From Rhodospirillales bacterium (GTDB lineage Bacteria; Pseudomonadota; Alphaproteobacteria; Rhodospirillales; Defluviicoccaceae): 64,000 nt of DNA. A program made the position numbers and the translations under genes. Shown here piece by piece: positions 1 through 64,000 of the stretch (positions within the stretch are counted from its first letter, which is position 1; every line of letters starts with the position of its first letter). The notes beneath the pieces were generated by a model, which was not told the DNA's origin, did not search any database, and saw only the letters and a list, made by a program, of their open reading frames with translations. The DNA lies in contig REEP01000069.1 of the NCBI GenBank assembly GCA_007695045.1, positions 1 to 64,000 of the forward strand, written 5' to 3'.

Positions 1-2
1 AG

Positions 3-956
3 ACCGCCGTCCGCCAGGCCGAGAGCCTCAATCGCCAGGTTGACGAGTGGCGGTCATGCCAAGACGCCGCACCCCGCAACCTGTGTACGCTGCCTTGGCT
101 TATAAGATTGTTTCGAGTGGATGAGCGTTTTACCTTGCTCAAGCCCAAAACTAAGCGTGGATACGAATATGCGTTTCGCAAGATCGAAGCTTGGTCGGAG
201 CAGATCGGGCATCCGCAACTGCAATATATTGAGAGGAAGGCTGTACGCGAGTTCTATCGCTCCCTCACGAGTAAGCTGCCAACCGCAAACTCGGTCATCC
301 GGGTCCTAAGGCTACTGCTACGATATGCCGTCGACGAAGGATATATACTACACAATCCAGCGGCTAAGCTAAGAATGGTTGCGACGCCTCCTCGACAGAT
401 GATCTGGAGTGACGACCAAATTGCGACTTTTATTGGTGCAGCTGAAAAGGCTGGCCGGCGGTCCTTGGCTCTGGCGGTGTTGCTCGGTATCTGCCTCGGC
501 CAGCGTCAGGGTGACATCCTCCGCCTGACTTGGTCGCAGTTCGATGGCACTGCGATTACCGTCCGTCAGGGCAAGACCGGGGCACTCGTCCGAATCCCGG
601 TGATGCGCGAACTGGCGACGGTTCTGCATGCGACACCACGCGCGTCTTCATCCATCGTGGTGGCTGAGACCACGGGGCGGCCGTACCTCAGTGACCACTT
701 CCAGCATGAGTTCCGACGCATTGCCAACGCGGCCGGATTGCCGTCGCTTCAATTTCTTGACCTTCGCCGATCGGCTGTGGTCCGCTTGGCTGAAGCGGGG
801 TGCACGACAGCCGAGATCGCTGCCATCACCGGCCATCGCCTGGAGCGGACGACGCAGATCCTGGAGACCTACCTGCCGCGAACCTCACCGATGGCCGAGG
901 CGGCCATTCGCAAGCTCGAGTTGCACAAAGACAGAACGGAGTTGGACAAAACGTAG
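3..956 (+). CDS. Tyrosine recombinase (phage-type integrase), 5' end outside window
   Basis: Site-specific recombinase that would integrate and excise a mobile element. The frame is open from the window edge (codon phase from base 3) to the stop at 954-956. Residues before the TTG at 108 (LPWLIRLFR) read as part of the core-binding domain, so that TTG is not the true start and the gene is cut by the window. Visible catalytic parts are the first Arg in LGQRQGDILRL, a Lys in VRQGKTGALV, the Arg of DLRRSAVVRL, the His of ITGHRLE and the Tyr nucleophile in ILETYLPR. The His of the usual HxxR box is Leu here; from memory, relatives vary at this position. It points at the 3' end of tRNA-Thr 46 bases downstream, the usual arrangement for a tRNA-targeted integrase. 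By eye it is less GC-rich than the genes that follow. Confidence 0.9.
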   Translation, partial: TAVRQAESLNRQVDEWRSCQDAAPRNLCTLPWLIRLFRVDERFTLLKPKTKRGYEYAFRKIEAWSEQIGHPQLQYIERKAVREFYRSLTSKLPTANSVIRVLRLLLRYAVDEGYILHNPAAKLRMVATPPRQMIWSDDQIATFIGAAEKAGRRSLALAVLLGICLGQRQGDILRLTWSQFDGTAITVRQGKTGALVRIPVMRELATVLHATPRASSSIVVAETTGRPYLSDHFQHEFRRIANAAGLPSLQFLDLRRSAVVRLAEAGCTTAEIAAITGHRLERTTQILETYLPRTSPMAEAAIRKLELHKDRTELDKT

Positions 957-1002
957 GAATAAGTGCCGAAAAGTTGGACAGCGATTTCTAAGTGCTTGAT
1001 TT

Positions 1003-1040
1003 TGGTGCCGGATGAGGGGCTCGAACCCCCGACCTGCTGA
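1003..1040. other. Candidate attachment site at the tRNA-Thr 3' end
   Basis: Integrases of this kind usually recombine within the 3' half of a tRNA gene and leave a direct repeat of it at the far end of the element. The T-arm and acceptor 3' strand (1003-1040) form the part of the tRNA nearest the integrase. The matching repeat would lie left of the window, so the exact core cannot be defined here. Confidence 0.35.
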
Positions 1041-1078
1041 TTACAAATCAGCCGCTCTACCAGCTGAGCTAATCCGGC
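1003..1078 (-). tRNA. tRNA-Thr (anticodon UGU), CCA encoded
   Basis: The reverse strand folds as a full cloverleaf of 76 nt. The acceptor stem is GCCGGAT/ATCCGGC, the D arm is GCTCAGCTGGTAGAGC, the anticodon stem GCTGA/TCAGC encloses loop TTTGTAA (anticodon TGT, threonine), and the T loop is TTCGAGC. CCA is encoded at the 3' end (1003-1005). The integrase gene converges on this 3' end. Confidence 0.96.
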
Positions 1079-1104
1079 GCACCTCAGACACAATCGCCCC
1101 TCGA

Positions 1105-1133
1105 TAGGTAGCCGACTGCGCACGACACCTCAA
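1105..1133 (-). promoter_or_regulatory. Predicted promoter of tRNA-Thr
   Basis: On the reverse strand there is TTGAGG (1128-1133), a 17-base spacer, then TACCTA (1105-1110). It sits 26 bases upstream of the mature tRNA 5' end at 1078. Spacing is ideal for a housekeeping sigma factor; the -10 box is only a moderate match. Confidence 0.45.
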
Positions 1134-1340
1134 GCGCCCCTACACCTGCAGGCACCGGCTGCGGCGGGCTGTGCCGACCGGGGCGCGATGGGAGCGCCAT
1201 CGGACGTCATTGTTTTGTCACGTTATTGTCATCATAGTGTGATGGGAGCGATGCCGCGCCGTGATCCGGCCGGCGCGCGCCACCGTAGCTCGACGCACAA
1301 ACCATCACGATACCGTCAACATGATGATTGGAGAGCAATC

Positions 1341-1859
1341 GTGAAGATCACGCTTACACGTTTGGCCGCCGCGGCTTCCGTCACCGTTCTGGCCGGCACC
1401 CTGGCCATCGCAACGCCGCACGCCGCCAGCCACGGCGACAAGGCCGACATCGTCGACACGGCGGTTGCCGCCGGCCAGTTCGAGACCCTGGTCGCAGCCG
1501 TCCAGGCCGCCGGTCTGGTGGAGACTCTCAAGGGCGAAGGGCCGTTCACCGTGTTCGCACCCACCGACGAGGCGTTCGGAAAGCTGCCCGAAGGCACGGT
1601 CGATTCCCTGCTCGAGCCGGACAACCGGGACCAGCTGGTCAGTATCCTGACCTATCACGTCGTCCCCGGCGCCATCACCTCGGATGCTGCCGTCGCCGGC
1701 GAGACCGTCAGTGTGGAAACCGTTCAGGGACAATCCCTCAATATCACCGTGTCCGACGGGGCCGTGATGATCAACGATACGGCCACCGTTGTCAGTGCCG
1801 ACGTCATGGCCAGCAATGGGGTCATCCACGTCATCGATACCGTCCTGATGCCGGAATAA
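1341..1859 (+). CDS. Secreted fasciclin (FAS1) domain protein
   Basis: A single FAS1 domain follows a signal peptide. Start chosen at GTG 1341 because GGAGAG lies 5 bases upstream and the product then opens with a classical signal peptide (KITLTRL, a hydrophobic run, then ATPHAAS). The remainder shows both conserved FAS1 blocks: [15 protein letters not shown] near the N-terminal end and [13 protein letters not shown] at the C-terminus, with the YHV motif (LTYHVVPG) between them. Length is 172 residues, normal for a one-domain bacterial protein. FAS1 proteins take part in adhesion or matrix binding outside the cytoplasm; the partner is unknown. It stands alone, with a strong terminator directly after it. 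A longer frame from 1188 is open but lacks a ribosome site. Confidence 0.88.
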
Positions 1860-1898
1860 GCCTCCCATCCGGGTGGGTCGTGTCTTCCCGCACCAACC

Positions 1899-1934
1899 AG
1901 GCGGTTCAGCCCATCCCGGCTGAACCGCCTTTTT
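1899..1934 (+). terminator. Rho-independent terminator after the FAS1 gene
   Basis: A perfect 13-bp stem AGGCGGTTCAGCC / GGCTGAACCGCCT (1899-1911 and 1918-1930) with a 6-base loop is followed directly by four further T residues. Confidence 0.9.
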
Positions 1935-1970
1935 CGTCGGCACCAGTCAGGCAACCGGCGGGTTGGCCAG

Positions 1971-2342
1971 TCATGTGACAGGGTTGCCGCGAGTCCCGCT
2001 CGGCGCCGCCGACAGCGATGCAGCCATCGCCACATCGAGCGGCACGGCACCTTCAAGGTCGCCCAGCCGCCGGTACCCCTCGACGCAGGCAAGCGCCAGG
2101 TCCCGCACCGTCTTGGCGCGCCGGATGTCATGCCGGAACGCGTCCGAACGAACCGGGTCGAAACGTTCACGGGGCGTGAGAGACCGGCGCATCCGCAGCA
2201 ACGTCTGACGCTGGGCGGACAACCGGCTGTCGATGTAGTCGGCCGGACTCGGCTGCACCACCGCGCGCATGGCGGTCTCGGTCACCTCGGCCATCAGCCC
2301 GGTGAAATCCCCAGGATACGGTGCCCTGAGAAGGATGGACAT
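1971..2342 (-). CDS. Hypothetical protein, 123 aa
   Basis: I do not recognise this family. Start placed at ATG 2342, which has AAAGGAGA about 7 bases upstream; a longer frame begins at 2366 but would put that ribosome site inside the gene. The product is soluble and rich in Arg and Ala, with no signal peptide or membrane segment. The middle (RQTLLRMRRSLTPRERF) looks helical and basic. It ends 37 bases from the FAS1 terminator on the opposite strand. No neighbour suggests a role. Coding status rests on the good ribosome site and unbroken frame. Confidence 0.55.
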   Translation of the reverse strand: MSILLRAPYPGDFTGLMAEVTETAMRAVVQPSPADYIDSRLSAQRQTLLRMRRSLTPRERFDPVRSDAFRHDIRRAKTVRDLALACVEGYRRLGDLEGAVPLDVAMAASLSAAPSGTRGNPVT

Positions 2343-2626
2343 GAGCAGGTCTCCTTTCGCGGCCATCTGTAGCCCCGTCAGAAGACCGGGAAACTATCGC
2401 GAGGGTTTGTCCGCCCGCCGCAGAACCTGTGAAAAAGTGTGCCGGTTGCGTAACACGCCGGCCGGCGCCCGGCGGTGGGGAGCCGGGAAACGGGACCTCT
2501 GCCGGCGCGGGTTCGGGCGCCGGCACCGGCCCAACCGAGGGCGCTTGCGTCCGTGCCGGCTTCGGTGTTCTCCTTGCCGGCGCAGATGGACGGAAACGTC
2601 CACGGAAGGGGATCGGCAGAGGCGCC

Positions 2627-2899
2627 ATGGCCAAGCTTGCGAAATATCTTCTGATCGCCGGTAGCGTCACCTTCCTCGGCGCGGTGGCGTGGTGGTACGC
2701 CTTCTACCAGCAGTTTCTGGGCGATAAGGTGAAAATGGCCAGCGACTGCTTCTATTTCAGCCGCGACTACTGCGTCCTGGCCGACGCCGCAGCTCTTGTC
2801 AGCCGCGTTCCCGTGTATTCGCCGGTGGCGTTCTGGTCCGCGGTCGGCCTTCTGGCGGCCGGCATTCTGGTGCTGGCGGCCGCCCCGTCCGGGCGCTGA
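2627..2899 (+). CDS. Small two-helix membrane protein, 90 aa
   Basis: A short protein with two predicted membrane helices: one near residues 6-22 (YLLIAGSVTFLGAVAWW) and one near 65-85 (VAFWSAVGLLAAGILVLAAA). The loop between them carries two cysteines (SDCFYF and DYCVL), most likely periplasmic. ATG 2627 is chosen because the product begins with a compact basic MAKLAK and the first helix follows at once; the open frame extends upstream to 2429 without membrane or signal features. I do not know a named family. It lies between an unknown gene and the helicase gene, which is on the other strand 20 bases away. Confidence 0.65.
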   Translation: MAKLAKYLLIAGSVTFLGAVAWWYAFYQQFLGDKVKMASDCFYFSRDYCVLADAAALVSRVPVYSPVAFWSAVGLLAAGILVLAAAPSGR

Positions 2900-2919
2900 C
2901 GCGGCGGCACCGCAGGCGT

Positions 2920-5694
2920 TCAAGGGGATGGCGCCAGGAACGCCCGGGTGGCTCGGACGGCATCCGCCAGACCCACGCGCTCCACCGCCACACCGGCCGG
3001 CAGGGCCGCGAGCAGCCGTGACGGCAGCGCCCGGTCCAGCATCACGAACACCCCGCGATCGTCCGCGCGCCGGATCAGGCGGCCATAAGCCTGCTTCAGC
3101 CGGAGCCGGGTCAGCAGTTCGTCATAGCGACGGCCGCCGAATGCCGCCCGCCGCGCCCGGTGCAGCAGATCCGGCCGCGGCCATGGCACCCGATCGAACA
3201 CGATCAGGCGCAGTGACCGCCCGGGCACATCAACCCCGTCGCGCACCGCGTCGGTGCCGAGCAGGCAGGCATTCTCCTCGGCCCGGAAGATGTCGACCAG
3301 GGTCCCGGTGTCCAGTGCATCCACGTGCTGGGCCAGCACCCGGATGCCCGCCGCCTCCAGCGCCGGCGCGATCCGGGCGTAGGCGGCCCGCAACCGCTGC
3401 ACCGCCGTGAACAGACCGAGGCCGCCACCGCCGGCGGCCAGGAACAACTCCCGCAGGGCTGCCGCCACCTGATCAGGGCTCTCGCGATTGACGTCCGTGA
3501 CCACCAAGAGCCTGGTACAGGCCGCATAGTCGAACGGCGACTCCACCGCCGATAGCACCGGCGGCATCGCCAGGTGACGAAGACCGAGCCGCGCTTCGGC
3601 TTCGGACCAGTCGGCCTCCCCGTCCCCGGTTCGGTCCAGCAGCGTTGCCGAGGTGATCACCAGACCGTGCGCAAGCTCCGACACGGCGTGGATGAACGGC
3701 TCCATCGGATCGCGCCAATGCCGATGCAGCCCCACGTCGATCTCGTTCCCGTCGACGCGCTCGATGCCGAGCCAGTCCACGAAGGCCGCCGGGGTTTCCG
3801 CCTCGAGGCCTCTCAGCATGGACCGCCACGCCGCAACGGGCAGAATGGCACGCCGCTCCAGGCTGCGCATCATCGCCTCGATCCGCTGCCGGGTGGCCGT
3901 GTCCAGGTCCGCCGCGTCGGTGTCGAGGCGCTGGGCGAGCTGGCGGCGCAGCGCCGTCAACGGCTTGATCAGCCGCTCCAGGCCAGCACCGAGGGCGGCG
4001 CCGGCCTCGGCGAGGCCTGCACCGGCCGGATGCAGCGCGCATTCCAGACTGTAGTTGGAGAAGTTGCCGTTGTCGCGGGCGTGAACTTGGCGGCGCACCA
4101 GGTCGAAAAACATTTCGGCGAGGCCCATCGGCATGTCGGCGGTCAGACGGCGACGCCAGCCAGGCCCGGGCAGCACGCGCGCGGCCGCGATCGCCGTCTC
4201 CATCGCTGACCGCGCCGCCTGGTCCTCCGTCACCAAATCGCCCAGCCGCGCCTTCAGGCCGCGGCTGCGGGACCGTCGGCGCTCCTCGGCCCCCAGCAGC
4301 CAGCGCCGCAAATCCGCGGTTTCACGGCCCGTGAGGTGGGCGGAGAACGCCGAATCCGCGGCCTCGAACAGGTGGTGCCCCTCGTCGAACACGAATCGGG
4401 TGGGCAGGACCTGGTCGTCGCCGCCCCCCAGCGCCGCCTGCACCATCACCAGGGCATGGTTGGCGACCACGATCCGCGCCTGGCGCGCCCGCCGGATGGT
4501 GCGCTCCACGAAGCACTTGCGGTAGTGCCGGCAGGCCCCGTAGATGCACTCGCCGCGGGTGTCGGTCAGGTCCACGGTGAGCCCGGCGCCCAGCAAGTCG
4601 GCCAGCCAGCCGGGGAAATCGCCGCCCACCATGTCGCCGTCCCGGGTCGCCGACACCCAGCGCGCCACCAGTCCCAGTGCCACCCCGGCGCCGTCGCCGC
4701 CGCGCGCCGGCAGGCGCGCAACCGCTTCGTCGAAGTTCAGCAGGCAGAACATGTTCTCCCGGCCTTTGCGCACGACGACGTGGCGCCGCTTCTCCCGCAG
4801 GTCCGGATACAGCCGATCCAGTTCCCGGTCGAGTTGGCGCTGCAGGTTGCGGGTGTAGGTGCTGATCCATACGCTGCCCTTGTTTTTCTCCGACCACACG
4901 CTCGCGGGTGCGATGTACCCAAGGGTCTTGCCGACACCGGTCCCGGCCTCGGCCACCACGACCGCAGGCGCGCCCGCCGTATCCCGGGGCTTGAATGCCG
5001 CCGAGACGTGGGAGGCAAAGACCATCTGTTGCGGACGCGCCTCGGCATCCTGCCCGACAAGCTTGACCAGCCGCGCCCGCGCCTCCACCGATTCCACCGG
5101 CCAGCTGTCCGGCTTGCCGGGCGGCGGCGGTTCCGTCCACTCCCGAAGGCGGTGCCAGACCCGGAGTCCGGCGGCCAGGTCCCGATCGGCCGGCGCATCC
5201 CCGCCGGCGAGTGCACCGATCACGGCCGGCCCCCATGACCAGTTGGCCTTGGCCATGGTCCAGGCCACGGCCAGGGCGTCGTCACGGGGCGAGGCACGGA
5301 GTTCGGCAAGCAGAGAACCGGCCGCGGCAAGCAGCCCGGCCGCCTCCTGCTCAGGCGTTTCCGGGGGCGTCAGCAGCAGCGCCTGGGCGAGGCCTCGGGC
5401 GGTGGGCAGGCAGAAGCGGGCCGGCCGCACGAATGCGAACAACTCCAGAAGGTCGTAGGCCGGGAACGGCGGCATGGCCAAGCGGCGCGCGGCGGCCGGC
5501 GCATGGCACAGGATGGGAACCTCCCCACCTTCCAGGCGTCCGACCACGTCATTACGGGAGAGCGTCAGAACCTCCCCCGCCGGCGTCAGCCAGATGCTGG
5601 TGCGAACTCCCACCGTCAGCGCCGGCGCGTCCGGAACACAAAGCGGGGGCGCTGCCGAGCAGCGCACGCGGTGAACGCTGGCCATGACGCGCAC
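2920..5694 (-). CDS. DinG/XPD-type ATP-dependent DNA helicase with Fe-S cluster
   Basis: A superfamily 2 helicase of the Rad3/XPD/DinG group, expected to unwind DNA 5' to 3' during repair or at R-loops. Visible motifs are Walker A AEAGTGVGKT (about 248-257, Lys256), the DEAH-type box as DEGH at 437-440, and motifs V/VI toward the C-terminus (LLGTDAVRDGVDVPG; QAYGRLIRR). Four cysteines at 317, 383, 388 and 394 lie between Walker A and DEGH, the position of the iron-sulfur cluster in XPD and DinG. At 924 residues it exceeds the roughly 700 of E. coli DinG, because about 200 residues precede the helicase core. In alphaproteobacteria this long form is usually annotated simply as ATP-dependent DNA helicase. 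Confidence 0.9.
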   Translation of the reverse strand: MRVMASVHRVRCSAAPPLCVPDAPALTVGVRTSIWLTPAGEVLTLSRNDVVGRLEGGEVPILCHAPAAARRLAMPPFPAYDLLELFAFVRPARFCLPTARGLAQALLLTPPETPEQEAAGLLAAAGSLLAELRASPRDDALAVAWTMAKANWSWGPAVIGALAGGDAPADRDLAAGLRVWHRLREWTEPPPPGKPDSWPVESVEARARLVKLVGQDAEARPQQMVFASHVSAAFKPRDTAGAPAVVVAEAGTGVGKTLGYIAPASVWSEKNKGSVWISTYTRNLQRQLDRELDRLYPDLREKRRHVVVRKGRENMFCLLNFDEAVARLPARGGDGAGVALGLVARWVSATRDGDMVGGDFPGWLADLLGAGLTVDLTDTRGECIYGACRHYRKCFVERTIRRARQARIVVANHALVMVQAALGGGDDQVLPTRFVFDEGHHLFEAADSAFSAHLTGRETADLRRWLLGAEERRRSRSRGLKARLGDLVTEDQAARSAMETAIAAARVLPGPGWRRRLTADMPMGLAEMFFDLVRRQVHARDNGNFSNYSLECALHPAGAGLAEAGAALGAGLERLIKPLTALRRQLAQRLDTDAADLDTATRQRIEAMMRSLERRAILPVAAWRSMLRGLEAETPAAFVDWLGIERVDGNEIDVGLHRHWRDPMEPFIHAVSELAHGLVITSATLLDRTGDGEADWSEAEARLGLRHLAMPPVLSAVESPFDYAACTRLLVVTDVNRESPDQVAAALRELFLAAGGGGLGLFTAVQRLRAAYARIAPALEAAGIRVLAQHVDALDTGTLVDIFRAEENACLLGTDAVRDGVDVPGRSLRLIVFDRVPWPRPDLLHRARRAAFGGRRYDELLTRLRLKQAYGRLIRRADDRGVFVMLDRALPSRLLAALPAGVAVERVGLADAVRATRAFLAPSP

Positions 5695-5746
5695 TATACC
5701 GGTGCGGGCCGTCGGCGTCTCGCGCTGCCTTCAGCCGACGGTGGGG

Positions 5747-6517
5747 TCAGTCCAGGCAGATGGTTCCGGGCTCGTCATCCACGCACGACAGGGTGAATTC
5801 TCGTTCGACCGTGTTGCCGAGATCGGCAAGGGCGGTGCGCGTCAACGTGTCGATCAACCGGTCCGGATCGGGAATCCGCCCCGAAGCCTCAATGGTCGCG
5901 CTCCATATCGGCTCCCGGCCACGGCGAAACAGTGTGAAGCTGATGCTGTAGAATGAGCCGCTGCGGAACGTCGGCGGGCCCAAGGGGACACGCAGCGGGT
6001 CCACAATCTCGGGTACGCGCTCGCCCCGGGGGATCGGCGAGCGCTCCCGTGGAAGCGCTTCGCTGCGCGGCCCGAACCTATCGCGGCGACCGATGGCTGC
6101 ACCGGCTGGGGCGTGTGTCACCCGCACCCGCAACACCAGCGGGCCGCGCTCCACCACCTGGAAACCCCTGGCCAAGAGCGCCGCCGTCGCGGCGGCTTCG
6201 GCAACCGCGTCCAGCCGATGCCCCGGGAACAGGGTGGCATCCGTGGCCAAGTCCACGTCGATCGCGCTGCCGGGCGGCAGTTCCCGGGCGCTGGAGAGGG
6301 CTTGGAAGCGGCCGAAACCCGATGCCGGTTCCTGAGCGGCGGCGGTCGCCGACAACAGCATCACGGCCATCAGGACCAGCACCGTAACTTTTCGTCGCCA
6401 CAGCGCCCTCCCGGCCGCCATGCCTGCCGAAAGCGCGGCGCCAGACCATGAGTGACTGCCCCCAGCAGAGATTCTGTCTGCCGGGCTGAGCTCCGGCTCC
6501 GCCGGCCGTACCTGCAT
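5747..6517 (-). CDS. Membrane-anchored or secreted protein of unknown function
   Basis: The product carries one hydrophobic stretch (VTVLVLMAVMLLSATAAAQ) that looks like a signal peptide or anchor, then about 190 residues of exported domain. Two starts are possible. ATG 6517 has a good AAAGGA site but puts about 40 residues before the hydrophobic run. ATG 6421 gives a textbook signal peptide with no clear ribosome site. The C-terminal half (PIWSATIEASGRIPDPDRL) faintly recalls the DUF4136 lipoprotein domain, and LLARGFQVVERGP recalls its variable-copy strand, but I would not assign it. Two cysteines near the C-terminus (LSCVDDEPGTICLD) could form a disulfide. A predicted promoter lies upstream at 6586-6613. 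Confidence 0.7.
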   Translation of the reverse strand: MQVRPAEPELSPADRISAGGSHSWSGAALSAGMAAGRALWRRKVTVLVLMAVMLLSATAAAQEPASGFGRFQALSSARELPPGSAIDVDLATDATLFPGHRLDAVAEAAATAALLARGFQVVERGPLVLRVRVTHAPAGAAIGRRDRFGPRSEALPRERSPIPRGERVPEIVDPLRVPLGPPTFRSGSFYSISFTLFRRGREPIWSATIEASGRIPDPDRLIDTLTRTALADLGNTVEREFTLSCVDDEPGTICLD

Positions 6518-6585
6518 CGCGCGATCCTTTCGTGATGATGCGCCCCCGACGGTCCGCGACGTGACGCCCCCCTTGATGACATGCG

Positions 6586-6613
6586 ACTATACGCAGAGGC
6601 AGGTCGCAGGCAA
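6586..6613 (-). promoter_or_regulatory. Predicted promoter for the 5747-6517 gene
   Basis: On the reverse strand TTGCCT (6608-6613), a 16-base spacer and TATAGT (6586-6591) match a housekeeping promoter. Expected transcription start is near 6579, giving a leader of about 60 bases to ATG 6517. Confidence 0.45.
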
Positions 6614-6759
6614 ACCGCCAAGGCAGACCTCACCACAAGGTGACCTGCAACCTTTAGGCGGTACGGCCATCAAATTGGCATATTCATGGATGTTAATCAT
6701 GCGAGCGGGCCGGCCGCCTTCCGGCGTCTCCGCCAGGGTGCGCGGACAAGGTCATCGGC

Positions 6760-7203
6760 ATGCGTGTCTCGGAGTTGATGGGTTCCACCGAATTCAGCAT
6801 CGGCATCACGGCGCTGGATCAGGAACAGCAGCGGTTGTTCAGCCTGTTCAACACGCTCGCGCGATTGAGCGAAAGCCAGGAACCGGCCGACCGCTTCGTG
6901 GAAGCGTTTGAGCGGTTCGTGGATGCTGTGGACGAGCATTTCGCCCATGAAGAGCATGTCCTCCGCAATATCGGCTTCCCGGACTACGCTGCGCACAAGG
7001 CCGCCCACGAACATTTCCTCGCTGACGCCCGGGATTTTCAGGACGGCCTTCGGCGCGGGTCGCTGACGTCGCAGGATTTTTCGACCATTGCACGCTATGT
7101 GCGCTACTGGCTTCTGCATCACGTCCAGCACTTCGGCCGCAAGGTCGACCACTTCATCAATGCCGGCTGGCCTGCTTCCCGCCAGCACGCCAACGCCCGC
7201 TAG
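6760..7203 (+). CDS. Hemerythrin-like protein with incomplete metal-ligand set
   Basis: A 147-residue four-helix hemerythrin-family protein. The family binds O2 or NO at a di-iron site held by five His, one Glu and one Asp. Here His60 and Glu64 (HFAHEE), His79 and His83 (HKAAH) and His121 (WLLHHV) are present. The first helix reads ALDQEQQRLF, so the usual His of the IDxQH motif is Gln23. The Asp five residues after His121 is Gly126. His63, His66, His85, His120, His124, Asp130 and His131 are nearby and might substitute. It stands alone, with no chemotaxis or GGDEF domain attached. ATG 6760 follows AAGG at a suitable distance. It may be a mono-iron or redesigned-site member, or a non-oxygen-binding paralogue. 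Confidence 0.85.
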   Translation: MRVSELMGSTEFSIGITALDQEQQRLFSLFNTLARLSESQEPADRFVEAFERFVDAVDEHFAHEEHVLRNIGFPDYAAHKAAHEHFLADARDFQDGLRRGSLTSQDFSTIARYVRYWLLHHVQHFGRKVDHFINAGWPASRQHANAR

Positions 7204-7310
7204 CCGATCGACCCGCACCCGGGCCGCACGTCCTGGGCGGACGCCCCCGTTTCTGTTATGAGCAACGGCACGTCCCGTCGTCACACCTGCCAGCATCGGA
7301 CCGGGTTGCC

Positions 7311-8009
7311 GTGTCGGACAAAAGCGCTGCGCTCCGTTTCGCCGTCGCCCGCTACCGAACACTGATGGCGGCCGATCCGGCACGCTGGCAACCGCGCCTG
7401 CTCCGGGCCGTCGAAGCCATGGCCGACGATCATGGCGACGGTGACGGTCTGGCCCTGGCAGTTCTGGAGGATGGGGTCGCGCACTTGCGACGCTTGGCCG
7501 CGGGTCCTCGGTCTTGCCACGCCTCGGCGCTGGCCTCGGCCCTGATCGCGTTGTCCGTCGCCCGGTTCGACCGTGGCGACATCGTCGGCGCGGCGGCGGC
7601 CGCCGGTGAGGCCGCGGCCACCGGCCGATCGCTCACCGCCGACGGGGTTGATGGTGCGCCATTCAAGCTCGTGGCTGCACTGAAGCAGGAATCCCGGGCC
7701 CGCGCCGTCATCGCCGATTTGCGCGGTGCTCTGACAACCTTGAGCGAAGCGGCCCGGGTGCATCGCCACTTGGCGGGCCCGCCGGGAAACCAGCCGGAAA
7801 CCCCGCCGGTGCCGCTGAAAGAAGGGCTGGCCTGGACGCTGGGTCTCCTCGGCATGCGCCTGCGCCTTGCCGGTCGGGACGAAGAGGCCATCAACATAAC
7901 GGAGGAGGCGCTCAGCCTGCTCCAGCCTGGCGAGGGGGCGCCCGCAGACTCTCTGAGGGACGCCGTGCGGGCCTACTTGCGGGCGGAACTGGTCAATCTG
8001 CGGCGGTGA
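7311..8009 (+). CDS. Predicted all-helical (TPR-like) protein, unknown function
   Basis: A 232-residue soluble protein starting at GTG 7311. The sequence is almost wholly Ala/Leu/Arg-rich amphipathic helix, with pairs such as LASALIALSVARFDRGDIVGA and LRLAGRDEEAINITEEAL that resemble tetratricopeptide units, though I cannot fit a clean 34-residue repeat. There is no signal peptide and no catalytic motif. It is convergent with cobT, whose stop lies 15 bases away. I do not recognise a family; a scaffold role would be a guess. Confidence 0.65.
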   Translation: MSDKSAALRFAVARYRTLMAADPARWQPRLLRAVEAMADDHGDGDGLALAVLEDGVAHLRRLAAGPRSCHASALASALIALSVARFDRGDIVGAAAAAGEAAATGRSLTADGVDGAPFKLVAALKQESRARAVIADLRGALTTLSEAARVHRHLAGPPGNQPETPPVPLKEGLAWTLGLLGMRLRLAGRDEEAINITEEALSLLQPGEGAPADSLRDAVRAYLRAELVNLRR

Positions 8010-8024
8010 TCGTGACAGCTCGGC

Positions 8025-9902
8025 TCAGCGGGCGCGACCGGCACGCCGGCCGGTGATCGGGGGCGGCGGGGTCGCGGGCGCGCCGCGGGAGTCTTCGTCG
8101 AACAGATCGGTCAGGTTCTGCAGCATGGTGCCGCCCAGTTCTTCAGCATCCACCAGCGTCACGGCCCGCCGATAATAGCGGGTGACGTCATGGCCGATCC
8201 CGATAGCGGTCAGCTCCACCGGCGATTGCGTCTCGATCCACTCGATCACGTCGCGCAGGTGCCGCTCCAGGTAATTTCCGGGATTGGCGGACAGTGTCGC
8301 ATCGTCCACCGGCGCGCCGTCGGAGATGACCATCATTACCCGGCGGTGCTCGGGCCGGCCGATCAGGCGGTTGTGGGCCCAGATCAGGGCCTCACCGTCA
8401 ATGTTCTCCTTCAACAGACCTTCGCGCAGCATCAGGCCCAGGCTGCGCCGGGCCCGTCGCCACGGTTGGTCCGCTTCCTTGTAGACGATGTGGCGCAGGT
8501 CGTTGAGGCGGCCGGGGTTCTTGGGCTTGCCTTCGCTGACCCAGCGTTCCCGGGACAGGCCACCCTTCCATGCCCGTGTGGTGAAGCCCAGGATCTCAAC
8601 CTTGACGCCGCACCGCTCGAGGGTCCGCGCCAGAATATCGGCACTCATCGCGGCCACCGCGATGGGACGCCCGCGCATGGACCCCGAATTGTCGATCAGC
8701 AGGGTGACCACCGTGTCGCGAAACTCCGTCTCCCGCTCGCGCTTGAAGCTCAGCGGCCGCAGCGGGTCGACCACCACCCGGGCCAGACGGGAGGCATCCA
8801 GAAGCCCCTCCTCCAGGTCGAATTCCCAGGCCCGTGTCTGCTTGGCCAGGAGTCGGCGCTGCAGCCGGTTGGCAAGCCGGGCCACCACCCCTTCCAGGTT
8901 CGCCAACTGCTGGTCCAGCTGAAAGCGCAGGCGCGTCAGTTCTTCCGGATCGCACAGGCCGGAAGCCGGCACCACCTCATCGAAGCTCTGGGTAAACGGG
9001 TGGTAGGTGATGCCCTGATCGTCGCCCGGGTCGGGGCGGCGGCTTCTTCTGGCCGACGGCCCGGCCGGCGTGGTACCGCCCTCCCCCGGCATCGGCGATT
9101 CCTCCACCGCGGCATCGGGCACGGGTTCCAGTGTATCCAGACCGGCAGACCCCTCGACAGCCAAGGTGCCCTCGGTCCTACCCTCCTGGCCTTCGGCCTT
9201 CTGCTTGTCTTCCTGGTCATCCTCCGGTGTCTCGTCGCCGTCGTCCTCGGCATCTTGCTGCAGGGACGGATCGTCCGCATCGATCAGATCGAGGGCATGG
9301 ATCAAAGCAGCCGCCGCCGACGCATAAGCACGCTGATCGCCGAACGATTCGGTCATGCGCTGGAACTGGGACTGGCACCTTTCGGTGACCACCGCGCGCC
9401 AAGCATCAACCATCGGCGAAGCGGAGTCAGGGGGCGGTTCGCCGGTCAACGTTTCCCGGATGAGCAGCCCCAGCGCGTCCGGCAGGAAAGCGGGGTCCTG
9501 CTCCCCCGCGTTCTGGTACCCTCGAAGGGAGCAGGTCTGATCGATCAGGGCGCTGATGTTGGCAGCCACGCCGGTCATGCGGCGGCTGCCGATCGCCTGC
9601 ACCCGGGCCCGCTCGACCGCGTCGAACACTTCCCTGGCGGGACGCGCCGTCGGCGCGCGCCGATGATGCAATGTGGTGTCGTGGTATCTTAGCAGCATCG
9701 CCAAGGCATCGGCCGCACCGCGCAGATAGGCTAGTTCGGATGCCGCGATCTGCGAGGGCGGCGCCGGCAGGCGCACGCGGTCGCCGCGCACGTCGGCCAC
9801 GCCGGGCGCGAACGTGACGCCCACGTCGGCCCGCCCGCCGACGGCACGCAGCGCCGCTGCCGTCACCCGCTTGACCAGGGATGCCGCTTCGTCGTCACGC
9901 AT
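8025..9902 (-). CDS. cobT: Cobaltochelatase subunit CobT
   Basis: Subunit of the ATP-dependent aerobic cobaltochelatase (CobN-CobS-CobT), which inserts cobalt into hydrogenobyrinate a,c-diamide in cobalamin synthesis. The N-terminal half is the CobT family domain, followed by an acidic, low-complexity linker ([15 protein letters not shown] and nearby) typical of these subunits. The C-terminal third is a von Willebrand A domain with the MIDAS motif DNSGSMRG. At 625 residues it matches the known subunit. cobS lies 18 bases upstream in the same direction, as usual, and CobS and CobT form a chaperone-like complex. No cobN is in the window. Confidence 0.95.
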
Positions 9903-9920
9903 CGTCAGACCCCACTTGCC

Positions 9921-10928
9921 TCAGCGGACGATCGCCCGCACCGAGGACTCCGGCAACTCCTCGCCGAAGCAGCGCTGGTAGTACTCGGCGACGATGGGGC
10001 GCTCGACTTCATCGCACTTGTTGAGGAACGTCAGACGGAAGCCGACCCCGACATCGTCGAAGATCTCCGCGTTCTCGGCCCACGTGATCACTGTTCGCGG
10101 CGACATCACCGTGGAAATATCCCCGTTGACGAAGCCTGCCCGGGTCAGCTCGGCGAGATCGACCATGGCCGCGACGGTCTGCCGCCGCTCGTGAGTGTTG
10201 TAGCTTGGAACCTTGGCCAGGATGATCGCCTGTTCATCCTCGCTCGGCAGGTAGTTGAGGGTGGCGACGATGTTCCAGCGATCCATCTGGCCCTGGTTGA
10301 TCTGCTGGGTCCCATGATAGAGGCCGGTGGTATCGCCGAGGCCGATGGTATTAGTGGTTGCGAACAACCGAAAATAGGGATGCGGGCGCATCACCTTGTT
10401 CTGATCGAGCAAAGTCAGCTTGCCGTCCACCTCCAGTACGCGCTGGATGACGAACATCACGTCGGGGCGGCCGGCGTCGTACTCATCGAACACCAGCGCC
10501 GCCGGATGCTGCAATGCCCAGGGCAGGATCCCTTCGCGAAATTCGGTAACCTGCATGCCGTCACGGATGACGATGGCGTCCCGGCCCACCAGGTCGATGC
10601 GGCTGATATGGCTGTCCAGGTTGACGCGGATGCACGGCCAATTGAGCCGCGCTGCCACCTGCTCGATATGGGTGGACTTGCCGGTGCCGTGATAACCCTG
10701 GATCAGGACGCGCCGGTTATGGGCGAAGCCCGCCAGGATGGCTAGGGTGGTATCGTGATCGAACCGATACGCGTCGTCGACGTCCGGCACGTGATCTTCG
10801 GCCGTGCTGAAGGCCGGCACCTCCAAGGCGCTGTCGATCCCGAACGTCTGACGCACGGATACGGTAATGTCGGGCGCGTCCAGGCGCGCACCGTGGGGTG
10901 CGTTGTCGGTTGAGCCCATGGCTGTCAT
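9921..10928 (-). CDS. cobS: Cobaltochelatase subunit CobS (AAA+ ATPase)
   Basis: AAA+ ATPase partner of CobT. Walker A is GYHGTGKST and Walker B is [10 protein letters not shown]. The N-terminal [14 protein letters not shown] and the sensor region with [12 protein letters not shown] are as in CobS proteins from alphaproteobacteria. Length is 335 residues, within the family norm. It is the first gene of a cobS-cobT pair with an 18-base gap. The J protein gene ends 62 bases upstream on the same strand, an arrangement common in the class, so the three may share a transcript. Confidence 0.95.
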
Positions 10929-10989
10929 CGGGGTCCGTTCCGTTGGCTGTTGAACAACAGGTAAGTCAGCCGCCGGTCGAACGCCAGGG

Positions 10990-11508
10990 TCAGAGCGTCA
11001 GGCAGTTCAGCACCGTGCGGTAGGCCGCATCAATTTCCTTGAACCGTTCCTCGGCCATTTTGTCGCCGCCATTGGCATCCGGATGATAGCGCTTCACCAG
11101 TTCCTTGTAGCGGGCCTTGAGCGCCCTCACGGTCACCGGCCGCGCCAAGTCCAGCACCAGCAAGGCACGCTCCTCGGCGCTGTCAGGCTCGGGCCGGCGC
11201 GTTTCACATCGCTCGCTCTCCGAAAAGAAGGCGAAACCGTCATGGATTCGGGTCGAGCCGAACGCATCGGCGGAGTGACCGCCAAGCCGCCAGGACGGCC
11301 GCTGCCACACCGTATCGAAGCGGACGTCGGCCTCCACCTCGGACTCGGTCATGCCGGCGTAGTAGTTCCACGAGGCATTGTATTGACGCACGTGCTCGAG
11401 ACAGAACCACCGGAACTGACGCAAGGACTGGCGCGAGTGCGGCGCCCGGAAAGACCCTTCGCAGGGACAACCCGGCCAATCGCATGACTTGAAGGTGTCG
11501 GCTGACAT
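10990..11508 (-). CDS. J-domain protein with N-terminal Cys/His cluster
   Basis: The C-terminal 60 residues are a J domain with the HPD tripeptide ([10 protein letters not shown]) and a preceding helix [13 protein letters not shown], so it should stimulate a DnaK-type Hsp70. The order is reversed from DnaJ: the J domain is last and the Gly/Phe and zinc-finger domains are missing. The first 45 residues hold C9, C14, C16, C36 and H39 (WPGCPC, WFCLEH), a plausible small zinc site. Start set at ATG 11508, giving 172 residues, because upstream frame to 11652 is Arg/Ser-rich and overlaps the presumed promoter region shared with bolA. It sits between cobS and divergent bolA. Confidence 0.87.
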
Positions 11509-11682
11509 GATGCCGCCCCGAACACTCCCGCTCCTCTCGCTCCGCCTAAAGATACTATGGCCGCCCGCCGGATGCCACGCAAGGCAGCTTGACCGACCCC
11601 GGATCCGCCCCGAAAATGCCCCGGCGGAAAGTGGGAAGCCTCTGTTCCGCACCGACGTCTTGCCAGCGGAAGGACAACACCG

Positions 11683-11964
11683 ATGGTCATGGCCGACACG
11701 ATCCGCGAGAAGTTGACCCGTGGACTAGCGCCGATGTCGCTGGAGGTGATCGACGAGTCGCACCGCCACACCGGTCACGCCGGCGCCCGCCCGGGTGGGG
11801 AAACGCACTTCCGGGTTCGCATCGTTGCCACCGCCTTCGAAGGCGTCTCGCGACTGGATCGGCATCGGATGGTGCACGACATTCTGGCCGCCGAACTAGC
11901 CGACCGCGTCCACGCTCTCAACGTCAGTGCCCGCACACCGGGCGAAGATACAGCCGCGAGCTGA
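11683..11964 (+). CDS. bolA: BolA family protein
   Basis: Small 93-residue BolA/IbaG protein. Members pair with monothiol glutaredoxins to handle [2Fe-2S] clusters and affect morphology and iron sensing. Visible hallmarks are the N-terminal helix IREKLTRGL, the SHRHTGH segment with its conserved His residues, the FEGVSRLDRHRMVHDIL helix, and the final HALNVSARTP strand. ATG 11683 follows AAGGA at 8 bases. It is transcribed away from the J protein gene with 174 bases between the two starts, which must hold both promoters. Confidence 0.93.
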   Translation: MVMADTIREKLTRGLAPMSLEVIDESHRHTGHAGARPGGETHFRVRIVATAFEGVSRLDRHRMVHDILAAELADRVHALNVSARTPGEDTAAS

Positions 11965-11986
11965 ACGCGCCGGCGCCCTCAGCGTT

Positions 11987-12535
11987 TCAAGGTTTGTTTC
12001 GGGCATGCTCCGGCCACTGCCGGGCCACGATCGGCCCGTCGGCGGCAAACGCATGGCAACTGTCAATCAGAGCCGGACGCTGGCCGTCCCGCCCTTCGCG
12101 GCGCATGCGGGCGGCACTCACCGTCTGGATCGCGGTGGTGGTGAGCGGTCCCAGCAGCAATTCCGTCAGGTGCGTGCAACCGCGCACCCCGGCCATTCGG
12201 ACCAGGACGGCCTTGCGCCACCCGGGACCGATCCGGAGCCCGCTCAGGGCGGCGAATGCCGGGGCGATATCGCCGCAGATGGTGAACGGCCCCGCGTCCG
12301 TGGCGGCTTCCGCCGATTGGACCACCAGGTCCTCATCCACGGTGACCCGAAGCTGCATGGCATGAATGGGTTCGCCGCTGACGATGCCGCCTCGATCATG
12401 GTTGGCGAACGAATACGACTTGGTATCCTCCAGCGAGGCCTCGATGTCCCACAGGCCGTCGTGACGGCGAAAACCGCGACAACGGATTTCCCGGGCATGG
12501 ATATGATCGCGCGGTTGCGGCTTGCTGAGAGGCAT
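11987..12535 (-). CDS. DUF2889 family protein
   Basis: A 182-residue protein that I recognise as DUF2889 from the opening MPLSKPQPRDHIHAREIRC and the block VRGCTHLTELLLGPLTTTA. It contains a conserved GCTH motif and a PFTICGDIAP segment. No function is established for the family that I know of. No signal peptide or membrane helix. It ends 22 bases from the bolA stop in convergent orientation. Confidence 0.8.
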   Translation of the reverse strand: MPLSKPQPRDHIHAREIRCRGFRRHDGLWDIEASLEDTKSYSFANHDRGGIVSGEPIHAMQLRVTVDEDLVVQSAEAATDAGPFTICGDIAPAFAALSGLRIGPGWRKAVLVRMAGVRGCTHLTELLLGPLTTTAIQTVSAARMRREGRDGQRPALIDSCHAFAADGPIVARQWPEHARNKP

Positions 12536-12662
12536 AAACCCATCGTCCGCTAGTATCGGTTAGTAAGTCCCCTGCGGCCCGAAGGGCGGCCCTCCGGGAT
12601 GCAGCCTATGTGGGATGCGGGGGCAACCGCGTCAAAGCATCGACGAGAGGTCCGTTACGCCC

Positions 12663-13946
12663 TCACGTCTCCGGGGGCGGTGATGCGGCCTGATCCGGCG
12701 GTGGTGTCAGCCGGATCGACGTGATCTGCTGACGGTGGCGACGCAGCACCTCGAACCGCATGCCGTGGAACAGGAACGCCTGACCGACTTCGGGGATACG
12801 CCGCGATTCATGGAGAACGAGACCGGCAATGGTGGCGGCGTCCTCGTCCGGCAGGTGCCAGCCGAACCGGCGGTTGAGGTCGCGGATCGTCACACTGCCC
12901 TGCACGATCAGACTGCCGTCCGCCTGACGGACCACACCGGGGGCCGGAATGTCGTGTTCGTCGACGATGTCCCCGACGATCTCCTCAAGGATGTCTTCCA
13001 GGGTGACAATGCCCATGAAGGTTCCGTACTCGTCCACCACGAGGGCGAAATGCTCGCGTCGGCGGCGAAACTCCTGAAGCTGATCGATCAGGGTGGTGGC
13101 TTCCGGGACGAACCACGGCTTGGACGAAAGCGCCACCAAGTCCAGTCCCGCAAGCCCGCCGGACCGGCTGCCGATGGCTCGCAGAAGCGCCTTGGCGTGG
13201 AGCACGCCCACGATGTTGTCCGGCTGATCGCGCCACAGCGGGATGCGGGTGAACGGGCTGGCCAGGACCTGGGACACCACCGCCTCGGCAGGCTGATCGG
13301 CATCGATCATCGCGACGTTCTTGCGGTGAATCATGATCTCGCCGACCTCCACCTCGGTGAGGTCGAGAATGCTCCGCAGCATCGCCCGTTCCTGTTCGGC
13401 CGGCCGCTCGGTATCTGTGTGCAAATCGATCGCCCCACGCAGTTCCTCGGCGCTCGGCCCCATCCCCGCTTCCCCCCCGGGCGCCGCGCCGGCCAACCGG
13501 AACACCCCGTCGATGGCGGCCTGGATCGCCGCGGTGAACGGCGAGAACACCCGCACCACCACACTGATCGGGGCGGACAGGAACAACGCCGCCCTGTTGG
13601 CGTTGCGAAAGGCGTAGGTCTTGGGAAGGATTTCCGAGAAGATCAGCACCAGCGTGGTCATCGCGATGGTGGCGTAAAGCACCCCGGCTTCCCCGAACAG
13701 GCCGATCAGCAGGCTGGTGGCGAGGGCGGAAGCCAGGATGTTGACGAGGTTGTTGCCGAGAAGAATCGCGCCGATCAGCCGATCGGTACGCTCACGGAGG
13801 TGGTTGACGGTCATCGCCCGCTTGTCGCCGGTCTGCTCCAGGTGGTGCATCAGCGGGCGCGAGGCTGCGGTGAGCGCCGTTTCCGACCCGGAAAAGAACG
13901 CCGACAGCAGCAGCAGAACCAGGATGCCGACAAGGGTTTCCAGCAT
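12663..13946 (-). CDS. HlyC/CorC (CNNM-type) membrane protein with CBS pair
   Basis: Four parts are visible: an N-terminal DUF21 membrane domain of three or four helices (LVGILVLLLLSAFFSGSETALTA through FSEILPKTYAF), a tandem CBS domain region in the middle (MIHRKNVAMIDAD and FALVVDEYGTFMGIVTLEDIL), and a C-terminal CorC/HlyC domain (GSVTIRDLNRRFGW). Homologues take part in Mg2+/Co2+ efflux or resistance. Length 427 is typical. It is followed on the same strand by nothing close, and preceded by aroB 45 bases upstream, so it may be the last gene of the aroK-aroB operon, an arrangement seen in several alphaproteobacteria. Confidence 0.9.
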   Translation of the reverse strand: MLETLVGILVLLLLSAFFSGSETALTAASRPLMHHLEQTGDKRAMTVNHLRERTDRLIGAILLGNNLVNILASALATSLLIGLFGEAGVLYATIAMTTLVLIFSEILPKTYAFRNANRAALFLSAPISVVVRVFSPFTAAIQAAIDGVFRLAGAAPGGEAGMGPSAEELRGAIDLHTDTERPAEQERAMLRSILDLTEVEVGEIMIHRKNVAMIDADQPAEAVVSQVLASPFTRIPLWRDQPDNIVGVLHAKALLRAIGSRSGGLAGLDLVALSSKPWFVPEATTLIDQLQEFRRRREHFALVVDEYGTFMGIVTLEDILEEIVGDIVDEHDIPAPGVVRQADGSLIVQGSVTIRDLNRRFGWHLPDEDAATIAGLVLHESRRIPEVGQAFLFHGMRFEVLRRHRQQITSIRLTPPPDQAASPPPET

Positions 13947-13991
13947 GGCAGGTGTTCCGAACTCAGGCCAGGGGGCAACCGCGGTGCGCGA

Positions 13992-15134
13992 TCACGCGGC
14001 GACCGCGTCGCGCAAAAGGGCGTGCACCACATCCATTCGCACGTCCCGGGCAACGAAGGCACGACCGATGCCGCGCGCCAGCACAAAGGTCAGACGGCCG
14101 TCACGCACCTTCTTGTCACGCGTCATGTGCTGCAACAGAGCTGCCGCCGACAGCGGCCGACCATCCAGGCGCGGCACCTGGGTGGGCAGGCCCACGGCCG
14201 CGAGGTGCCGGCGCACACGCCCGGCATGGTCCTCCTCGCAGAGCCCCAGGCGAACCGACAGATCGAACGCCAGCACCATGCCGATGGCGACCGCCTCACC
14301 GTGCAGCAGCCGGTCACCGAACCCGGTTTCCGCCTCCAAAGCGTGGCCGAACGTGTGCCCGAGGTTCAACAACGCCCGCTGTCCGGCCTCCCGTTCGTCG
14401 GCCGCCACGACGGCAGCCTTGGCGGCGCAACTGGTCACGACGGCTCGCTGTTGTGCCTGGATGTCACCGGCGACCACTGAACCGCCCGCCTGCTCCAGCC
14501 AGGCAAAGAAGCCGGGATCGCCGATCAGGCCGTACTTCACCACCTCGGCATACCCGGCCAAGCGTTGGCGCCGGTCCAGGGTCGCGAGCGTCCCGACGTC
14601 GGCCAGCACCAGACGCGGCTGATGAAACAGACCGACCAGATTCTTGCCGTGGCGGCTGTTGATCCCGGTCTTGCCGCCGACGGCGCTGTCCACCTGGGCC
14701 AGCAGCGTCGTCGGCACCTGCACGTAGCCCAGGCCGCGCAACAGGATGCCCGCGGCGAATCCGGCGATATCCCCGACCACACCGCCGCCCAGCGCCAGGA
14801 CGGTGGACGACCGCTCGATCCCGCCAACCAGAATCCGCTCGCACAGGTGCTCCAGGTGGGCGAAATCCTTGGTCCGTTCCCCTGTCGGCAACACCACCGA
14901 TTGGTGGGCGACGCCGGCCTCATCCAAAGAGCCCTGCACCACCGCCAGGTAGAGGGGGGCAACGGTCTCATCCGTCACGACCACCACCCGCGAAGTCGGC
15001 AGCAGCGGCTTGAGCCGCGCGCCGACCGTTGTCAGCAGGTCGCTGCCCACCACCACATCATAAGACCGGTCGCCGAGTTCCACTCTCAGCACCGTCGCAC
15101 CGGCCGCTTCCGCTGTCCGCGACGTTCCGGTCAT
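13992..15134 (-). CDS. aroB: 3-dehydroquinate synthase
   Basis: Second step of the shikimate pathway: DAHP to 3-dehydroquinate, using NAD+ and a divalent metal. Diagnostic stretches are the NAD-binding [29 protein letters not shown] with the substrate Lys and Asn, and the metal ligands in [12 protein letters not shown]. Length 380 fits. The start codon overlaps the aroK stop by 4 bases (ATGA at 15131-15134), indicating translational coupling. Confidence 0.96.
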
Positions 15135-15727
15135 GGCAACGCCTCCGCCGCGGCACGCGCCGCCAGGGTGCCGGCGAGTTTGCCGCTGTCGACCAGGGCT
15201 GCCAACACGCGCCGAGCCGTATCGTCCGGCGGCTCGGGTCCGGTGTCCACGACCACATCCGCTTCAGCGTATACCGGGTAGCGCTCGGCCATAAGGGCCT
15301 CCAGAATTGGTCTCACGTCGCGGCCCTGCAAAAGCGGACGCCTTTCACTACGTGGGGCGGTGCGCTGGACCAAAGTTTCGAGATCGGCACGCAACCAGAC
15401 CGAAACGCCGTTCGCGCGGATCCGTGCCCGCGTTTCGGCGTTCATGAACGCCCCCCCACCGGTGGCCAAAACCCGTTCGCCGCCGGCAAGCAGGCGGGCG
15501 ATGACCCGCCGTTCCCCGTCGCGGAAAGCCGGTTCTCCGAAGCGGGCGAAAATTTCGGGGATGGTGCAGCCTGCGGCCCTGGCAATCTCGTCATCGGCAT
15601 CGACGAAGGATATACCAAGATGCTTCGCCAAGCGCCGCCCGACACTGGACTTGCCCGCCCCCATCAGACCGATCAAGACGATTTGTCTGGCAGGGCTGGT
15701 CGCGGCTCCCGGTGCGGACAGGCTCAT
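15131..15727 (-). CDS. aroK: Shikimate kinase
   Basis: Phosphorylates shikimate with ATP. Walker A is [11 protein letters not shown]; the substrate DADDEI motif, the [10 protein letters not shown] segment and ATGGGAF follow. Start set at ATG 15727, giving 198 residues, slightly longer than E. coli AroK because of a C-terminal Ala-rich tail. The frame stays open upstream to 16192, but that part is Arg/Pro-rich and lies under the divergent small-protein gene. The gene leads the aroK-aroB pair. A perfect inverted repeat CGGTTGC-gtt-GCAACCG (15783-15799) lies in the presumed leader. Confidence 0.95.
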
Positions 15728-15824
15728 TGTGGCGGCGTGACGGCGGCGAACGAATGGCGGTTCCAAAGGGACGCGGCCCGGGCGGTTGCGTTGCAACCGT
15801 CCCGCCGCATCGGTACAGTCGCGG

Positions 15825-15854
15825 ATATTAGGCACACTTATCGTGCGCCGTAAA
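15825..15854 (-). promoter_or_regulatory. Possible promoter of aroK-aroB
   Basis: Reverse strand: TTTACG (15849-15854), an 18-base spacer, TAATAT (15825-15830). The start of transcription would be near 15818, about 90 bases before the aroK start. The -10 box is good and the -35 box is weak. Confidence 0.35.
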
Positions 15855-15961
15855 CAACCGGCGGCTCTCCGTTCGCATACGCGGCCGCCGGGGTCGCGGG
15901 GGCCCGCCACCAGCGGCGGCCAGGCGCCGGTCCTGCATTCCGGGGGTTTACATAGCGGTCC

Positions 15962-16102
15962 ATGAAAACGCTCGTCCGTCTGCTGATCTTCGTTATCCTG
16001 CTCGCGGTCATCGGTGGCGTCGCCTTTCTTGCCACTTGGGATATTCCGGCGCCCACCGCGCCGGTCGAGCGGGAGATTCCAACCGACCGATTCCCCCGCT
16101 GA
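15962..16102 (+). CDS. 46-aa single-pass membrane protein upstream of xerD
   Basis: A short gene not easily caught by length filters. It starts at ATG 15962 and stops at 16100-16102. The product has a basic start (MKTLVRLL), one hydrophobic helix (about residues 5-24, [18 protein letters not shown]) and a proline-rich tail ending DRFPR. I recall similar small proteins with a WDIPAPT-like sequence and a closing RFPR just before xerD in other Rhodospirillales, which supports it being real. It ends 7 bases before the likely xerD start, so the two are probably one transcript. Function unknown. Confidence 0.75.
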
Positions 16103-16109
16103 TCCGGCC

Positions 16110-17081
16110 TTGGCCACGCTCGACCCACCGCCGCGCGCCGTCGGCGCCTTCCTCGAGATGCTGGTGGCGGAGCGTGGTGCCGCGCTGAACACCGTCGACT
16201 CCTACCGGAGGGACCTGGCGGACTTCGCCGCCTTCGCCCGGGCGTGCAAGCGTACGGTGGAGGAGGCGGACGCGGACTTGGTGCGGGCCTATCTCGGCGC
16301 CTTGGCCGAAGCCGGCCGATCGGCGGCCACGACCGCCCGGCGGCTGTCGGCACTGCGCCAGTTCTTCCAGTTTCTGGTCGCCGACGGCCGGCGCCACGAC
16401 GATCCAACCACCATCATCGACAGCCCCGGCCGGCATCGGCCACTGCCTAAATACCTGAGCGAAGAGGAGGTGTCGCGCCTTCTGGATGTGGCCGGCCGCG
16501 GCCAGGACGCCGAAGGGTTGCGCCGGGCCGCCCTGTTGGAAACCTTGTACGCTACCGGCCTGCGCGTTTCCGAACTGGTGGGGCTGCCCCTGTCGGCGGT
16601 GGCGCGGGACGGCCGAATCCTGGTGGTGCGGGGCAAAGGCGACAAGGAGCGCATGGTGCCGCTGACCGAGCCGGCGATGCGGGCGCTCGAGTCCTATCGC
16701 GCCGCGCGGCCAGAATTTCTGGCCGGTGGTCGCGAGCGCGGCCGGGCGGTGCGCACGGCGCAATCGCCGTGGCTTTTTCCCTCACGCTCTCGCGCGGGGC
16801 ATTTGACCCGGGTCCGCTTCGGACAAATCCTCAAGGACCTCGCGGTCGAAGCCGGGGTCGATCCGGTGCGCGTGTCGCCGCACGTGCTGCGACATTCCTT
16901 CGCCAGCCATCTTCTGGCGCACGGCGCCGATCTTCGCAGCCTGCAGCAGATGCTGGGCCATGCCGACATCGGCACCACACAGATTTACACCCACGTGCTG
17001 GAAGCTCGGCTGCGCGCCCTGGTGGAACAGGCACATCCCCTCGCCCGATCAGCCGGCGGCCGCGAGCCGGGGTCGGGCTAG
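16110..17081 (+). CDS. xerD: Tyrosine recombinase XerD
   Basis: Resolves chromosome dimers at dif together with XerC. All catalytic residues are visible: Arg in [13 protein letters not shown], Lys in RGKGDKER, the HVLRHSF box, the His of [14 protein letters not shown] and the following Tyr. The N-terminal SAM-like domain begins [15 protein letters not shown]. The frame has no ATG before that, so the start is taken as TTG 16110, 7 bases after the stop of the small membrane-protein gene; this gives 323 residues, close to the usual size. Classed as XerD rather than XerC from the N-terminal sequence and the trcR neighbour; confidence in the exact paralogue is lower than in the family. Confidence 0.88.
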
Positions 17082-17109
17082 CGACCGGGAAACGAACGCC
17101 GACCCTCGA

Positions 17110-17652
17110 TCAGGCGCCGTGCACCGTACCGGCCCGGGCCCGTGCCAGATTGATCTGCTTTTCCAGCTCAGCCTCCGAACACAGGCCGAGCCCCACCGGG
17201 TTCTGCGGCTTGATGTTGGGCGCGTTCCAATGGGAGCGGTCACGGATCTTGTCGATGGTCGCCTTGGTCGTCCCGATCAGCCTGCAGATCTGGCCGTCCG
17301 AAAGTTCGGGATAATTCTTGATCAACCAAGCGATGGCATCGGGGCGGTCCTGCCGCTTGGCCACCGGCGTATAGCGGGCACCCTTGGGCCGCACCAGTGG
17401 TTGCGGCACTCGAGAATCGGCCGGCCGCAAACGCGCGTCGGGATCGGCTGAACAGCGCTCGATTTCCTGTCGGGTCAACTCCCCGGTCAAAATCGGATCC
17501 CGTCCCTGCATGCCGTGGCCGACCTCATCGTCGGCGATCGCCTGCACCTCCAGCGCGTGCATACCGCAAAAATCGGCGATCTGTTCGAAGGTCAGCGACG
17601 TGTTTTCGATCAGCCACACAGCCGTGGCCTTCGGCATGAGCGGTTGCGCCAT
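17110..17652 (-). CDS. trcR: Cell cycle transcriptional regulator TrcR (DUF1013)
   Basis: A 180-residue protein of the family formerly DUF1013, found only in alphaproteobacteria as far as I know and named TrcR for a link to cell-cycle transcription. It contains two similar helix-turn-helix-like halves: ATAVWLIENTSLTFEQIADF near the N-terminus and AIAWLIKNYPELSDGQICRL near residue 110. The final block DRSHWNAPNIKPQNPVGLGL is strongly characteristic. It converges on xerD with a 28-base gap and no obvious terminator. Confidence 0.9.
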   Translation of the reverse strand: MAQPLMPKATAVWLIENTSLTFEQIADFCGMHALEVQAIADDEVGHGMQGRDPILTGELTRQEIERCSADPDARLRPADSRVPQPLVRPKGARYTPVAKRQDRPDAIAWLIKNYPELSDGQICRLIGTTKATIDKIRDRSHWNAPNIKPQNPVGLGLCSEAELEKQINLARARAGTVHGA

Positions 17653-17783
17653 TCATTGGGTTCCATTTGTTTCGAAGGTTACCGCAGCCCCCGGCCGGAA
17701 CGCAGAGGATCGTCACGGTAACGACGTCATCGGAAGGTAATATAGCCGGAGGCGCCGCGCGGTCAAACCGCACCGCACCTCGT

Positions 17784-18806
17784 TCAAGGAGGCGCGACCG
17801 TTAACACAATCTTGCCGATGTGCTGACCGGCCTCCATCATTCGGTGGGCGGCTGCCGCGTCGGCCAGAGGAACCTGCGCATGGATCGGCGGAATGATGGC
17901 CCCGGCGGCGACCAGCGGCCAGACCCGCGCCGCCAGAGCGGCCGCGATCTCCCCCTTGCGGGCCACAGGCTGGATGCGGAGAGTGGACCCGGTGAGCGTG
18001 AGCCGTTTCAACATCACCGGCATCAAATCCAGTTCCACCTTGCTGCCCTTGCGGAAGGCGATATTCACCAGCCGACCGTCCCGGGCCAGGCAGGCGATGT
18101 TGCGCGTGACATAGTCGCCGCCGACGATGTCAAGAATGACGTCGACGCCTTTGCCGCCGGTGGCTTCCTTGATGACGGCGACGAAATCCTCCCGCCGGTA
18201 ATCGATCGCGCGCGCCGCGCCCAGCTGCTCGCAGGCTTGGCACTTCTCCGGTCCGCCGGCGGTGGCGAAGACGCGGGCACCGAAGCGGCTGGCCATCTGG
18301 ATCGCCGTGGTGCCGATGCCGCCGCTGCCCCCGTGCACCAGGAAGCTCTCGCCGTCGCTTAGGTGCGCCCGCTCGAAAACGTTGGTCCACACGGTGAAGA
18401 ATGTCTCCGGCAGTGCCGCCGCCTGCACCATGTCGAGCCCGGTGGGGATGGCGAGGCACTGTACATGCGGTGCGGTACAGTATTCCGCGTAGCCGCCGCC
18501 GCTAACGAGAGCACAGACGGCATCCCCCTCCCGCCAAGTGGTCACGTCCGGCGCCACCCGGACGATGGTGCCGGCGACTTCCAGGCCCGGAATGTCCGAT
18601 GCGCCGGGTGGGGCCGGATACAGTCCTCGGCGCTGGAACAGATCGGGACCATTGATGCCGGCGGCCGCCACCCGGATCAGCACCTCGCCCGGCCCCGGTT
18701 CCGGAACCGGGCGCGTGGTCGCCCGCAACACCTCGGGACCGCCGGGGCTGGCGATCTCAACGGCGGTCATGGTCTCGGGCACGGCTTGCGATACGGCTTG
18801 TTGCAT
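17784..18806 (-). CDS. NAD(P)H quinone oxidoreductase, zinc-independent MDR family
   Basis: Medium-chain dehydrogenase/reductase of the quinone oxidoreductase (TP53I3/PIG3) type. Start ATG 18806 has GGGAGG about 8 bases upstream. Features are the groES-like part with NGPDLFQRRGLYPAP, the long middle segment VQAAALPETFFTVWTNVF, and the nucleotide-binding loop HGGSGGIGTTAIQMA. The catalytic zinc ligands of alcohol dehydrogenases are absent. Substrate is not predictable. It is a lone gene. Confidence 0.88.
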   Translation of the reverse strand: MQQAVSQAVPETMTAVEIASPGGPEVLRATTRPVPEPGPGEVLIRVAAAGINGPDLFQRRGLYPAPPGASDIPGLEVAGTIVRVAPDVTTWREGDAVCALVSGGGYAEYCTAPHVQCLAIPTGLDMVQAAALPETFFTVWTNVFERAHLSDGESFLVHGGSGGIGTTAIQMASRFGARVFATAGGPEKCQACEQLGAARAIDYRREDFVAVIKEATGGKGVDVILDIVGGDYVTRNIACLARDGRLVNIAFRKGSKVELDLMPVMLKRLTLTGSTLRIQPVARKGEIAAALAARVWPLVAAGAIIPPIHAQVPLADAAAAHRMMEAGQHIGKIVLTVAPP

Positions 18807-19049
18807 GGGATTGCCTCCCTCGTCTCGGGTGGGCCCCGGTGCGGCACGGAACGACGTGCCTTCGGCGCTTCCCTCAAGCGTCGCACTGTAGCGTCGCGGG
18901 GTGGCGGGCGTCGACCGTGCAGGCTGGCGTTGCCCGCCTCCCGGGCGATTGGGGTACAGTGTGATCGTTCGCCGGCATGATCACGCCGGCCGTGTTCATG
19001 CGGTTGGCGGCTGTCGGCACATGGCGCGAATCGGAAGGAGGCCACCTGG

Positions 19050-19232
19050 ATGGAGCCCGAAGACCTTGAACCCCGCGCGAAGAAGCCGGCGTTGAGAAAC
19101 CTCGAGATCATGTCGATCGAAGCGCTTCGTGTCTACATCGGCGAATTGGAGGCGGAGATCGCCCGCGCTCGTGCCGAGATCGCCGCCAAGGAGACCGCCC
19201 GCGACAGCGCCGCCGGCCTGTTCCGTACCTGA
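19050..19232 (+). CDS. DUF1192 family small coiled-coil protein
   Basis: A 60-residue protein of the DUF1192 family. The recognisable core is LEIMSIEALRVYIGELEAEIARARAEI, which forms a coiled coil, ending in AAGLFRT. No signal peptide. GGAAGGAGG lies upstream. I know no function. It stands in the same direction as, and about 90 bases before, the predicted promoter of the small RNA candidate. Confidence 0.82.
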   Translation: MEPEDLEPRAKKPALRNLEIMSIEALRVYIGELEAEIARARAEIAAKETARDSAAGLFRT

Positions 19233-19318
19233 GCGAACCCGGACGAGGTGGTGACAACCGAGGCTGACAACCTCGGCTCGTCGGCCTCAAAAAAGTTGTC
19301 TTCCCGGTCACAAACCGC

Positions 19319-19347
19319 TTGATGCCCCATTTGGGTCAGGCTATAAC
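19319..19347 (+). promoter_or_regulatory. Near-consensus promoter of the small RNA candidate
   Basis: TTGATG (19319-19324), a 17-base spacer and TATAAC (19342-19347) match a housekeeping promoter well. The transcription start would be about 19353-19355. No open frame with a ribosome site follows, which is why a noncoding transcript is proposed. Confidence 0.6.
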
Positions 19348-19353
19348 CATCGT

Positions 19354-19442
19354 GTCCCGCGAGCGTCCACATGAGCCGTCCGGCTCATCTTGACCTCCTC
19401 CCTATCCAACTCGAGCCGCCCTCCCCGGGCGGCTCTTTTTTT
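19354..19442 (+). ncRNA. Candidate trans-acting small RNA with CCUCCUCCC motif
   Basis: About 89 bases from the predicted start to the end of a strong terminator. Order of parts: a short single-stranded 5' end, a perfect hairpin ATGAGCC-gtcc-GGCTCAT (19371-19388), an unpaired stretch with CCTCCTCCC (19394-19402), and the terminator hairpin. The CCUCCUCCC sequence is complementary to Shine-Dalgarno sites. Small RNAs with such anti-SD motifs (for example the cuckoo/CcsR types) are known in alphaproteobacteria. In those I recall the motif in a hairpin loop, whereas here it lies between two hairpins, so this may be a different class. No coding potential was seen. Entirely predicted from sequence. 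Confidence 0.5.
19413..19442 (+). terminator. Strong Rho-independent terminator
   Basis: GAGCCGCCC (19413-19421), loop TCCCC, GGGCGGCTC (19427-19435), then seven T (19436-19442). It is 180 bases beyond the DUF1192 stop, so it more likely ends the small RNA transcript, though read-through from DUF1192 would also stop here. Confidence 0.9.
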
Positions 19443-19547
19443 CGGATCGTCGCGGCATGTCTTTGCGGCGTCCGGTGATCGGCTGCGGCACGCGTTCGCG
19501 TGCTCGTGGCTGAGGTTGTGCTTGGCCCAGTTGCACGGGGCGCGCTC

Positions 19548-20129
19548 TCAGGGCGCCGTGCCGCCGTCCCGGAACAGCCGGTAGGCTTCGCGGAAGCCGA
19601 CAAGGGCGATTTCCGCGTCCGTGGGCCGGTTGGCGTCGCCGGTGAAAGCGCGGATCACCAGTATGTCACCGGCGCTCAGGGCGGCGATGACCGCGTCCGC
19701 GTCCGCGCCTTGCCATAACACGTCCCCGGCGGCATTGGCTTCGGCACGGAACGGCCGACCGGCATCGATGCGGAGGTAGACCGGAGCGTCCGGCGCAACA
19801 TTCCCGAAGCGGTCCACCGAGATTTCCGGTGCTCCGTCGGTGCCGACGCGAATTTCCAGCAGAGCCGCCGGGTTGCCGAGGTCCCGGGGCGGGGCCTCCA
19901 TGGCGCAGGACGATGCTCCCGCGGCGGAGCCCTTCACGCAGGTCACGGTCCAGTCACCGAAGCGACCGACGGTGGCCAAGTAGTCGGCCGCAGGCACCGC
20001 CAGCGGCCCGGCAAGCCAAGCCGACAGCGACAGCAAAGCGGCCACCGAAGGCCGCAGGCCGCGCCGCCGCGCGCACCGACGTTGGCGAAAGGTTAACGGT
20101 CGCGGGCCGAGACTATAGCGCACACGCAT
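19548..20129 (-). CDS. IalB-like (invasion associated locus B) secreted protein
   Basis: Periplasmic protein of the IalB family. After a signal-peptide-like region (VAALLSLSAWLAGPLAVPAA) comes the family core: FGDWTVTC, a second Cys in SSCAMEA, and the closing GFREAYRLFRD. Two cysteines suggest a disulfide. In Bartonella the founder affects erythrocyte invasion; in free-living alphaproteobacteria the role is unknown. The only ATG is 20129, which puts about 30 Arg-rich residues before the hydrophobic part and leaves 12 bases to the divergent gene, so a downstream non-ATG start is quite possible. Confidence 0.75.
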   Translation of the reverse strand: MRVRYSLGPRPLTFRQRRCARRRGLRPSVAALLSLSAWLAGPLAVPAADYLATVGRFGDWTVTCVKGSAAGASSCAMEAPPRDLGNPAALLEIRVGTDGAPEISVDRFGNVAPDAPVYLRIDAGRPFRAEANAAGDVLWQGADADAVIAALSAGDILVIRAFTGDANRPTDAEIALVGFREAYRLFRDGGTAP

Positions 20130-20141
20130 CGAAGGCCGGTT

Positions 20142-20516
20142 ATGCCCATCACCACCCGGATCATCGCCGCCGTCACGCTGGCCGTTGCCCTGAGCTTGGC
20201 ATGCAATGTCGTCCCCGAGGTCATGGCCGCCGATCGCTACGCCCGTTCCGCCAGCCCGGCCTGGAAGGTGGGACGGCTCGACCCCGCCCTCAGCCAAGCC
20301 TGCCGGCGTCTGGACTTCAATCAGCGTACGCCCCTCAACCTCTACCTCGGCTTCATCGGGGAGGAAGGGCGGGCCACGACCGGCATCGCCCAACGGGGCT
20401 GGAACCTGCGCGATCCGCTCGGCCTCTCGGAACCCGAACTGACCTACCACTTTCGTAACGATTACACCTCCCGCTGTGCCGTCTATGTGGCTGGCCCGCC
20501 CCGCGGCGCGCGTTGA
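20142..20516 (+). CDS. Small secreted protein, unknown function
   Basis: A 124-residue product with a signal peptide (MPITTRIIAAVTLAVALSLA, cleavage likely near PEVMAADR). The mature part is about 95 residues with Cys in QACRRLDF and SRCAVYVAG that may pair. It contains LYLGFIGEEGRATTGIA and WNLRDPLG. I do not recognise a family. It is divergent from the IalB-like gene with only 12 bases between start codons, so promoters overlap the coding ends or the IalB start is misplaced. Confidence 0.65.
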   Translation: MPITTRIIAAVTLAVALSLACNVVPEVMAADRYARSASPAWKVGRLDPALSQACRRLDFNQRTPLNLYLGFIGEEGRATTGIAQRGWNLRDPLGLSEPELTYHFRNDYTSRCAVYVAGPPRGAR

Positions 20517-20537
20517 CGTCACGCCGGGAGGCCGCAA

Positions 20538-20565
20538 GGTGGCATCGGCCGGGCGCCACCGGTTT
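20538..20565 (+). terminator. Possible weak terminator between convergent genes
   Basis: GGTGGC (20538-20543) and GCCACC (20555-20560) can pair, followed by GGTTTT. The stem is short and the loop long, so this is tentative. Confidence 0.3.
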
Positions 20566-20569
20566 TGCC

Positions 20570-23014
20570 TCAGGCGCGAGCTGCGGCAGCACTCCGGCTG
20601 CCGGTGCGTGGTCCCGAAGTGGCCAGTTCGAAGGTATGGCTCTCGCCCACCGGGATTTCCTTGACCGTCCCGTTCACTCTTACCTTGACCGCGTTGCCAT
20701 GGCCGTGGGTGAGTACCTTGACGGTCAATTTGCCGTCCTGCAACAGCACCTCAAGCGGCGTTTCGCGGAATTCCATCGGCATGGCAAGGCCGTTCAGGCG
20801 GTCGGTCAGCTTCGGCTTGAACGCGATCATGTCGTCGCGCACCTCGCTGCCCAGATAGGCACGCTGCACCAGATCGAGTGTGCCGGCCATGACCCCCATG
20901 TGGATGCCCTCGCGGGTGGTCCCGCCTTGGATGTCGCCGATGTCGCTTTCCAGGGCTGTGAGGAACATGTCCCATGAGCCTTCAGGATCGATCTCGGCTT
21001 CAATGGCGGCGTGAACGATGAAGCTTAAGGTCGACCCGTGGGAGGTGCGCTTGTCGTAATACTTGATGTTGCGCTCCGCCGTATCCGCCTCATACGGGTA
21101 ACCCAACTTGTGAAACAGTCGCTGCAGCCGTTCTTCGGGAAACAAGAAGAACAGCATCAGTGTATCCGCCTGCTTGGCCAGTTTGTAGCGGTCTGGGTCG
21201 TCGCCTTCCGCCTTGAGGATGCGGTCCAGCCTTTGGATGCTGTCATAACGCGCCCGGTAAGCGTCCCAATCCAGTTCCTCCAGATCCTCGTATCCTTCGA
21301 ATTGGCTGATGATGCCGTCGCCGTGAAATGGCACGAACATCTTGTGGCTCATGTCTTCAAAGCGAGCGATGTCGTCGTCGGTGAGGCCAAGCTTGCCGGT
21401 CAGTGCCCGACGCCGCTGCTCCGGCAGTATTTCCAGAATCCGGCCCACGGTCTCGCAAATCCAGGCCACCATGACATTGGTGTAGGCATTGTTGCGCACG
21501 CCTTCTTCGTCCCGGCCGGGGTACTTTTCGTGAAACTCATCGGGGCCCATGACGCCGTGGATCTCGAACCGATCACGCTCCGGATTGAAGTGGGCGATGC
21601 TGGACCAGAATAAGGCGATCTCCAGCATCATCTCGGCACCGTGGTCCCAGAGAAAGTCCACGTCGTTGGTGGTACGGTAATATTCCCAGATGTTGTAAAA
21701 GATAGCCGCGTTGACGTGGCGCTGATTGTGGCTCAGATCCGGGTCCCATCGCCCCGATTTGGGGTTGAGGTGGACCACCTGGGTCTCCTCAGTGCCGTCG
21801 CTACCGCTTTGCCACGGATACATGGCGCCGCGATAGCCGTGCTCGCGCGCCGCATGGCGGGCCTCGTCGAGCCGGCGATAGCGATACATCAGGAGTTCCC
21901 GCGTCACCTCCGGCAGGCGGTAATTCAAGAACGGGTAGATGTAGAGTTCGTCCCAGAATACATGGCCGCGATAGGCCTCGCCGTTGAGTCCGCGCGCCGG
22001 GACGCCAGCGTCGATATCGGCGGTGCGCGGGGAACAGACCTGAAGGATGTGGTTGATATGGAAGCGCACCAGCTGCTGCACCCGCTCATCCCCGGGGATG
22101 CGCACGTCCGAGGCCGTCCACAACTGATCCCACGCCCGTTGATGGCGTTCCATTGCCGGCGCGAACTCGCTGCAGCGGGCCACTGACCGTTCGGCGTTGA
22201 TCAGCGGCTCGCTGATGGCGTTGTCCCGAGACGTGAACAAAGACACCATCTTCTCTACCCGTACCGGCGCTCCTTCCGCGATTTGGAATCCGAGGGTCTG
22301 GTGAATGTAGCCGTCGAGCTGATGCACGCCGCGATCGACCCCGATCACTTCGTTCTCGCCGTAAACTCGGGTGCGAGCTGCCTCGGCGACATAAATCCGG
22401 GATTGTCGCGTCTGCACCAGTAAAGCAATGGTGTCCGGCCCAACCGCCCGGGCCGTCACGGGATTGAGATGCTGGCTTTCCAGTTCGCGGTAGCGCGGCA
22501 CGCCCCAGTTCCGGACACGCCCGTCCAGGGCCGACAGGATTTCCAGCCGTCCGGTCCAGTTGTCGGCCGTAATCGACCATTCCAGTGCGGCCAAGTGCTG
22601 ATCGGCCATGCTGACAAAGCGGCGGCTTGCCAGCGTGGTTTCGCGGCCGGCGCGGTCGCGAAACCGCATAATACGCGTCATGACGCCGTGGCGAATGTCC
22701 AGTTCCTGCCGGTAAGTGAGAAGCTCGACGTTGTCCAGCTTGAACGGCTCGTCGTCGTCGATCCGGAACTTGAGCACCAGCCAGTTGGGCAGGTTGACAA
22801 AATCCTCGTTCACCACCGGACGTCCGGCCATGATCGTGGTCGCCCGGTTGAAGCCCCCGTGGACGTAAGTGCCGGGATAGTGGACGTCGCTCGTATCCGC
22901 CCATTCCGCTGTCGCCCGGGTGCAGAAGAACCCGTTGCCGGTGGACAGCAGCGCCTCGCGCAGGCCCTCCTCGGCCGGATCGAACTCATCGTAGGTCAGC
23001 TTCCAGGTGGACAT
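20570..23014 (-). CDS. Glycoside hydrolase family 65 protein (trehalose/maltose phosphorylase type)
   Basis: An 814-residue GH65 enzyme. Family members split alpha-glucosides such as trehalose with phosphate to give beta-glucose 1-phosphate; a few hydrolyse instead. The general acid is Glu493 in GVMGPDEFHEKY. The SHGSTLS segment near the C-terminus lies where phosphorylases bind phosphate, which favours phosphorolysis. The N-terminal part starts WKLTYDEFDPAEEGLREALLS, as in the mycobacterial Rv2006 C-terminal domain. ATG 23014 follows GAGGAG at 7 bases. It is the last gene of a HAD-otsB-GH65 operon, 77 bases behind otsB. Exact substrate is not settled by sequence. Confidence 0.88.
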   Translation of the reverse strand: MSTWKLTYDEFDPAEEGLREALLSTGNGFFCTRATAEWADTSDVHYPGTYVHGGFNRATTIMAGRPVVNEDFVNLPNWLVLKFRIDDDEPFKLDNVELLTYRQELDIRHGVMTRIMRFRDRAGRETTLASRRFVSMADQHLAALEWSITADNWTGRLEILSALDGRVRNWGVPRYRELESQHLNPVTARAVGPDTIALLVQTRQSRIYVAEAARTRVYGENEVIGVDRGVHQLDGYIHQTLGFQIAEGAPVRVEKMVSLFTSRDNAISEPLINAERSVARCSEFAPAMERHQRAWDQLWTASDVRIPGDERVQQLVRFHINHILQVCSPRTADIDAGVPARGLNGEAYRGHVFWDELYIYPFLNYRLPEVTRELLMYRYRRLDEARHAAREHGYRGAMYPWQSGSDGTEETQVVHLNPKSGRWDPDLSHNQRHVNAAIFYNIWEYYRTTNDVDFLWDHGAEMMLEIALFWSSIAHFNPERDRFEIHGVMGPDEFHEKYPGRDEEGVRNNAYTNVMVAWICETVGRILEILPEQRRRALTGKLGLTDDDIARFEDMSHKMFVPFHGDGIISQFEGYEDLEELDWDAYRARYDSIQRLDRILKAEGDDPDRYKLAKQADTLMLFFLFPEERLQRLFHKLGYPYEADTAERNIKYYDKRTSHGSTLSFIVHAAIEAEIDPEGSWDMFLTALESDIGDIQGGTTREGIHMGVMAGTLDLVQRAYLGSEVRDDMIAFKPKLTDRLNGLAMPMEFRETPLEVLLQDGKLTVKVLTHGHGNAVKVRVNGTVKEIPVGESHTFELATSGPRTGSRSAAAARA

Positions 23015-23091
23015 GGCGTCTCCTCTCTTGACATTTTCGTTGCTGCGATCCGCCGCAGGCGATGGTCTCCTTCAGAGGCTATGGCGAGGCA

Positions 23092-23907
23092 CTAACGGGC
23101 GAGAGAGTCGAGGAACGTCGCCACCTCTTCGACCGTGCCGAGGATAAAGTCGGCGGCGGTGGCCCGCTCGCCCACTTCCGGGTCGTCGGCCCGGCCGACG
23201 AAGATGCCGAGCCCCCGCCCCTCCAGGGCACGAAACGCGTCCTCGTCCGTGACATCATCCCCGACGTAAATCGGGATGACATCATCTCCGTTGAGATCCA
23301 GCGCCTCAAGGAGATAAAGCACGGCCTTGCCCTTGTGCCAGTCGATCTTAGGCTGAATTTCATAGACCATCTTGCCCGGCGTCATCTTGAGCTTGTCGGG
23401 ATGCGCCGCCAATATTTCATCCACCACTGCCTTGATTTTTTGTCGCTCTCCTTCGGAGACGAGGCGGTAATGGGCCGCCACCGATGCCTTCTTGGGCTCC
23501 ACCAGGGCCCCCTCAATCGGATCCATCACGTCGTGCAGGCGAGCCTTGACCTGTTCCAGAAGCTCCTGGAACGCACCGTCACCAGCCTCGTGTTCGATGG
23601 TGCCGGCATCGGGGCTCCAGATGTCAAAGCCATGGCTGCCGGCAACGATCAGGTTGTCGAGCCCCATCAGTTCCTGGACCACCGGACGATCGCGCCCGCT
23701 GACGACGCAGACCGGGCAACGGCTGGCCAGGCTGCGAACGGACTCCCGCATGTCTTCGGAAATGACGGCGTCTTCCGGACGCTCAACGATGGGCGTGAGT
23801 GTGCCGTCATAATCCAGGAACACGGCCGGACGCTTGCCGGCCAAGCGCTTTTCCACTTCTTCGCCATGGGTCAAGGCATGCGGCAGGTCGCCGATTTGTC
23901 GGGCCAT
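23092..23907 (-). CDS. otsB: Trehalose-6-phosphate phosphatase
   Basis: HAD-superfamily phosphatase that converts trehalose 6-phosphate to trehalose. Motif I is FLDYDGTLTPI, motif II is VVSGRDR, motif III includes the Lys of KGKAVLYLL, and motif IV is GDDVTDEDAF; the segment VGDDVTDEDAFRAL is specific for OtsB. Length 271 is normal. It lies between a HAD mutase (48 bases upstream) and the GH65 gene. No trehalose 6-phosphate synthase (otsA) is in the window, so the source of its substrate is not visible. Confidence 0.93.
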   Translation of the reverse strand: MARQIGDLPHALTHGEEVEKRLAGKRPAVFLDYDGTLTPIVERPEDAVISEDMRESVRSLASRCPVCVVSGRDRPVVQELMGLDNLIVAGSHGFDIWSPDAGTIEHEAGDGAFQELLEQVKARLHDVMDPIEGALVEPKKASVAAHYRLVSEGERQKIKAVVDEILAAHPDKLKMTPGKMVYEIQPKIDWHKGKAVLYLLEALDLNGDDVIPIYVGDDVTDEDAFRALEGRGLGIFVGRADDPEVGERATAADFILGTVEEVATFLDSLAR

Positions 23908-23954
23908 TCTCGTTTTCCCCCTTCAATGATCGGTTCAGGAGCGATTTGCGACGC

Positions 23955-24716
23955 TCATCTCAGCCGGAGTTCACCGAGATCGGCGACGACGATGTCGGCA
24001 CCGTTCTTGCGAAGCGCCTCCGGGTCATCGTGACGGGCCACGCCGATAACCAAGCCGAAACCACCGGCCCGACCGGCCTGCACCCCGGAAATCGCGTCCT
24101 CGAACACCACGGACCGGTCCGGCGTGGCCCCGAGCATCTTGGCCGCCACCTCGTAGGTGTGCGGGTCGGGCTTGCCGGCAAGATTTTTCTCCGCCGCGAC
24201 GTTGCCGTCCACCTTGGCCTCGAACAGACCGGTAAGGCCCGCCACCTCGAGAACGGTATCGCAGTTCTTGCTCGAGGTGACCACGGCGATCCGCTTTTTC
24301 TTGGCCTTGAGCTTGCGGATCAGCTCTACCGACGTCTGAAAAACTTCTGCGCCCTGCTCCTTGAGCACATCGTTGAACATGGCGTTCTTGCGGTTGCCGA
24401 GACCGCACACAGTCTCCTTGTCCGGCGCATCCGACGGATCGCCCCGTTCCAGCACGATCCCGCGGGAGCGAAGGAAGCTGTCCACACCCTCGTAACGCGG
24501 CCTGCCATCGACGTAGCGGAAGTAATCCGGATCGACCTCGAACGGTTCGAACGGCGCGTCCTCGCGCTCCGCATACGTCTTCAGGAACGCATCGAACATC
24601 TTCTTCCAGGCGGTGGCGTGGACGCTGGCGGTATCGGTGATGATGCCGTCCAGGTCGAACAGCCACGCGTCGTAGGCATCGGCGTCGATCTCGATGGTAT
24701 CCAAGGTGGTAGTCAT
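23955..24716 (-). CDS. HAD hydrolase, beta-phosphoglucomutase type
   Basis: A 253-residue HAD protein of the beta-phosphoglucomutase subgroup, which would interconvert beta-glucose 1-phosphate and glucose 6-phosphate. Motif I is FDLDGIITDTA, with the two catalytic Asp; motif II is VVTSSKN; motif IV is VVFEDAISGVQAG. ATG 24716 was chosen because GGGAGGGG lies about 8 bases upstream; a longer frame to 24782 would include that site. First gene of the HAD-otsB-GH65 operon, and the product could consume the sugar phosphate released by the GH65 enzyme. Confidence 0.88.
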   Translation of the reverse strand: MTTTLDTIEIDADAYDAWLFDLDGIITDTASVHATAWKKMFDAFLKTYAEREDAPFEPFEVDPDYFRYVDGRPRYEGVDSFLRSRGIVLERGDPSDAPDKETVCGLGNRKNAMFNDVLKEQGAEVFQTSVELIRKLKAKKKRIAVVTSSKNCDTVLEVAGLTGLFEAKVDGNVAAEKNLAGKPDPHTYEVAAKMLGATPDRSVVFEDAISGVQAGRAGGFGLVIGVARHDDPEALRKNGADIVVADLGELRLR

Positions 24717-24946
24717 GGATAGCCCCTCCCTAAAGGTGGTTTCGAGGGGGCCGGACGACACCAAAAGGAAAAGCGCCGTCAACGCCTGTGGGGAAACGTC
24801 GGAAGCCCCCAGGAGGCTGTTTCAGGTTCCGGTTTCAGCGAGCATTATATACCGTGGTCGGCGGTTGGCCACCCCTTGCACCGCGGAAAATCGCCCCGGC
24901 CGGCCGGGCCGCCGGCGCGGACGCGATACTTGGTCCGGCGCGCGGC

Positions 24947-25549
24947 TCAGGGCTCCGTGCCGGCAAGCCGCTGCACCAGCGGCACGATCGTCTCCCCGAC
25001 ATCGCTGGCGTCCAGGGCACCGGCATGGATGTGGCGGATGATTCCTGCCCGGTCCACCACCATCGTCTGCGGCAAACCGAACAGGCCGATTGCCTCGGCA
25101 ACGCTGCCATCGGCATCGAATCCAACCTGAAGATACGGGTCGCCGTGACGGTCCAGCCACCTCAACGCCGCCGGTTGTGTATCCTGATAATTGATGCCGT
25201 AAACAGGGATGCCGTCGACGGCGAGCGCCATCAGGTGCGGATGTTCCTCCAGACATGGGGGGCACCACGAGGCGAACACGTTGATGACGACGACTTGCCC
25301 CGCCAAGTCATCCGAGTACAGGCCAAGCCCACCGTCTTCAAGCGGCGGCAATGCGAACGGCGGCAGCGGCTGGCCGATCGGCATCAGCATCATGTCCCAG
25401 GGATCGAGCGCAGCCGCGGTGCGAACGTCCATCTCCGGCAGCAACGATCCGCCGATCATCGCAACTCCCGCTACCAAGACCAGTAGCAGGCCCGTCCTCA
25501 TGAGTCGGGTAAGGGCGCGCATCCGATAGACTGTGCACTCTCGTTCCAT
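24947..25549 (-). CDS. Membrane-anchored thioredoxin, CcmG/DsbE type
   Basis: Periplasmic thiol reductase of the CcmG/TlpA family. An N-terminal signal anchor (TGLLLVLVAGVAMIGG) is followed by a thioredoxin fold with WCPPC in VFASWCPPCLEEHP, then YGINYQDTQPAALRWL, which is characteristic of CcmG, and the cis-Pro loop GLPQTMVVD. In cytochrome c maturation CcmG reduces apocytochrome or CcmH; here no ccm genes are nearby, so the true job is open. Start is uncertain: ATG 25549, 25522 or 25501 all give an anchor; none has a clean ribosome site. Confidence 0.85.
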   Translation of the reverse strand: MERECTVYRMRALTRLMRTGLLLVLVAGVAMIGGSLLPEMDVRTAAALDPWDMMLMPIGQPLPPFALPPLEDGGLGLYSDDLAGQVVVINVFASWCPPCLEEHPHLMALAVDGIPVYGINYQDTQPAALRWLDRHGDPYLQVGFDADGSVAEAIGLFGLPQTMVVDRAGIIRHIHAGALDASDVGETIVPLVQRLAGTEP

Positions 25550-25572
25550 GGGGGCATCACCGCGTGGGGGCA

Positions 25573-25938
25573 TCACCGAAGGACATCCAGCACCGCTTCC
25601 GGCGGCCGGCCGATCCGGGCGCGACCGGCGCAAACCACGATCGGACGTTCGATGACGATTGGATTGGCCACCATGCCGGCGATCAGCGCCGCATCATCCA
25701 GGGCTGGATCATCCAGTCCCGCCGCAGCCGCTTCCTTGGCCCGGAGCAGTTGCCGTGGCGAGAGCGCCAGCATGGCCAGAATGTCGGCCAGGGTTTCGGC
25801 CGATGGCGGCTCCTTCAGGTACTCGATCACTTGGGGCCGGATACCGTGGCTTTGCAGCAGGGCCAGCGCGGCGCGGGACTTGCTGCATCGCGGATTGTGA
25901 TAAAGGACCACTTCCGACTGACCACCAGTCATCGGCAC
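25573..25938 (-). CDS. ArsC-family (glutaredoxin-type) reductase
   Basis: A 121-residue member of the ArsC/Spx thioredoxin-fold family. The catalytic Cys is in YHNPRCSKSR, the motif of glutaredoxin-dependent arsenate reductases, followed by VIEYLKEPPS and the IVIERPIVV strand with conserved Arg. No arsenic operon (arsR, arsB) is nearby, so arsenate reduction is only the default call. Start is GTG 25938 or ATG 25932; AGGA lies just upstream of both. Confidence 0.87.
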   Translation of the reverse strand: MPMTGGQSEVVLYHNPRCSKSRAALALLQSHGIRPQVIEYLKEPPSAETLADILAMLALSPRQLLRAKEAAAAGLDDPALDDAALIAGMVANPIVIERPIVVCAGRARIGRPPEAVLDVLR

Positions 25939-25972
25939 GAATTCCTCACGAGGCGCGCACGTGCGACCGCCT

Positions 25973-26407
25973 TCACCGGCCCCCGGCGGATACCAAGACT
26001 TTTAGCGTCTCGAGTTCACGGATGATACGGCGCAGTTCGTCCCGTGTCGCAGCATCAAGGCCTTGACCGCGGGAGGCTTGGGATGCCGGTGCGGCGTCCT
26101 CACCACCGTTGGCGCGGGCTGTTTTCGCCTTGTCCTGGCGCAACAGTTTTTGGGCCCCGCGGATGGTATAGCCTTCGTTATGGAGGAGGTGACGAATGCG
26201 TCGGAGCAACTCCAGGTCCTCGGGGCGGTAATATCGGCGCCCGCCGCCGCGTTTCAGAGGGCGGATCTGCGCGAACTTGCTTTCCCAGAAGCGGAGCACG
26301 TGTTGCGGCAGGTCGAGTTCGGCCGACGCTTCCGCGATCGTGCGAAACGCCGTGGGCGACTTGCTTGCGTGTCGGCATGGCGACAAGGGCTCGGCTGCTT
26401 CCGGCAT
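25973..26407 (-). CDS. MerR-family transcriptional regulator
   Basis: A 144-residue regulator with a MerR winged-helix domain: [25 protein letters not shown] and [23 protein letters not shown]. The C-terminal part is short and helical with no effector cysteines. It follows ihfA with a gap of two bases. The order plsX-fabH-ihfA-merR is common in alphaproteobacteria, where this MerR protein has no defined signal. Confidence 0.9.
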
Positions 26408-26409
26408 GG

Positions 26410-26724
26410 CTAGTCGGTCCGGCCGCCCTCGCTGCCTTCGTTGATGCGGGTCTTGAGTACCTGGGACGGCCGGAACACCAGCACCCGCCTCGGGAGGATC
26501 GGCACCTCTTCGCCGGTCTTGGGATTGCGCCCCACGCGCTCGCCCTTCTGACGCACCGAAAATGTTCCGAATGAAGAGATCTTCACCACCTCGTCGTGCG
26601 CCAGAGCACGAACGATTTCGTCCAGAAGCGCCTCCACCAGTTCGGCGGACTCATTCCGAGACAGCCCGACCTCCTGATAGACAGCTTCGCTCAAACGGGC
26701 CCGCGTAATCGTCTTCCCGGCCAT
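26410..26724 (-). CDS. ihfA: Integration host factor subunit alpha
   Basis: DNA-bending HU/IHF protein of 104 residues. Start ATG 26724 has GAAGGGG upstream, giving [22 protein letters not shown]. The beta-arm carries [17 protein letters not shown], with the Pro that intercalates in DNA, and [12 protein letters not shown] is the family signature. A longer frame to 26790 lacks homology. It lies between fabH and merR. Confidence 0.95.
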
Positions 26725-26855
26725 ACAGCGCCCCTTCGGCCCAAATTTGCCGGCAAGGCTACGCGGATCGCAGAAATCCGTCAATATCAAAGGGATGAAG
26801 GATCGGGCCGGTCATATCGCTCGCTCGGGCGCAAGGCCGGCCACGGCCGCATGCG

Positions 26856-27854
26856 CTACCACCGCACCAGGGCAGCCCCCCAGGACAGACCGCCGCCGAT
26901 AGCCTCCATCAACACCAAGTCTCCCGCCTTGATGCGGCCGTCACGCACCGCGTCATCCAGGGCCAGCGGGATGGAAGCTGCCGAGGTGTTGGCATGCCGG
27001 TCGACGGTAATGACGAAGCGCCCCTCTGGCACCCCGAGTTTGCGGGCGATGCCGTCAAGAATGCGCAGGTTGGCTTGGTGCGGTACGATCCAGTCCACGT
27101 CGTTCAGACTGATACCGTTGGCCCGGCATGCCTCCTCCGCCACCGCCGCCAGATTGGTCACGGCGTGCCGAAATACCTCCCGGCCCGACATGCGCAGGTG
27201 CCCCACCGTCTGCGTCGCCGACGGCCCGCCGTCCACGTAGAGAATGTCGCGAAACCGGCCATCGGAATGGAGATGGGTGGAAAGAATCCCCGGAGCCTCT
27301 CCCCAGCCGGCCTCACCCCGCGCCACGCCGTCCCCATTGGCAGACTGCAGCACCACCGCGCCGGCGCCATCCCCGAACAGCACGCACGTGCCGCGGTCTT
27401 CCCAGTCGACGATGCGGGAATAGGTTTCCGCCCCGACCACCAGCGCTGTCCTGGCTTGGCCTGTCCGAATGAAATTGTCCCCGACCGCGAGCCCGAACAC
27501 GAAGCCGGCACACACCGCCTGCACGTCCATCGCGGCCCCCCGACGTATCCCGAGCTTGGCCTGCACCCGGGTCGCCGTGGCAGGAAACGTGTCGTCGGGC
27601 GTGGTGGTGGCGACCACCACCAGGTCCACATCGCCGACATCGATGCCGGCATGGTCGATGGCCCGGCGGCAGGCCTGCTCCGCCAGGTCGGACGTGACCT
27701 GACCATCGGCCGCGATGTGCCTTTGCCGAATGCCGGTACGTTCGACGATCCAGTCGTCGGACGAACCCACCCTTTGGGCCAGCTCCGCATTGGTCACGAC
27801 GGTTTCAGGCAGATAGGAACCGCACCCGATAAGGCGCGAGCGGTAATCGTTCAT
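26856..27854 (-). CDS. fabH: Beta-ketoacyl-ACP synthase III
   Basis: Starts fatty acid synthesis by condensing acetyl-CoA with malonyl-ACP. The catalytic triad is visible as Cys115 (QAVCAGF), His259 (VPHQAN) and Asn289 (HANTSA). Length 332 is close to the norm. The start codon overlaps the plsX stop by 4 bases (27851-27854), showing coupling with plsX. Confidence 0.96.
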
Positions 27855-28906
27855 CGGCTGTTCATCACCTGCTGCGTGGTCGAAGGGTTGGGGTCGGACG
27901 TGCGAAGCTGGGCGTAGTCATGCTTGATGCCCTCGTTGACGCCGTCGGCGATCAGCTTGATGGCGACGTCGATCGCGTTGGAGAAACCGATCGCATCGGT
28001 TCCCCCGTGGCTCTTCACGCAGACCCCGTTGAGGCCGAGGAACATCGCGCCGTCGTACCGTCTGGGATCGACGCGCTTGCGCATGGCCCTGAGCGCCGGC
28101 GTGGCGACAAGACCGCCAATCCGCCCGAACGGCGAACTGCGCAGCGCTTGGCGCAGGATGTGGGTGAACAGTCGCGCCGTGCCCTCCATCGACTTGAGAG
28201 CGATATTGCCGGTGAAGCCGTCGGTGACCACCACGTCCACGGTTCCCTCGGCAATGTCGTTGCCCTCGACGAAGCCGTGGAACCGGATGGCGAGGTTGCT
28301 GTCCTGCAGGATGGTTGCCGCCTGGCGGACTGCCTCGTTGCCCTTCAGGTGCTCTTCGCCCACGTTCAGAAGGCCGACCGACGGCTGTTCGAGGCCCAGA
28401 ACCTTCCGGGCGAAAACTTCCCCCATGACCGCGAACTGAACCAAGTTTTCGGCGTCGCATTCGACATTCGCACCCAGATCGAGGACCACCGACTGGCCGC
28501 GTATGGTGGGACCGAGCCCGGCGATGGCCGGACGATCGATGCCCGGCAGGGTACGCAACACGTACTTGGCCATCGCCATCAGGGCGCCGGTGTTGCCCGC
28601 GGACACTACGCCCTCGGCTTCGCCACTGGCCACGGCCTCGATGGCGAGGCGCATGCTGGTCGATCGTCCTGACCGCAGCGCCGCAGACGGCTTGGCGCCG
28701 GGCTCCACCACGTCATCGGTGTGGCGCACTTCCGACACCCGCCGTACTCGGGAAAAACGGTCCAGCATGGGTCGTAGCACGAGCTCCCGCCCGAACAGAA
28801 GAAAGCGTACGTCCGGGTGGCGCGCTACAACACGATTGATCCCGGCAACGACCATCCGCGGGGCATGATCCCCGCCCATCGCATCAATGGAAAGCGTTAC
28901 GGACAT
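27851..28906 (-). CDS. plsX: Acyl-ACP:phosphate acyltransferase PlsX
   Basis: Makes acyl-phosphate from acyl-ACP for phospholipid synthesis. Family marks are [11 protein letters not shown] at the N-terminus, [10 protein letters not shown] in the middle, [13 protein letters not shown] and [13 protein letters not shown] near the C-terminus. ATG 28906 is chosen (351 residues); the frame continues to a TTG at 28957 without added homology. Leads plsX-fabH; ihfA follows fabH after 131 bases. No rpmF gene is found in the 163 bases between DUF177 and plsX. Confidence 0.95.
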
Positions 28907-29069
28907 TGTCGGCGGACGGAGATGATCCGGTGCAAGGTCAGAGTGTGGCCATGACAAAGGAAGCCGGTAGCAGGCTCGGAGTGATTCGCCGGCGCGACCG
29001 ATGACCGGGTCAAGGTCATGGCCGGCGGCGCCGCACTGATAGCCTCATTCCTGGCGCCGGGCAAGCGGC

Positions 29070-29651
29070 TCAGCCTTTTTGTTTGGTTTCGTTGCGGATG
29101 GTGGCAAGCGCCGCAAAAGGGCGGCGCGCATCGTCGTCATCGCCATCATCCGCTGTGACAGTAAACTCAGAGAATGCCGCGTCAGGCCGTCGCGGATACG
29201 GGTCGAGCACAAGAGCCAGTTCTTGGGCGGCGACTTCACCAAGATCGATCATGCCTCCTACTACCGGTTCCGGAAGTTCCGGATCATCGGCCAGGGTCAT
29301 CACGACCTCCTCCCCGAGCGCCGGCGCGTCGCCCCATTCGTCCGCGACGTCAATGCCGTAAACCCGCTCGAACGGCACGTCAAGCCGGGCAGCCACCGGC
29401 TCCAGCGTAACCACGCACTGCTGTACAACGTCGGCGCGCAACTGACCGCTGACCCGAAAGCGCCTGGCACGCTGCCGCGGCTGGACCATACCCTCGGCCG
29501 CCAACGCATCGACTGCCAACAGGCCGAATCGCCGTGCCAGCCCCCGGCGCTCGTCGGTGTTCGCGGCGATCCGGAAAGACCGCCCGGACGCCGGCACCGT
29601 GTCGATGGCGAGCGGACGCGAGAAGTCCGCCATCTCAACGTGCGTGGTCAT
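29070..29651 (-). CDS. DUF177 (YceD) family protein
   Basis: A 193-residue YceD/DUF177 protein. In many bacteria and in chloroplasts this family is tied to 23S rRNA accumulation or processing and sits next to rpmF. Here the C-terminal acidic patch (TADDGDDDDA) and the VSGQLRADVVQQCVVTLEPV block are typical. The ribosomal protein L32 gene that often follows is missing from this locus. The gene is preceded by the bc1 chaperone gene with 11 bases between them. Confidence 0.85.
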   Translation of the reverse strand: MTTHVEMADFSRPLAIDTVPASGRSFRIAANTDERRGLARRFGLLAVDALAAEGMVQPRQRARRFRVSGQLRADVVQQCVVTLEPVAARLDVPFERVYGIDVADEWGDAPALGEEVVMTLADDPELPEPVVGGMIDLGEVAAQELALVLDPYPRRPDAAFSEFTVTADDGDDDDARRPFAALATIRNETKQKG

Positions 29652-29662
29652 CGAGTTCTCCC

Positions 29663-30211
29663 TCAGGACACGGCGGGTGGGGTTCCGAACCGCACCGCTG
29701 CCCGACAGAGATCATCGGTGGCAACGGCGGCGAGCGCTTCGGCCTCACGCCGCATGTAGTCGGCAACCGCAGCGACCAAGTCAATGCTGGGCGCCGATTT
29801 TCGATAGAGATTGCGCCGCAGCGCCGCTTCGAGGGCACCTTCGGGCGCATCCGCCGCCAGAGCCTGGTCGTAGGCCGCAAGCCGACCATAGAAATTCTTA
29901 GCCATGGCCTTAATGCGTGGGCCGACACTGACGTCGCCCACACCCATTTCCCGGAGGTTCTGGTCCATGTCGGCAAACATCAGGTCGAAGAGGGCCTGCG
30001 ATAGTGCGCTGGTGGCTTCGCGATCCTGTTTCATCCGACGCAGCAGCAAAACCACATGAATGACGATCATGTCGAACCGCCCATCGGGGGTGTCCGGAAC
30101 CCCACAAGACTGGTAAAATAGCGGATTTCGCGCCTGTTCGACCGCAGCGATATAAAGCTGCCGGGCCGCGATCTCGAACGGCGACGGCCGAAAATGACGC
30201 AGCAGATCCAT
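29663..30211 (-). CDS. Ubiquinol-cytochrome c chaperone family protein
   Basis: Homologue of Cbp3/UQCC1, which helps assemble cytochrome b into the bc1 complex. The protein is 182 residues. Recognised from PLFYQSCGVPDTPDGRFDM and VVLLLRRMKQDREATSALSQALFDLMFADMDQNLREMGVGD (quoted in parts), and from KAMAKNFYGRLAAYD. Located just upstream of DUF177 and divergent from bamE, an arrangement conserved in the class. Confidence 0.9.
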   Translation of the reverse strand: MDLLRHFRPSPFEIAARQLYIAAVEQARNPLFYQSCGVPDTPDGRFDMIVIHVVLLLRRMKQDREATSALSQALFDLMFADMDQNLREMGVGDVSVGPRIKAMAKNFYGRLAAYDQALAADAPEGALEAALRRNLYRKSAPSIDLVAAVADYMRREAEALAAVATDDLCRAAVRFGTPPAVS

Positions 30212-30358
30212 CGCGGTTGTGTCTCGTGCCTGATCGGCGCGACGGCGCCTGTGGTTGACAACCCCGTCCTCTCGATGGCACTAGAGGATCGAGAAATGCT
30301 GGGATCGCGTGGCCACGCCGGCGATCGCCAAATCCATGTACGAGAGTGTGTGACAAAC

Positions 30359-30829
30359 ATGGTCAGCGCGCTGGGCTCAAGTCAATGGTTCGGGCGCCGG
30401 GCCGTCACCGCAGTCGTCGCGGTCGTGGCGGTTGGCGCTTTTTTGGGAGGGTGTTCCCCTCGCGTGGGCACCCATGGCAACACGGTCGATCCCCAGTTGA
30501 TCCAAGAGGTCGTTCCGGGGGTGCATTCCCGTGCCGATGTCGAGGCGATTCTGGGGTCCCCGTCCACCGTCTCTCTGTTCGATGGGGAGACTTGGTACTA
30601 CATCGGCAACCGGACGGAAACCCTGGCATTCCTCGCGCCTAACGTGCGCGAACGTCAGGTGGTGGCGGTCAACTTTGATGAATACGGCATCTGCACCGGC
30701 GTCGACTCGTTCGGGTTGGAACGAGGCCGGGACGTGAAGCTGGTTGACCGCGAAACCCCGACGCGGGGGAACGAGTTCACGTTCGTCGAGCAGATTGTCG
30801 GGAACATCGGCCGGTTCGAAGGGAACTGA
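30359..30829 (+). CDS. bamE: Outer membrane assembly lipoprotein BamE
   Basis: Component of the BAM complex (SmpA/OmlA family). ATG 30359 opens a lipoprotein signal peptide with lipobox FLGGC. The SmpA fold is seen in QEVVPGVHSRADVEAILGSPS and GETWYYIGNR. Length 156. The frame extends upstream to 30194 and a GTG at 30350 is also possible, but neither improves the signal peptide. Divergent from the bc1 chaperone gene across 147 bases. Confidence 0.9.
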   Translation: MVSALGSSQWFGRRAVTAVVAVVAVGAFLGGCSPRVGTHGNTVDPQLIQEVVPGVHSRADVEAILGSPSTVSLFDGETWYYIGNRTETLAFLAPNVRERQVVAVNFDEYGICTGVDSFGLERGRDVKLVDRETPTRGNEFTFVEQIVGNIGRFEGN

Positions 30830-30933
30830 CCCTGCACGGCCCGGGGCGGCGACGGTGACGTCCGGCGGCTAGACTCGACCTCCGCAACGCTCCCCATGCC
30901 CGTGCATCGCCTTCACTCACGACCGTAACGAAC

Positions 30934-30966
30934 AAAAAACCCCGGAAGCCGAAGCTTCCGGGGTTT
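30934..30966 (-). terminator. Rho-independent terminator of hppA
   Basis: Perfect 13-bp stem AAACCCCGGAAGC / GCTTCCGGGGTTT (30937-30949 and 30954-30966) with loop CGAA. Read on the reverse strand the stem is followed by a run of T, so it ends hppA. It may also slow transcripts from bamE. Confidence 0.9.
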
Positions 30967-30991
30967 GTTACGTGAGAGATCCGTTGCGGTG

Positions 30992-33091
<2,100 letters not shown>

Positions 33092-33339
33092 GATGAGTTG
33101 CCCCTTGTTTATCGGAGCGCGCCGCAGGAAGCGCTCGGTAACCCCCTCAAGTCCCACGGAGCGCGTTTTCGTTCGGTGACCACGAAAATCGGGCGGAAAA
33201 TGCCAGATGCCTCACCATAACGCAACTGGCGTCGATTGCATTGCAATATTGCCGTGGGCGGGCGGCTCGCCGGTGACGCAGGCAATACGAGCTGCAGACG
33301 GTCGCGAGCCGGCGGGCGGGCAGATTTGGCCTGTTCCCG

Positions 33340-34353
33340 TCAGAAATGCCGATAGCCAATGCGCGACGGTGTCACATCCCCGCCCACGGCATCGAGGAGA
33401 CGCACCACCGAATCCTCTTGGGAAGCCGGCTGTTCGATCCGACCGATGTCGGTGACAGCGATGCCCAGCGCGGCGCCGATTCCCTGGGCCGTGGCTGCCT
33501 GCGCCGGCGGAACGGTAAAAACGAGTTCATAGTCGTCACCGCCCTCGACCAGATCAGATGGCTTGGCCGCACCCGCGGCCAGCACCTCGGCCGCGGCGGC
33601 GGAGACCGGAATCCGGGCCGCATCGATTCGGGCGGCCACGCCCGATGCCCGGCAGATGTGGCCAAGGTCGGCGACAAGCCCGTCGGACACGTCGCACGCG
33701 GCCGTGGCAAGGCCGGTCAGGCGACGCCCGAGGGCGAGCCGCGCCGTCGGCCGGCGGTAGCGGTTGACCAGAGCCGCGTGTGCCGCGCGGCCGGGCGCGG
33801 TGAGCTTGCCGGTGAGCAGTGCAAGGCCGAGAGCGGCATCGCCGATGCTGCCGGAGACGAACACTCGATCACCCGGCTTCGCGCCGGCCCGGGTGAGCGC
33901 TCGGCCGGTCTCGACGGTGCCGAGCACGGTGACCGACAGGGTGAGCGGACCCGGCGTAGCTACCGTGTCACCGCCAAGCAGTGTCACGCCGATCCGCTGC
34001 TGCTCCGTGCCGAGTCCGGTCGCGAAGCCGTTGAGCCACTGCTCCAACTTCTCGCATCCCCAGTCTTTGGGCAGGGCCAACGCCAACGTATAGCCAAGCG
34101 CGTCCGAACCCATGGCAGCGAGATCGGAGAACCCCACCGCGAGCACCTTCGCAGCAACATCGTCGCCCGAATCGTCGTTCAGGAAATGGACGCTCTCGAC
34201 GATGGCGTCCGTGCTCACCACCACCGATCGGCCGGGGGGTACGGCAAAAACGGCGGCGTCATCCAGAAGGCCCAGCGCCCCTGCCTCGCCAGCGGCCAGG
34301 GGTGCGAAGAACCGTGCGATGATCTCGAACTCACCGAGTGCCGGCGGGGTCAT
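33340..34353 (-). CDS. thiL: Thiamine-monophosphate kinase
   Basis: Phosphorylates thiamine monophosphate to thiamine pyrophosphate. Recognised from GEFEIIARFFAPL, LGLLDDAAVF, the metal-binding STDAIVESVHF, DVSDGLVADLGHIC and VEGGDDYELVFTV. ATG 34353 gives 337 residues and overlaps the nusB end by 23 bases; an ATG at 34392 is the alternative. Last gene of the nrdR-rib-nusB-thiL group. No TPP riboswitch was seen. Confidence 0.94.
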   Translation of the reverse strand: MTPPALGEFEIIARFFAPLAAGEAGALGLLDDAAVFAVPPGRSVVVSTDAIVESVHFLNDDSGDDVAAKVLAVGFSDLAAMGSDALGYTLALALPKDWGCEKLEQWLNGFATGLGTEQQRIGVTLLGGDTVATPGPLTLSVTVLGTVETGRALTRAGAKPGDRVFVSGSIGDAALGLALLTGKLTAPGRAAHAALVNRYRRPTARLALGRRLTGLATAACDVSDGLVADLGHICRASGVAARIDAARIPVSAAAAEVLAAGAAKPSDLVEGGDDYELVFTVPPAQAATAQGIGAALGIAVTDIGRIEQPASQEDSVVRLLDAVGGDVTPSRIGYRHF

Positions 34354-34852
34354 CGCAGACTCTGTCGCCCCGGATCGCCCCACCCGCTCCATCCGGGCGG
34401 ATCGTCCGGGCGATCTTGTCCAGAACAGCGTTGACCAGCGCGGTTTCCTTGCCGCTGAAGAAGGCGTGGGCCACGTCCACGTACTCGTTGACCACCACCT
34501 TGGCCGGGACGTCCGGCCGGAATGCGAGTTCGAACGCCCCGGCCCTCAGGATCACACGCAACAAGACTTCAAGCCGATCGAGCGTGAGGTCGGTCAAGGC
34601 GTCTTGTACCCACGCGTCGAGCCGTGGCAGGTTCGCACACACACCCTCCACCACCGTGGCGAAGAACGCCGTGTCGGGCTCCGTCAACTCGGCGCCTTCC
34701 GAGGTATTGCGCCAGCGTTCCGTCAGGAATTCCAACAGGACTGGATCGGCGGGGCCGCCTGCGACATCGATTTCGTAAAGCGCCTGAACGGCGACAAGCC
34801 GTGCCGCGCTGCGTCGTCGGCGGTCGGCGGAAGCCAAACCAGGGCCGCTCAT
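34331..34852 (-). CDS. nusB: Transcription antitermination factor NusB
   Basis: Binds boxA RNA with S10 in rRNA antitermination. 173 residues, with SAARLVAVQALYEIDVAGG at the N-terminus and PAKVVVNEYVDVAHAFFSG near the C-terminus, both typical. Its start overlaps the ribH stop by 4 bases, and its end overlaps thiL. Confidence 0.95.
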   Translation of the reverse strand: MSGPGLASADRRRRSAARLVAVQALYEIDVAGGPADPVLLEFLTERWRNTSEGAELTEPDTAFFATVVEGVCANLPRLDAWVQDALTDLTLDRLEVLLRVILRAGAFELAFRPDVPAKVVVNEYVDVAHAFFSGKETALVNAVLDKIARTIRPDGAGGAIRGDRVCDDPAGTR

Positions 34853-35313
34853 CGAAGCACCGGGCCGTGCTGGCCTTTGAGATCCATCATGACCAGGCAG
34901 GCCGCCGCGGCGTCGGCACCCTTGTTCTTGCCGGTCACGGCTGCCCGTTGCCAGGCTTGGTTCCGGTCCCGGCAGGTCAGGAGACCGAAACCGAGTGGGA
35001 CGCCGGCATCGATGGTGAGATCCATTAAGGCGCGGCTGACCTCCCGGCAGATGTGATCGTAGTGATCGGTCTCGCCCCGGATCACGCAGCCGAGCGCGAT
35101 GAAGCCATCATAGGTTGGCGCCTGCGATCCCCCTGCCGAGGCCCGGAGCGCGAAGGCGATCGCCGCCGGCAATTCGAATGCACCCGGGACGGCTTGGCGC
35201 GCCCAGGTGGCTTGGCCACGCACCAGTTCCGCCGTGGCGCCTGCGGCCAGTTCATTGGCGATGTCGGGATAGAATCGGGCTTCCACGATCAGCACATGGC
35301 GGCGGGCGGTCAT
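34849..35313 (-). CDS. ribH: 6,7-dimethyl-8-ribityllumazine synthase
   Basis: Penultimate riboflavin step. 154 residues; family features are VPGAFELPAAIAFALR, GCVIRGETDHYDHIC with the catalytic His, and PLGFGLLTC. Overlaps both neighbours by 4 bases (ribB upstream and nusB downstream), so it is tightly coupled. Confidence 0.95.
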   Translation of the reverse strand: MTARRHVLIVEARFYPDIANELAAGATAELVRGQATWARQAVPGAFELPAAIAFALRASAGGSQAPTYDGFIALGCVIRGETDHYDHICREVSRALMDLTIDAGVPLGFGLLTCRDRNQAWQRAAVTGKNKGADAAAACLVMMDLKGQHGPVLR

Positions 35314-36467
35314 GGGCAGATGTCCTGTTCGGCAATTGGCTGACGGCCCGCGATGCGGAGACCGTACCCTTCCAGGCCAATGATCGTGCGTTCAGTGTTG
35401 GTGAGCAGAACCATCTCCTTGACGCCCAGATCCAACAGGATTTGCGCGCCGATGCCATAGTCACGAAGCTGCGAGGCCTCGTCACCGCAGCCGGCCAGGG
35501 CGGCCCGCACCCGGTCCGACAGGCTGGATTTATAGGGTTCGCGGATCAGCACCAACACACCGCGGCCGGCCCGGCCGATCGCCCGCATGGCGTTGTGGAG
35601 GTGGCGAGCCTTTCCGGTGCGGGTGTCGCCAAGCACATCGTCGAGCACGTTGAGCGCATGCATCCGCACCAGCACCGGCCCGTCGGTCGCCACGTCCCCC
35701 ATCACCAGGGCGACATGCTCGGCATAGGCGACGCGGTTGACGTAGACCGCCATGCGGAACGTGCCGCCGTAGACGCTTTGCAGGTCGCCTTCGAGGATCC
35801 GGTCCACAATCCGGTCGTGCCGCAGCCGGTAGGCGATCAGGTCCGCGATGCTGCCGATCTTGAGGCCATGTCTCTTGGCAAAGCGGAGCAGGTCCGGCAG
35901 CCGCGCCATGGTGCCGTCATCATTCATGATCTCGCAGATCACGCCGGATGGATTGAGACCGGCCAGCCGGGCGATATCCACCGCCGCTTCGGTATGGCCG
36001 GCACGCACCAGCACGCCACCGTCGCGGGCTTCCAACGGAAAGACGTGTCCCGGCGAGACCAGGTCGCCGCTCCCCTTGGTAGGATCGATGGCGACGGCCA
36101 CGGTACGGGCCCGGTCGGAGGCGGAGATACCCGTGCTCACACCCTCCCGGGCCTCGATGGAGACGGTGAAGGCGGTGTTGTGGCGCGATTCATTCTGCCG
36201 GACCATGTGCGGAAGCTCGAGCGCCTTGACCCGGTCACGGGTCAGCGCCAAACAGACCAGCCCCCGTCCGTGCTTGGCCATAAAGTTGATGGCCTCGGGC
36301 GTCGCCATCTGGGCGGGAACCACGAGGTCACCCTCGTTTTCCCGGCTCTCGTCGTCGACGAGGATGAACATGCGGCCGTTGCGCGCGTCCTCGATGATGC
36401 CATCGATGGCGTCGAGGGCCGGGCCGGCCGCGGCGGTGTCAGTCCCGGGAGAGGAGGCGGGCCACAT
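35310..36467 (-). CDS. ribB: DHBP synthase RibB fused to a degenerate GTP cyclohydrolase II-like domain (RibBX type)
   Basis: Residues 20-220 are a complete 3,4-dihydroxy-2-butanone 4-phosphate synthase: VDDESRENEGDLV, the SGDLVSPGHVFPL block and RAGHTEAAVDIARLAG. The second half has the GTP cyclohydrolase II fold pattern (VLVRMHALNVL, DYGIGAQILLDLGV), but lacks the three zinc cysteines and the DCGxQ region; the matching stretch reads LDDVLGDTRTGKARHLH. It should therefore not make formamidopyrimidine itself. Such RibBX proteins are known in proteobacteria that have a separate RibA. Start ATG 36467 overlaps the ribE end by 29 bases and is not fully certain. Confidence 0.9.
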   Translation of the reverse strand: MWPASSPGTDTAAAGPALDAIDGIIEDARNGRMFILVDDESRENEGDLVVPAQMATPEAINFMAKHGRGLVCLALTRDRVKALELPHMVRQNESRHNTAFTVSIEAREGVSTGISASDRARTVAVAIDPTKGSGDLVSPGHVFPLEARDGGVLVRAGHTEAAVDIARLAGLNPSGVICEIMNDDGTMARLPDLLRFAKRHGLKIGSIADLIAYRLRHDRIVDRILEGDLQSVYGGTFRMAVYVNRVAYAEHVALVMGDVATDGPVLVRMHALNVLDDVLGDTRTGKARHLHNAMRAIGRAGRGVLVLIREPYKSSLSDRVRAALAGCGDEASQLRDYGIGAQILLDLGVKEMVLLTNTERTIIGLEGYGLRIAGRQPIAEQDICP

Positions 36468-37026
36468 AGCGCGCGATCATGTCGATTTCCAGGTTTACCC
36501 GGTCGCCTACCCGCGATCGACCAAACGCGGTGACGGCGAGGGTATGAGGAATCAGATTGACCCCGAAGCCCTCATCCGCAACCTCGTTAACGGTCAGGGA
36601 CACGCCATCCACCGCAATCGAGCCTTTCACCGCCACATAGCGCATAAGGTCGGGCGCCGCCGAGAAGGTGAACCGTTGCGAGTCGCCGTCCGGGCGGATC
36701 GCCTCGATGCAGCCGACACCGTCCACATGGCCGAACACCAGATGGCCGCCAAGTTCATCGCCAATGCGGAGCGACCGCTCCAGATTCACTGCCGTGTCTT
36801 CCCGCCAGTCCCCGATGGTGGTGCAAGCCAGGGTTTCGGCGGATGCCGACACGGCGAACCACCCCGTCCCCCGCTCGGTTACCGTGAGGCAAACGCCGGA
36901 ACAGGCAATAGACGCGCCAACCGGCACGGTCGCCGTATCGAAGCCGGTTGCGATTTCCAGGCGTGTGTCGCCGGTTCGGCGCACCGAGCGGACCGTGCCG
37001 AGGTCCGTGACGATCCCCGTGAACAT
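36439..37026 (-). CDS. ribE: Riboflavin synthase alpha subunit
   Basis: Dismutates two lumazine molecules to riboflavin. 195 residues with the family opening MFTGIVTDLGTV and two similar lumazine-binding halves, each ending in a motif of the type GASIACSGVCLTV and GSIAVDGVSLTV. Located 9 bases after ribD. Confidence 0.95.
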   Translation of the reverse strand: MFTGIVTDLGTVRSVRRTGDTRLEIATGFDTATVPVGASIACSGVCLTVTERGTGWFAVSASAETLACTTIGDWREDTAVNLERSLRIGDELGGHLVFGHVDGVGCIEAIRPDGDSQRFTFSAAPDLMRYVAVKGSIAVDGVSLTVNEVADEGFGVNLIPHTLAVTAFGRSRVGDRVNLEIDMIARYVARLLSRD

Positions 37027-37035
37027 GGCGGTGGC

Positions 37036-38163
37036 CTAACGGCTGCGCTCGAAAGTTTCAAGCATGTCGTCGCCGAGCCCACGTATACCGGTGCGCACGA
37101 ACCGCGGCGTTGCCGCCAGGGTCGGCAAGCCGAGGGCTGCCACCGCCGCCACGCCGTCGCCGCCCAGCACGCCGGAGCTGCGGAACCAGGCCAGCCGGTC
37201 CACCAGCCCCGCCGCGAGAAACGCTGCCGCCAGTCGCCCGCCACCCTCGATCAGCACCCGGGTCAGGCCGAGCCAGCCCAGGGCTCCTGCGATGGCGCCG
37301 GGGCGCAGATGTCCATCGGCATCCGTCTCCACCGGGATCACACGAACCCCTCGCTGTTTCAAGGCGTCCCGCTTGCCCGGGTCGGCATCGGCTCGGGTCA
37401 GCACGTGGGTCGGTATATCTCTGGCCGTGGCCACCAGCCGGGCCGTCACAGGCAGGCGCAGACGTCCGTCGGCGACGATCCTGACCGGCGATCGGTCCCC
37501 CATCCCCGGCAGACGGCAGCCGAGGTCGGGATCGTCGGCCAGCGCGGTGCCTGAGCCGATCAGCACCGCATCGTGGTCGGCCCGCATCCGGTGCGCGTGT
37601 GCCCGTGCCGCCTCCCCGGTGATCCAGCGGCTCTCGCCGCCCGCCATGGCGATGCGCCCATCCAGGCTGGTCGCAGTCTTCAGCGTGATCAGCGGTCGCC
37701 CGGCGGTGCAGCAGAGGAAGAACCCGGCGTTCACTGCTGCCGCTTCAGGTTCACACACGCCAAGATCGACGATGATCCCCGCCTCCTGCAGGCGTGCCAA
37801 CCCGCCCCCCCCGACCCGCGGGTCCGGGTCGCGCACCGCTACCACGGTCCGCCGGATACCGGCGGCAATCACCGCTTCGGTACAGGGCGGCGTCCTGCCG
37901 ACGTGGTTGCAAGGCTCCAGGGTGACGTAGAGGCTCGCCCCGGCGGCCGCACCGCCGGCCCGGCCCAGGGCTTCCGTCTCCGCATGGGGCCGTCCGCCCG
38001 GCTGAGTCCAGCCGCGCCCCACCACCATGCCGTCACGAACCACCACCGCCCCCACGGCCGGGTTGGGCCATACCCGGCCGAGCCCGCGGCGCGCCAAGCC
38101 CAGCGCCGCCTGCATGTGACGGCGGTCGTCGTCATCCGAAGGCGGCGTGTCAGCGATCGCCAA
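37036..38163 (-). CDS. ribD: Bifunctional diaminohydroxyphosphoribosylaminopyrimidine deaminase/reductase
   Basis: Two early riboflavin steps on one chain. The deaminase part has the zinc site PHAETEAL and [14 protein letters not shown]; the reductase part has [13 protein letters not shown] and [14 protein letters not shown]. Start is uncertain. No ATG precedes the conserved [15 protein letters not shown], so TTG 38163, which overlaps the nrdR end by 14 bases, is proposed; ATG 38115 inside the conserved block is the conservative alternative. Length would be 375. Confidence 0.92.
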
Positions 38164-38602
38164 GGTGCTCAACGAAATCTTCAAAGTCCTTGGCTTCCCG
38201 GAAGTTCTTGTAGACAGACGCGAAACGGACATAGGCGACCTGGTCCAACTGGGCCAGCTGCTCCATGGCCATCTCGCCGATCACCTTGGACGGGATCTCC
38301 GGCTCCCCAAGCGTCTCCAGCCGGCGTTGAATGCTGTTGACGATCCGTTCGATGCGGTCTTCGTCCACCGGCCGCTTACGCAACGCGATCTTGAGGGAGC
38401 GCAGCAGCTTCTCCCGGTCAAACGGCGTTTTCTGGCCGTTCTTCTTGACCACCACCAGTTCCCTAAGGTGAACCCGCTCAAACGTGGTCCAGCGCGCGCC
38501 GCAGGCCGGGCAATAGCGCCGCCGGCGGATCGCGGCGTGATCTTCCGTCGGCCGCGAATCCTTCACCTGGGTATCTTCGTGGCCGCAGAATGGGCAACGC
38601 AT
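38150..38602 (-). CDS. nrdR: Transcriptional repressor NrdR
   Basis: Represses ribonucleotide reductase genes when dATP is bound. The N-terminal zinc ribbon is [17 protein letters not shown] and [18 protein letters not shown]; the ATP cone follows with [18 protein letters not shown]. 150 residues, standard. It leads into ribD, as is common in alphaproteobacteria, with glyA upstream. Confidence 0.96.
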
Positions 38603-38663
38603 GCGCCTTGATCCTTTCCCCCCAATGGAGTGTGCGCCGGCCGGCGGTCATCGCACCTCCTGT

Positions 38664-39974
38664 TCAGAAATCCGAGTAGACCGGGAAGCGTTCGCACAAC
38701 TGCAGAACCTGTTCCCGGGCCCGGCCCTCGGCCACGCTGTTGTCATCGGGATTGTGAGCGAGGCCGTCCAGCACGTCGGCGATCAACTCGCCCACCCGGC
38801 GGAACTCGGCCGGGCCGAAACCGCGGGTGGTGCCGGCCGGCGAGCCGAGGCGAATGCCGGAGGTGATGCCGGGCTTTTCCGGGTCGAACGGAATGCCGTT
38901 CTTGTTGCAGGTCAGGTTGGCCCGCCCGAGGCTCGCCTCCGCCGCCTTGCCCGTAACCCGCTTGGGCCTGAGGTCCACCAACACCAAGTGGGTATCGGTG
39001 CCGCCGGAGACGAGGTCGAGCCCGCGCTCCGCCAGGGTCGCGCCCAGCATCTTGGCGTTGTCCGTCACTGCCTTGGCGTAACTGCGGAACTCCGGTCGGA
39101 GCGCTTCGCCGAAGGCCACCGCCTTGGCCGCGATCACATGCATCAGCGGGCCGCCCTGGAGGCCCGGAAACACGGCCGAATTGATCCGCTTGCCCAGATC
39201 CGGGTCCTGACTCAGGATCATGCCACCGCGCGGACCCCGCAGGGTCTTGTGGGTGGTCGTGGTCACCACGTGGGCATGGGGGAACGGGCTCGGATGAACA
39301 CCACCGGCGATCAATCCCGCAAAATGCGCCATGTCCACCATCAGCATCGCGCCGACGGCATCGGCAATCGCACGGAATCGGGCGAAGTCGATGATGCGGG
39401 GATAAGCCGAACCACCGGCGATGATCAGCTTCGGCCGGTGTTCCTTGGCCAACCGCTGTACCTGCTCGAAATCAATCAGCGCGTCCTCTTTCCGAACGCC
39501 GTACTGCACGGCGCGAAACCACTTGCCGGACTGTGCCGGCGCCGCGCCGTGGGTCAGGTGACCGCCGGCATCCAGCGACATGCCCATGAGAACGTCGCCC
39601 GGTTGCAAAAGGGCGAGATAGACTGCCCCGTTGGCCTGGGCGCCGGAATGCGGCTGAACGTTGACGAAGTCGCACCCGAACAATTGTTTGGCCCGCTCAA
39701 TGGCCAGGGCCTCACCCACGTCCACATGCTCGCAACCACCATAGTAGCGCCTGCCGGGATAGCCTTCGGCGTACTTGTTGGTCAGCACCGAGCCCTGGGC
39801 CTCCAGCACCGCGCGCGACACGATGTTCTCGGAGGCGATCAGTTCAATATGCTGGCGCTGACGCCCCAACTCGGCGTGGATCGCCGCGTCCACCGCCGTG
39901 TCGGCCTCGGCCAGCGGGGCACTGAAAAAGCGGTCGTGGGCGGCGCTCGGGTAAGATGACCGGGTTACCGGCAT
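38664..39974 (-). CDS. glyA: Serine hydroxymethyltransferase
   Basis: PLP enzyme that makes glycine and methylene-tetrahydrofolate from serine. ATG 39974 has GGAAGG upstream and gives 436 residues. Key parts are the [12 protein letters not shown] block, [22 protein letters not shown] and the PLP lysine in [14 protein letters not shown]. Leads nrdR by 61 bases. A palindrome lies 37 bases upstream of the start (separate entry). Confidence 0.96.
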
Positions 39975-40011
39975 AAGGCTGTCCTTCCCTGATTGTGCAG
40001 GTTCCAAGTCT

Positions 40012-40028
40012 GTCGGATATGATCCGAC
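40012..40028. promoter_or_regulatory. Palindrome GTCGGAT-atg-ATCCGAC upstream of glyA
   Basis: A perfect 7-bp inverted repeat with a 3-base centre, placed 38 bases before the glyA start and 45 bases after the rpiB stop. It could be an operator or a short RNA hairpin in the glyA leader. No regulator is identifiable. Confidence 0.3.
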
Positions 40029-40072
40029 CGGCGTTGTTCGTGCTGGGCCGACATCGGTGTGGCGTCGTGATC

Positions 40073-40516
40073 CTACCCGGGATTGGCGAGTTTACGGACA
40101 CGGGCGCTATGACGCCCGGCCGAGAACGTCGTCTCCAGGAAGACCTTGAGACAGTCTCGGGCGACATCCTCCCCGATCATCCGGCCTCCGAAACAGATGA
40201 CGTTGGCGTCGTTGTGCTCCCGCGCAAGGCGTGCGCCCAGCGCGTCGTGGACCAGAGCGGCGCGCACGTTGGGAAAACGATTGGCCGCGATGCTGATGCC
40301 GATGCCGCTGCCACAGACGAGCACACCGCGGCGGGCCTTGCCGTCCCGAAGCACGTGCGCCATCGCATAGGCAAAATCCGGATAGTCCACCGATTCGGCG
40401 CTGTCGGTGCCAAGATCAAGCGTCTCAAACCCCATGTCACGCAGGGACTGAAGCAGCCCAATCTTGAGATTATAGCCGGCATGATCGCTCGCCACGGCAA
40501 TCGTTTCTTTCGTCAT
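40073..40516 (-). CDS. rpiB: Ribose-5-phosphate isomerase B
   Basis: Interconverts ribose 5-phosphate and ribulose 5-phosphate. The product starts [15 protein letters not shown], with the phosphate-binding SDHAG; the catalytic Cys is in [16 protein letters not shown] and the GGRMIG motif follows. ATG 40516 is preferred over 40528 because homologues begin at this point. 147 residues. Upstream of glyA in the same direction, a common pairing. Confidence 0.94.
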
Positions 40517-40874
40517 GTTCGACACCATGGATCAAGCGTCATTCCACAGGACAATCGTCAACGGTCATCATCCGCCCGGAACACCAACGGCCAACGTTGA
40601 TACCATATCTCGGATTGGGTGGCTACACCGGCACAAGCGGTCGCCGTTATCGGAGACACCGACCGGGCTGGTCGAAGCCCGGAGCCGTCCTTGAACGGCG
40701 GCTGCGGCAGGCGACGCCGCCTCTGCCCGGTATCGCGAAACGCCGTCCGCAAGCGCCGCAAAAACCGCCTCTGAAGCCTAGCCTTGTTTATTTTCGTTTT
40801 TTATTTGACACGACCTTCCTTCGGGATGTTACATAACCACACACTCAAAGCTAAACCTGTCAGGGCGAATACCG
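40517..40874. other. 358-base divergent intergenic region between rpiB and mucR
   Basis: Holds the rpiB promoter region on one side and that of mucR on the other. The last 90 bases before mucR are strikingly AT-rich for this genome (around 40787-40835). Short frames here, such as one beginning at a TTG at 40597, are Arg/Pro-rich and have no ribosome site, so no gene is called. Confidence 0.6.
40805..40834 (+). promoter_or_regulatory. Predicted promoter of mucR in an AT-rich patch
   Basis: TTGACA (40805-40810), an 18-base spacer and TTACAT (40829-40834). The flanking run TTTATTTTCG then TTTTTTATTT is unusual here. MucR proteins bind AT-rich sequence with T-A steps and repress their own genes, so this patch is a candidate autoregulatory site. 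Confidence 0.5.
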
Positions 40875-41324
40875 ATGGATGAAGAGCTGAACGAGAGAAT
40901 CGCACGCGAGGACGTCCTGCGTATGGCGGTGGACGTGGTTGCCGCTTACGTCAGTAACAATCAGGTTCCGTCTGCCCAGATACCGGAGGTCATCCATAGC
41001 GTGTTTGGGTCCCTGTGCGAGCTGGAAGGTGCCTCGTCCGAGATGCGGCAGGAACCTCAGAAGCCGGCGGTACCCATCCGGAAATCAGTTACCCCGGATT
41101 ATATCGTCTGCCTCGAGGACGGAAAGAAGCTGAAGATGCTCAAGCGGCATCTCCATACCACTTACCGCATGACGCCCGAGGAATACCGGGCCAAGTGGGG
41201 TCTTCCATCCGACTACCCCATGGTAGCTCCCAACTACGCCAAGCAGCGCTCAGAGTTCGCCAAGCAGATTGGCCTCGGCCGCAAGGCTGGTGATGACTCA
41301 CGCCGTGGTCGCGCCAAGCGCTGA
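40875..41324 (+). CDS. mucR: MucR/Ros family transcriptional regulator
   Basis: H-NS-like global regulator of alphaproteobacteria, usually controlling surface polysaccharide and cell-cycle genes. 149 residues. The zinc-finger-like region is IVCLEDGKKLKMLKRHL followed by MTPEEYRAKWGLP and YPMVAPNYA. Of the Ros zinc ligands only Cys79 and His92 are kept; the second Cys is Asp82, and the last His pair reads Thr96-Tyr97, with His94 nearby. Some family members fold without zinc, so this need not be inactive. No linked polysaccharide operon is adjacent, though galU and ugd lie 20 kb away. Confidence 0.93.
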   Translation: MDEELNERIAREDVLRMAVDVVAAYVSNNQVPSAQIPEVIHSVFGSLCELEGASSEMRQEPQKPAVPIRKSVTPDYIVCLEDGKKLKMLKRHLHTTYRMTPEEYRAKWGLPSDYPMVAPNYAKQRSEFAKQIGLGRKAGDDSRRGRAKR

Positions 41325-41644
41325 ACGCGAATCCCATAGCGGTTGTGCGCGTGCAAACAATCGGACGCGTCAGACGAACGGGATAGACAGGTTCGGAAGG
41401 GGCGTGCGCGTCCCTCCGAACTCGCTTTGTCATAGTCTTTCAGCCGGGGAAAAGGGTGGAAAGGCGACTTGGGGAAGCCGCCTTTCCGATGCGTCATGCC
41501 ACCTGGGGGCAGGTTCCGGGCGGCATGCGCACGACTACATCTTGATACGCTCCTATTATCGCGCTGCATTTGATCTTTGGAGGTCCCTCATGTCGAGGGG
41601 CCTGCAGCGCGAGTGATTGCGTTGCCTGCGCGCTCGAACTCCCC
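41325..41644. other. 320-base gap between mucR and the Cys-repeat gene
   Basis: No gene called. It contains two hairpins. One is GTTCGGA-a-GGG / CCCTCCGAAC (41391-41421, one bulged base), which may help end mucR transcripts. The other is GGAAAGGCG / CGCCTTTCC (41458-41487) without a T tail. A third, AGGTCCCTC / GAGGGGCCT (41581-41603), lies near the stop of the opposite-strand gene. A good ribosome site (GGAGG) precedes an 8-codon frame at 41590, too short to call. Confidence 0.5.
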
Positions 41645-41977
41645 TTAGCGCTTGGGCGCGCAGGGGTTCTTGGCTGCACACGGGTTCTTGGCTGCACATG
41701 GGTTGGCGGCGGCGCAAGGATTGGCTGCGCACGGATCGGCCGCGCAGGGATCGGCCGCGCAGGGATCGGCTGCGCACGCGCCGCAGGGCTTGCAGGCCAC
41801 GACATGAATACTGCCGCTGCGCGACTTGGCGGTGGGCAGTTCAGCGGTCATCGAACGAACGTCCATTGTCGCGGTCACCGGGCTGGCCGCAGCCATCGAG
41901 GTGCCGAGGGCAATGCCGGCGGCGGCAAGGGCGGGCATGACGGTGGTATTGAGCAGGGTCTGCCGGTTGGTCTTCAT
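41645..41977 (-). CDS. Secreted cysteine-repeat peptide (CAADPC/CAAKNPC repeats)
   Basis: A 110-residue secreted protein. ATG 41977 has GAGGAGG upstream and opens a signal peptide (MKTNRQTLL, then PALAAAGIALGTSMAAAS). After about 35 ordinary residues the last 48 become a near-regular repeat: VACKPCGAC, three AADPC units, AANPC, AAANPC, two AAKNPC units, ending APKR. Ten Cys are spaced 4 to 7 residues apart, each but one of the last nine preceded by Pro. This suggests metal binding or a modified peptide. No MNIO (DUF692) maturation partner, exporter or metal regulator was seen beside it. I have a vague memory of KNPCAAKNPC repeats in other proteobacteria but no family name. Confidence 0.7.
   Translation of the reverse strand: MKTNRQTLLNTTVMPALAAAGIALGTSMAAASPVTATMDVRSMTAELPTAKSRSGSIHVVACKPCGACAADPCAADPCAADPCAANPCAAANPCAAKNPCAAKNPCAPKR
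41650..41775 (-). repeat. Short tandem repeats encoding the CAAxPC region
   Basis: On the plus strand the 15-base unit GCGCAGGGATCGGCC recurs in near-identical tandem copies around 41734-41775, followed leftward by 18-base units containing GGGTTCTTGGCTGCAC. Repeats are in frame, so copy number can change without breaking the gene. Confidence 0.8.
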
Positions 41978-42217
41978 GGTCCTGGCCTCCTCAATCTGAA
42001 AATGCGAAGAATTAACTGTTGGCATCATGCTCCGCCCCAGCCGCTGAGACGAGTCACGCCGCATCACGAAACAGTGAACGCCGGCCAAGCAACGTTAACC
42101 GAGGACGCCCGGACAGGGTCACGAAACGACCGTGGACAACCGGCCAGGAAATCGGCGGGCACATGGTTCGGACAAGCAGTCTGGGCAGCCAAGAGGTACG
42201 ACTGAAGGGGGCCGCCC

Positions 42218-42775
42218 TCAAGCAGGTTCGAGTTCGCTGTCCCAGTACAGGAAGTCGCGCCAGCTTTCATGCAGGTAGTTGGGCGGGAATGCCCGGCCGT
42301 TCTCCTGCAACTCGTACGCCGTGGGCTCGTACGGGTGGCGCAGCGGATGAATGCCGCACTCGTGCGGCAACCGGTGCCCCTTGCTCAGATTGCAAGGCTC
42401 GCAAGCCGTGACGACGTTGGTCCAAAGCGTCCGGCCGCCGCGAGCGCGCGGGGTGACATGATCGAACGTAAGGTCCTCGGTCGGCAAGTGATCGCCGCAG
42501 TACTGGCAGGCGAACCGGTCGCGCAGAAACACGTTGAAGCGGGTGAACGCAGGCCGGCGCACCATCGGCACATACTGCTTCAGGGAGATCACGCTCGGCA
42601 GCCGGAACTCCCGGGACGGGGAGTGCACGGCGCGATCATACTCGGAAATCACATTGACCCGGTCCAGGCAGACCGCCTTGATGGTTTCCTGCCACGGCCA
42701 GAGAGACAGCGGAAAATAGCTGAGGGGCCGAAAATCGGCGTTCAGGACCAAAGCTGGATAGCTCTCTAATCCCAT
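42218..42775 (-). CDS. HNH endonuclease family protein
   Basis: 185 residues. The HNH core is FACQYCGDHL, LTFDHVTPRARGG, NVVTACEPCNLSKG, with two CxxC zinc pairs and the catalytic His of DHV. The N-terminal part ALVLNADFRPLSYFPLSLWPW is the conserved extension of a widespread stand-alone bacterial HNH protein. ATG 42775 is used; a TTG lies 7 codons earlier. No restriction or phage genes are adjacent. The biological role of this common family is not established to my knowledge. Confidence 0.9.
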   Translation of the reverse strand: MGLESYPALVLNADFRPLSYFPLSLWPWQETIKAVCLDRVNVISEYDRAVHSPSREFRLPSVISLKQYVPMVRRPAFTRFNVFLRDRFACQYCGDHLPTEDLTFDHVTPRARGGRTLWTNVVTACEPCNLSKGHRLPHECGIHPLRHPYEPTAYELQENGRAFPPNYLHESWRDFLYWDSELEPA

Positions 42776-42914
42776 CCAAACGGTTCCCGATGTCAACCCA
42801 CGGCGAGACCCTACAACATATAGAGCGCGCCTGCCAAACCTGCACTCCGTGAAGTTTTGGTGACCCGCATCACCAGAGCCGGGCCCCCTCCCGACCGCGC
42901 CCGGACCCCCTGGC

Positions 42915-43586
42915 TCATGGCACCGCCATCCGAAACACTTGGCCCAGGAATTTGAGATCCAGCCGGATCGTGGCCTCGTCGATCCCGTGGCCCAGATTGG
43001 GCATCACGTGCGCTTCCACCGGAACGCCGGCGGCCCGCAGCGTCCCCTCCGCCACCGGCAGCGCCTGCACCGGCAGAACCTCGTCCAGCGCGCCGTGGGT
43101 CAACAGCACCGGCGGGCGGGACCGGAGTTCTCGTGCCACGCGGCTCTCGCCGACCAGCATGCCGGAATGCGACACGATCCCCGCCGGCCCCGGTGCCCGG
43201 CGCAGGCCCACGTGCAACGCCATCATCGCCCCCTGGGAAAAGCCGATCAGCACCATCCGGTCGGCGAACAGGGCGTGCTCCGACAACTGCTGGTCAATGA
43301 AGGCGTCCAGCGCCGGCGCCGCCGATTGCGCGCCCTGCAGCCGGGTGCTCGCCTGCATGTTCTGGATGCTGAACCATTGATAGCCGAACGGCGCCATCTC
43401 GAACCGCTCGGGGGCATTGGGTGCCACGAAATGGGCATCGGGCAGCAGCATCTGATAGAGCGGCGCCAAGCCGATGAGATCGTTGCCATCGGCGCCGATG
43501 CCGTGCAGCAGGATCACCAACTGCTGCGGCTGCCCGCCGTTCTTGGGCGGTACGCTGGGTCCATCCAGGACGGGTACATCCACCAT
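42915..43586 (-). CDS. Carboxylesterase/phospholipase family hydrolase
   Basis: Alpha/beta hydrolase of the YpfH/carboxylesterase type, 223 residues. The oxyanion region is VILLHGIGADGNDLIGLAP, the nucleophile Ser is in GFSQGAMMAL, the acid is Asp of GALDEVLP and the base is His of LGHGID. Cytosolic. ATG 43586 is taken; the open frame to 43667 adds nothing conserved. Substrate unknown. A lone gene. Confidence 0.9.
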   Translation of the reverse strand: MVDVPVLDGPSVPPKNGGQPQQLVILLHGIGADGNDLIGLAPLYQMLLPDAHFVAPNAPERFEMAPFGYQWFSIQNMQASTRLQGAQSAAPALDAFIDQQLSEHALFADRMVLIGFSQGAMMALHVGLRRAPGPAGIVSHSGMLVGESRVARELRSRPPVLLTHGALDEVLPVQALPVAEGTLRAAGVPVEAHVMPNLGHGIDEATIRLDLKFLGQVFRMAVP

Positions 43587-43746
43587 GGCAATCCCGTATC
43601 GGCGGCCCGGTAAAGGCGGCCATTGATCGCAAGCCTCCGGCACACCAGTGTGATGGCGCGGGGGCAAACGCGCGGGAGGCTAGCGGAAAACCCCGAAACA
43701 CGCCACCGAAACCGGGACGGCGGCAGCCGCGGAGCGTGCCCCGCAG

Positions 43747-44625
43747 TCACACTGCCAGATGCAGGCCGGCGACAAGGTCGAGATAGTCCGGCTCCTCCGG
43801 CCCGATGAGGCCGTGGCGAATCAGGAAATCGATCATGACCAGAGCGCAGTTGAACTTGAAATCCTCAGTATCGCGCACGGCTTCCGCGACCCGCTCGATC
43901 GGCCACAGCTCGAATCCTGAAAGCTCGCCGTCAGTGTTGCGCGGCACGAAACTGGCCGGCAAGTCCAGGTCATAGAGGAACAGGACGTCGTTGCGCAGGC
44001 CCTCCGGACGCTGCGTGCAGTAGCTGATGGCGCCGACCGGACGCGCCCGTGCTGCCATTTCTGGTGATACCGCCGCCTCTTCCGCCGCTTCCTTCAGAAG
44101 GTTCTCGCGCAGCGACAGGCCCGCCGGCTGGCCGCCCGCCACCATCTGGTCGAGTTTGCCTGGGGCCAGGCGCTTGTCGAGACTGCGCCGCCCCACCCAC
44201 ATGCGCACGCCCGTCGCCGGATCTCCCGGATCCGCCAGATCCGGCCCGTCCCGGACCACGCCATTGACATGAATGCCGTAGCCGCGCACGCCGAACGCCG
44301 GCACCGCGCCGCGATCGATGGCGAACAGCGGTCGGTCGAAGCGGGCACCGACGGCAAACATTTCGCCGCGCCAATCATCCAGGATTCCCCGGGCGCCCAG
44401 AGTGCGCACCACCGCGGCCACCGCCTTGGTCCGCGCATCGAACCCCTTGAGGTTCGGGTTCAGTGCCACCGCATGCTCGTCCACGACGAATACCTCCGGA
44501 AACGCGGCCAGCGCTGCTGCCAGTTCGGGGCGGACCCAGCCGACGGTCGCACCGTCGGCCCGAAAGGGCCGGAAGGCGCTTGGGTCGAACAGCTGACAGG
44601 CCCGGATGCGATCGAGATAACTCAT
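43747..44625 (-). CDS. DUF4743/Nudix protein (thiamine pyrophosphokinase-associated type)
   Basis: 292 residues. The N-terminal third is DUF4743 ([18 protein letters not shown] and VGWVRPELA), the rest a Nudix fold. The Nudix box is altered: [21 protein letters not shown] keeps the EAAEE metal end, but the spacing and Arg-Glu pair differ from the standard motif. Eukaryotic relatives (Nudix 20/24 type) sit beside thiamine pyrophosphokinase and some remove damaged thiamine diphosphate forms. YGIHVNGVV and [10 protein letters not shown] are characteristic. Divergent from rph. Confidence 0.85.
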
Positions 44626-44741
44626 GGCCTCCTCCGGTTACGGGGATGGATCTGCGCCACGGCGCGGCCATGCTTTACCATGCAGGGCATAAAGGAGTAG
44701 CGTGCAAGAGTCTCTCGCACCCTGACCAAATCGGAACCCCC

Positions 44742-45461
44742 ATGAGGCCATCCGGCCGCGCCGCCGACGCCATGCGCCCCGTCCTGATCGAGACGGCGGT
44801 GAACAAATATGCCGAGGGCTCGTGCCGGATACGGTTCGGCGATACCGAGGTGCTGTGTACCGCTTCCGCCGAACAACGAGTGCCGTCGTGGCTTCGGGAT
44901 GCCGGGCGGGGCTGGGTCACGGCGGAATACGGCATGCTGCCGCGCGCCACCGCCCAGCGCACCGATCGGGAGGCCGCGCGCGGCCGGCAGACCGGCCGGA
45001 CCCAGGAGATCCAGCGCCTGATCGGCCGCAGCCTGCGAGCCGCCACCGACCTCAAGGCCATGGGTGAACTGCAGGTCCGGGTCGATTGCGATGTGATCGT
45101 CGCCGACGGTGGCACCCGCACCGCTGCCATCACCGGCGCTTACGTCGCCCTTCACCTGGCCTTCCGGCGCCTGGTGGACCTCGGCATCGTCGGGGCCCTG
45201 CCGCTGACCGATCAGGTCGCTGCGGTGTCCTGCGGCCTCTACAAAGAGACCCCGATCCTCGACCTGGATTACCAGGAAGACAGCGCCGCCGCCGCCGATG
45301 CCAACTTCGTTCTGACCGGGCGCGGCGGCATCGTCGAGGTCCAGGGTACTGCCGAGGAACGGCCGTTCACGGAGACGCAGTTCGCCCAGATGATGGCACT
45401 GGCCCGAAAAGGGATCGGCGAACTGGTCGCCCTGCAACGCAAGGCCGTCTATATCGCGTGA
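44742..45461 (+). CDS. rph: Ribonuclease PH
   Basis: Phosphate-dependent 3' exonuclease that trims tRNA. ATG 44742 gives 239 residues beginning [18 protein letters not shown]. Family marks are [64 protein letters not shown]. The open frame extends upstream without homology. First of rph-rdgB-hemW. Confidence 0.95.
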
Positions 45462-45534
45462 TCGCCACGCTTCAGTCCACCACGCATCGCCCGGCGGGCC
45501 GGTCACGATCAGGGCAAGAAGGATCGGTAAAATC

Positions 45535-46146
45535 ATGGCACGGCTGTTTTCGGGTGGCCCCCTGGTCATCGCCAGCCACAACTCCGGAAAGGTGCGGGAA
45601 ATCCGGGATCTGCTGCAGCCACTGGGAGCGGACGTGATCGCCGCCGCCGACCTGGGCCTGCCGGAACCCGCGGAAACCGGACGGTCTTTCCTCGCCAATG
45701 CCGAGATCAAGGCGCTCGCCGCGGCGACGGCATCCGGCCACCCGGCGCTGGCCGACGATTCCGGCTTGGTGGTGGCCGCCTTGCGCAACCAGCCGGGCAT
45801 CTATTCCGCGCGCTGGGCCGGACCGGAAAAGGATTTCGCCAAGGCAATGGCCGAGGTGGAGGCGCGGCTCAGCGGTATCATCGACCGGCGCGGCCATTTC
45901 GCCTGCGCCCTCGCCCTGGCTTGGCCCGACGGCCACGTGGAGACATTCTCCGGTAATGTCTATGGCACCCTGGTGTGGCCGCCACGGGGCGATCGGGGCT
46001 TCGGCTACGATCCGATGTTCGTGCCTGACGGTTACGACATCACCTTTGGAGAGATGCCGCCGGAAGAAAAACACCGCATCAGTCACCGCGCCAAGGCGTT
46101 CCATCGGCTGGTGCAGGCCTGCTTTCCCGGTCCGGTGACGGCCTGA
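45535..46146 (+). CDS. rdgB: XTP/dITP diphosphatase (RdgB/HAM1)
   Basis: Removes non-canonical purine nucleotides. The substrate loop is [11 protein letters not shown]; the catalytic block is [28 protein letters not shown] and [10 protein letters not shown] follow. 203 residues. 73 bases behind rph. Confidence 0.95.
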
Positions 46147-46157
46147 GGCGGCAATCC

Positions 46158-47333
46158 GTGGCGCCGGACGACGATGGCCTCGGCATCTACGTGCACTGGC
46201 CGTTCTGCATCTCCAAGTGTCCCTACTGCGATTTCAACAGTCACGTGGCCGATGCCGTCGACGACGCCCGCTGGCGGTCTGCGCTGCTGCTGGAACTGGC
46301 CCACGCCGCAAAGGAAACGCCGGGTCGCGCGGTGACCAGCATATTTTTCGGCGGCGGCACCCCGTCGCTGATACCGCCCGCATCGGTGGGGGCGGTGATC
46401 GATGCGGTGCACCGCCACTGGTCGGTGGCCCAAGATGTTGAAATCACGCTGGAGGCAAACCCATCCTCGGCGGAAGCGGCGCGCTTCGCGGCCCTGGCCG
46501 CGGCCGGGGTCAACCGTCTGTCGCTGGGCGTACAATCCCTCGACGACGCGGTCCTGAGGTTTCTCGGCCGCGCCCACGACGCGGCCGAGGCCCGCGGCGC
46601 GATCGCCGCCGCTGCCCGGTACTTTCCGCGCTATTCGTTCGACCTGATCTACGGCTGGGCGGAGCATGCGCCGGCCCGATGGCACCAGGACCTAACCCAG
46701 GCCCTTGCCCACGCCGGCAGCCATGTTTCCGTCTATCAGTTGACCATCGAACCGGGCACCGCTTTCCACCGCCGGCGCATGGCCGCCGGCGACGACGACA
46801 CCTTGGCCGATCTTTACGAGGTGACCCAAGACGTCCTGGACGCGGCGGGATTGCCCGCCTACGAGGTGTCCAACCATGCCCGTCCCGGCCACGAATGCCG
46901 CCACAACCGGGCGGTCTGGCGCGGCGGCGACTACCTCGGCATCGGTCCGGGCGCGCACGGCCGGTTGCGTCGCGGGACGACCACCGTCGCACAGCAGCGC
47001 CACCGTGGGCCTGAGCGCTGGCTTGACGCGGTGGAAGGCTCCGGCCACGGGACCCAGCGGGAAACCCGGCTGGTGCCGTTCGAGCGCGCGGAGGAGCTGC
47101 TTCTGATGGGCCTTCGCTTGACCGAAGGAGTGGATGCCGGCCGTTTCCGGGCCCTGACCGGCCTTCCCCTGGATCGGGCGATCCGGCCCGAGGCGGTTCA
47201 GCCCCTGACCGACGAGGGCCTGATCGCCGTTCGCGGCGCCCGTCTGGCCGCAACCCCCCGTGGCCGGCTGTGCCTGGATTCGGTACTCGCGGCCTTGCTT
47301 GCCGACGACGCCCCCACCGCGGCTGACAACTGA
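46158..47333 (+). CDS. hemW: Radical SAM heme chaperone HemW
   Basis: Radical SAM protein related to coproporphyrinogen dehydrogenase HemN but now regarded as a heme chaperone. The cluster motif is CISKCPYCDF within IYVHWPFCISKCPYC, lacking the extra cysteine of true HemN. GGGTPSL and LSLGVQSLDD are present. GTG 46158 start, 11 bases behind rdgB. 391 residues. Confidence 0.93.
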   Translation: MAPDDDGLGIYVHWPFCISKCPYCDFNSHVADAVDDARWRSALLLELAHAAKETPGRAVTSIFFGGGTPSLIPPASVGAVIDAVHRHWSVAQDVEITLEANPSSAEAARFAALAAAGVNRLSLGVQSLDDAVLRFLGRAHDAAEARGAIAAAARYFPRYSFDLIYGWAEHAPARWHQDLTQALAHAGSHVSVYQLTIEPGTAFHRRRMAAGDDDTLADLYEVTQDVLDAAGLPAYEVSNHARPGHECRHNRAVWRGGDYLGIGPGAHGRLRRGTTTVAQQRHRGPERWLDAVEGSGHGTQRETRLVPFERAEELLLMGLRLTEGVDAGRFRALTGLPLDRAIRPEAVQPLTDEGLIAVRGARLAATPRGRLCLDSVLAALLADDAPTAADN

Positions 47334-47351
47334 CGCCCGCTGCTGGACCAG

Positions 47352-48710
47352 CTAGATTCCGATAAAGCTTTCTGGGGCGTCGCTGACGATCTCGGTGCCG
47401 AACGGGGTCACTTCCATCACCACGAGTCCCCGTTCGGCCACACCGCCGGAACGGAACCGAAAAACTCCCTCGCTGCCCACGAAGCCACTCGGTACCGTCA
47501 GGACCTCCATGGTGAAGGTGGTACCGCCAAGGCCACGGCCCAGCACTGCCGCCAACGCCGCCGCATCGAAAGCGAGGCTGGCGAGGCGGGCCGGCGGCTT
47601 GCCATAAGTGAGGGTGTAGGACTGGACGAAGCCGGAGCGCGCGTGGGGGTCGGGTGCGGCAAACCAGCCGCCGTGTAAGGCCTGTTCGTCGCGGATCCAG
47701 GGCTCGTCCCAAGTCCCGGTGCCCAGAACCCGGACCACTCCGCCGGCGATGCCGTAGGCCGGCAGGGTGGCCGCCAATGACCGCAGCCGGTCGCCGCCTT
47801 CCGCCACCAGCATTGCCTGGAAGCCGAACGGGCTCTCGGCAATCGATCTGTCCGGTACCATCACGGTGGCTGTCCCACTCGCCCCGGCACCCGGATCGGC
47901 AGTCTGGCCGGCCTCGCTCTCGCCGGTCAACCGCTCCAAGGCTCCGGGGAAGTCCGGGATCCGCGGGTCCACCAGTTCCACATGCGTAACGGTGCCGCCG
48001 ACGCTGTCGACGGAACGACGCAAGGCCTCGGTCACCACCGCGCCATAGGGCGTGTCCGGTGCCATCGCGGCGAACCGGGTGATGCCGCGGCTCGCGGCGT
48101 GTTGGACCACCCGCTCCACCTCGGCGTCGGGGGTGAAGCCGATCACGAACACGCCATCGCCGGCCACCCGGCGGTCGGACGAGAAGGAGATCAAGGGCAC
48201 CCCGGCGGCCCTTGCCCACGGCGCGGCGGCCCTTGTGGATGCCGCCAGCAACGGCCCGAGGATCAGGGTCGCCCCCTGATCGACCGCCTGACGCGCGGCC
48301 TCGGAGGCGCTTTCGGGGCTGCCTTCGGTGTCGAACACCATCAGTTCGAATTCGGACCCGGCCAAGTCGAACACGGCGATTTGCGCCGCTTCGAGCATGC
48401 CGGTGCCGAGTTCGCCGAGCCGTCCGGAGAGCGGCAGCAACACCGCAACGCGTGCCGTTCCCGGCGCTACGTCATTGGGCGGCGTATACGGCATTCCCCC
48501 CCCGTGACCGGCCAGCATAATCGGGCCTCCCGCGCGGGACAGCTCCGCTGCCAACTGCCCGGCGGCATCGACCGGGGCCGCCGGCTCGGCTGCTTCCGGC
48601 GCAGTGGCTTGCGGTGGCGGCGTTCTTTCGAGAGTATCGCAGGCCGCGATCGACATCACCGCAGCGCACAGCCATGCCACGGCCCGAATCCCACGGAAGC
48701 CCTCGACCAT
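47352..48710 (-). CDS. Lipoprotein, penicillin-binding protein activator (LpoA-like periplasmic binding fold)
   Basis: A 452-residue lipoprotein. ATG 48710 has AGGA upstream and opens a signal peptide with lipobox SIAAC. A Pro/Ala linker follows, then a type I periplasmic-binding fold: VAVLLPLSGRLGELGTGMLEAA, ATLILGPLLAAST, PLISFSSDRRVAG. In gammaproteobacteria LpoA uses this fold to activate PBP1A; alphaproteobacterial members share the annotation without proof of that role. Divergent from rsmI, which is normal for this family. Confidence 0.88.
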   Translation of the reverse strand: MVEGFRGIRAVAWLCAAVMSIAACDTLERTPPPQATAPEAAEPAAPVDAAGQLAAELSRAGGPIMLAGHGGGMPYTPPNDVAPGTARVAVLLPLSGRLGELGTGMLEAAQIAVFDLAGSEFELMVFDTEGSPESASEAARQAVDQGATLILGPLLAASTRAAAPWARAAGVPLISFSSDRRVAGDGVFVIGFTPDAEVERVVQHAASRGITRFAAMAPDTPYGAVVTEALRRSVDSVGGTVTHVELVDPRIPDFPGALERLTGESEAGQTADPGAGASGTATVMVPDRSIAESPFGFQAMLVAEGGDRLRSLAATLPAYGIAGGVVRVLGTGTWDEPWIRDEQALHGGWFAAPDPHARSGFVQSYTLTYGKPPARLASLAFDAAALAAVLGRGLGGTTFTMEVLTVPSGFVGSEGVFRFRSGGVAERGLVVMEVTPFGTEIVSDAPESFIGI

Positions 48711-48787
48711 CGCCACATCCTCGTCCGTTAGCAGGGATCGCCCATCCCGAGGCCCGGGCCAGCGGGGATCAGGATCGGACGACGTGG

Positions 48788-49747
48788 ATGCAAGGTACGG
48801 TCCGACACGGCGGGAGTAAACGACGGAGATCACAGCCCCACCACCCAACGGCGCCCGAGTCGGGCGATGCCGACGCCGGTGGCGGCCAGTCGGGCTTGGC
48901 TCCCGGCCTCTACGTGGTCGCCACCCCCATCGGCAATGCGCGGGACATCACGCTCCGGGCCCTTGACGTGCTGGCCGGGGTCGACGTCATCGCCTGCGAG
49001 GACACGCGGGTGACCGCCCGCCTGCTCACCATGCATGGCCTGTCGACACCTTTGTTCCGGTATGACGATCACAATGCCCCGGCTGCCGGCGGTGTGCTGC
49101 TTGAGCGCCTCGCCGCAGGCGACCGGGTCGCACTGGTATCCGATGCCGGGACTCCTCTGATCTCCGATCCCGGCTACCGCCTGGTGCGAGCGGCCTCCGA
49201 TGGCGGGGTCCCGGTCTATGCGATCCCCGGTCCGTCAGCGGTGACGGCCGCCCTCAGCATCGCCGGTCTGCCCACCGACCGGTTCCTGTTCGCCGGGTTT
49301 CCACCAGCTCGACCGGCGGCCCGCCGACGGTTTCTTGAGGACCTGGCGGGGATTCCGGCGACCCTGGTGCTGATGGAGGCGCCGCACCGCTGCGCCGCCA
49401 CCCTGGCAGACCTGGCCCAGGTGCTGGGTCCGCGCGAAGCCGCGGTCGGCCGGGAACTCACCAAACGGTTCGAGGAAATGCGGCGCGGCCCCCTTGATGT
49501 TCTGGCCCGGGCGGCAGCCGACATGGACCGGATCCGTGGCGAGATCACCATCGTCATCACGTCCGCGCCAGCCGCGCGTGCCGAAACGGACGCGACCGAA
49601 ACCGCGGCGGACCTGGACCGGCGGCTGGTCGCGGCCATGGCGCACGGCTCGGTCAAGGACGCGGTGGATGCCCTCACGGGGGAGACTGGCCTGCCCCGGC
49701 GTCAGGTGTACGCGCGCGCCCTGGCACTCTCCCGGCGGGGGTCATGA
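48788..49747 (+). CDS. rsmI: 16S rRNA (cytidine-1402-2'-O)-methyltransferase RsmI
   Basis: SAM-dependent methylase of the tetrapyrrole-methylase fold. GLYVVATPIGNARDITLRAL, CEDTRVTARLL, LVSDAGTPLISDPGYRLV and AIPGPSAVTAALSIAGL are diagnostic. ATG 48788 is the nearest ATG and gives 319 residues with about 35 non-conserved ones first; a TTG at 48894 is an alternative. Overlaps yraN by 4 bases. Confidence 0.94.
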   Translation: MQGTVRHGGSKRRRSQPHHPTAPESGDADAGGGQSGLAPGLYVVATPIGNARDITLRALDVLAGVDVIACEDTRVTARLLTMHGLSTPLFRYDDHNAPAAGGVLLERLAAGDRVALVSDAGTPLISDPGYRLVRAASDGGVPVYAIPGPSAVTAALSIAGLPTDRFLFAGFPPARPAARRRFLEDLAGIPATLVLMEAPHRCAATLADLAQVLGPREAAVGRELTKRFEEMRRGPLDVLARAAADMDRIRGEITIVITSAPAARAETDATETAADLDRRLVAAMAHGSVKDAVDALTGETGLPRRQVYARALALSRRGS

Positions 49748-50130
49748 CCACGGGCCCATCAAGGGCGAACTCAGCGGCGGGCCGGCGGCGGGCTTGGCGC
49801 TTTGGCCGCTGGGGCGAGGCCCTCTGTGCGGCACTGCTCCGCGCGAAAGGCTATCGTGTCCTCGCTCGGGGCTACCGGGTTCGTGTCGGCGAGATCGATC
49901 TGATCGCCCGACGCGGTGTTGTGGTGGCCTTCGTCGAGGTCAAATCCCGGCATACGCCCGCGGGCGAGGTGCTGTCATTGCGGCAGCAGCAACGAATCGT
50001 TCGCGCAGCATCCGCATTCATCGCCGCCCATCCGCATCTGGCCGGGCTCGACCAGCGCTTCGATCTCATGCTCGTGGGCCGCTGGCGATGGCCCCGGCAC
50101 TGCCGTGACGCTTGGCGGCCATCCGGCTGA
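49744..50130 (+). CDS. yraN: UPF0102 (YraN) family protein
   Basis: 128 residues, endonuclease-like fold. The core is RFGRWGEALCAALLRAKGYRVLARG, VGEIDLIARRG and FVEVKSRHT, matching the PD-(D/E)XK pattern with Asp, Glu and Lys. Function unproven. Start overlaps the rsmI stop, the usual pairing. Confidence 0.93.
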   Translation: MTTGPSRANSAAGRRRAWRFGRWGEALCAALLRAKGYRVLARGYRVRVGEIDLIARRGVVVAFVEVKSRHTPAGEVLSLRQQQRIVRAASAFIAAHPHLAGLDQRFDLMLVGRWRWPRHCRDAWRPSG

Positions 50131-50207
50131 AACAACCCCTTGCGGCTGCAGCGTCCGGCCCTACCATGGCTGCGCGGGTTGCGTCGGCACTACAGGGGGC
50201 CGTTGTC

Positions 50208-50816
50208 GTGCCTGGGATTCGATTGGTCGAGCTGACGGCCCTGATTCTCACGGTCGGCGTCCTGTCCGGGTGCGCCACGGCCGTCATCGGCGCGGGGGCG
50301 GCCGTGGGTGTGGCCGCCTATCAGGAACGGGGCATCGGCGGGCGCGTGCAGGATCTGCGCCTCGGCATGGCTGTCCGTGAACGCCTGCTGCAACACGATC
50401 ATACCCTCCTGGCCGATGTAGGCGTGATCAGTTACGAGGGCCGGCTGTTGCTCACCGGAGCGGTCGCCGACGACGACCGGCGGGCCGAAGCCGCCCGGTT
50501 GGCCGCCGCCGTGCCCGGCGTGCGCGCGGTCATCAACGAGATCGTCGTGGCCGAAACAGACCTGCTCGACACGTCTCGCGACGCCTGGATCAGCGCCAAG
50601 CTGGAAACCCGGATCACCCTGGATCGGGAGGTCAACGCGGTGAACTATGCGGTGACGACGACCGACGGGACCATTTTTCTGATCGGCATCGCCCAGGATC
50701 AGGGCGAACTCGACCGGGTCATCGCCCATGCCCGCGATATCGCCCGGGTGCGTCGGGTCGTCAACCACGTTCGTCTGAAGCAGGCACCGGTCGACCTGGT
50801 GCAGGCCGGCACTTGA
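50208..50816 (+). CDS. BON-domain lipoprotein
   Basis: A 202-residue outer-envelope lipoprotein with two BON domains, like DolP (YraP) of E. coli. GTG 50208 has AGGGGG upstream and opens a signal peptide with lipobox VLSGC. The first BON domain covers LLADVGVISYEGRLLLTGAVADD, the second VNYAVTTTDGTIFLIGIAQD. The rsmI-yraN-BON order parallels E. coli yraL-yraM-yraN-diaA-yraP, with the LpoA-like gene divergent. An earlier ATG at 50166 is possible. Confidence 0.88.
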   Translation: MPGIRLVELTALILTVGVLSGCATAVIGAGAAVGVAAYQERGIGGRVQDLRLGMAVRERLLQHDHTLLADVGVISYEGRLLLTGAVADDDRRAEAARLAAAVPGVRAVINEIVVAETDLLDTSRDAWISAKLETRITLDREVNAVNYAVTTTDGTIFLIGIAQDQGELDRVIAHARDIARVRRVVNHVRLKQAPVDLVQAGT

Positions 50817-50839
50817 TTCCCGCGACCCCGACCCTGCAA

Positions 50840-50869
50840 ATGAACGTCCCTGTGATGAATGTCCCTGTG
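50840..50869. repeat. Two tandem 15-bp units before gshB
   Basis: ATGAACGTCCCTGTG (50840-50854) and ATGAATGTCCCTGTG (50855-50869) differ at one base. The units are not in frame with gshB. Probably a small slippage duplication in the 75-base gap. Confidence 0.85.
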
Positions 50870-50891
50870 ACGCCGGCCGGAGCAAACCGCC

Positions 50892-51845
50892 ATGGGCCTC
50901 AATGTGGCCATCCAGATGGATCCCATCGACCGCATCGACATCGATGCCGACAGCACCTTCGCGCTGGCCCTCGAGGCGCAGCGCCGCGGCCACGATCTCT
51001 GCCACTACCTTGCCTCCGATCTGTGCCTCGCTAAGGGGCGAATCCTGGCCAAGGCGCGGCCGCTCGCGGTGCGGCGGGTGAAGGGCGATCACTTCACCCT
51101 CGGCGACTTCCAGTGGATCGATCTGGCCCAGGTAGACATCGTGCTGATGCGCCAGGACCCGCCGTTCGACATGGCCTACATCACCGCAACCCACCTGTTG
51201 CAGCACGTGCATCCCCGCACCCTGGTGATCAACGACCCCGTGGAGGTGCGCAACGCACCGGAGAAACTGTTCGTCGCCCACTTCCCGGAACTGATGCCGC
51301 CGACCCTGATCGCCTCCGACCGGGAGCAGATCCTGGCTTTCCGGGCCGAGCACAAGGAGATTATCGTCAAGCCGCTGTTCGGCAACGGCGGTGCCGGCGT
51401 GTTCCACATCCTGCCGGAGGACGACAACCTGAACGCGCTGCTGGAGCTGTTCACCGTGCTCTACCGGGAGCCGGTAGTGGTGCAGCGCTACCTGCCGGAA
51501 GTGCGCGACGGCGACAAACGGATCATCCTGATCGATGGCCGCGCCGCCGGCGCCATCACCCGGGTGCCGGCCAAGGGTGAGGCGCGGGCCAATTTGCATG
51601 TGGGCGGCAAGGCCCTGGCCACTACCCTGACCTCTCGCGAGGAGGAGATCTGCGCAGCGATTGGACCGGAACTGAAAAGCCGGGGGCTCGTGTTCGTTGG
51701 CATCGACGTGATCGGCGGATTCCTGACGGAGATCAATGTGACCTCGCCCACCGGCATCCAGGAAATCGGCCGGTTCGACGATGTTTCCCTGGAAGCACAG
51801 CTGTGGGACGCGTTCGAGGATCGGTTCCATGCCAGCCGTGTGTAG
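50892..51845 (+). CDS. gshB: Glutathione synthetase
   Basis: Joins gamma-glutamylcysteine and glycine with ATP (ATP-grasp fold). Evidence: VAIQMDPIDRIDIDADSTFAL at the start, VLMRQDPPFDMAYI, INDPVEVRNAPEKLF, VKPLFGNGGAGVF and EINVTSPTGIQEI. 317 residues, as in E. coli. Likely co-transcribed with the BON lipoprotein gene and perhaps crcB. Confidence 0.96.
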   Translation: MGLNVAIQMDPIDRIDIDADSTFALALEAQRRGHDLCHYLASDLCLAKGRILAKARPLAVRRVKGDHFTLGDFQWIDLAQVDIVLMRQDPPFDMAYITATHLLQHVHPRTLVINDPVEVRNAPEKLFVAHFPELMPPTLIASDREQILAFRAEHKEIIVKPLFGNGGAGVFHILPEDDNLNALLELFTVLYREPVVVQRYLPEVRDGDKRIILIDGRAAGAITRVPAKGEARANLHVGGKALATTLTSREEEICAAIGPELKSRGLVFVGIDVIGGFLTEINVTSPTGIQEIGRFDDVSLEAQLWDAFEDRFHASRV

Positions 51846-51857
51846 CGCCGCCCCGGC

Positions 51858-52256
51858 ATGACCCTCGCCAGTCTCCTGTGGGTGGCGCTCGGCAGCGCCT
51901 TTGGCGGCGTTGCCCGGCACTGGCTCTCCGGGCTGGTCGGACGCCGCCTGGGCGAGGGATTTCCCTGGGGAACCTTCGCCGTCAATGTGAGCGGCGCTTT
52001 CGGGATCGGGCTTTGCGCTGCATCGCTTGCCGTCGATCATCTTGACGGCGATTATGGGAACGCTTGGCTGCTGGGCGTCATCGGCTTTCTCGGCAGCTAT
52101 ACCACCGTCTCCTCGTTCAGCCTGCAGACGTTGGCCTTGGTTCGCAACGGAGAGCGCGGCCGTGCGGTCGGCAACGTTGCCCTGTCGCTGGCATGCTGCC
52201 TGACGGCGGCGGCGATCGGTTTTGCCGTTATCGATGCGTCACGCTCCGCCGGATGA
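51858..52256 (+). CDS. crcB: Fluoride channel CrcB, first copy
   Basis: Small four-helix fluoride exporter, 132 residues. Family marks: GSAFGGVARHWL, PWGTFAVNVSGAFGIGL with the pore Asn, and GFLGSYTTVSSFSLQT. The Phe-box reads TTVSSF, so the first pore Phe is Val. 12 bases behind gshB, leaving no room for a fluoride riboswitch. Confidence 0.92.
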   Translation: MTLASLLWVALGSAFGGVARHWLSGLVGRRLGEGFPWGTFAVNVSGAFGIGLCAASLAVDHLDGDYGNAWLLGVIGFLGSYTTVSSFSLQTLALVRNGERGRAVGNVALSLACCLTAAAIGFAVIDASRSAG

Positions 52257-52269
52257 GGTGCTGACCGGT

Positions 52270-52791
52270 ATGAACGCCCAGTCACCGGCAGGGCGGGACC
52301 CGGATCCCATCGGTCGACCCGCGGCCTTTCCTCGGCTGTGGCGCATTCCGGGGCACCCGGGGACGCTCTATGCCATGGTGGCCTTGGGCAGTCTCCTCGG
52401 CGGCAGCCTCCGCTTCGTCACGTCGGAAGCGATGCTGGCGGCCTTCGGCCCCGGCTTCCCTTGGGGCACGCTGGTCGTCAATGTGCTGGGCTCGTTTCTG
52501 ATCGGCCTGTACGCCACCCTGACGGCACCTGGCGGTCGCCTGCCGCCACGCCCTGCGCTACAGCACTTGGTGATGACGGGGTTTTGCGGCGGGTTCACCA
52601 CGTTCTCCATCTTCAGCCTGGAGGCTCTGCTGTTGTTCCAGGGCGGGGCCTTGCCCCAGGCCGCGCTGCATGTGGGTGGATCGGTGGTTGTCTGGCTGGC
52701 CGCCGTGTGGGCCGGACATGCCGTCGCCACCGGCCTGAACGGACGCGGGCGCAACCGGGTAGCGCCGGAAGGGACCCGCCTCGGGATGTGA
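52270..52791 (+). CDS. crcB: Fluoride channel CrcB, second copy
   Basis: Second CrcB, 173 residues, 13 bases after the first. An N-terminal extension of about 35 residues precedes GSLLGGSLRFVT, PWGTLVVNVLGSFLIGL and TGFCGGFTTFSIFSLEA, where both pore Phe are kept. ATG 52270 has GAGG upstream. The pair may form a heterodimer, as in some Gram-positive bacteria, since the first copy lacks one Phe. Confidence 0.92.
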   Translation: MNAQSPAGRDPDPIGRPAAFPRLWRIPGHPGTLYAMVALGSLLGGSLRFVTSEAMLAAFGPGFPWGTLVVNVLGSFLIGLYATLTAPGGRLPPRPALQHLVMTGFCGGFTTFSIFSLEALLLFQGGALPQAALHVGGSVVVWLAAVWAGHAVATGLNGRGRNRVAPEGTRLGM

Positions 52792-52803
52792 CAATCTGTC
52801 ACA
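52787..52803. promoter_or_regulatory. Palindrome TGTGACA-atc-TGTCACA upstream of the BCCT gene
   Basis: Perfect 7-bp arms overlapping the crcB stop codon, 182 bases before the BCCT start. It resembles a CRP/FNR-family operator, but the TGTGA and TCACA boxes are 7 rather than 6 apart. Candidate operator only. Confidence 0.3.
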
Positions 52804-52984
52804 AAGTGTGCTAACCAAGGCATCCATCAGGGACGATCTGAAACCGCGGCGCCCGATGCGGCGCTCCCTTGAGGGTCTTGGTTGCTGGGGGTTACCGTCA
52901 TCATCCCGTGCTGATGGCCCCTCTGCTCCCTATGCTGCCCCTCTTTGCCTGCCGACACTCTCGATCAGGAAAGGAGACAGCTTC

Positions 52985-54946
52985 TTGCCAAAGCTTCGAT
53001 CTCAAATCAATCCGCCAGTCTTTTATGGTTCGGCTTTATTGATCATCGCATTTGCTCTGTATGGGGCTTTGTGGCCGGATGCGGCGAGCGCCATGTTCTC
53101 CGAAATCCAGACCTGGATCGTCGATACGTTCGGTTGGTTCTATGTGTTGGCCGTGGCCGTGTTCGTCGTTTTCGCCGTCGGCCTGGCTTTGAGTTCGCAC
53201 GGCCGGGTGAAGCTCGGCCCCGACGACTCCGAGCCGGACTATAGTAACCTTTCGTGGTTCGCCATGCTGTTCAGTGCCGGCATGGGGATCGGCTTGATGT
53301 TCTTCGGTGTGGCCGAACCGGTGATGCACTTCACCGACCCGCCGGTAGGCGAAGGCGGCACCATCGCCGCTGCCCGCGAGTCGATGAAGATCACCTTCTT
53401 CCACTGGGGCGTTCACGCCTGGGCCATCTACGCCATCATCGGCCTGTCACTCGCTTACTATTCGTTTCGTCACGGGTTGCCGTTGACCATCCGCTCGGCG
53501 CTGTTTCCGCTGATCGGCAAACGGATCAACGGGCCGATCGGTCACGCCGCCGACATCTTTGCCGTGCTCGGCACCATGTTCGGGGTGGCGACGTCGCTGG
53601 GTCTCGGCGTGCTGCAGATCAACGCCGGCCTCAACGACCTGTTCGGGGTGCCGGAAGGTGTCGAGGTGCAGGTGATGCTGATCGGCGCCGTCACCCTCAT
53701 GGCTACCGTATCGGTGATGGCCGGCCTGGACGCCGGCATCAAGCGATTGAGCATCCTCAATCTGATCCTCGCGATCTCGCTGATGCTGTTCGTCCTGGCG
53801 GTGGGGCCGAGCCTGTTCCTGTTCCAGGCGGCCGTGCAGAACACCGGGGCGTACCTGTCCGAGGTGGTGACCATGACGTTCACCCTGCACGCCTATGAGC
53901 CGACCGGATGGATCGGCGGCTGGACCCTGTTCTACTGGGCTTGGTGGATCGCTTGGTCGCCATTCGTCGGCATGTTCATCGCCCGGGTCTCGCGTGGGCG
54001 CACCATCCGGCAGTTCGTGGTGGGTGTGCTGTTCGTTCCGATCGGCTTCACCTTCGTCTGGCTGACCATCTTCGGCAACACCGCCATCAGCCTGGACATG
54101 GGGCCGGCCCAAGGCGCGATCGCCGCCGCGGTGGGAGAGAACGTCGCCACCGCCTTGTTCCGGTTCCTGGAGTACTTCCCGCTGGCCGCCGTGTCATCGC
54201 TGGTGGCGACGATCCTGGTGGTGACGTTCTTCGTGACGTCATCGGACTCCGGCTCGCTGGTGATCGACATCATCACCTCCGGCGGTCGGGACGGCTCACC
54301 GGTGTGGCAACGCACCATGTGGGCGCTGTCGGAAGGGGTCGTCGCCGCGGTGCTGCTGCTAGCCGGGGGGCTTGCGGCGTTGCAGACGGCATCCATCGCC
54401 GCCGCGCTGCCGTTCACCTTCATCATGCTATTCGTGTGTTGGGGGCTTTTGCGCAGTCTCCGCCTGGAGGGGCTGCGGCGGGTCAGTCAGGAGTTGCCGG
54501 CCATGACCCAAATCCGAGGGGCCGAGGTGCCGTGGCAGCAGCGCCTTCGTGCCATCGTCAACCTGCCCCGCCGTCAACAGGTGGAGCGGTTCCTAAATGC
54601 CACGGTGCAGCCGGCCCTGACCGAGGTGGCGGACGAACTGCGCAAGGCCGGTTTCGACACCCGGATCGAGACCAGCGGTGACGAAGTGAAACTCACCGTC
54701 TCCCACGGGGATGCGCGGGAATTCATGTATGGCGCCTTCGCCCGTGCGTACGCCAAGCCGTCATTCTCGTACATGGATGAAAAAATCAGGGAGGACGACC
54801 CAGCCCATCACTATTACCGGGTGGAAGTTCACCTGATGGAGGGCAGCCAGCATTACGACATCATGGGCTATACACGGGAGCAGGTGATCGGCGACGTCCT
54901 GAGTCAGTATGAACGCCACCGCCACTATCTGCATCTGGTGAGCTGA
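52985..54946 (+). CDS. BCCT family betaine/carnitine/choline transporter
   Basis: Sodium- or proton-coupled uptake of trimethylammonium compounds, with 12 helices. Start TTG 52985 is chosen because AAAGGAG sits 8 bases upstream and the first helix (FYGSALLIIAFALYGAL) follows soon; no ATG is available before residue 30. The family signature is FYWAWWIAWSPFVGMFIARV with RGRTIRQF. Product 653 residues, with a C-terminal cytosolic domain of about 130 residues (ELPAMTQIRG to HLVS), which in BetP-type carriers is osmosensory, suggesting osmoprotectant uptake. Substrate not determined. Confidence 0.92.
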   Translation: MPKLRSQINPPVFYGSALLIIAFALYGALWPDAASAMFSEIQTWIVDTFGWFYVLAVAVFVVFAVGLALSSHGRVKLGPDDSEPDYSNLSWFAMLFSAGMGIGLMFFGVAEPVMHFTDPPVGEGGTIAAARESMKITFFHWGVHAWAIYAIIGLSLAYYSFRHGLPLTIRSALFPLIGKRINGPIGHAADIFAVLGTMFGVATSLGLGVLQINAGLNDLFGVPEGVEVQVMLIGAVTLMATVSVMAGLDAGIKRLSILNLILAISLMLFVLAVGPSLFLFQAAVQNTGAYLSEVVTMTFTLHAYEPTGWIGGWTLFYWAWWIAWSPFVGMFIARVSRGRTIRQFVVGVLFVPIGFTFVWLTIFGNTAISLDMGPAQGAIAAAVGENVATALFRFLEYFPLAAVSSLVATILVVTFFVTSSDSGSLVIDIITSGGRDGSPVWQRTMWALSEGVVAAVLLLAGGLAALQTASIAAALPFTFIMLFVCWGLLRSLRLEGLRRVSQELPAMTQIRGAEVPWQQRLRAIVNLPRRQQVERFLNATVQPALTEVADELRKAGFDTRIETSGDEVKLTVSHGDAREFMYGAFARAYAKPSFSYMDEKIREDDPAHHYYRVEVHLMEGSQHYDIMGYTREQVIGDVLSQYERHRHYLHLVS

Positions 54947-55025
54947 CCGCCCGAGACTTTTATTCCTGCGGCCCCTCTTTTCGGACGCGCCCGGGCGTGG
55001 CCCGGGGAGTCCACGCCGTGCTTTT

Positions 55026-55058
55026 CCCTGAGGAGGGAGCGTAGCCTCAGGGGTTTTT
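55026..55058 (+). terminator. Rho-independent terminator of the BCCT gene
   Basis: CCCTGAGG (55026-55033) pairs with CCTCAGGG (55045-55052) across an 11-base loop, followed by GTTTTT. Confidence 0.75.
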
Positions 55059-55168
55059 CGGAGATGGCCGGAACAAGTCCGGCCAAGTCTGAAAAATACA
55101 CCCAGGGAGAGGAGACTTGCCCGGGCGGGTGCGCCTTGGCTTTTTCGCCCCTCCCCTTTCCCGGTGCT

Positions 55169-55378
55169 TTATTCCGCCTTCAGATTGGCGGCGGCATGCT
55201 TGTTCTTCTTGGGATCACGCTGCAGGTCATATGTGATCCGCTGCCCTTCGTTGAGATGGCCGATGCCGGCGCGCTCGACCGCGCTGATATGCACGAATAC
55301 GTCTTCCCCGCCTTCATCCGGCTGGATGAAGCCGTAACCTTTAGTGGCATTGAACCATTTGACTGTACCAGTTGCCAT
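55169..55378 (-). CDS. Cold shock domain protein
   Basis: 69-residue CspA-type RNA chaperone. RNP1 is KGYGFIQ and RNP2 is VFVHI; opening [18 protein letters not shown] is typical. AGAGAG lies upstream of the start. It lies 80 bases downstream of the RNA helicase gene in the same direction; that pairing suggests joint use in cold or RNA metabolism. Confidence 0.95.
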
Positions 55379-55458
55379 GATTTCGTCTCTCTCTATCTAT
55401 TCTTGCGTTGCGTGGTGGATGGTGCTCACAGTAACTGGGAGCGGTGGGCTGAGGAACG

Positions 55459-56877
55459 CTAAGCCGAGGCGCGCCCTCTCCGGCGACCGCGCGGGCCTTG
55501 TCCGCTGCCGGTCAGCACTCGACCGAGGCCGGCATCGGCGGATTCGCCACCGCCGGCAGGACCGCCGGCAGGCTTGCTTGGTCGCGGGTTGGGTCGTCGT
55601 GACGCCCCGGGCCGGCGCGCCTTTTTCCGCTCCGGCCCTTCGCTGGCAGAGGTGACGCCGGCTCCGACCGGCCTGGCGGCGACAGCGGCCGGCGCTATCG
55701 GGCGTATTGATGGTATGCTGCAGTCGCTTCCGCTCGTCGTGGCCAGGGTGCGCCCGATCAGCCGCTCGATGTCGGCCAGGAGCCCCCGTTCGTCGCGATC
55801 GCAGAGCGAGATCGCGGCGCCGCTAGCCCCGGCCCGCGCCGTCCGGCCGATACGATGGACATAGGCTTCCGGCACGTTGGGCAACTCGAAGTTCACCACG
55901 TGGGAAATATCGTCCACATCGATGCCGCGGGCGGCGATATCAGTGGCGACCAAGATCTGAACACCGGTGCCGCGAAACGCCGCAAGCGTGCGCTCCCGCT
56001 GGCTCTGGCTCTTGTTGCCGTGAATCGCCGCGGCGGAAAGCCCTGCCGCCTGCAAGTGGGCACTGACCCGGTCGGCACCCCGCTTGGTCCGGGTGAAGAC
56101 GATGGAACGGCCCACGTCGGCGCCCTTCAACACGTCCACGAGAACGCCGCGCTTTCGCGCATGGTCCACATGCATCACCTGCTGTTGGATACGGTCCACC
56201 GGGCGGGCGGTGGGCGCCAGCGCGATCTCCACTGGGTCGTTCAGGAAATCGTCGGCCAGCATCCGGATCGGCTTCGGCATGGTGGCGGAGAACAAGGTGG
56301 TCTGGCGCGGGGTTGGAACCTTCGCCATGATGCGGCGAATGGCGGGCATGAACCCCAAGTCCAGCATCTGATCGGCTTCGTCCAGAACCACCGTATGAAC
56401 GGCGTCCAGCCGCATGGCACCGGTGCCCACATGGTCCAGCAGGCGCCCGGGGGTGGCGATGACGATGTCGACACCGCCGGCCAGGGCCTGGATCTGTGGA
56501 CCCGGCCGGGCACCGCCGATGACCACGGCGAACGTGGGTTTCGTGTAACGGCCGTAGGCCCGGATGTTGGCCCCGATCTGGCTGGCAAGTTCACGGGTCG
56601 GCGTAATGATCAATACGTGGCAGCTGCGCCGGGGTGCCCGGTCGCTGCGGGCAGTCAGACGATGGAGAATGGGGAGAACGAACGCGGCGGTCTTGCCGGT
56701 GCCGGTCTGGGCGGTGCCCAGCACGTCCCGGCCGGCGAGGATCGCCGGTATCGCTTCGCTCTGGATGGGGGTTGATCGGGTATAGCCTTCGGCCGCTACG
56801 GCGCGAAGTATGGGCTCGGCAAGGCCGAGGTCCGAAAAAGCGGTCAAAATCGGTCTTTCACTGTTGTCGCCGGGCAA
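55459..56877 (-). CDS. DEAD-box RNA helicase (RhlE type)
   Basis: 472 residues. Motifs in order: Q motif (YTRSTPIQSEAIP), Walker A AQTGTGKT, PTRELA, DEAD as VVLDEADQMLD, SAT, and HRIGRTARAG. The C-terminal tail is basic and low in complexity (KKARRPGASRRPNPRP and RGRRRGRASA), probably for RNA binding. RhlE-type is inferred from FSDLGLAEPILRAVAAEGY and length. Upstream of the cold shock gene. Confidence 0.93.
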   Translation of the reverse strand: MPGDNSERPILTAFSDLGLAEPILRAVAAEGYTRSTPIQSEAIPAILAGRDVLGTAQTGTGKTAAFVLPILHRLTARSDRAPRRSCHVLIITPTRELASQIGANIRAYGRYTKPTFAVVIGGARPGPQIQALAGGVDIVIATPGRLLDHVGTGAMRLDAVHTVVLDEADQMLDLGFMPAIRRIMAKVPTPRQTTLFSATMPKPIRMLADDFLNDPVEIALAPTARPVDRIQQQVMHVDHARKRGVLVDVLKGADVGRSIVFTRTKRGADRVSAHLQAAGLSAAAIHGNKSQSQRERTLAAFRGTGVQILVATDIAARGIDVDDISHVVNFELPNVPEAYVHRIGRTARAGASGAAISLCDRDERGLLADIERLIGRTLATTSGSDCSIPSIRPIAPAAVAARPVGAGVTSASEGPERKKARRPGASRRPNPRPSKPAGGPAGGGESADAGLGRVLTGSGQGPRGRRRGRASA

Positions 56878-57113
56878 GACGGAACCCGCTCGCGCGCAGA
56901 CGACGTGTCATCATTGGGAGGAGGCCCGCGCAGGTCAGCCGCCTGATTAAATGCCCGAAGGCACGATCTCGATGGCAGCGATTGAGATCAATGGCAGCCG
57001 ATCCAGGAAGGACGGTAAGACAACGCTGAATGGGCGTCCGCGCGCACTGACCTTCGGCCCCACATATGCGGCGAAACCGGCCCGAACGCAAGCGCTCTCT
57101 CACGCTCTCCTTC

Positions 57114-57158
57114 CCATGTCGCCATCCCCGCCATGTCGCCATCCCCCATGTCGCCACC
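57114..57158. repeat. Three imperfect tandem units CCATGTCGCCAtcccc
   Basis: CCATGTCGCCA occurs at 57114, 57131 and 57146 (periods 17 and 15). It lies in the 281-base gap between the RNA helicase start and the end of the cyclotransferase gene. The rest of that gap holds no gene that I can support. Confidence 0.7.
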
Positions 57159-57581
57159 TCAATCCGGATCGCACATGCCGAACGCCCGCAACCGCGCGAT
57201 GTACCGCCGCTTGTGGCGTCGCCGCCACGTGGCAAGGTCCCAGGGCTCGGCGCTGCCGCGCACCCACGGCTGCGGCATGAACACACAGGCCGTGACCGCA
57301 CGCCCGCCGGGCCCCTGCACCGACAGACGGTCGACCCAGTAGTCCGGCCCTTCGAATCGCTGCAACCGGATCCGATCGCGCGCGTCCAGCCCAGAGACCA
57401 GAACACCGTCCACCCGGGCCGCGGGATCCGGCACCAGGATCGGATAGGACGCGCCGTCCCGCGCCACCCGGCGGTAGCCGTCCAGACAGGCTCGGCGGCG
57501 GTCGGCGGCGGGCACCGACCGACCCACGACCGAGGCCAGAACGTCCGGATCGGTCAGGGTTCCGTAAAAGAAGAACGTCAC
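57159..57581 (-). CDS. Gamma-glutamylcyclotransferase-like (AIG2) protein
   Basis: 140-residue AIG2/GGCT fold. The substrate loop is FFFYGTLTDPDVL; GYRRVARDGASYPILVPDP follows, and the catalytic acid is probably the Glu in RFEGPDYW. May cleave gamma-glutamyl bonds or act on an unknown amine. It ends the galU - ugd/phosphohexomutase transcription direction, 12 bases after the fusion gene. Confidence 0.88.
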   Translation of the reverse strand: MTFFFYGTLTDPDVLASVVGRSVPAADRRRACLDGYRRVARDGASYPILVPDPAARVDGVLVSGLDARDRIRLQRFEGPDYWVDRLSVQGPGGRAVTACVFMPQPWVRGSAEPWDLATWRRRHKRRYIARLRAFGMCDPD

Positions 57582-57593
57582 GCCGATCCCGGA

Positions 57594-60341
57594 CTAGGCG
57601 CCCGGCTTGATCAGATCAACCGGCGCGGCCACTCCACTCGCCCGAAGCGCATCCGTCAGGGCCGCCACCTGCCGATCCAGGCCCAAGGCGTCCGCCGCCT
57701 CGCAGCGGCCGACCAGCACCGGCTGGGTATTGGAGGCACGCAGCAGCCACCAACCGTCCGGTCCGGTCACCCGGACACCGTCCACATCGTCCACCCGCAA
57801 GCCGTTGGCGTTGGCTGCAAGCCGTGCCCGTACCTCTTCGACGACCGTGAACTTGCGCTCGTCCGCGCAATCGATGCGGATCTCCGGGGTATTGATCATG
57901 GCCGGCAGAGCGTCCTTCATGTCGGCCAGCGACTTGTCGGATCCGGCCAGTATAGCCAACAGCCGCACGGCCGCGTAAAGGGCATCATCGAAGCCGTAGT
58001 AGCGGTGTGCAAAGAAAATGTGGCCACTCATCTCGCCGGCCAACGGTGCTCCGGTCTCCGCCATCAGGGACTTGATCAGCGAATGCCCGGTGCGGCTCAT
58101 GACCGGCTTCCCGCCCAGGCGTGCGATCTCGTCGAAGAACACCTGACTGGACTTCACGTCGGCGATCACAGCGGCACCCGGGCATTCGGCCAGCACCGGC
58201 CCGGCCAGGATGACGAGCAACTGGTCACCCCACAGCACCCGGCCGAGGTGATCCACCACGCCGATCCGGTCGCCGTCTCCATCCAGCGCGATACCGAGGT
58301 CGCATCCCTCGGCAGCCACCACCTCCTTGAGTTGAGCCAGATTGGCTTCCACCGTCGGATCCGGATGATGCGCCGGGAAGCGGCCGTCGACCCGGTCGTT
58401 GATCAGGACGTGTCGACCCGGCAGGCTGCGGCAGAGCTTTTGCAGCACTGCGGCCGCGGCACCGTTGCCGGGGTCCCAGGCGACGTTGAGCGGTCGTCCC
58501 GATACCATATCGCCGGCCAGCCGGGCCACGTAGGCGTCGTCGACGCTGCACGCCTCCCACCGGCCACGGCCGGCGGTAAAGTCCCCCGACCGCGCCAGTC
58601 GGCCAAGCGCCTGGATGTCCTGCCCGAAGAACGACCGGCCGCCCAGGGTCATCTTGATACCGTTGTAGTCGGGCGGGTTGTGCGAGCCGGTGACGGACAT
58701 GCCGGCATCGGTGCCGAGGTGCTTGGTGGCAAAATACAGCATCGGCGTCGGCGCCAGACCGATCCGATGGACGGTCATGCCACCGTCGACCAGGCCGTCC
58801 ACAAGAGTTTTTTCCAGCAGCGGGGAGGTCAGTCGACCGTCATAGCCAACCGCCACGGATTGCCTGTTCTGTTGTCGCGCGAGGGTCGCGAAGGCACGGC
58901 CGATGGCATAGACGTCCTCGACCGTGAGGGTATCGCCCACGATGCCGCGCACGTCGTACTCGCGGAGAATGCTCGGATGCACCGCAGCCGGGCCGTAAAC
59001 CACCGTTTTGGCGGCGGGGCCGCTGGTGGGGGGAAGCGCGGGTCGGCCGACGCTCACATACGTGAACCCTGCGGCCGCCATTTCCGCCGGCTCGTACACG
59101 TTGCGCAGGTCGATCATCACCGGCGCCTTGAGCAGGCCCTTGACCCGATCCAGGTCGAGCGCGCGGAATTCATTCCATTCCGTCAGAATGGCGACGGCAT
59201 CGGCCTCCTCAAGGCAATCATAAGCATCGTCGCACCATGTGACGTCGCTCAGCAGCGCCTTGGCCTCGTGCATGCCTTCGGGATCGAATGCCCGAATGCG
59301 TGCCCCGCCCTTCTGCAAAACAGGCACGATGCCGAGGCTCGGGGCATCCCGCATGTCATCGGTGTTGGGCTTGAAAGTCAGCCCCAGCACAGCGATGGTC
59401 TTGCCAGCCACCGACCCGCCGCAGGTGGCGATGATCTTGTCGGCCATGCGCTGCTTGCGCTGGTCGTTGATGTCCACAACGGTCTCGACGATCCTGACCG
59501 GGCTGCCGGAATCGCGGGCCGTGCGCGCCAGCGCCAGGGTATCTTTGGGAAAGCACGAACCGCCATAGCCGGGACCGGCATGCAGGAATTTGCGGCCGAT
59601 CCGGCCGTCGAGGCCGATACCCCGGGCGACGTCGTGGACATCGGCACTTACCTGTTCGCACAGATCCGCCATCTCGTTGATGAACGTGATCTTGGTGGCC
59701 AGGAAGGCGTTGGCGGCATACTTGATCAGTTCCGACGACGTCCGCGAGGTGAATACGATCGGCGTCTCGATCAGGTACAGCACCCGGTACAACTGGCGCA
59801 TCACCTCGCGCGCCCGCTCGCTTTCGGTGCCGATCACCACCCGATCCGGCCGCATGAAGTCGTTGATGGCCGAGCCTTCGCGCAAAAACTCCGGGTTGGA
59901 GACCACGTCGAAATCCGCGTCCGGGCGAACCCGGCGGATCAGGCGTTCCACCTCGTCGCCGGTGCCGACCGGCACGGTGGACTTGTTGACCACCACCGTG
60001 TAGCCGTCCATCGCCGTCGCGATTTCTTCCGCTGCGGCATAGACGTACGACAGGTCCGCATGACCGTCGCCGCGACGGCTCGGCGTCCCGACCGCGATGA
60101 ACACCGCATCCGTGCCCTTTACGGATTGCGCCAGGTCGGTCGAGAAGCGCAGCCGACCGGCTTGAACATTCCCGGCCACCAAGGCATCGAGACCCGGTTC
60201 GAAGATCGGTATCTCGCCCCGACGCAGGCGGTCGATCTTTCCGGCATCCTTGTCGACGCAAACCACGTTCACGCCGAATTCAGAGAAACACGCGCCGGAG
60301 ACCAGGCCCACGTAGCCCGAGCCGATCATCGCGATGTCCAT
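57594..60341 (-). CDS. Fused UDP-glucose 6-dehydrogenase and phosphomannomutase/phosphoglucomutase
   Basis: One 915-residue frame holding two complete enzymes. Residues 1 to about 432 are UDP-glucose dehydrogenase: dinucleotide loop MIGSGYVGLVSG, nucleophile Cys263 in GPGYGGSCFPKD, and GLTFKPNTDDMRD. A linker of about 20 residues (PPTSGPAAKTVVYG) follows. Residues from about 455 (HPSILREYDVRGIVG) are an alpha-D-phosphohexomutase of the ManB/AlgC type: phosphoserine Ser553 in VTGSHNPP, metal loop DGDGDR from 687, sugar loop GEMSGH 769-774, and phosphate loop RASNTQP. All catalytic residues of both are intact, so the chain could make both glucose 1-phosphate and UDP-glucuronate. galU lies 19 bases upstream. 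No break or stop occurs at the junction. Confidence 0.93.
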   Translation of the reverse strand: MDIAMIGSGYVGLVSGACFSEFGVNVVCVDKDAGKIDRLRRGEIPIFEPGLDALVAGNVQAGRLRFSTDLAQSVKGTDAVFIAVGTPSRRGDGHADLSYVYAAAEEIATAMDGYTVVVNKSTVPVGTGDEVERLIRRVRPDADFDVVSNPEFLREGSAINDFMRPDRVVIGTESERAREVMRQLYRVLYLIETPIVFTSRTSSELIKYAANAFLATKITFINEMADLCEQVSADVHDVARGIGLDGRIGRKFLHAGPGYGGSCFPKDTLALARTARDSGSPVRIVETVVDINDQRKQRMADKIIATCGGSVAGKTIAVLGLTFKPNTDDMRDAPSLGIVPVLQKGGARIRAFDPEGMHEAKALLSDVTWCDDAYDCLEEADAVAILTEWNEFRALDLDRVKGLLKAPVMIDLRNVYEPAEMAAAGFTYVSVGRPALPPTSGPAAKTVVYGPAAVHPSILREYDVRGIVGDTLTVEDVYAIGRAFATLARQQNRQSVAVGYDGRLTSPLLEKTLVDGLVDGGMTVHRIGLAPTPMLYFATKHLGTDAGMSVTGSHNPPDYNGIKMTLGGRSFFGQDIQALGRLARSGDFTAGRGRWEACSVDDAYVARLAGDMVSGRPLNVAWDPGNGAAAAVLQKLCRSLPGRHVLINDRVDGRFPAHHPDPTVEANLAQLKEVVAAEGCDLGIALDGDGDRIGVVDHLGRVLWGDQLLVILAGPVLAECPGAAVIADVKSSQVFFDEIARLGGKPVMSRTGHSLIKSLMAETGAPLAGEMSGHIFFAHRYYGFDDALYAAVRLLAILAGSDKSLADMKDALPAMINTPEIRIDCADERKFTVVEEVRARLAANANGLRVDDVDGVRVTGPDGWWLLRASNTQPVLVGRCEAADALGLDRQVAALTDALRASGVAAPVDLIKPGA

Positions 60342-60360
60342 GAGCGTACCCTCCTTCGCG

Positions 60361-61305
60361 CTACCGGCTGGCGACAGCCGGGAGCCGTTGATTCAACATT
60401 GTCGCCTCGGCTCCGTCCGGCGTGGCATCGCGGTCCGGATCGTACTTGGCGAGCATGGCGCGTACCCGGTCCGCCATGTCCGGCCGTTCCAGCGCGAACG
60501 CAACGTTCGCTTCGAGGTAGCCAACCTTGCTGCCGCAGTCGAACCTGCGACCAACGAACTGATAGCCGTGGAACGGCACCAAGCCGATCGTCCGCGCCAT
60601 CGCGTCCGTCAACTGGATCTCGCCGCCGGCGCCGCGCTCCTGGTTTTCCAGAACCGTGAGCACGATCGGCTGCAGGATGTAGCGCCCGATGATGCCGAGC
60701 CGGGACGGAGCGTCGGCCGGGTTCGGCTTCTCCACCAGGGCCCGGGCGGCGACCAGCCGGTCCGATCTCTTGCCGGGATCGAGAATGCCGTAGCGCCGGG
60801 TTTCCTCCGCCGCCACCTCCTCGATCGCCACCATGTTGCCACCGACCTCCCGATGGGCGTCGACCATCTGCTTGAGACAGCCCGGCCGATTGAGGATCAG
60901 ATCGTCGGCCAGGAGGACGGCGAACGGCTCGTCGGCAATGAAGTTGCGCGCGCACCACACGGCGTGGCCGAGCCCGAGAGGCTCCTGCTGGCGCGTGTAG
61001 GCGATATGCCCCGGAGGCGGCATCCATTCCAGCACCGAGTCCAGCACGTCCGTCTCGTTGCGCGCTCTCAGCGCCAGTTCCAGTTCCACGCTGTGATCGA
61101 AGTGGTTTTCGATGGCGCTCTTGGCCCGGCCGGTGACGAAGATGAATTCCTCGATTCCGGCCTCGCGCGCTTCCTCGACGGCGTACTGGATGAGCGGCTT
61201 GTCCACCACGGGTAGCATTTCTTTCGGCATCGCCTTGGTGGCCGGAAGAAAGCGGGTGCCGAGCCCGGCAACGGGAAAGACGGCCTTGCGCAAGGGTTTG
61301 GGCAT
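60361..61305 (-). CDS. galU: UTP-glucose-1-phosphate uridylyltransferase
   Basis: Makes UDP-glucose from glucose 1-phosphate. ATG 61305 has GGAG upstream and opens MPKPLRKAVFPVAGLGTRFLP; KEMLPVVDKPLIQYAV, EKPNPADAPSRLGIIGRYIL (in parts) and RRFDCGSKVGY follow. 314 residues. The frame to 61371 adds a non-homologous tail. First of galU - fusion - cyclotransferase. Divergent from moaC across 256 bases in which no further gene was seen. Confidence 0.95.
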   Translation of the reverse strand: MPKPLRKAVFPVAGLGTRFLPATKAMPKEMLPVVDKPLIQYAVEEAREAGIEEFIFVTGRAKSAIENHFDHSVELELALRARNETDVLDSVLEWMPPPGHIAYTRQQEPLGLGHAVWCARNFIADEPFAVLLADDLILNRPGCLKQMVDAHREVGGNMVAIEEVAAEETRRYGILDPGKRSDRLVAARALVEKPNPADAPSRLGIIGRYILQPIVLTVLENQERGAGGEIQLTDAMARTIGLVPFHGYQFVGRRFDCGSKVGYLEANVAFALERPDMADRVRAMLAKYDPDRDATPDGAEATMLNQRLPAVASR

Positions 61306-61561
61306 GGTAACTCCGCGCGTGATCGAGGTTTTCGATGCGAATACAACAGGGAAGCGCGCCCCTTCTGCCACAGCTGGCGCGTTTGTGCAACCTCAGGCTG
61401 ATTTACAACGAGAAGCCTAGCACGAATGTCTTAACATGTCTTGGCAGGCCGGCGACAGTCGCAAGAATATCGCCGCACTGTGCATTCGGGGGTCGCTTGC
61501 GGGCGGCCATGCCCGCTGCTACCGTCGGGATCCTGCTCGACAGTGCCTGGATCGCCGATTG

Positions 61562-62041
61562 ATGCGCGACCTGCTCAGCCATTTCGACGCCGACGGCAAT
61601 GCCGTGATGGTCGACGTTTCGGACAAGGCGGAAACCGACCGCACCGCCCAGGCCCGCGCCACCGTCACCATGGCGCCGGCGACCCTGGCACGCATCCGTT
61701 CGGGTGGGCTCGCCAAGGGCGATGTCCTGGCGGTCGCGCGCCTGGCCGGGATCATGGCCGCCAAGCGCACTCCGGATCTGATCCCGTTGTGCCACCCCCT
61801 GCCGCTGACCGCGGTGTCCCTCGATCTCGTCTGCGATGATGCGGCCAGCGCCGTACACATCACCGCGACCTGCCGTCTGACCGGGCGCACCGGCGTGGAG
61901 ATGGAAGCCCTCACCGCGGCGACGGTGGCGGCTCTGACCGTCTATGACATGTGCAAGGCGGTCGATCGTGGCATGCATATCACCGACATCCATCTCACCC
62001 ACAAATCGGGCGGCCGGTCCGGCACTTTCCAGGCATCCTGA
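61562..62041 (+). CDS. moaC: Cyclic pyranopterin monophosphate synthase MoaC
   Basis: Second step of molybdenum cofactor synthesis (with MoaA). 159 residues from ATG 61562: [53 protein letters not shown], the C-terminal KSGGRSG. All features of the family. Stop lies one base before the moeA ATG. Confidence 0.95.
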
Positions 62042-62067
62042 CATGCCGGCCAGGCACCCTGACATGC
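62029..62067. repeat. 21-bp tandem duplication across the moaC stop / moeA start
   Basis: CCAGGCATCCTGACATGC (62029-62046) and CCAGGCACCCTGACATGC (62050-62067) differ at one base, period 21. Each copy carries a TGA and an ATG, so moeA has two candidate starts (62043 and 62064) with the same local context. Confidence 0.8.
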
Positions 62068-63299
62068 TTTCGGTGGACGATGCCGTCGCCATGGTCGCGG
62101 GCGCCTTCCGGCCGCTGCCGCCGGAACAGATCGGCCTCGGCACCGCGCTCGGGCGGGTGCTGGCCGAGGACGTGGCCGCCCGGGTGAGCCAGCCGCCGGT
62201 CGCCGTGTCCGCCATGGACGGCTATGCCTTGGCAACCGGGGGCGCAACTGGCGGCGCCACCGGGGGCCATGGGGCCCGGACCGCGACGTTCCGGGTCGTG
62301 GGCGAAGCCATGGCCGGGAAGGGCTTCGCCGGCACCTTGGGACGGGGCGAAGCCGTCCGCATCGCCACGGGCGCCCCGATCCCGGCGGGTGCCGACGCCA
62401 TCGTCATCCAGGAGGAGGCGCAGCGTGACGGAGATCGCATCACCGCGCTCACCACAATCCAGCCGGGACGATGGATCCGGGCGGCAGGGCTCGATTTCGC
62501 CGCCGGCCAGGTGCTGCTGTCGGCCGGTCGCACCCTGACGGCCCGCGATATCGGCCTGCTCGCGGCGATGAATGTCCCCTGGCTGCGGGTCCGGCGCAAG
62601 CCCAGAGTGGCCGTGCTCGCCACCGGGGACGAACTGGTCATGCCCGGCGAAAGCCCCGCCCCGGATCAGATCGTCGCGGCCAACAGCGTCGCCATCGCCG
62701 CCTGCGTGGCTGTTTTCGGCGGCGACACCATCGACCTCGGCATCGCCGCCGATACCCCGGAGGCTCTGGCCGAGCGGATGGCCGGCAGCCGCGGCAGCGA
62801 CCTTATGGTGACCATCGGCGGCGCCTCCGTCGGCGACCGCGACCTGATCGCCCGCATGCTCGGCGCCGAAGGCCTCGCCCTCGGCTTCCACAAGGTGGCC
62901 ATGCGCCCCGGCAAGCCGCTGATCTTCGGGACGCTGGGCGACCTGCCGGTGCTGGGCCTGCCGGGCAACCCGGTCTCCGCCGGCGTCACCGCGCTGCTGT
63001 TCCTCAAGCCCGCCGTGGATGCCATGCTGGGGCGGACGGAGGCTGAGCCGGCGACGACGGCACGCCTGGGCCGCGATCTCGACGCCAACGACAACCGCCA
63101 GGATTACCTGCGCGCAACCTTGTCGCGCGGACCCGACGGCGACTTCCTGGCAACACCGTTCGACCGCCAGGACAGCGCCATGCTCTCAGGCTTCGCCGCC
63201 GCCGACTGCCTGGTGGTCCGCCCCCCGGGCGCCGCGGCGGCCGGCGCCGGCGACCGCGTACCAGTTTTGCTGTTCCCGCCCGGCTTGGCCGGGTTCTGA
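62043..63299 (+). CDS. moeA: Molybdopterin molybdenumtransferase MoeA
   Basis: Inserts molybdate into molybdopterin-AMP. 418 residues from ATG 62043. Key segments: PVAVSAMDGYAL, IATGAPIPAGADAIV, VAVLATGDELV, VTIGGASVGDRDLI, HKVAMRPGKPLIFG and GLPGNPVSA. The second ATG at 62064 would remove 7 residues. Likely operon with moaC. Confidence 0.95.
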   Translation: MPARHPDMLSVDDAVAMVAGAFRPLPPEQIGLGTALGRVLAEDVAARVSQPPVAVSAMDGYALATGGATGGATGGHGARTATFRVVGEAMAGKGFAGTLGRGEAVRIATGAPIPAGADAIVIQEEAQRDGDRITALTTIQPGRWIRAAGLDFAAGQVLLSAGRTLTARDIGLLAAMNVPWLRVRRKPRVAVLATGDELVMPGESPAPDQIVAANSVAIAACVAVFGGDTIDLGIAADTPEALAERMAGSRGSDLMVTIGGASVGDRDLIARMLGAEGLALGFHKVAMRPGKPLIFGTLGDLPVLGLPGNPVSAGVTALLFLKPAVDAMLGRTEAEPATTARLGRDLDANDNRQDYLRATLSRGPDGDFLATPFDRQDSAMLSGFAAADCLVVRPPGAAAAGAGDRVPVLLFPPGLAGF

Positions 63300-63381
63300 T
63301 CCCGCGCCGGCTTGATCGCCATCGGGGCCGTGGCTAGTGTGGCCGCGCAGTCCGGACGGCAGAGCGGAGGCGGGTGACAGC

Positions 63382-64000
63382 ATGGACGTGCGCGACGGCT
63401 TTGTGGAAACCATCGGCAACACCCCCTTGCTCCGGCTGCGCCGCGCATCGGAGCAAACCGGCTGCACCATCCTCGGCAAGGCGGAGTTTCTCAACCCCGG
63501 CAGCTCCGTGAAGGACCGGGCGGCGCTCTTCATCGTGCGGGATGCGGAGCAACGCGGTCTGCTGCGCCCGGGGGGGACGATCGTGGAAGGCACCGCCGGC
63601 AACACCGGCATCGGCCTCGCCCTGGTGGGAAATGCCAGGGGCTACCGCACCGTCATCGTCATCCCGGAAACCCAGAGCCAGGAAAAGAAGGACATGCTGC
63701 GCCTGTGCGGGGCCGAGGTCCGGGAAGTGCCGGCGGTGCCGTATCGGGACCCCAACAACTACGTCAAGGTGTCAGGCCGTCTCGCCGAGGAGCTGGATGC
63801 GAGCGAACCCAACGGCGCGATCTGGGCCAACCAGTTCGACAACACCGCCAACCGGCGGGGCCATTACGCCACCACCGGGCCCGAGATCTGGCGGCAGACC
63901 GAGGGTCGGGTGGACGGGTTCATCTGCGCCGTCGGCACCGGCGGAACGCTGGCCGGCGTGGGCATGTTCCTGAAGGAGCAGAGGCCCGATGTGGTGATCG
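63382..64000 (+). CDS. cysK: Cysteine synthase family protein (PLP), 3' end outside window
   Basis: PLP-dependent O-acetylserine sulfhydrylase. ATG 63382 has GGAGG upstream. The PLP lysine is in [12 protein letters not shown]; the substrate loop is [12 protein letters not shown] rather than the TSGNTG of classical Cys[10 protein letters not shown] binds phosphate. About 206 codons are present before the window ends. The EGTAGNTG variant with [17 protein letters not shown] is a distinct alphaproteobacterial subgroup usually named cysteine synthase A; related cystathionine-type activity is not excluded. Confidence 0.92.

Follow-up and report, generated by a model that had tools for sequence, protein, structure and literature searches.

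Alpha-r8 RNAs (RF00519), among them MmgR of Sinorhizobium meliloti and SisA-D of Caulobacter, have a two-hairpin layout with an anti-Shine-Dalgarno linker; their 10-mer is UUUCCUCCCU (PMC12559287). With Hfq, SisA represses mRNAs through this 10-mer near the start codon; eight of ten tested targets were repressed and a compensatory mutation was shown (PMC12559287). A gene for N-formylglutamate amidohydrolase is the reported neighbour of alpha-r8, usual but not universal (PMC12559287). CrfA is a sponge of SisA-D. NfeR1 (alpha-r14) represses through CCUCCUCCC, in that case without Hfq (PMC10746234). The same motif is found in the cuckoo RNAs/CcsR; a cuckoo RNA is defined by 2–4 adjacent hairpins, each with CCUCCUCCC in its loop (PMC3927594, PMC10746234). 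SorY (RF02651) of Rhodobacter sphaeroides is built as hairpin, ACCUCCCUGUUGGACUU and terminator, and BjrC1505 (RF02356) as hairpin, CCUCCCU linker and GCCGCC terminator, with CCUCCCUGUUAAACUU as its seed.

The RNA gene analysed here lies in the window, the whole 64-kb stretch of DNA under study, where the gene order is trcR(-), qor(-), DUF1192(+), sRNA(+) (Table 1). A preliminary description had proposed a stand-alone gene for a small RNA, complete with promoter and terminator. Promoter, 89-nt transcript span, two hairpins, CCUCCUCCC and terminator agree with that proposal base for base, and the stand-alone character is likewise supported. A spacer of 17 nt separates TTGATG from TATAAC, and the predicted start is G19354, at the GUCCCGCGAG box. 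The terminator was also detected by an independent search. The predicted fold of the 89-nt RNA has an energy of -38 kcal/mol, compared with -20.1 ± 2.7 kcal/mol for shuffled sequences. The motif CCTCCTCCC alone is unremarkable, with three copies in 64 kb where about one is expected, so that the context counts; the combination of features is remarkable, since both copies and relatives preserve it.

Table 1. Features of the sRNA gene and its neighbourhood (positions in the window).
Feature	Position	Strand	Evidence and remarks
TrcR cell-cycle regulator gene (PF06242), outer neighbour	17110..17652	-	Pfam 207 bits
Zinc-binding quinone-oxidoreductase-like dehydrogenase (qor)	17784..18806	-	Pfam ADH_N, ADH_zinc_N
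DUF1192 gene (PF06698)	19050..19232	+	Pfam 51 bits; same neighbour in other families
-35 element TTGATG	19319..19324	+	Sequence; CTTG(A/C) similarly spaced in most family copies
Promoter palindrome CCC-ATTT-GGG in spacer	19326..19335	+	Weak form of TNCCCC-N4-GGGGNATA
-10 element TATAAC	19342..19347	+	Sequence; TATAA at same position in most copies
Small RNA gene, predicted 89 nt	19354..19442	+	Fold z = -6.7; model R1 88.9 bits (window copy itself among the sequences R1 was built from)
Invariant 5' box GUCCCGCGAGCGUCC	19354..19368	+	Alignment A1; folds of 17 copies
Hairpin 1, ATGAGCC/GGCTCAT	19371..19388	+	Compensatory changes; length variable among copies
Invariant GACCUCCUCCCUAUCCAACU, contains anti-Shine-Dalgarno motif	19392..19411	+	Alignment; folds
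Anti-Shine-Dalgarno motif CCTCCTCCC	19394..19402	+	Sequence
Intrinsic terminator, 9-bp stem + T7	19413..19442	+	Sequence; GCCGCCC..GGGCGGC conserved in copies; stem 19413–19435, T7 19436–19442

When the DNA of 60 relatives was searched, the element turned up in the window's family. An alignment (A1) of 17 complete copies from ten genomes was used to build the covariance model R1, which matches with 58–118 bits in 10 of the 11 family genomes, at 1–4 copies each; no R1 match was found in G006, an incomplete assembly. The preliminary description had staked its candidate on hairpin, motif and terminator being conserved among close relatives; such conservation was looked for and found, also by a covariance search of the kind that it had suggested. 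The genome of the window itself carries a second, 90%-identical copy on another contig, and family copies also occur at loci unrelated to qor-DUF1192. Searches of plasmids and phages gave no match, and a scan of named genomes returned only two MAGs, both labelled Rhodospirillales bacterium. Three blocks are near-invariant: GUCCCGCGAGCGUCC at the predicted start, GACCUCCUCCCUAUCCAACU and the GCCGCCC/GGGCGGC terminator stem. With zero mismatches, the 16-mer GACCTCCTCCCTATCC occurs only at these sRNA genes in the 11 family genomes (~36 Mb). Tandem sRNA genes with separate promoters and terminators were observed in G003:C419 (L124:1660-1760 and 1994-2095) and in G007:C11 (L039:289-403 and 500-619).

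Hairpin 1 varies in length among copies and shows pair changes on both sides. We counted 18 doubly changed cells compared with 6.9 in shuffled alignments (none of 500 shuffles was as high), although the alignment was fitted to the model and its pair counts therefore lean towards structure; hairpin arms set by hand agree, with T-A, C-G and G-C at one pair and A-T and G-C at others. Sliding the pair partners lowers pairing from 93% to 32–55%. The absence of a coding frame, as originally described, holds across the family: copies differ in their first ATG and in the frame that it sets with respect to the motif, which rules out a protein-coding reading. On the opposite strand, GGGAGGAGGTCAAGATG resembles a ribosome site with start codon; this reading was rejected, since other copies do not preserve the short frame and the polarity of the terminator is compatible with the + strand only. 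These sequence comparisons identify the window element as a real bacterial small-RNA gene that is both conserved and duplicated.

In most copies, CTTG(A/C) and TATAA precede the 5' box at a fixed distance. In addition, we found a promoter palindrome common to many copies, a feature new here. The palindrome, TACCCCATTTGGGGTATA, has the general form CCC-N4-GGG, is placed between or over the -35/-10 elements and occurs in 11 of 18 copy promoters, compared with 1.6–1.9% of background 48-mers. The window copy has a weaker form (CCCATTTGGG). The strict form TNCCCC-N4-GGGGNATA was found at seven distinct places in the 11 genomes, four of which are these promoters. Examples of this rare sequence over the -10 region are G000:C102 (L031 about 4242-4263) and G001:C142:167-184; further ones lie at sRNA promoters in G003:C419 (3271 and 3605) and at G003:C515:3363, and another at G006:C443:5380, away from this sRNA.

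The preliminary description had placed the motif unpaired between two hairpins. Its location stands, and the CUCCCUAUCCAACU part is predicted to be exposed; the first four bases of CCUCCUCCC, however, are predicted to help close the hairpin. In the predicted folds of the 17 copies, the first 7 nt of the 5' box are unpaired, and its GAG and GUC pair with GACCUC. This GAG-C-GUC/GACCUC pairing is present in all copies but one, so that the predicted fold partly masks the CCUC of the motif and leaves CUCCCUAUCCAACU free. Since the pairing is nearly invariant, covariation says little about it.

All of the best Rfam matches are below threshold: MmgR/alpha-r8 with 29.0 of 41 bits, SorY with 23.1 of 111 and BjrC1505 with 22.8 of 50. 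SorY shares the layout, and its reported control by a stress sigma factor has no indicated equivalent for the window RNA. Cuckoo RNA identity can be ruled out: the window RNA has a single motif in the linker, partly paired, instead of one in each loop, a difference in position already recognised in the preliminary description. Cuckoo RNAs often, though not always, have a linked DUF1127 gene; the genes adjacent to the window RNA are DUF1192 and qor.

Could the window RNA be an ordinary alpha-r8/MmgR (SisA) member of RF00519? The family is the top Rfam match (29 bits, E 9e-4), and the architecture, hairpin - CCUCCCU - ACU - terminator, is the same; several copies in some genomes and an encoded Hfq are further points in common. 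Nevertheless, we regard this as quite unlikely. The score falls short of the gathering score of 41, the 10-mer UUUCCUCCCU is missing, with GACCUCCUCCCU present instead, and the Sis promoters are reported to be without a common motif whereas many promoters of the window-type RNA share one. The same genome encodes a separate alpha-r8 of 53 bits (G000:C48), above threshold, which is therefore distinct from the window RNA; such an alpha-r8 is found in 10 of 11 family genomes. In G007 it adjoins N-formylglutamate amidohydrolase, the known neighbour, while the neighbours of the window RNA are DUF1192 and qor. The canonical alpha-r8/MmgR of the window's genome (L057:1122-1193, - strand) adjoins a CoA-transferase family III gene, not N-formylglutamate amidohydrolase.

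The locus points elsewhere. A dozen further families of the order carry qor/DUF1192 together with an sRNA built as hairpin - CCUCCCUGUUAAACUC - terminator, and 12 of 17 fetched R1 matches outside the family (E<1e-3) lie behind qor and/or DUF1192, although R1 was built without knowledge of synteny. BjrC1505 matches above the Rfam threshold elsewhere in the class adjoin the same genes, a locus feature that the window RNA shares. Given the shared position behind qor-DUF1192 and the R1 matches at this locus, we consider the window RNA most likely to be a strongly diverged ortholog of the BjrC1505-type RNA, an assignment based on synteny, architecture and model scores of 30–42 bits rather than close sequence similarity. 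It is unlike BjrC1505 in its own 5' box, its several copies and its linker, where CCUCCCUGUU..ACUU is missing and CCUCCUCCCUAUCCAACUC takes the place of the BjrC1505 seed. The main rival to orthology is an independent origin, in which a duplicate of, say, a cuckoo- or alpha-r8-type RNA would have replaced an older RNA at qor-DUF1192. The 5' box and seed are without counterpart outside the family and some copies sit at unrelated loci, as such an origin would predict; but locus, strand and architecture are all the same, and weak model matches recur at exactly this locus in other families, which makes replacement unlikely. The TrcR gene is also found near copies in G003, G009 and G010.

In other families, the orthologous sRNA is followed on the same strand by a second unit. 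It has a CTTGACC-N17-TAnAnT promoter of its own and a terminator-like hairpin, and through a stretch such as GGCGAGUUUAACAGGGA or CGAGUUUGACAGG-UU-GAGGCGU it is complementary to the seed of the sRNA. This seed-complementary unit, for which Rfam gave no match, is likewise new here. An instance is at L068:1628-1743, with equivalents in L292-L327 (R2 matches outside the window's family). Partner units lie 57–154 nt from the CCTCCC motif of the sRNA, and their complementarity to the seed shows compensatory changes. A model built from 14 of them (R2) matched in 35 of 49 non-family genomes at E<1e-4 and in none of the 11 genomes of the window's family at E<=0.1; for 18 of 24 held-out R2 matches, the 260 bases upstream contained a CCTCCC motif. 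Native sRNA-partner duplexes had a mean predicted energy of -29.2 kcal/mol compared with -26.8 kcal/mol for swapped pairs, and none of 20,000 permutations, which ignore relatedness, was as low. Pairing of the window family's seed with these partners is predicted to be much weaker (-17.8). Partner unit and sRNA seed apparently coevolve in relatives. Genomes differ in the gene that comes next, which makes it less likely that the partner is a leader of that gene. Most simply, the partner is read as a linked sponge that the window's family lost along with the change of seed; its proposed mode of action would be that of CrfA, a counterpart of which was not found in the window's family.

We give about even chances to a broader, order-wide reading, in which the genes of an sRNA and of a dedicated, seed-matching sponge stand back to back and evolve in concert, while the window's family would have lost the sponge, rewired the seed, fixed the 5' box, multiplied the gene and acquired a shared palindromic operator. 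A conserved locus would here keep a readable history of an sRNA seed, with the same position, a changed seed, a lost partner and a duplicated gene, and would make changes in the target set of broad sRNA regulators directly testable by swaps of seed and partner. Pairing of sRNA and sponge, so far shown for SisA/CrfA in Caulobacter, may be an old, physically linked arrangement elsewhere in the class.

Similarly designed RNAs (SisA, NfeR1) pair with Shine-Dalgarno regions, and translational repression is therefore proposed for the window RNA. A sigma-70-type promoter of its own would drive transcription from 19354, giving a trans-acting sRNA of ~89 nt, probably assisted by Hfq, which is encoded in all 11 family genomes. 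Its C/U-rich CUCCCUAUCC stretch would meet 5' regions of mRNAs: the exposed CUCCCUAUCCAACU would pair with the Shine-Dalgarno regions of several of them, CCUC would extend this pairing once the closing stem opens, and translation would be blocked. By this analogy, the sRNA probably silences several mRNAs whose ribosome-binding sites it would cover. Within the family, CCUCCUCCCUAUCCAACUC would have replaced CCUCCCUGUUAAACUC as the seed, a fixed 5' box would have arisen, the gene would have been duplicated and the neighbouring partner RNA lost. As a whole, we hold with fair confidence that this is an Hfq-assisted, mRNA-repressing sRNA, a BjrC1505-type ortholog with a changed seed, a new box, a duplicated gene and a lost partner. 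Sequence alone establishes the anatomy of the gene, its conservation, covariation, copy number and synteny and the partner's absence; transcription, Hfq binding, mRNA pairing and repression are inferred, as is the sequence in which the evolutionary changes took place.

It is extremely unlikely that the element is not transcribed and merely joins a terminator to a chance hairpin behind DUF1192, as copies far from DUF1192 retain the promoter and start box and the unpaired blocks are conserved. Action on a protein instead of mRNAs, with the C/U-rich stretch or the 5' box titrating an RNA-binding protein, would fit a box as invariant as the seed and the gene in G009:C220, which has box and terminator without the anti-Shine-Dalgarno motif. 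Yet no such protein is indicated and similarly designed anti-Shine-Dalgarno RNAs pair with mRNA (PMC12559287, PMC10746234), so that titration appears very unlikely. The gene in question (L125:1415-1501, G009:C220:5414-5500) is RNA-like, with the same 5' box, GTCCCGCGAGCGTC, a hairpin and a terminator.

The target prediction against start regions that the preliminary description had suggested yielded no target conserved across genera in start-codon position in the 11 genomes. Long complements of the seed were found in the family genomes only at the sRNA genes themselves or at places without sRNA-like context. Two candidates were rejected, as both sites lie inside open frames: one at 29298-29314 (-) in the window, the other, within a long frame, for a 66 aa protein, the sole candidate common to two genera (G001, G005). 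GGGAGGAGG before ATG selects ordinary strong ribosome-binding sites; GGGAGGAGG-N3-9-ATG occurs at some 60 places in the 11 genomes, and translations at these places provide leads to phasin-like, acyl-CoA-ligase-like and sugar-metabolism-like proteins.
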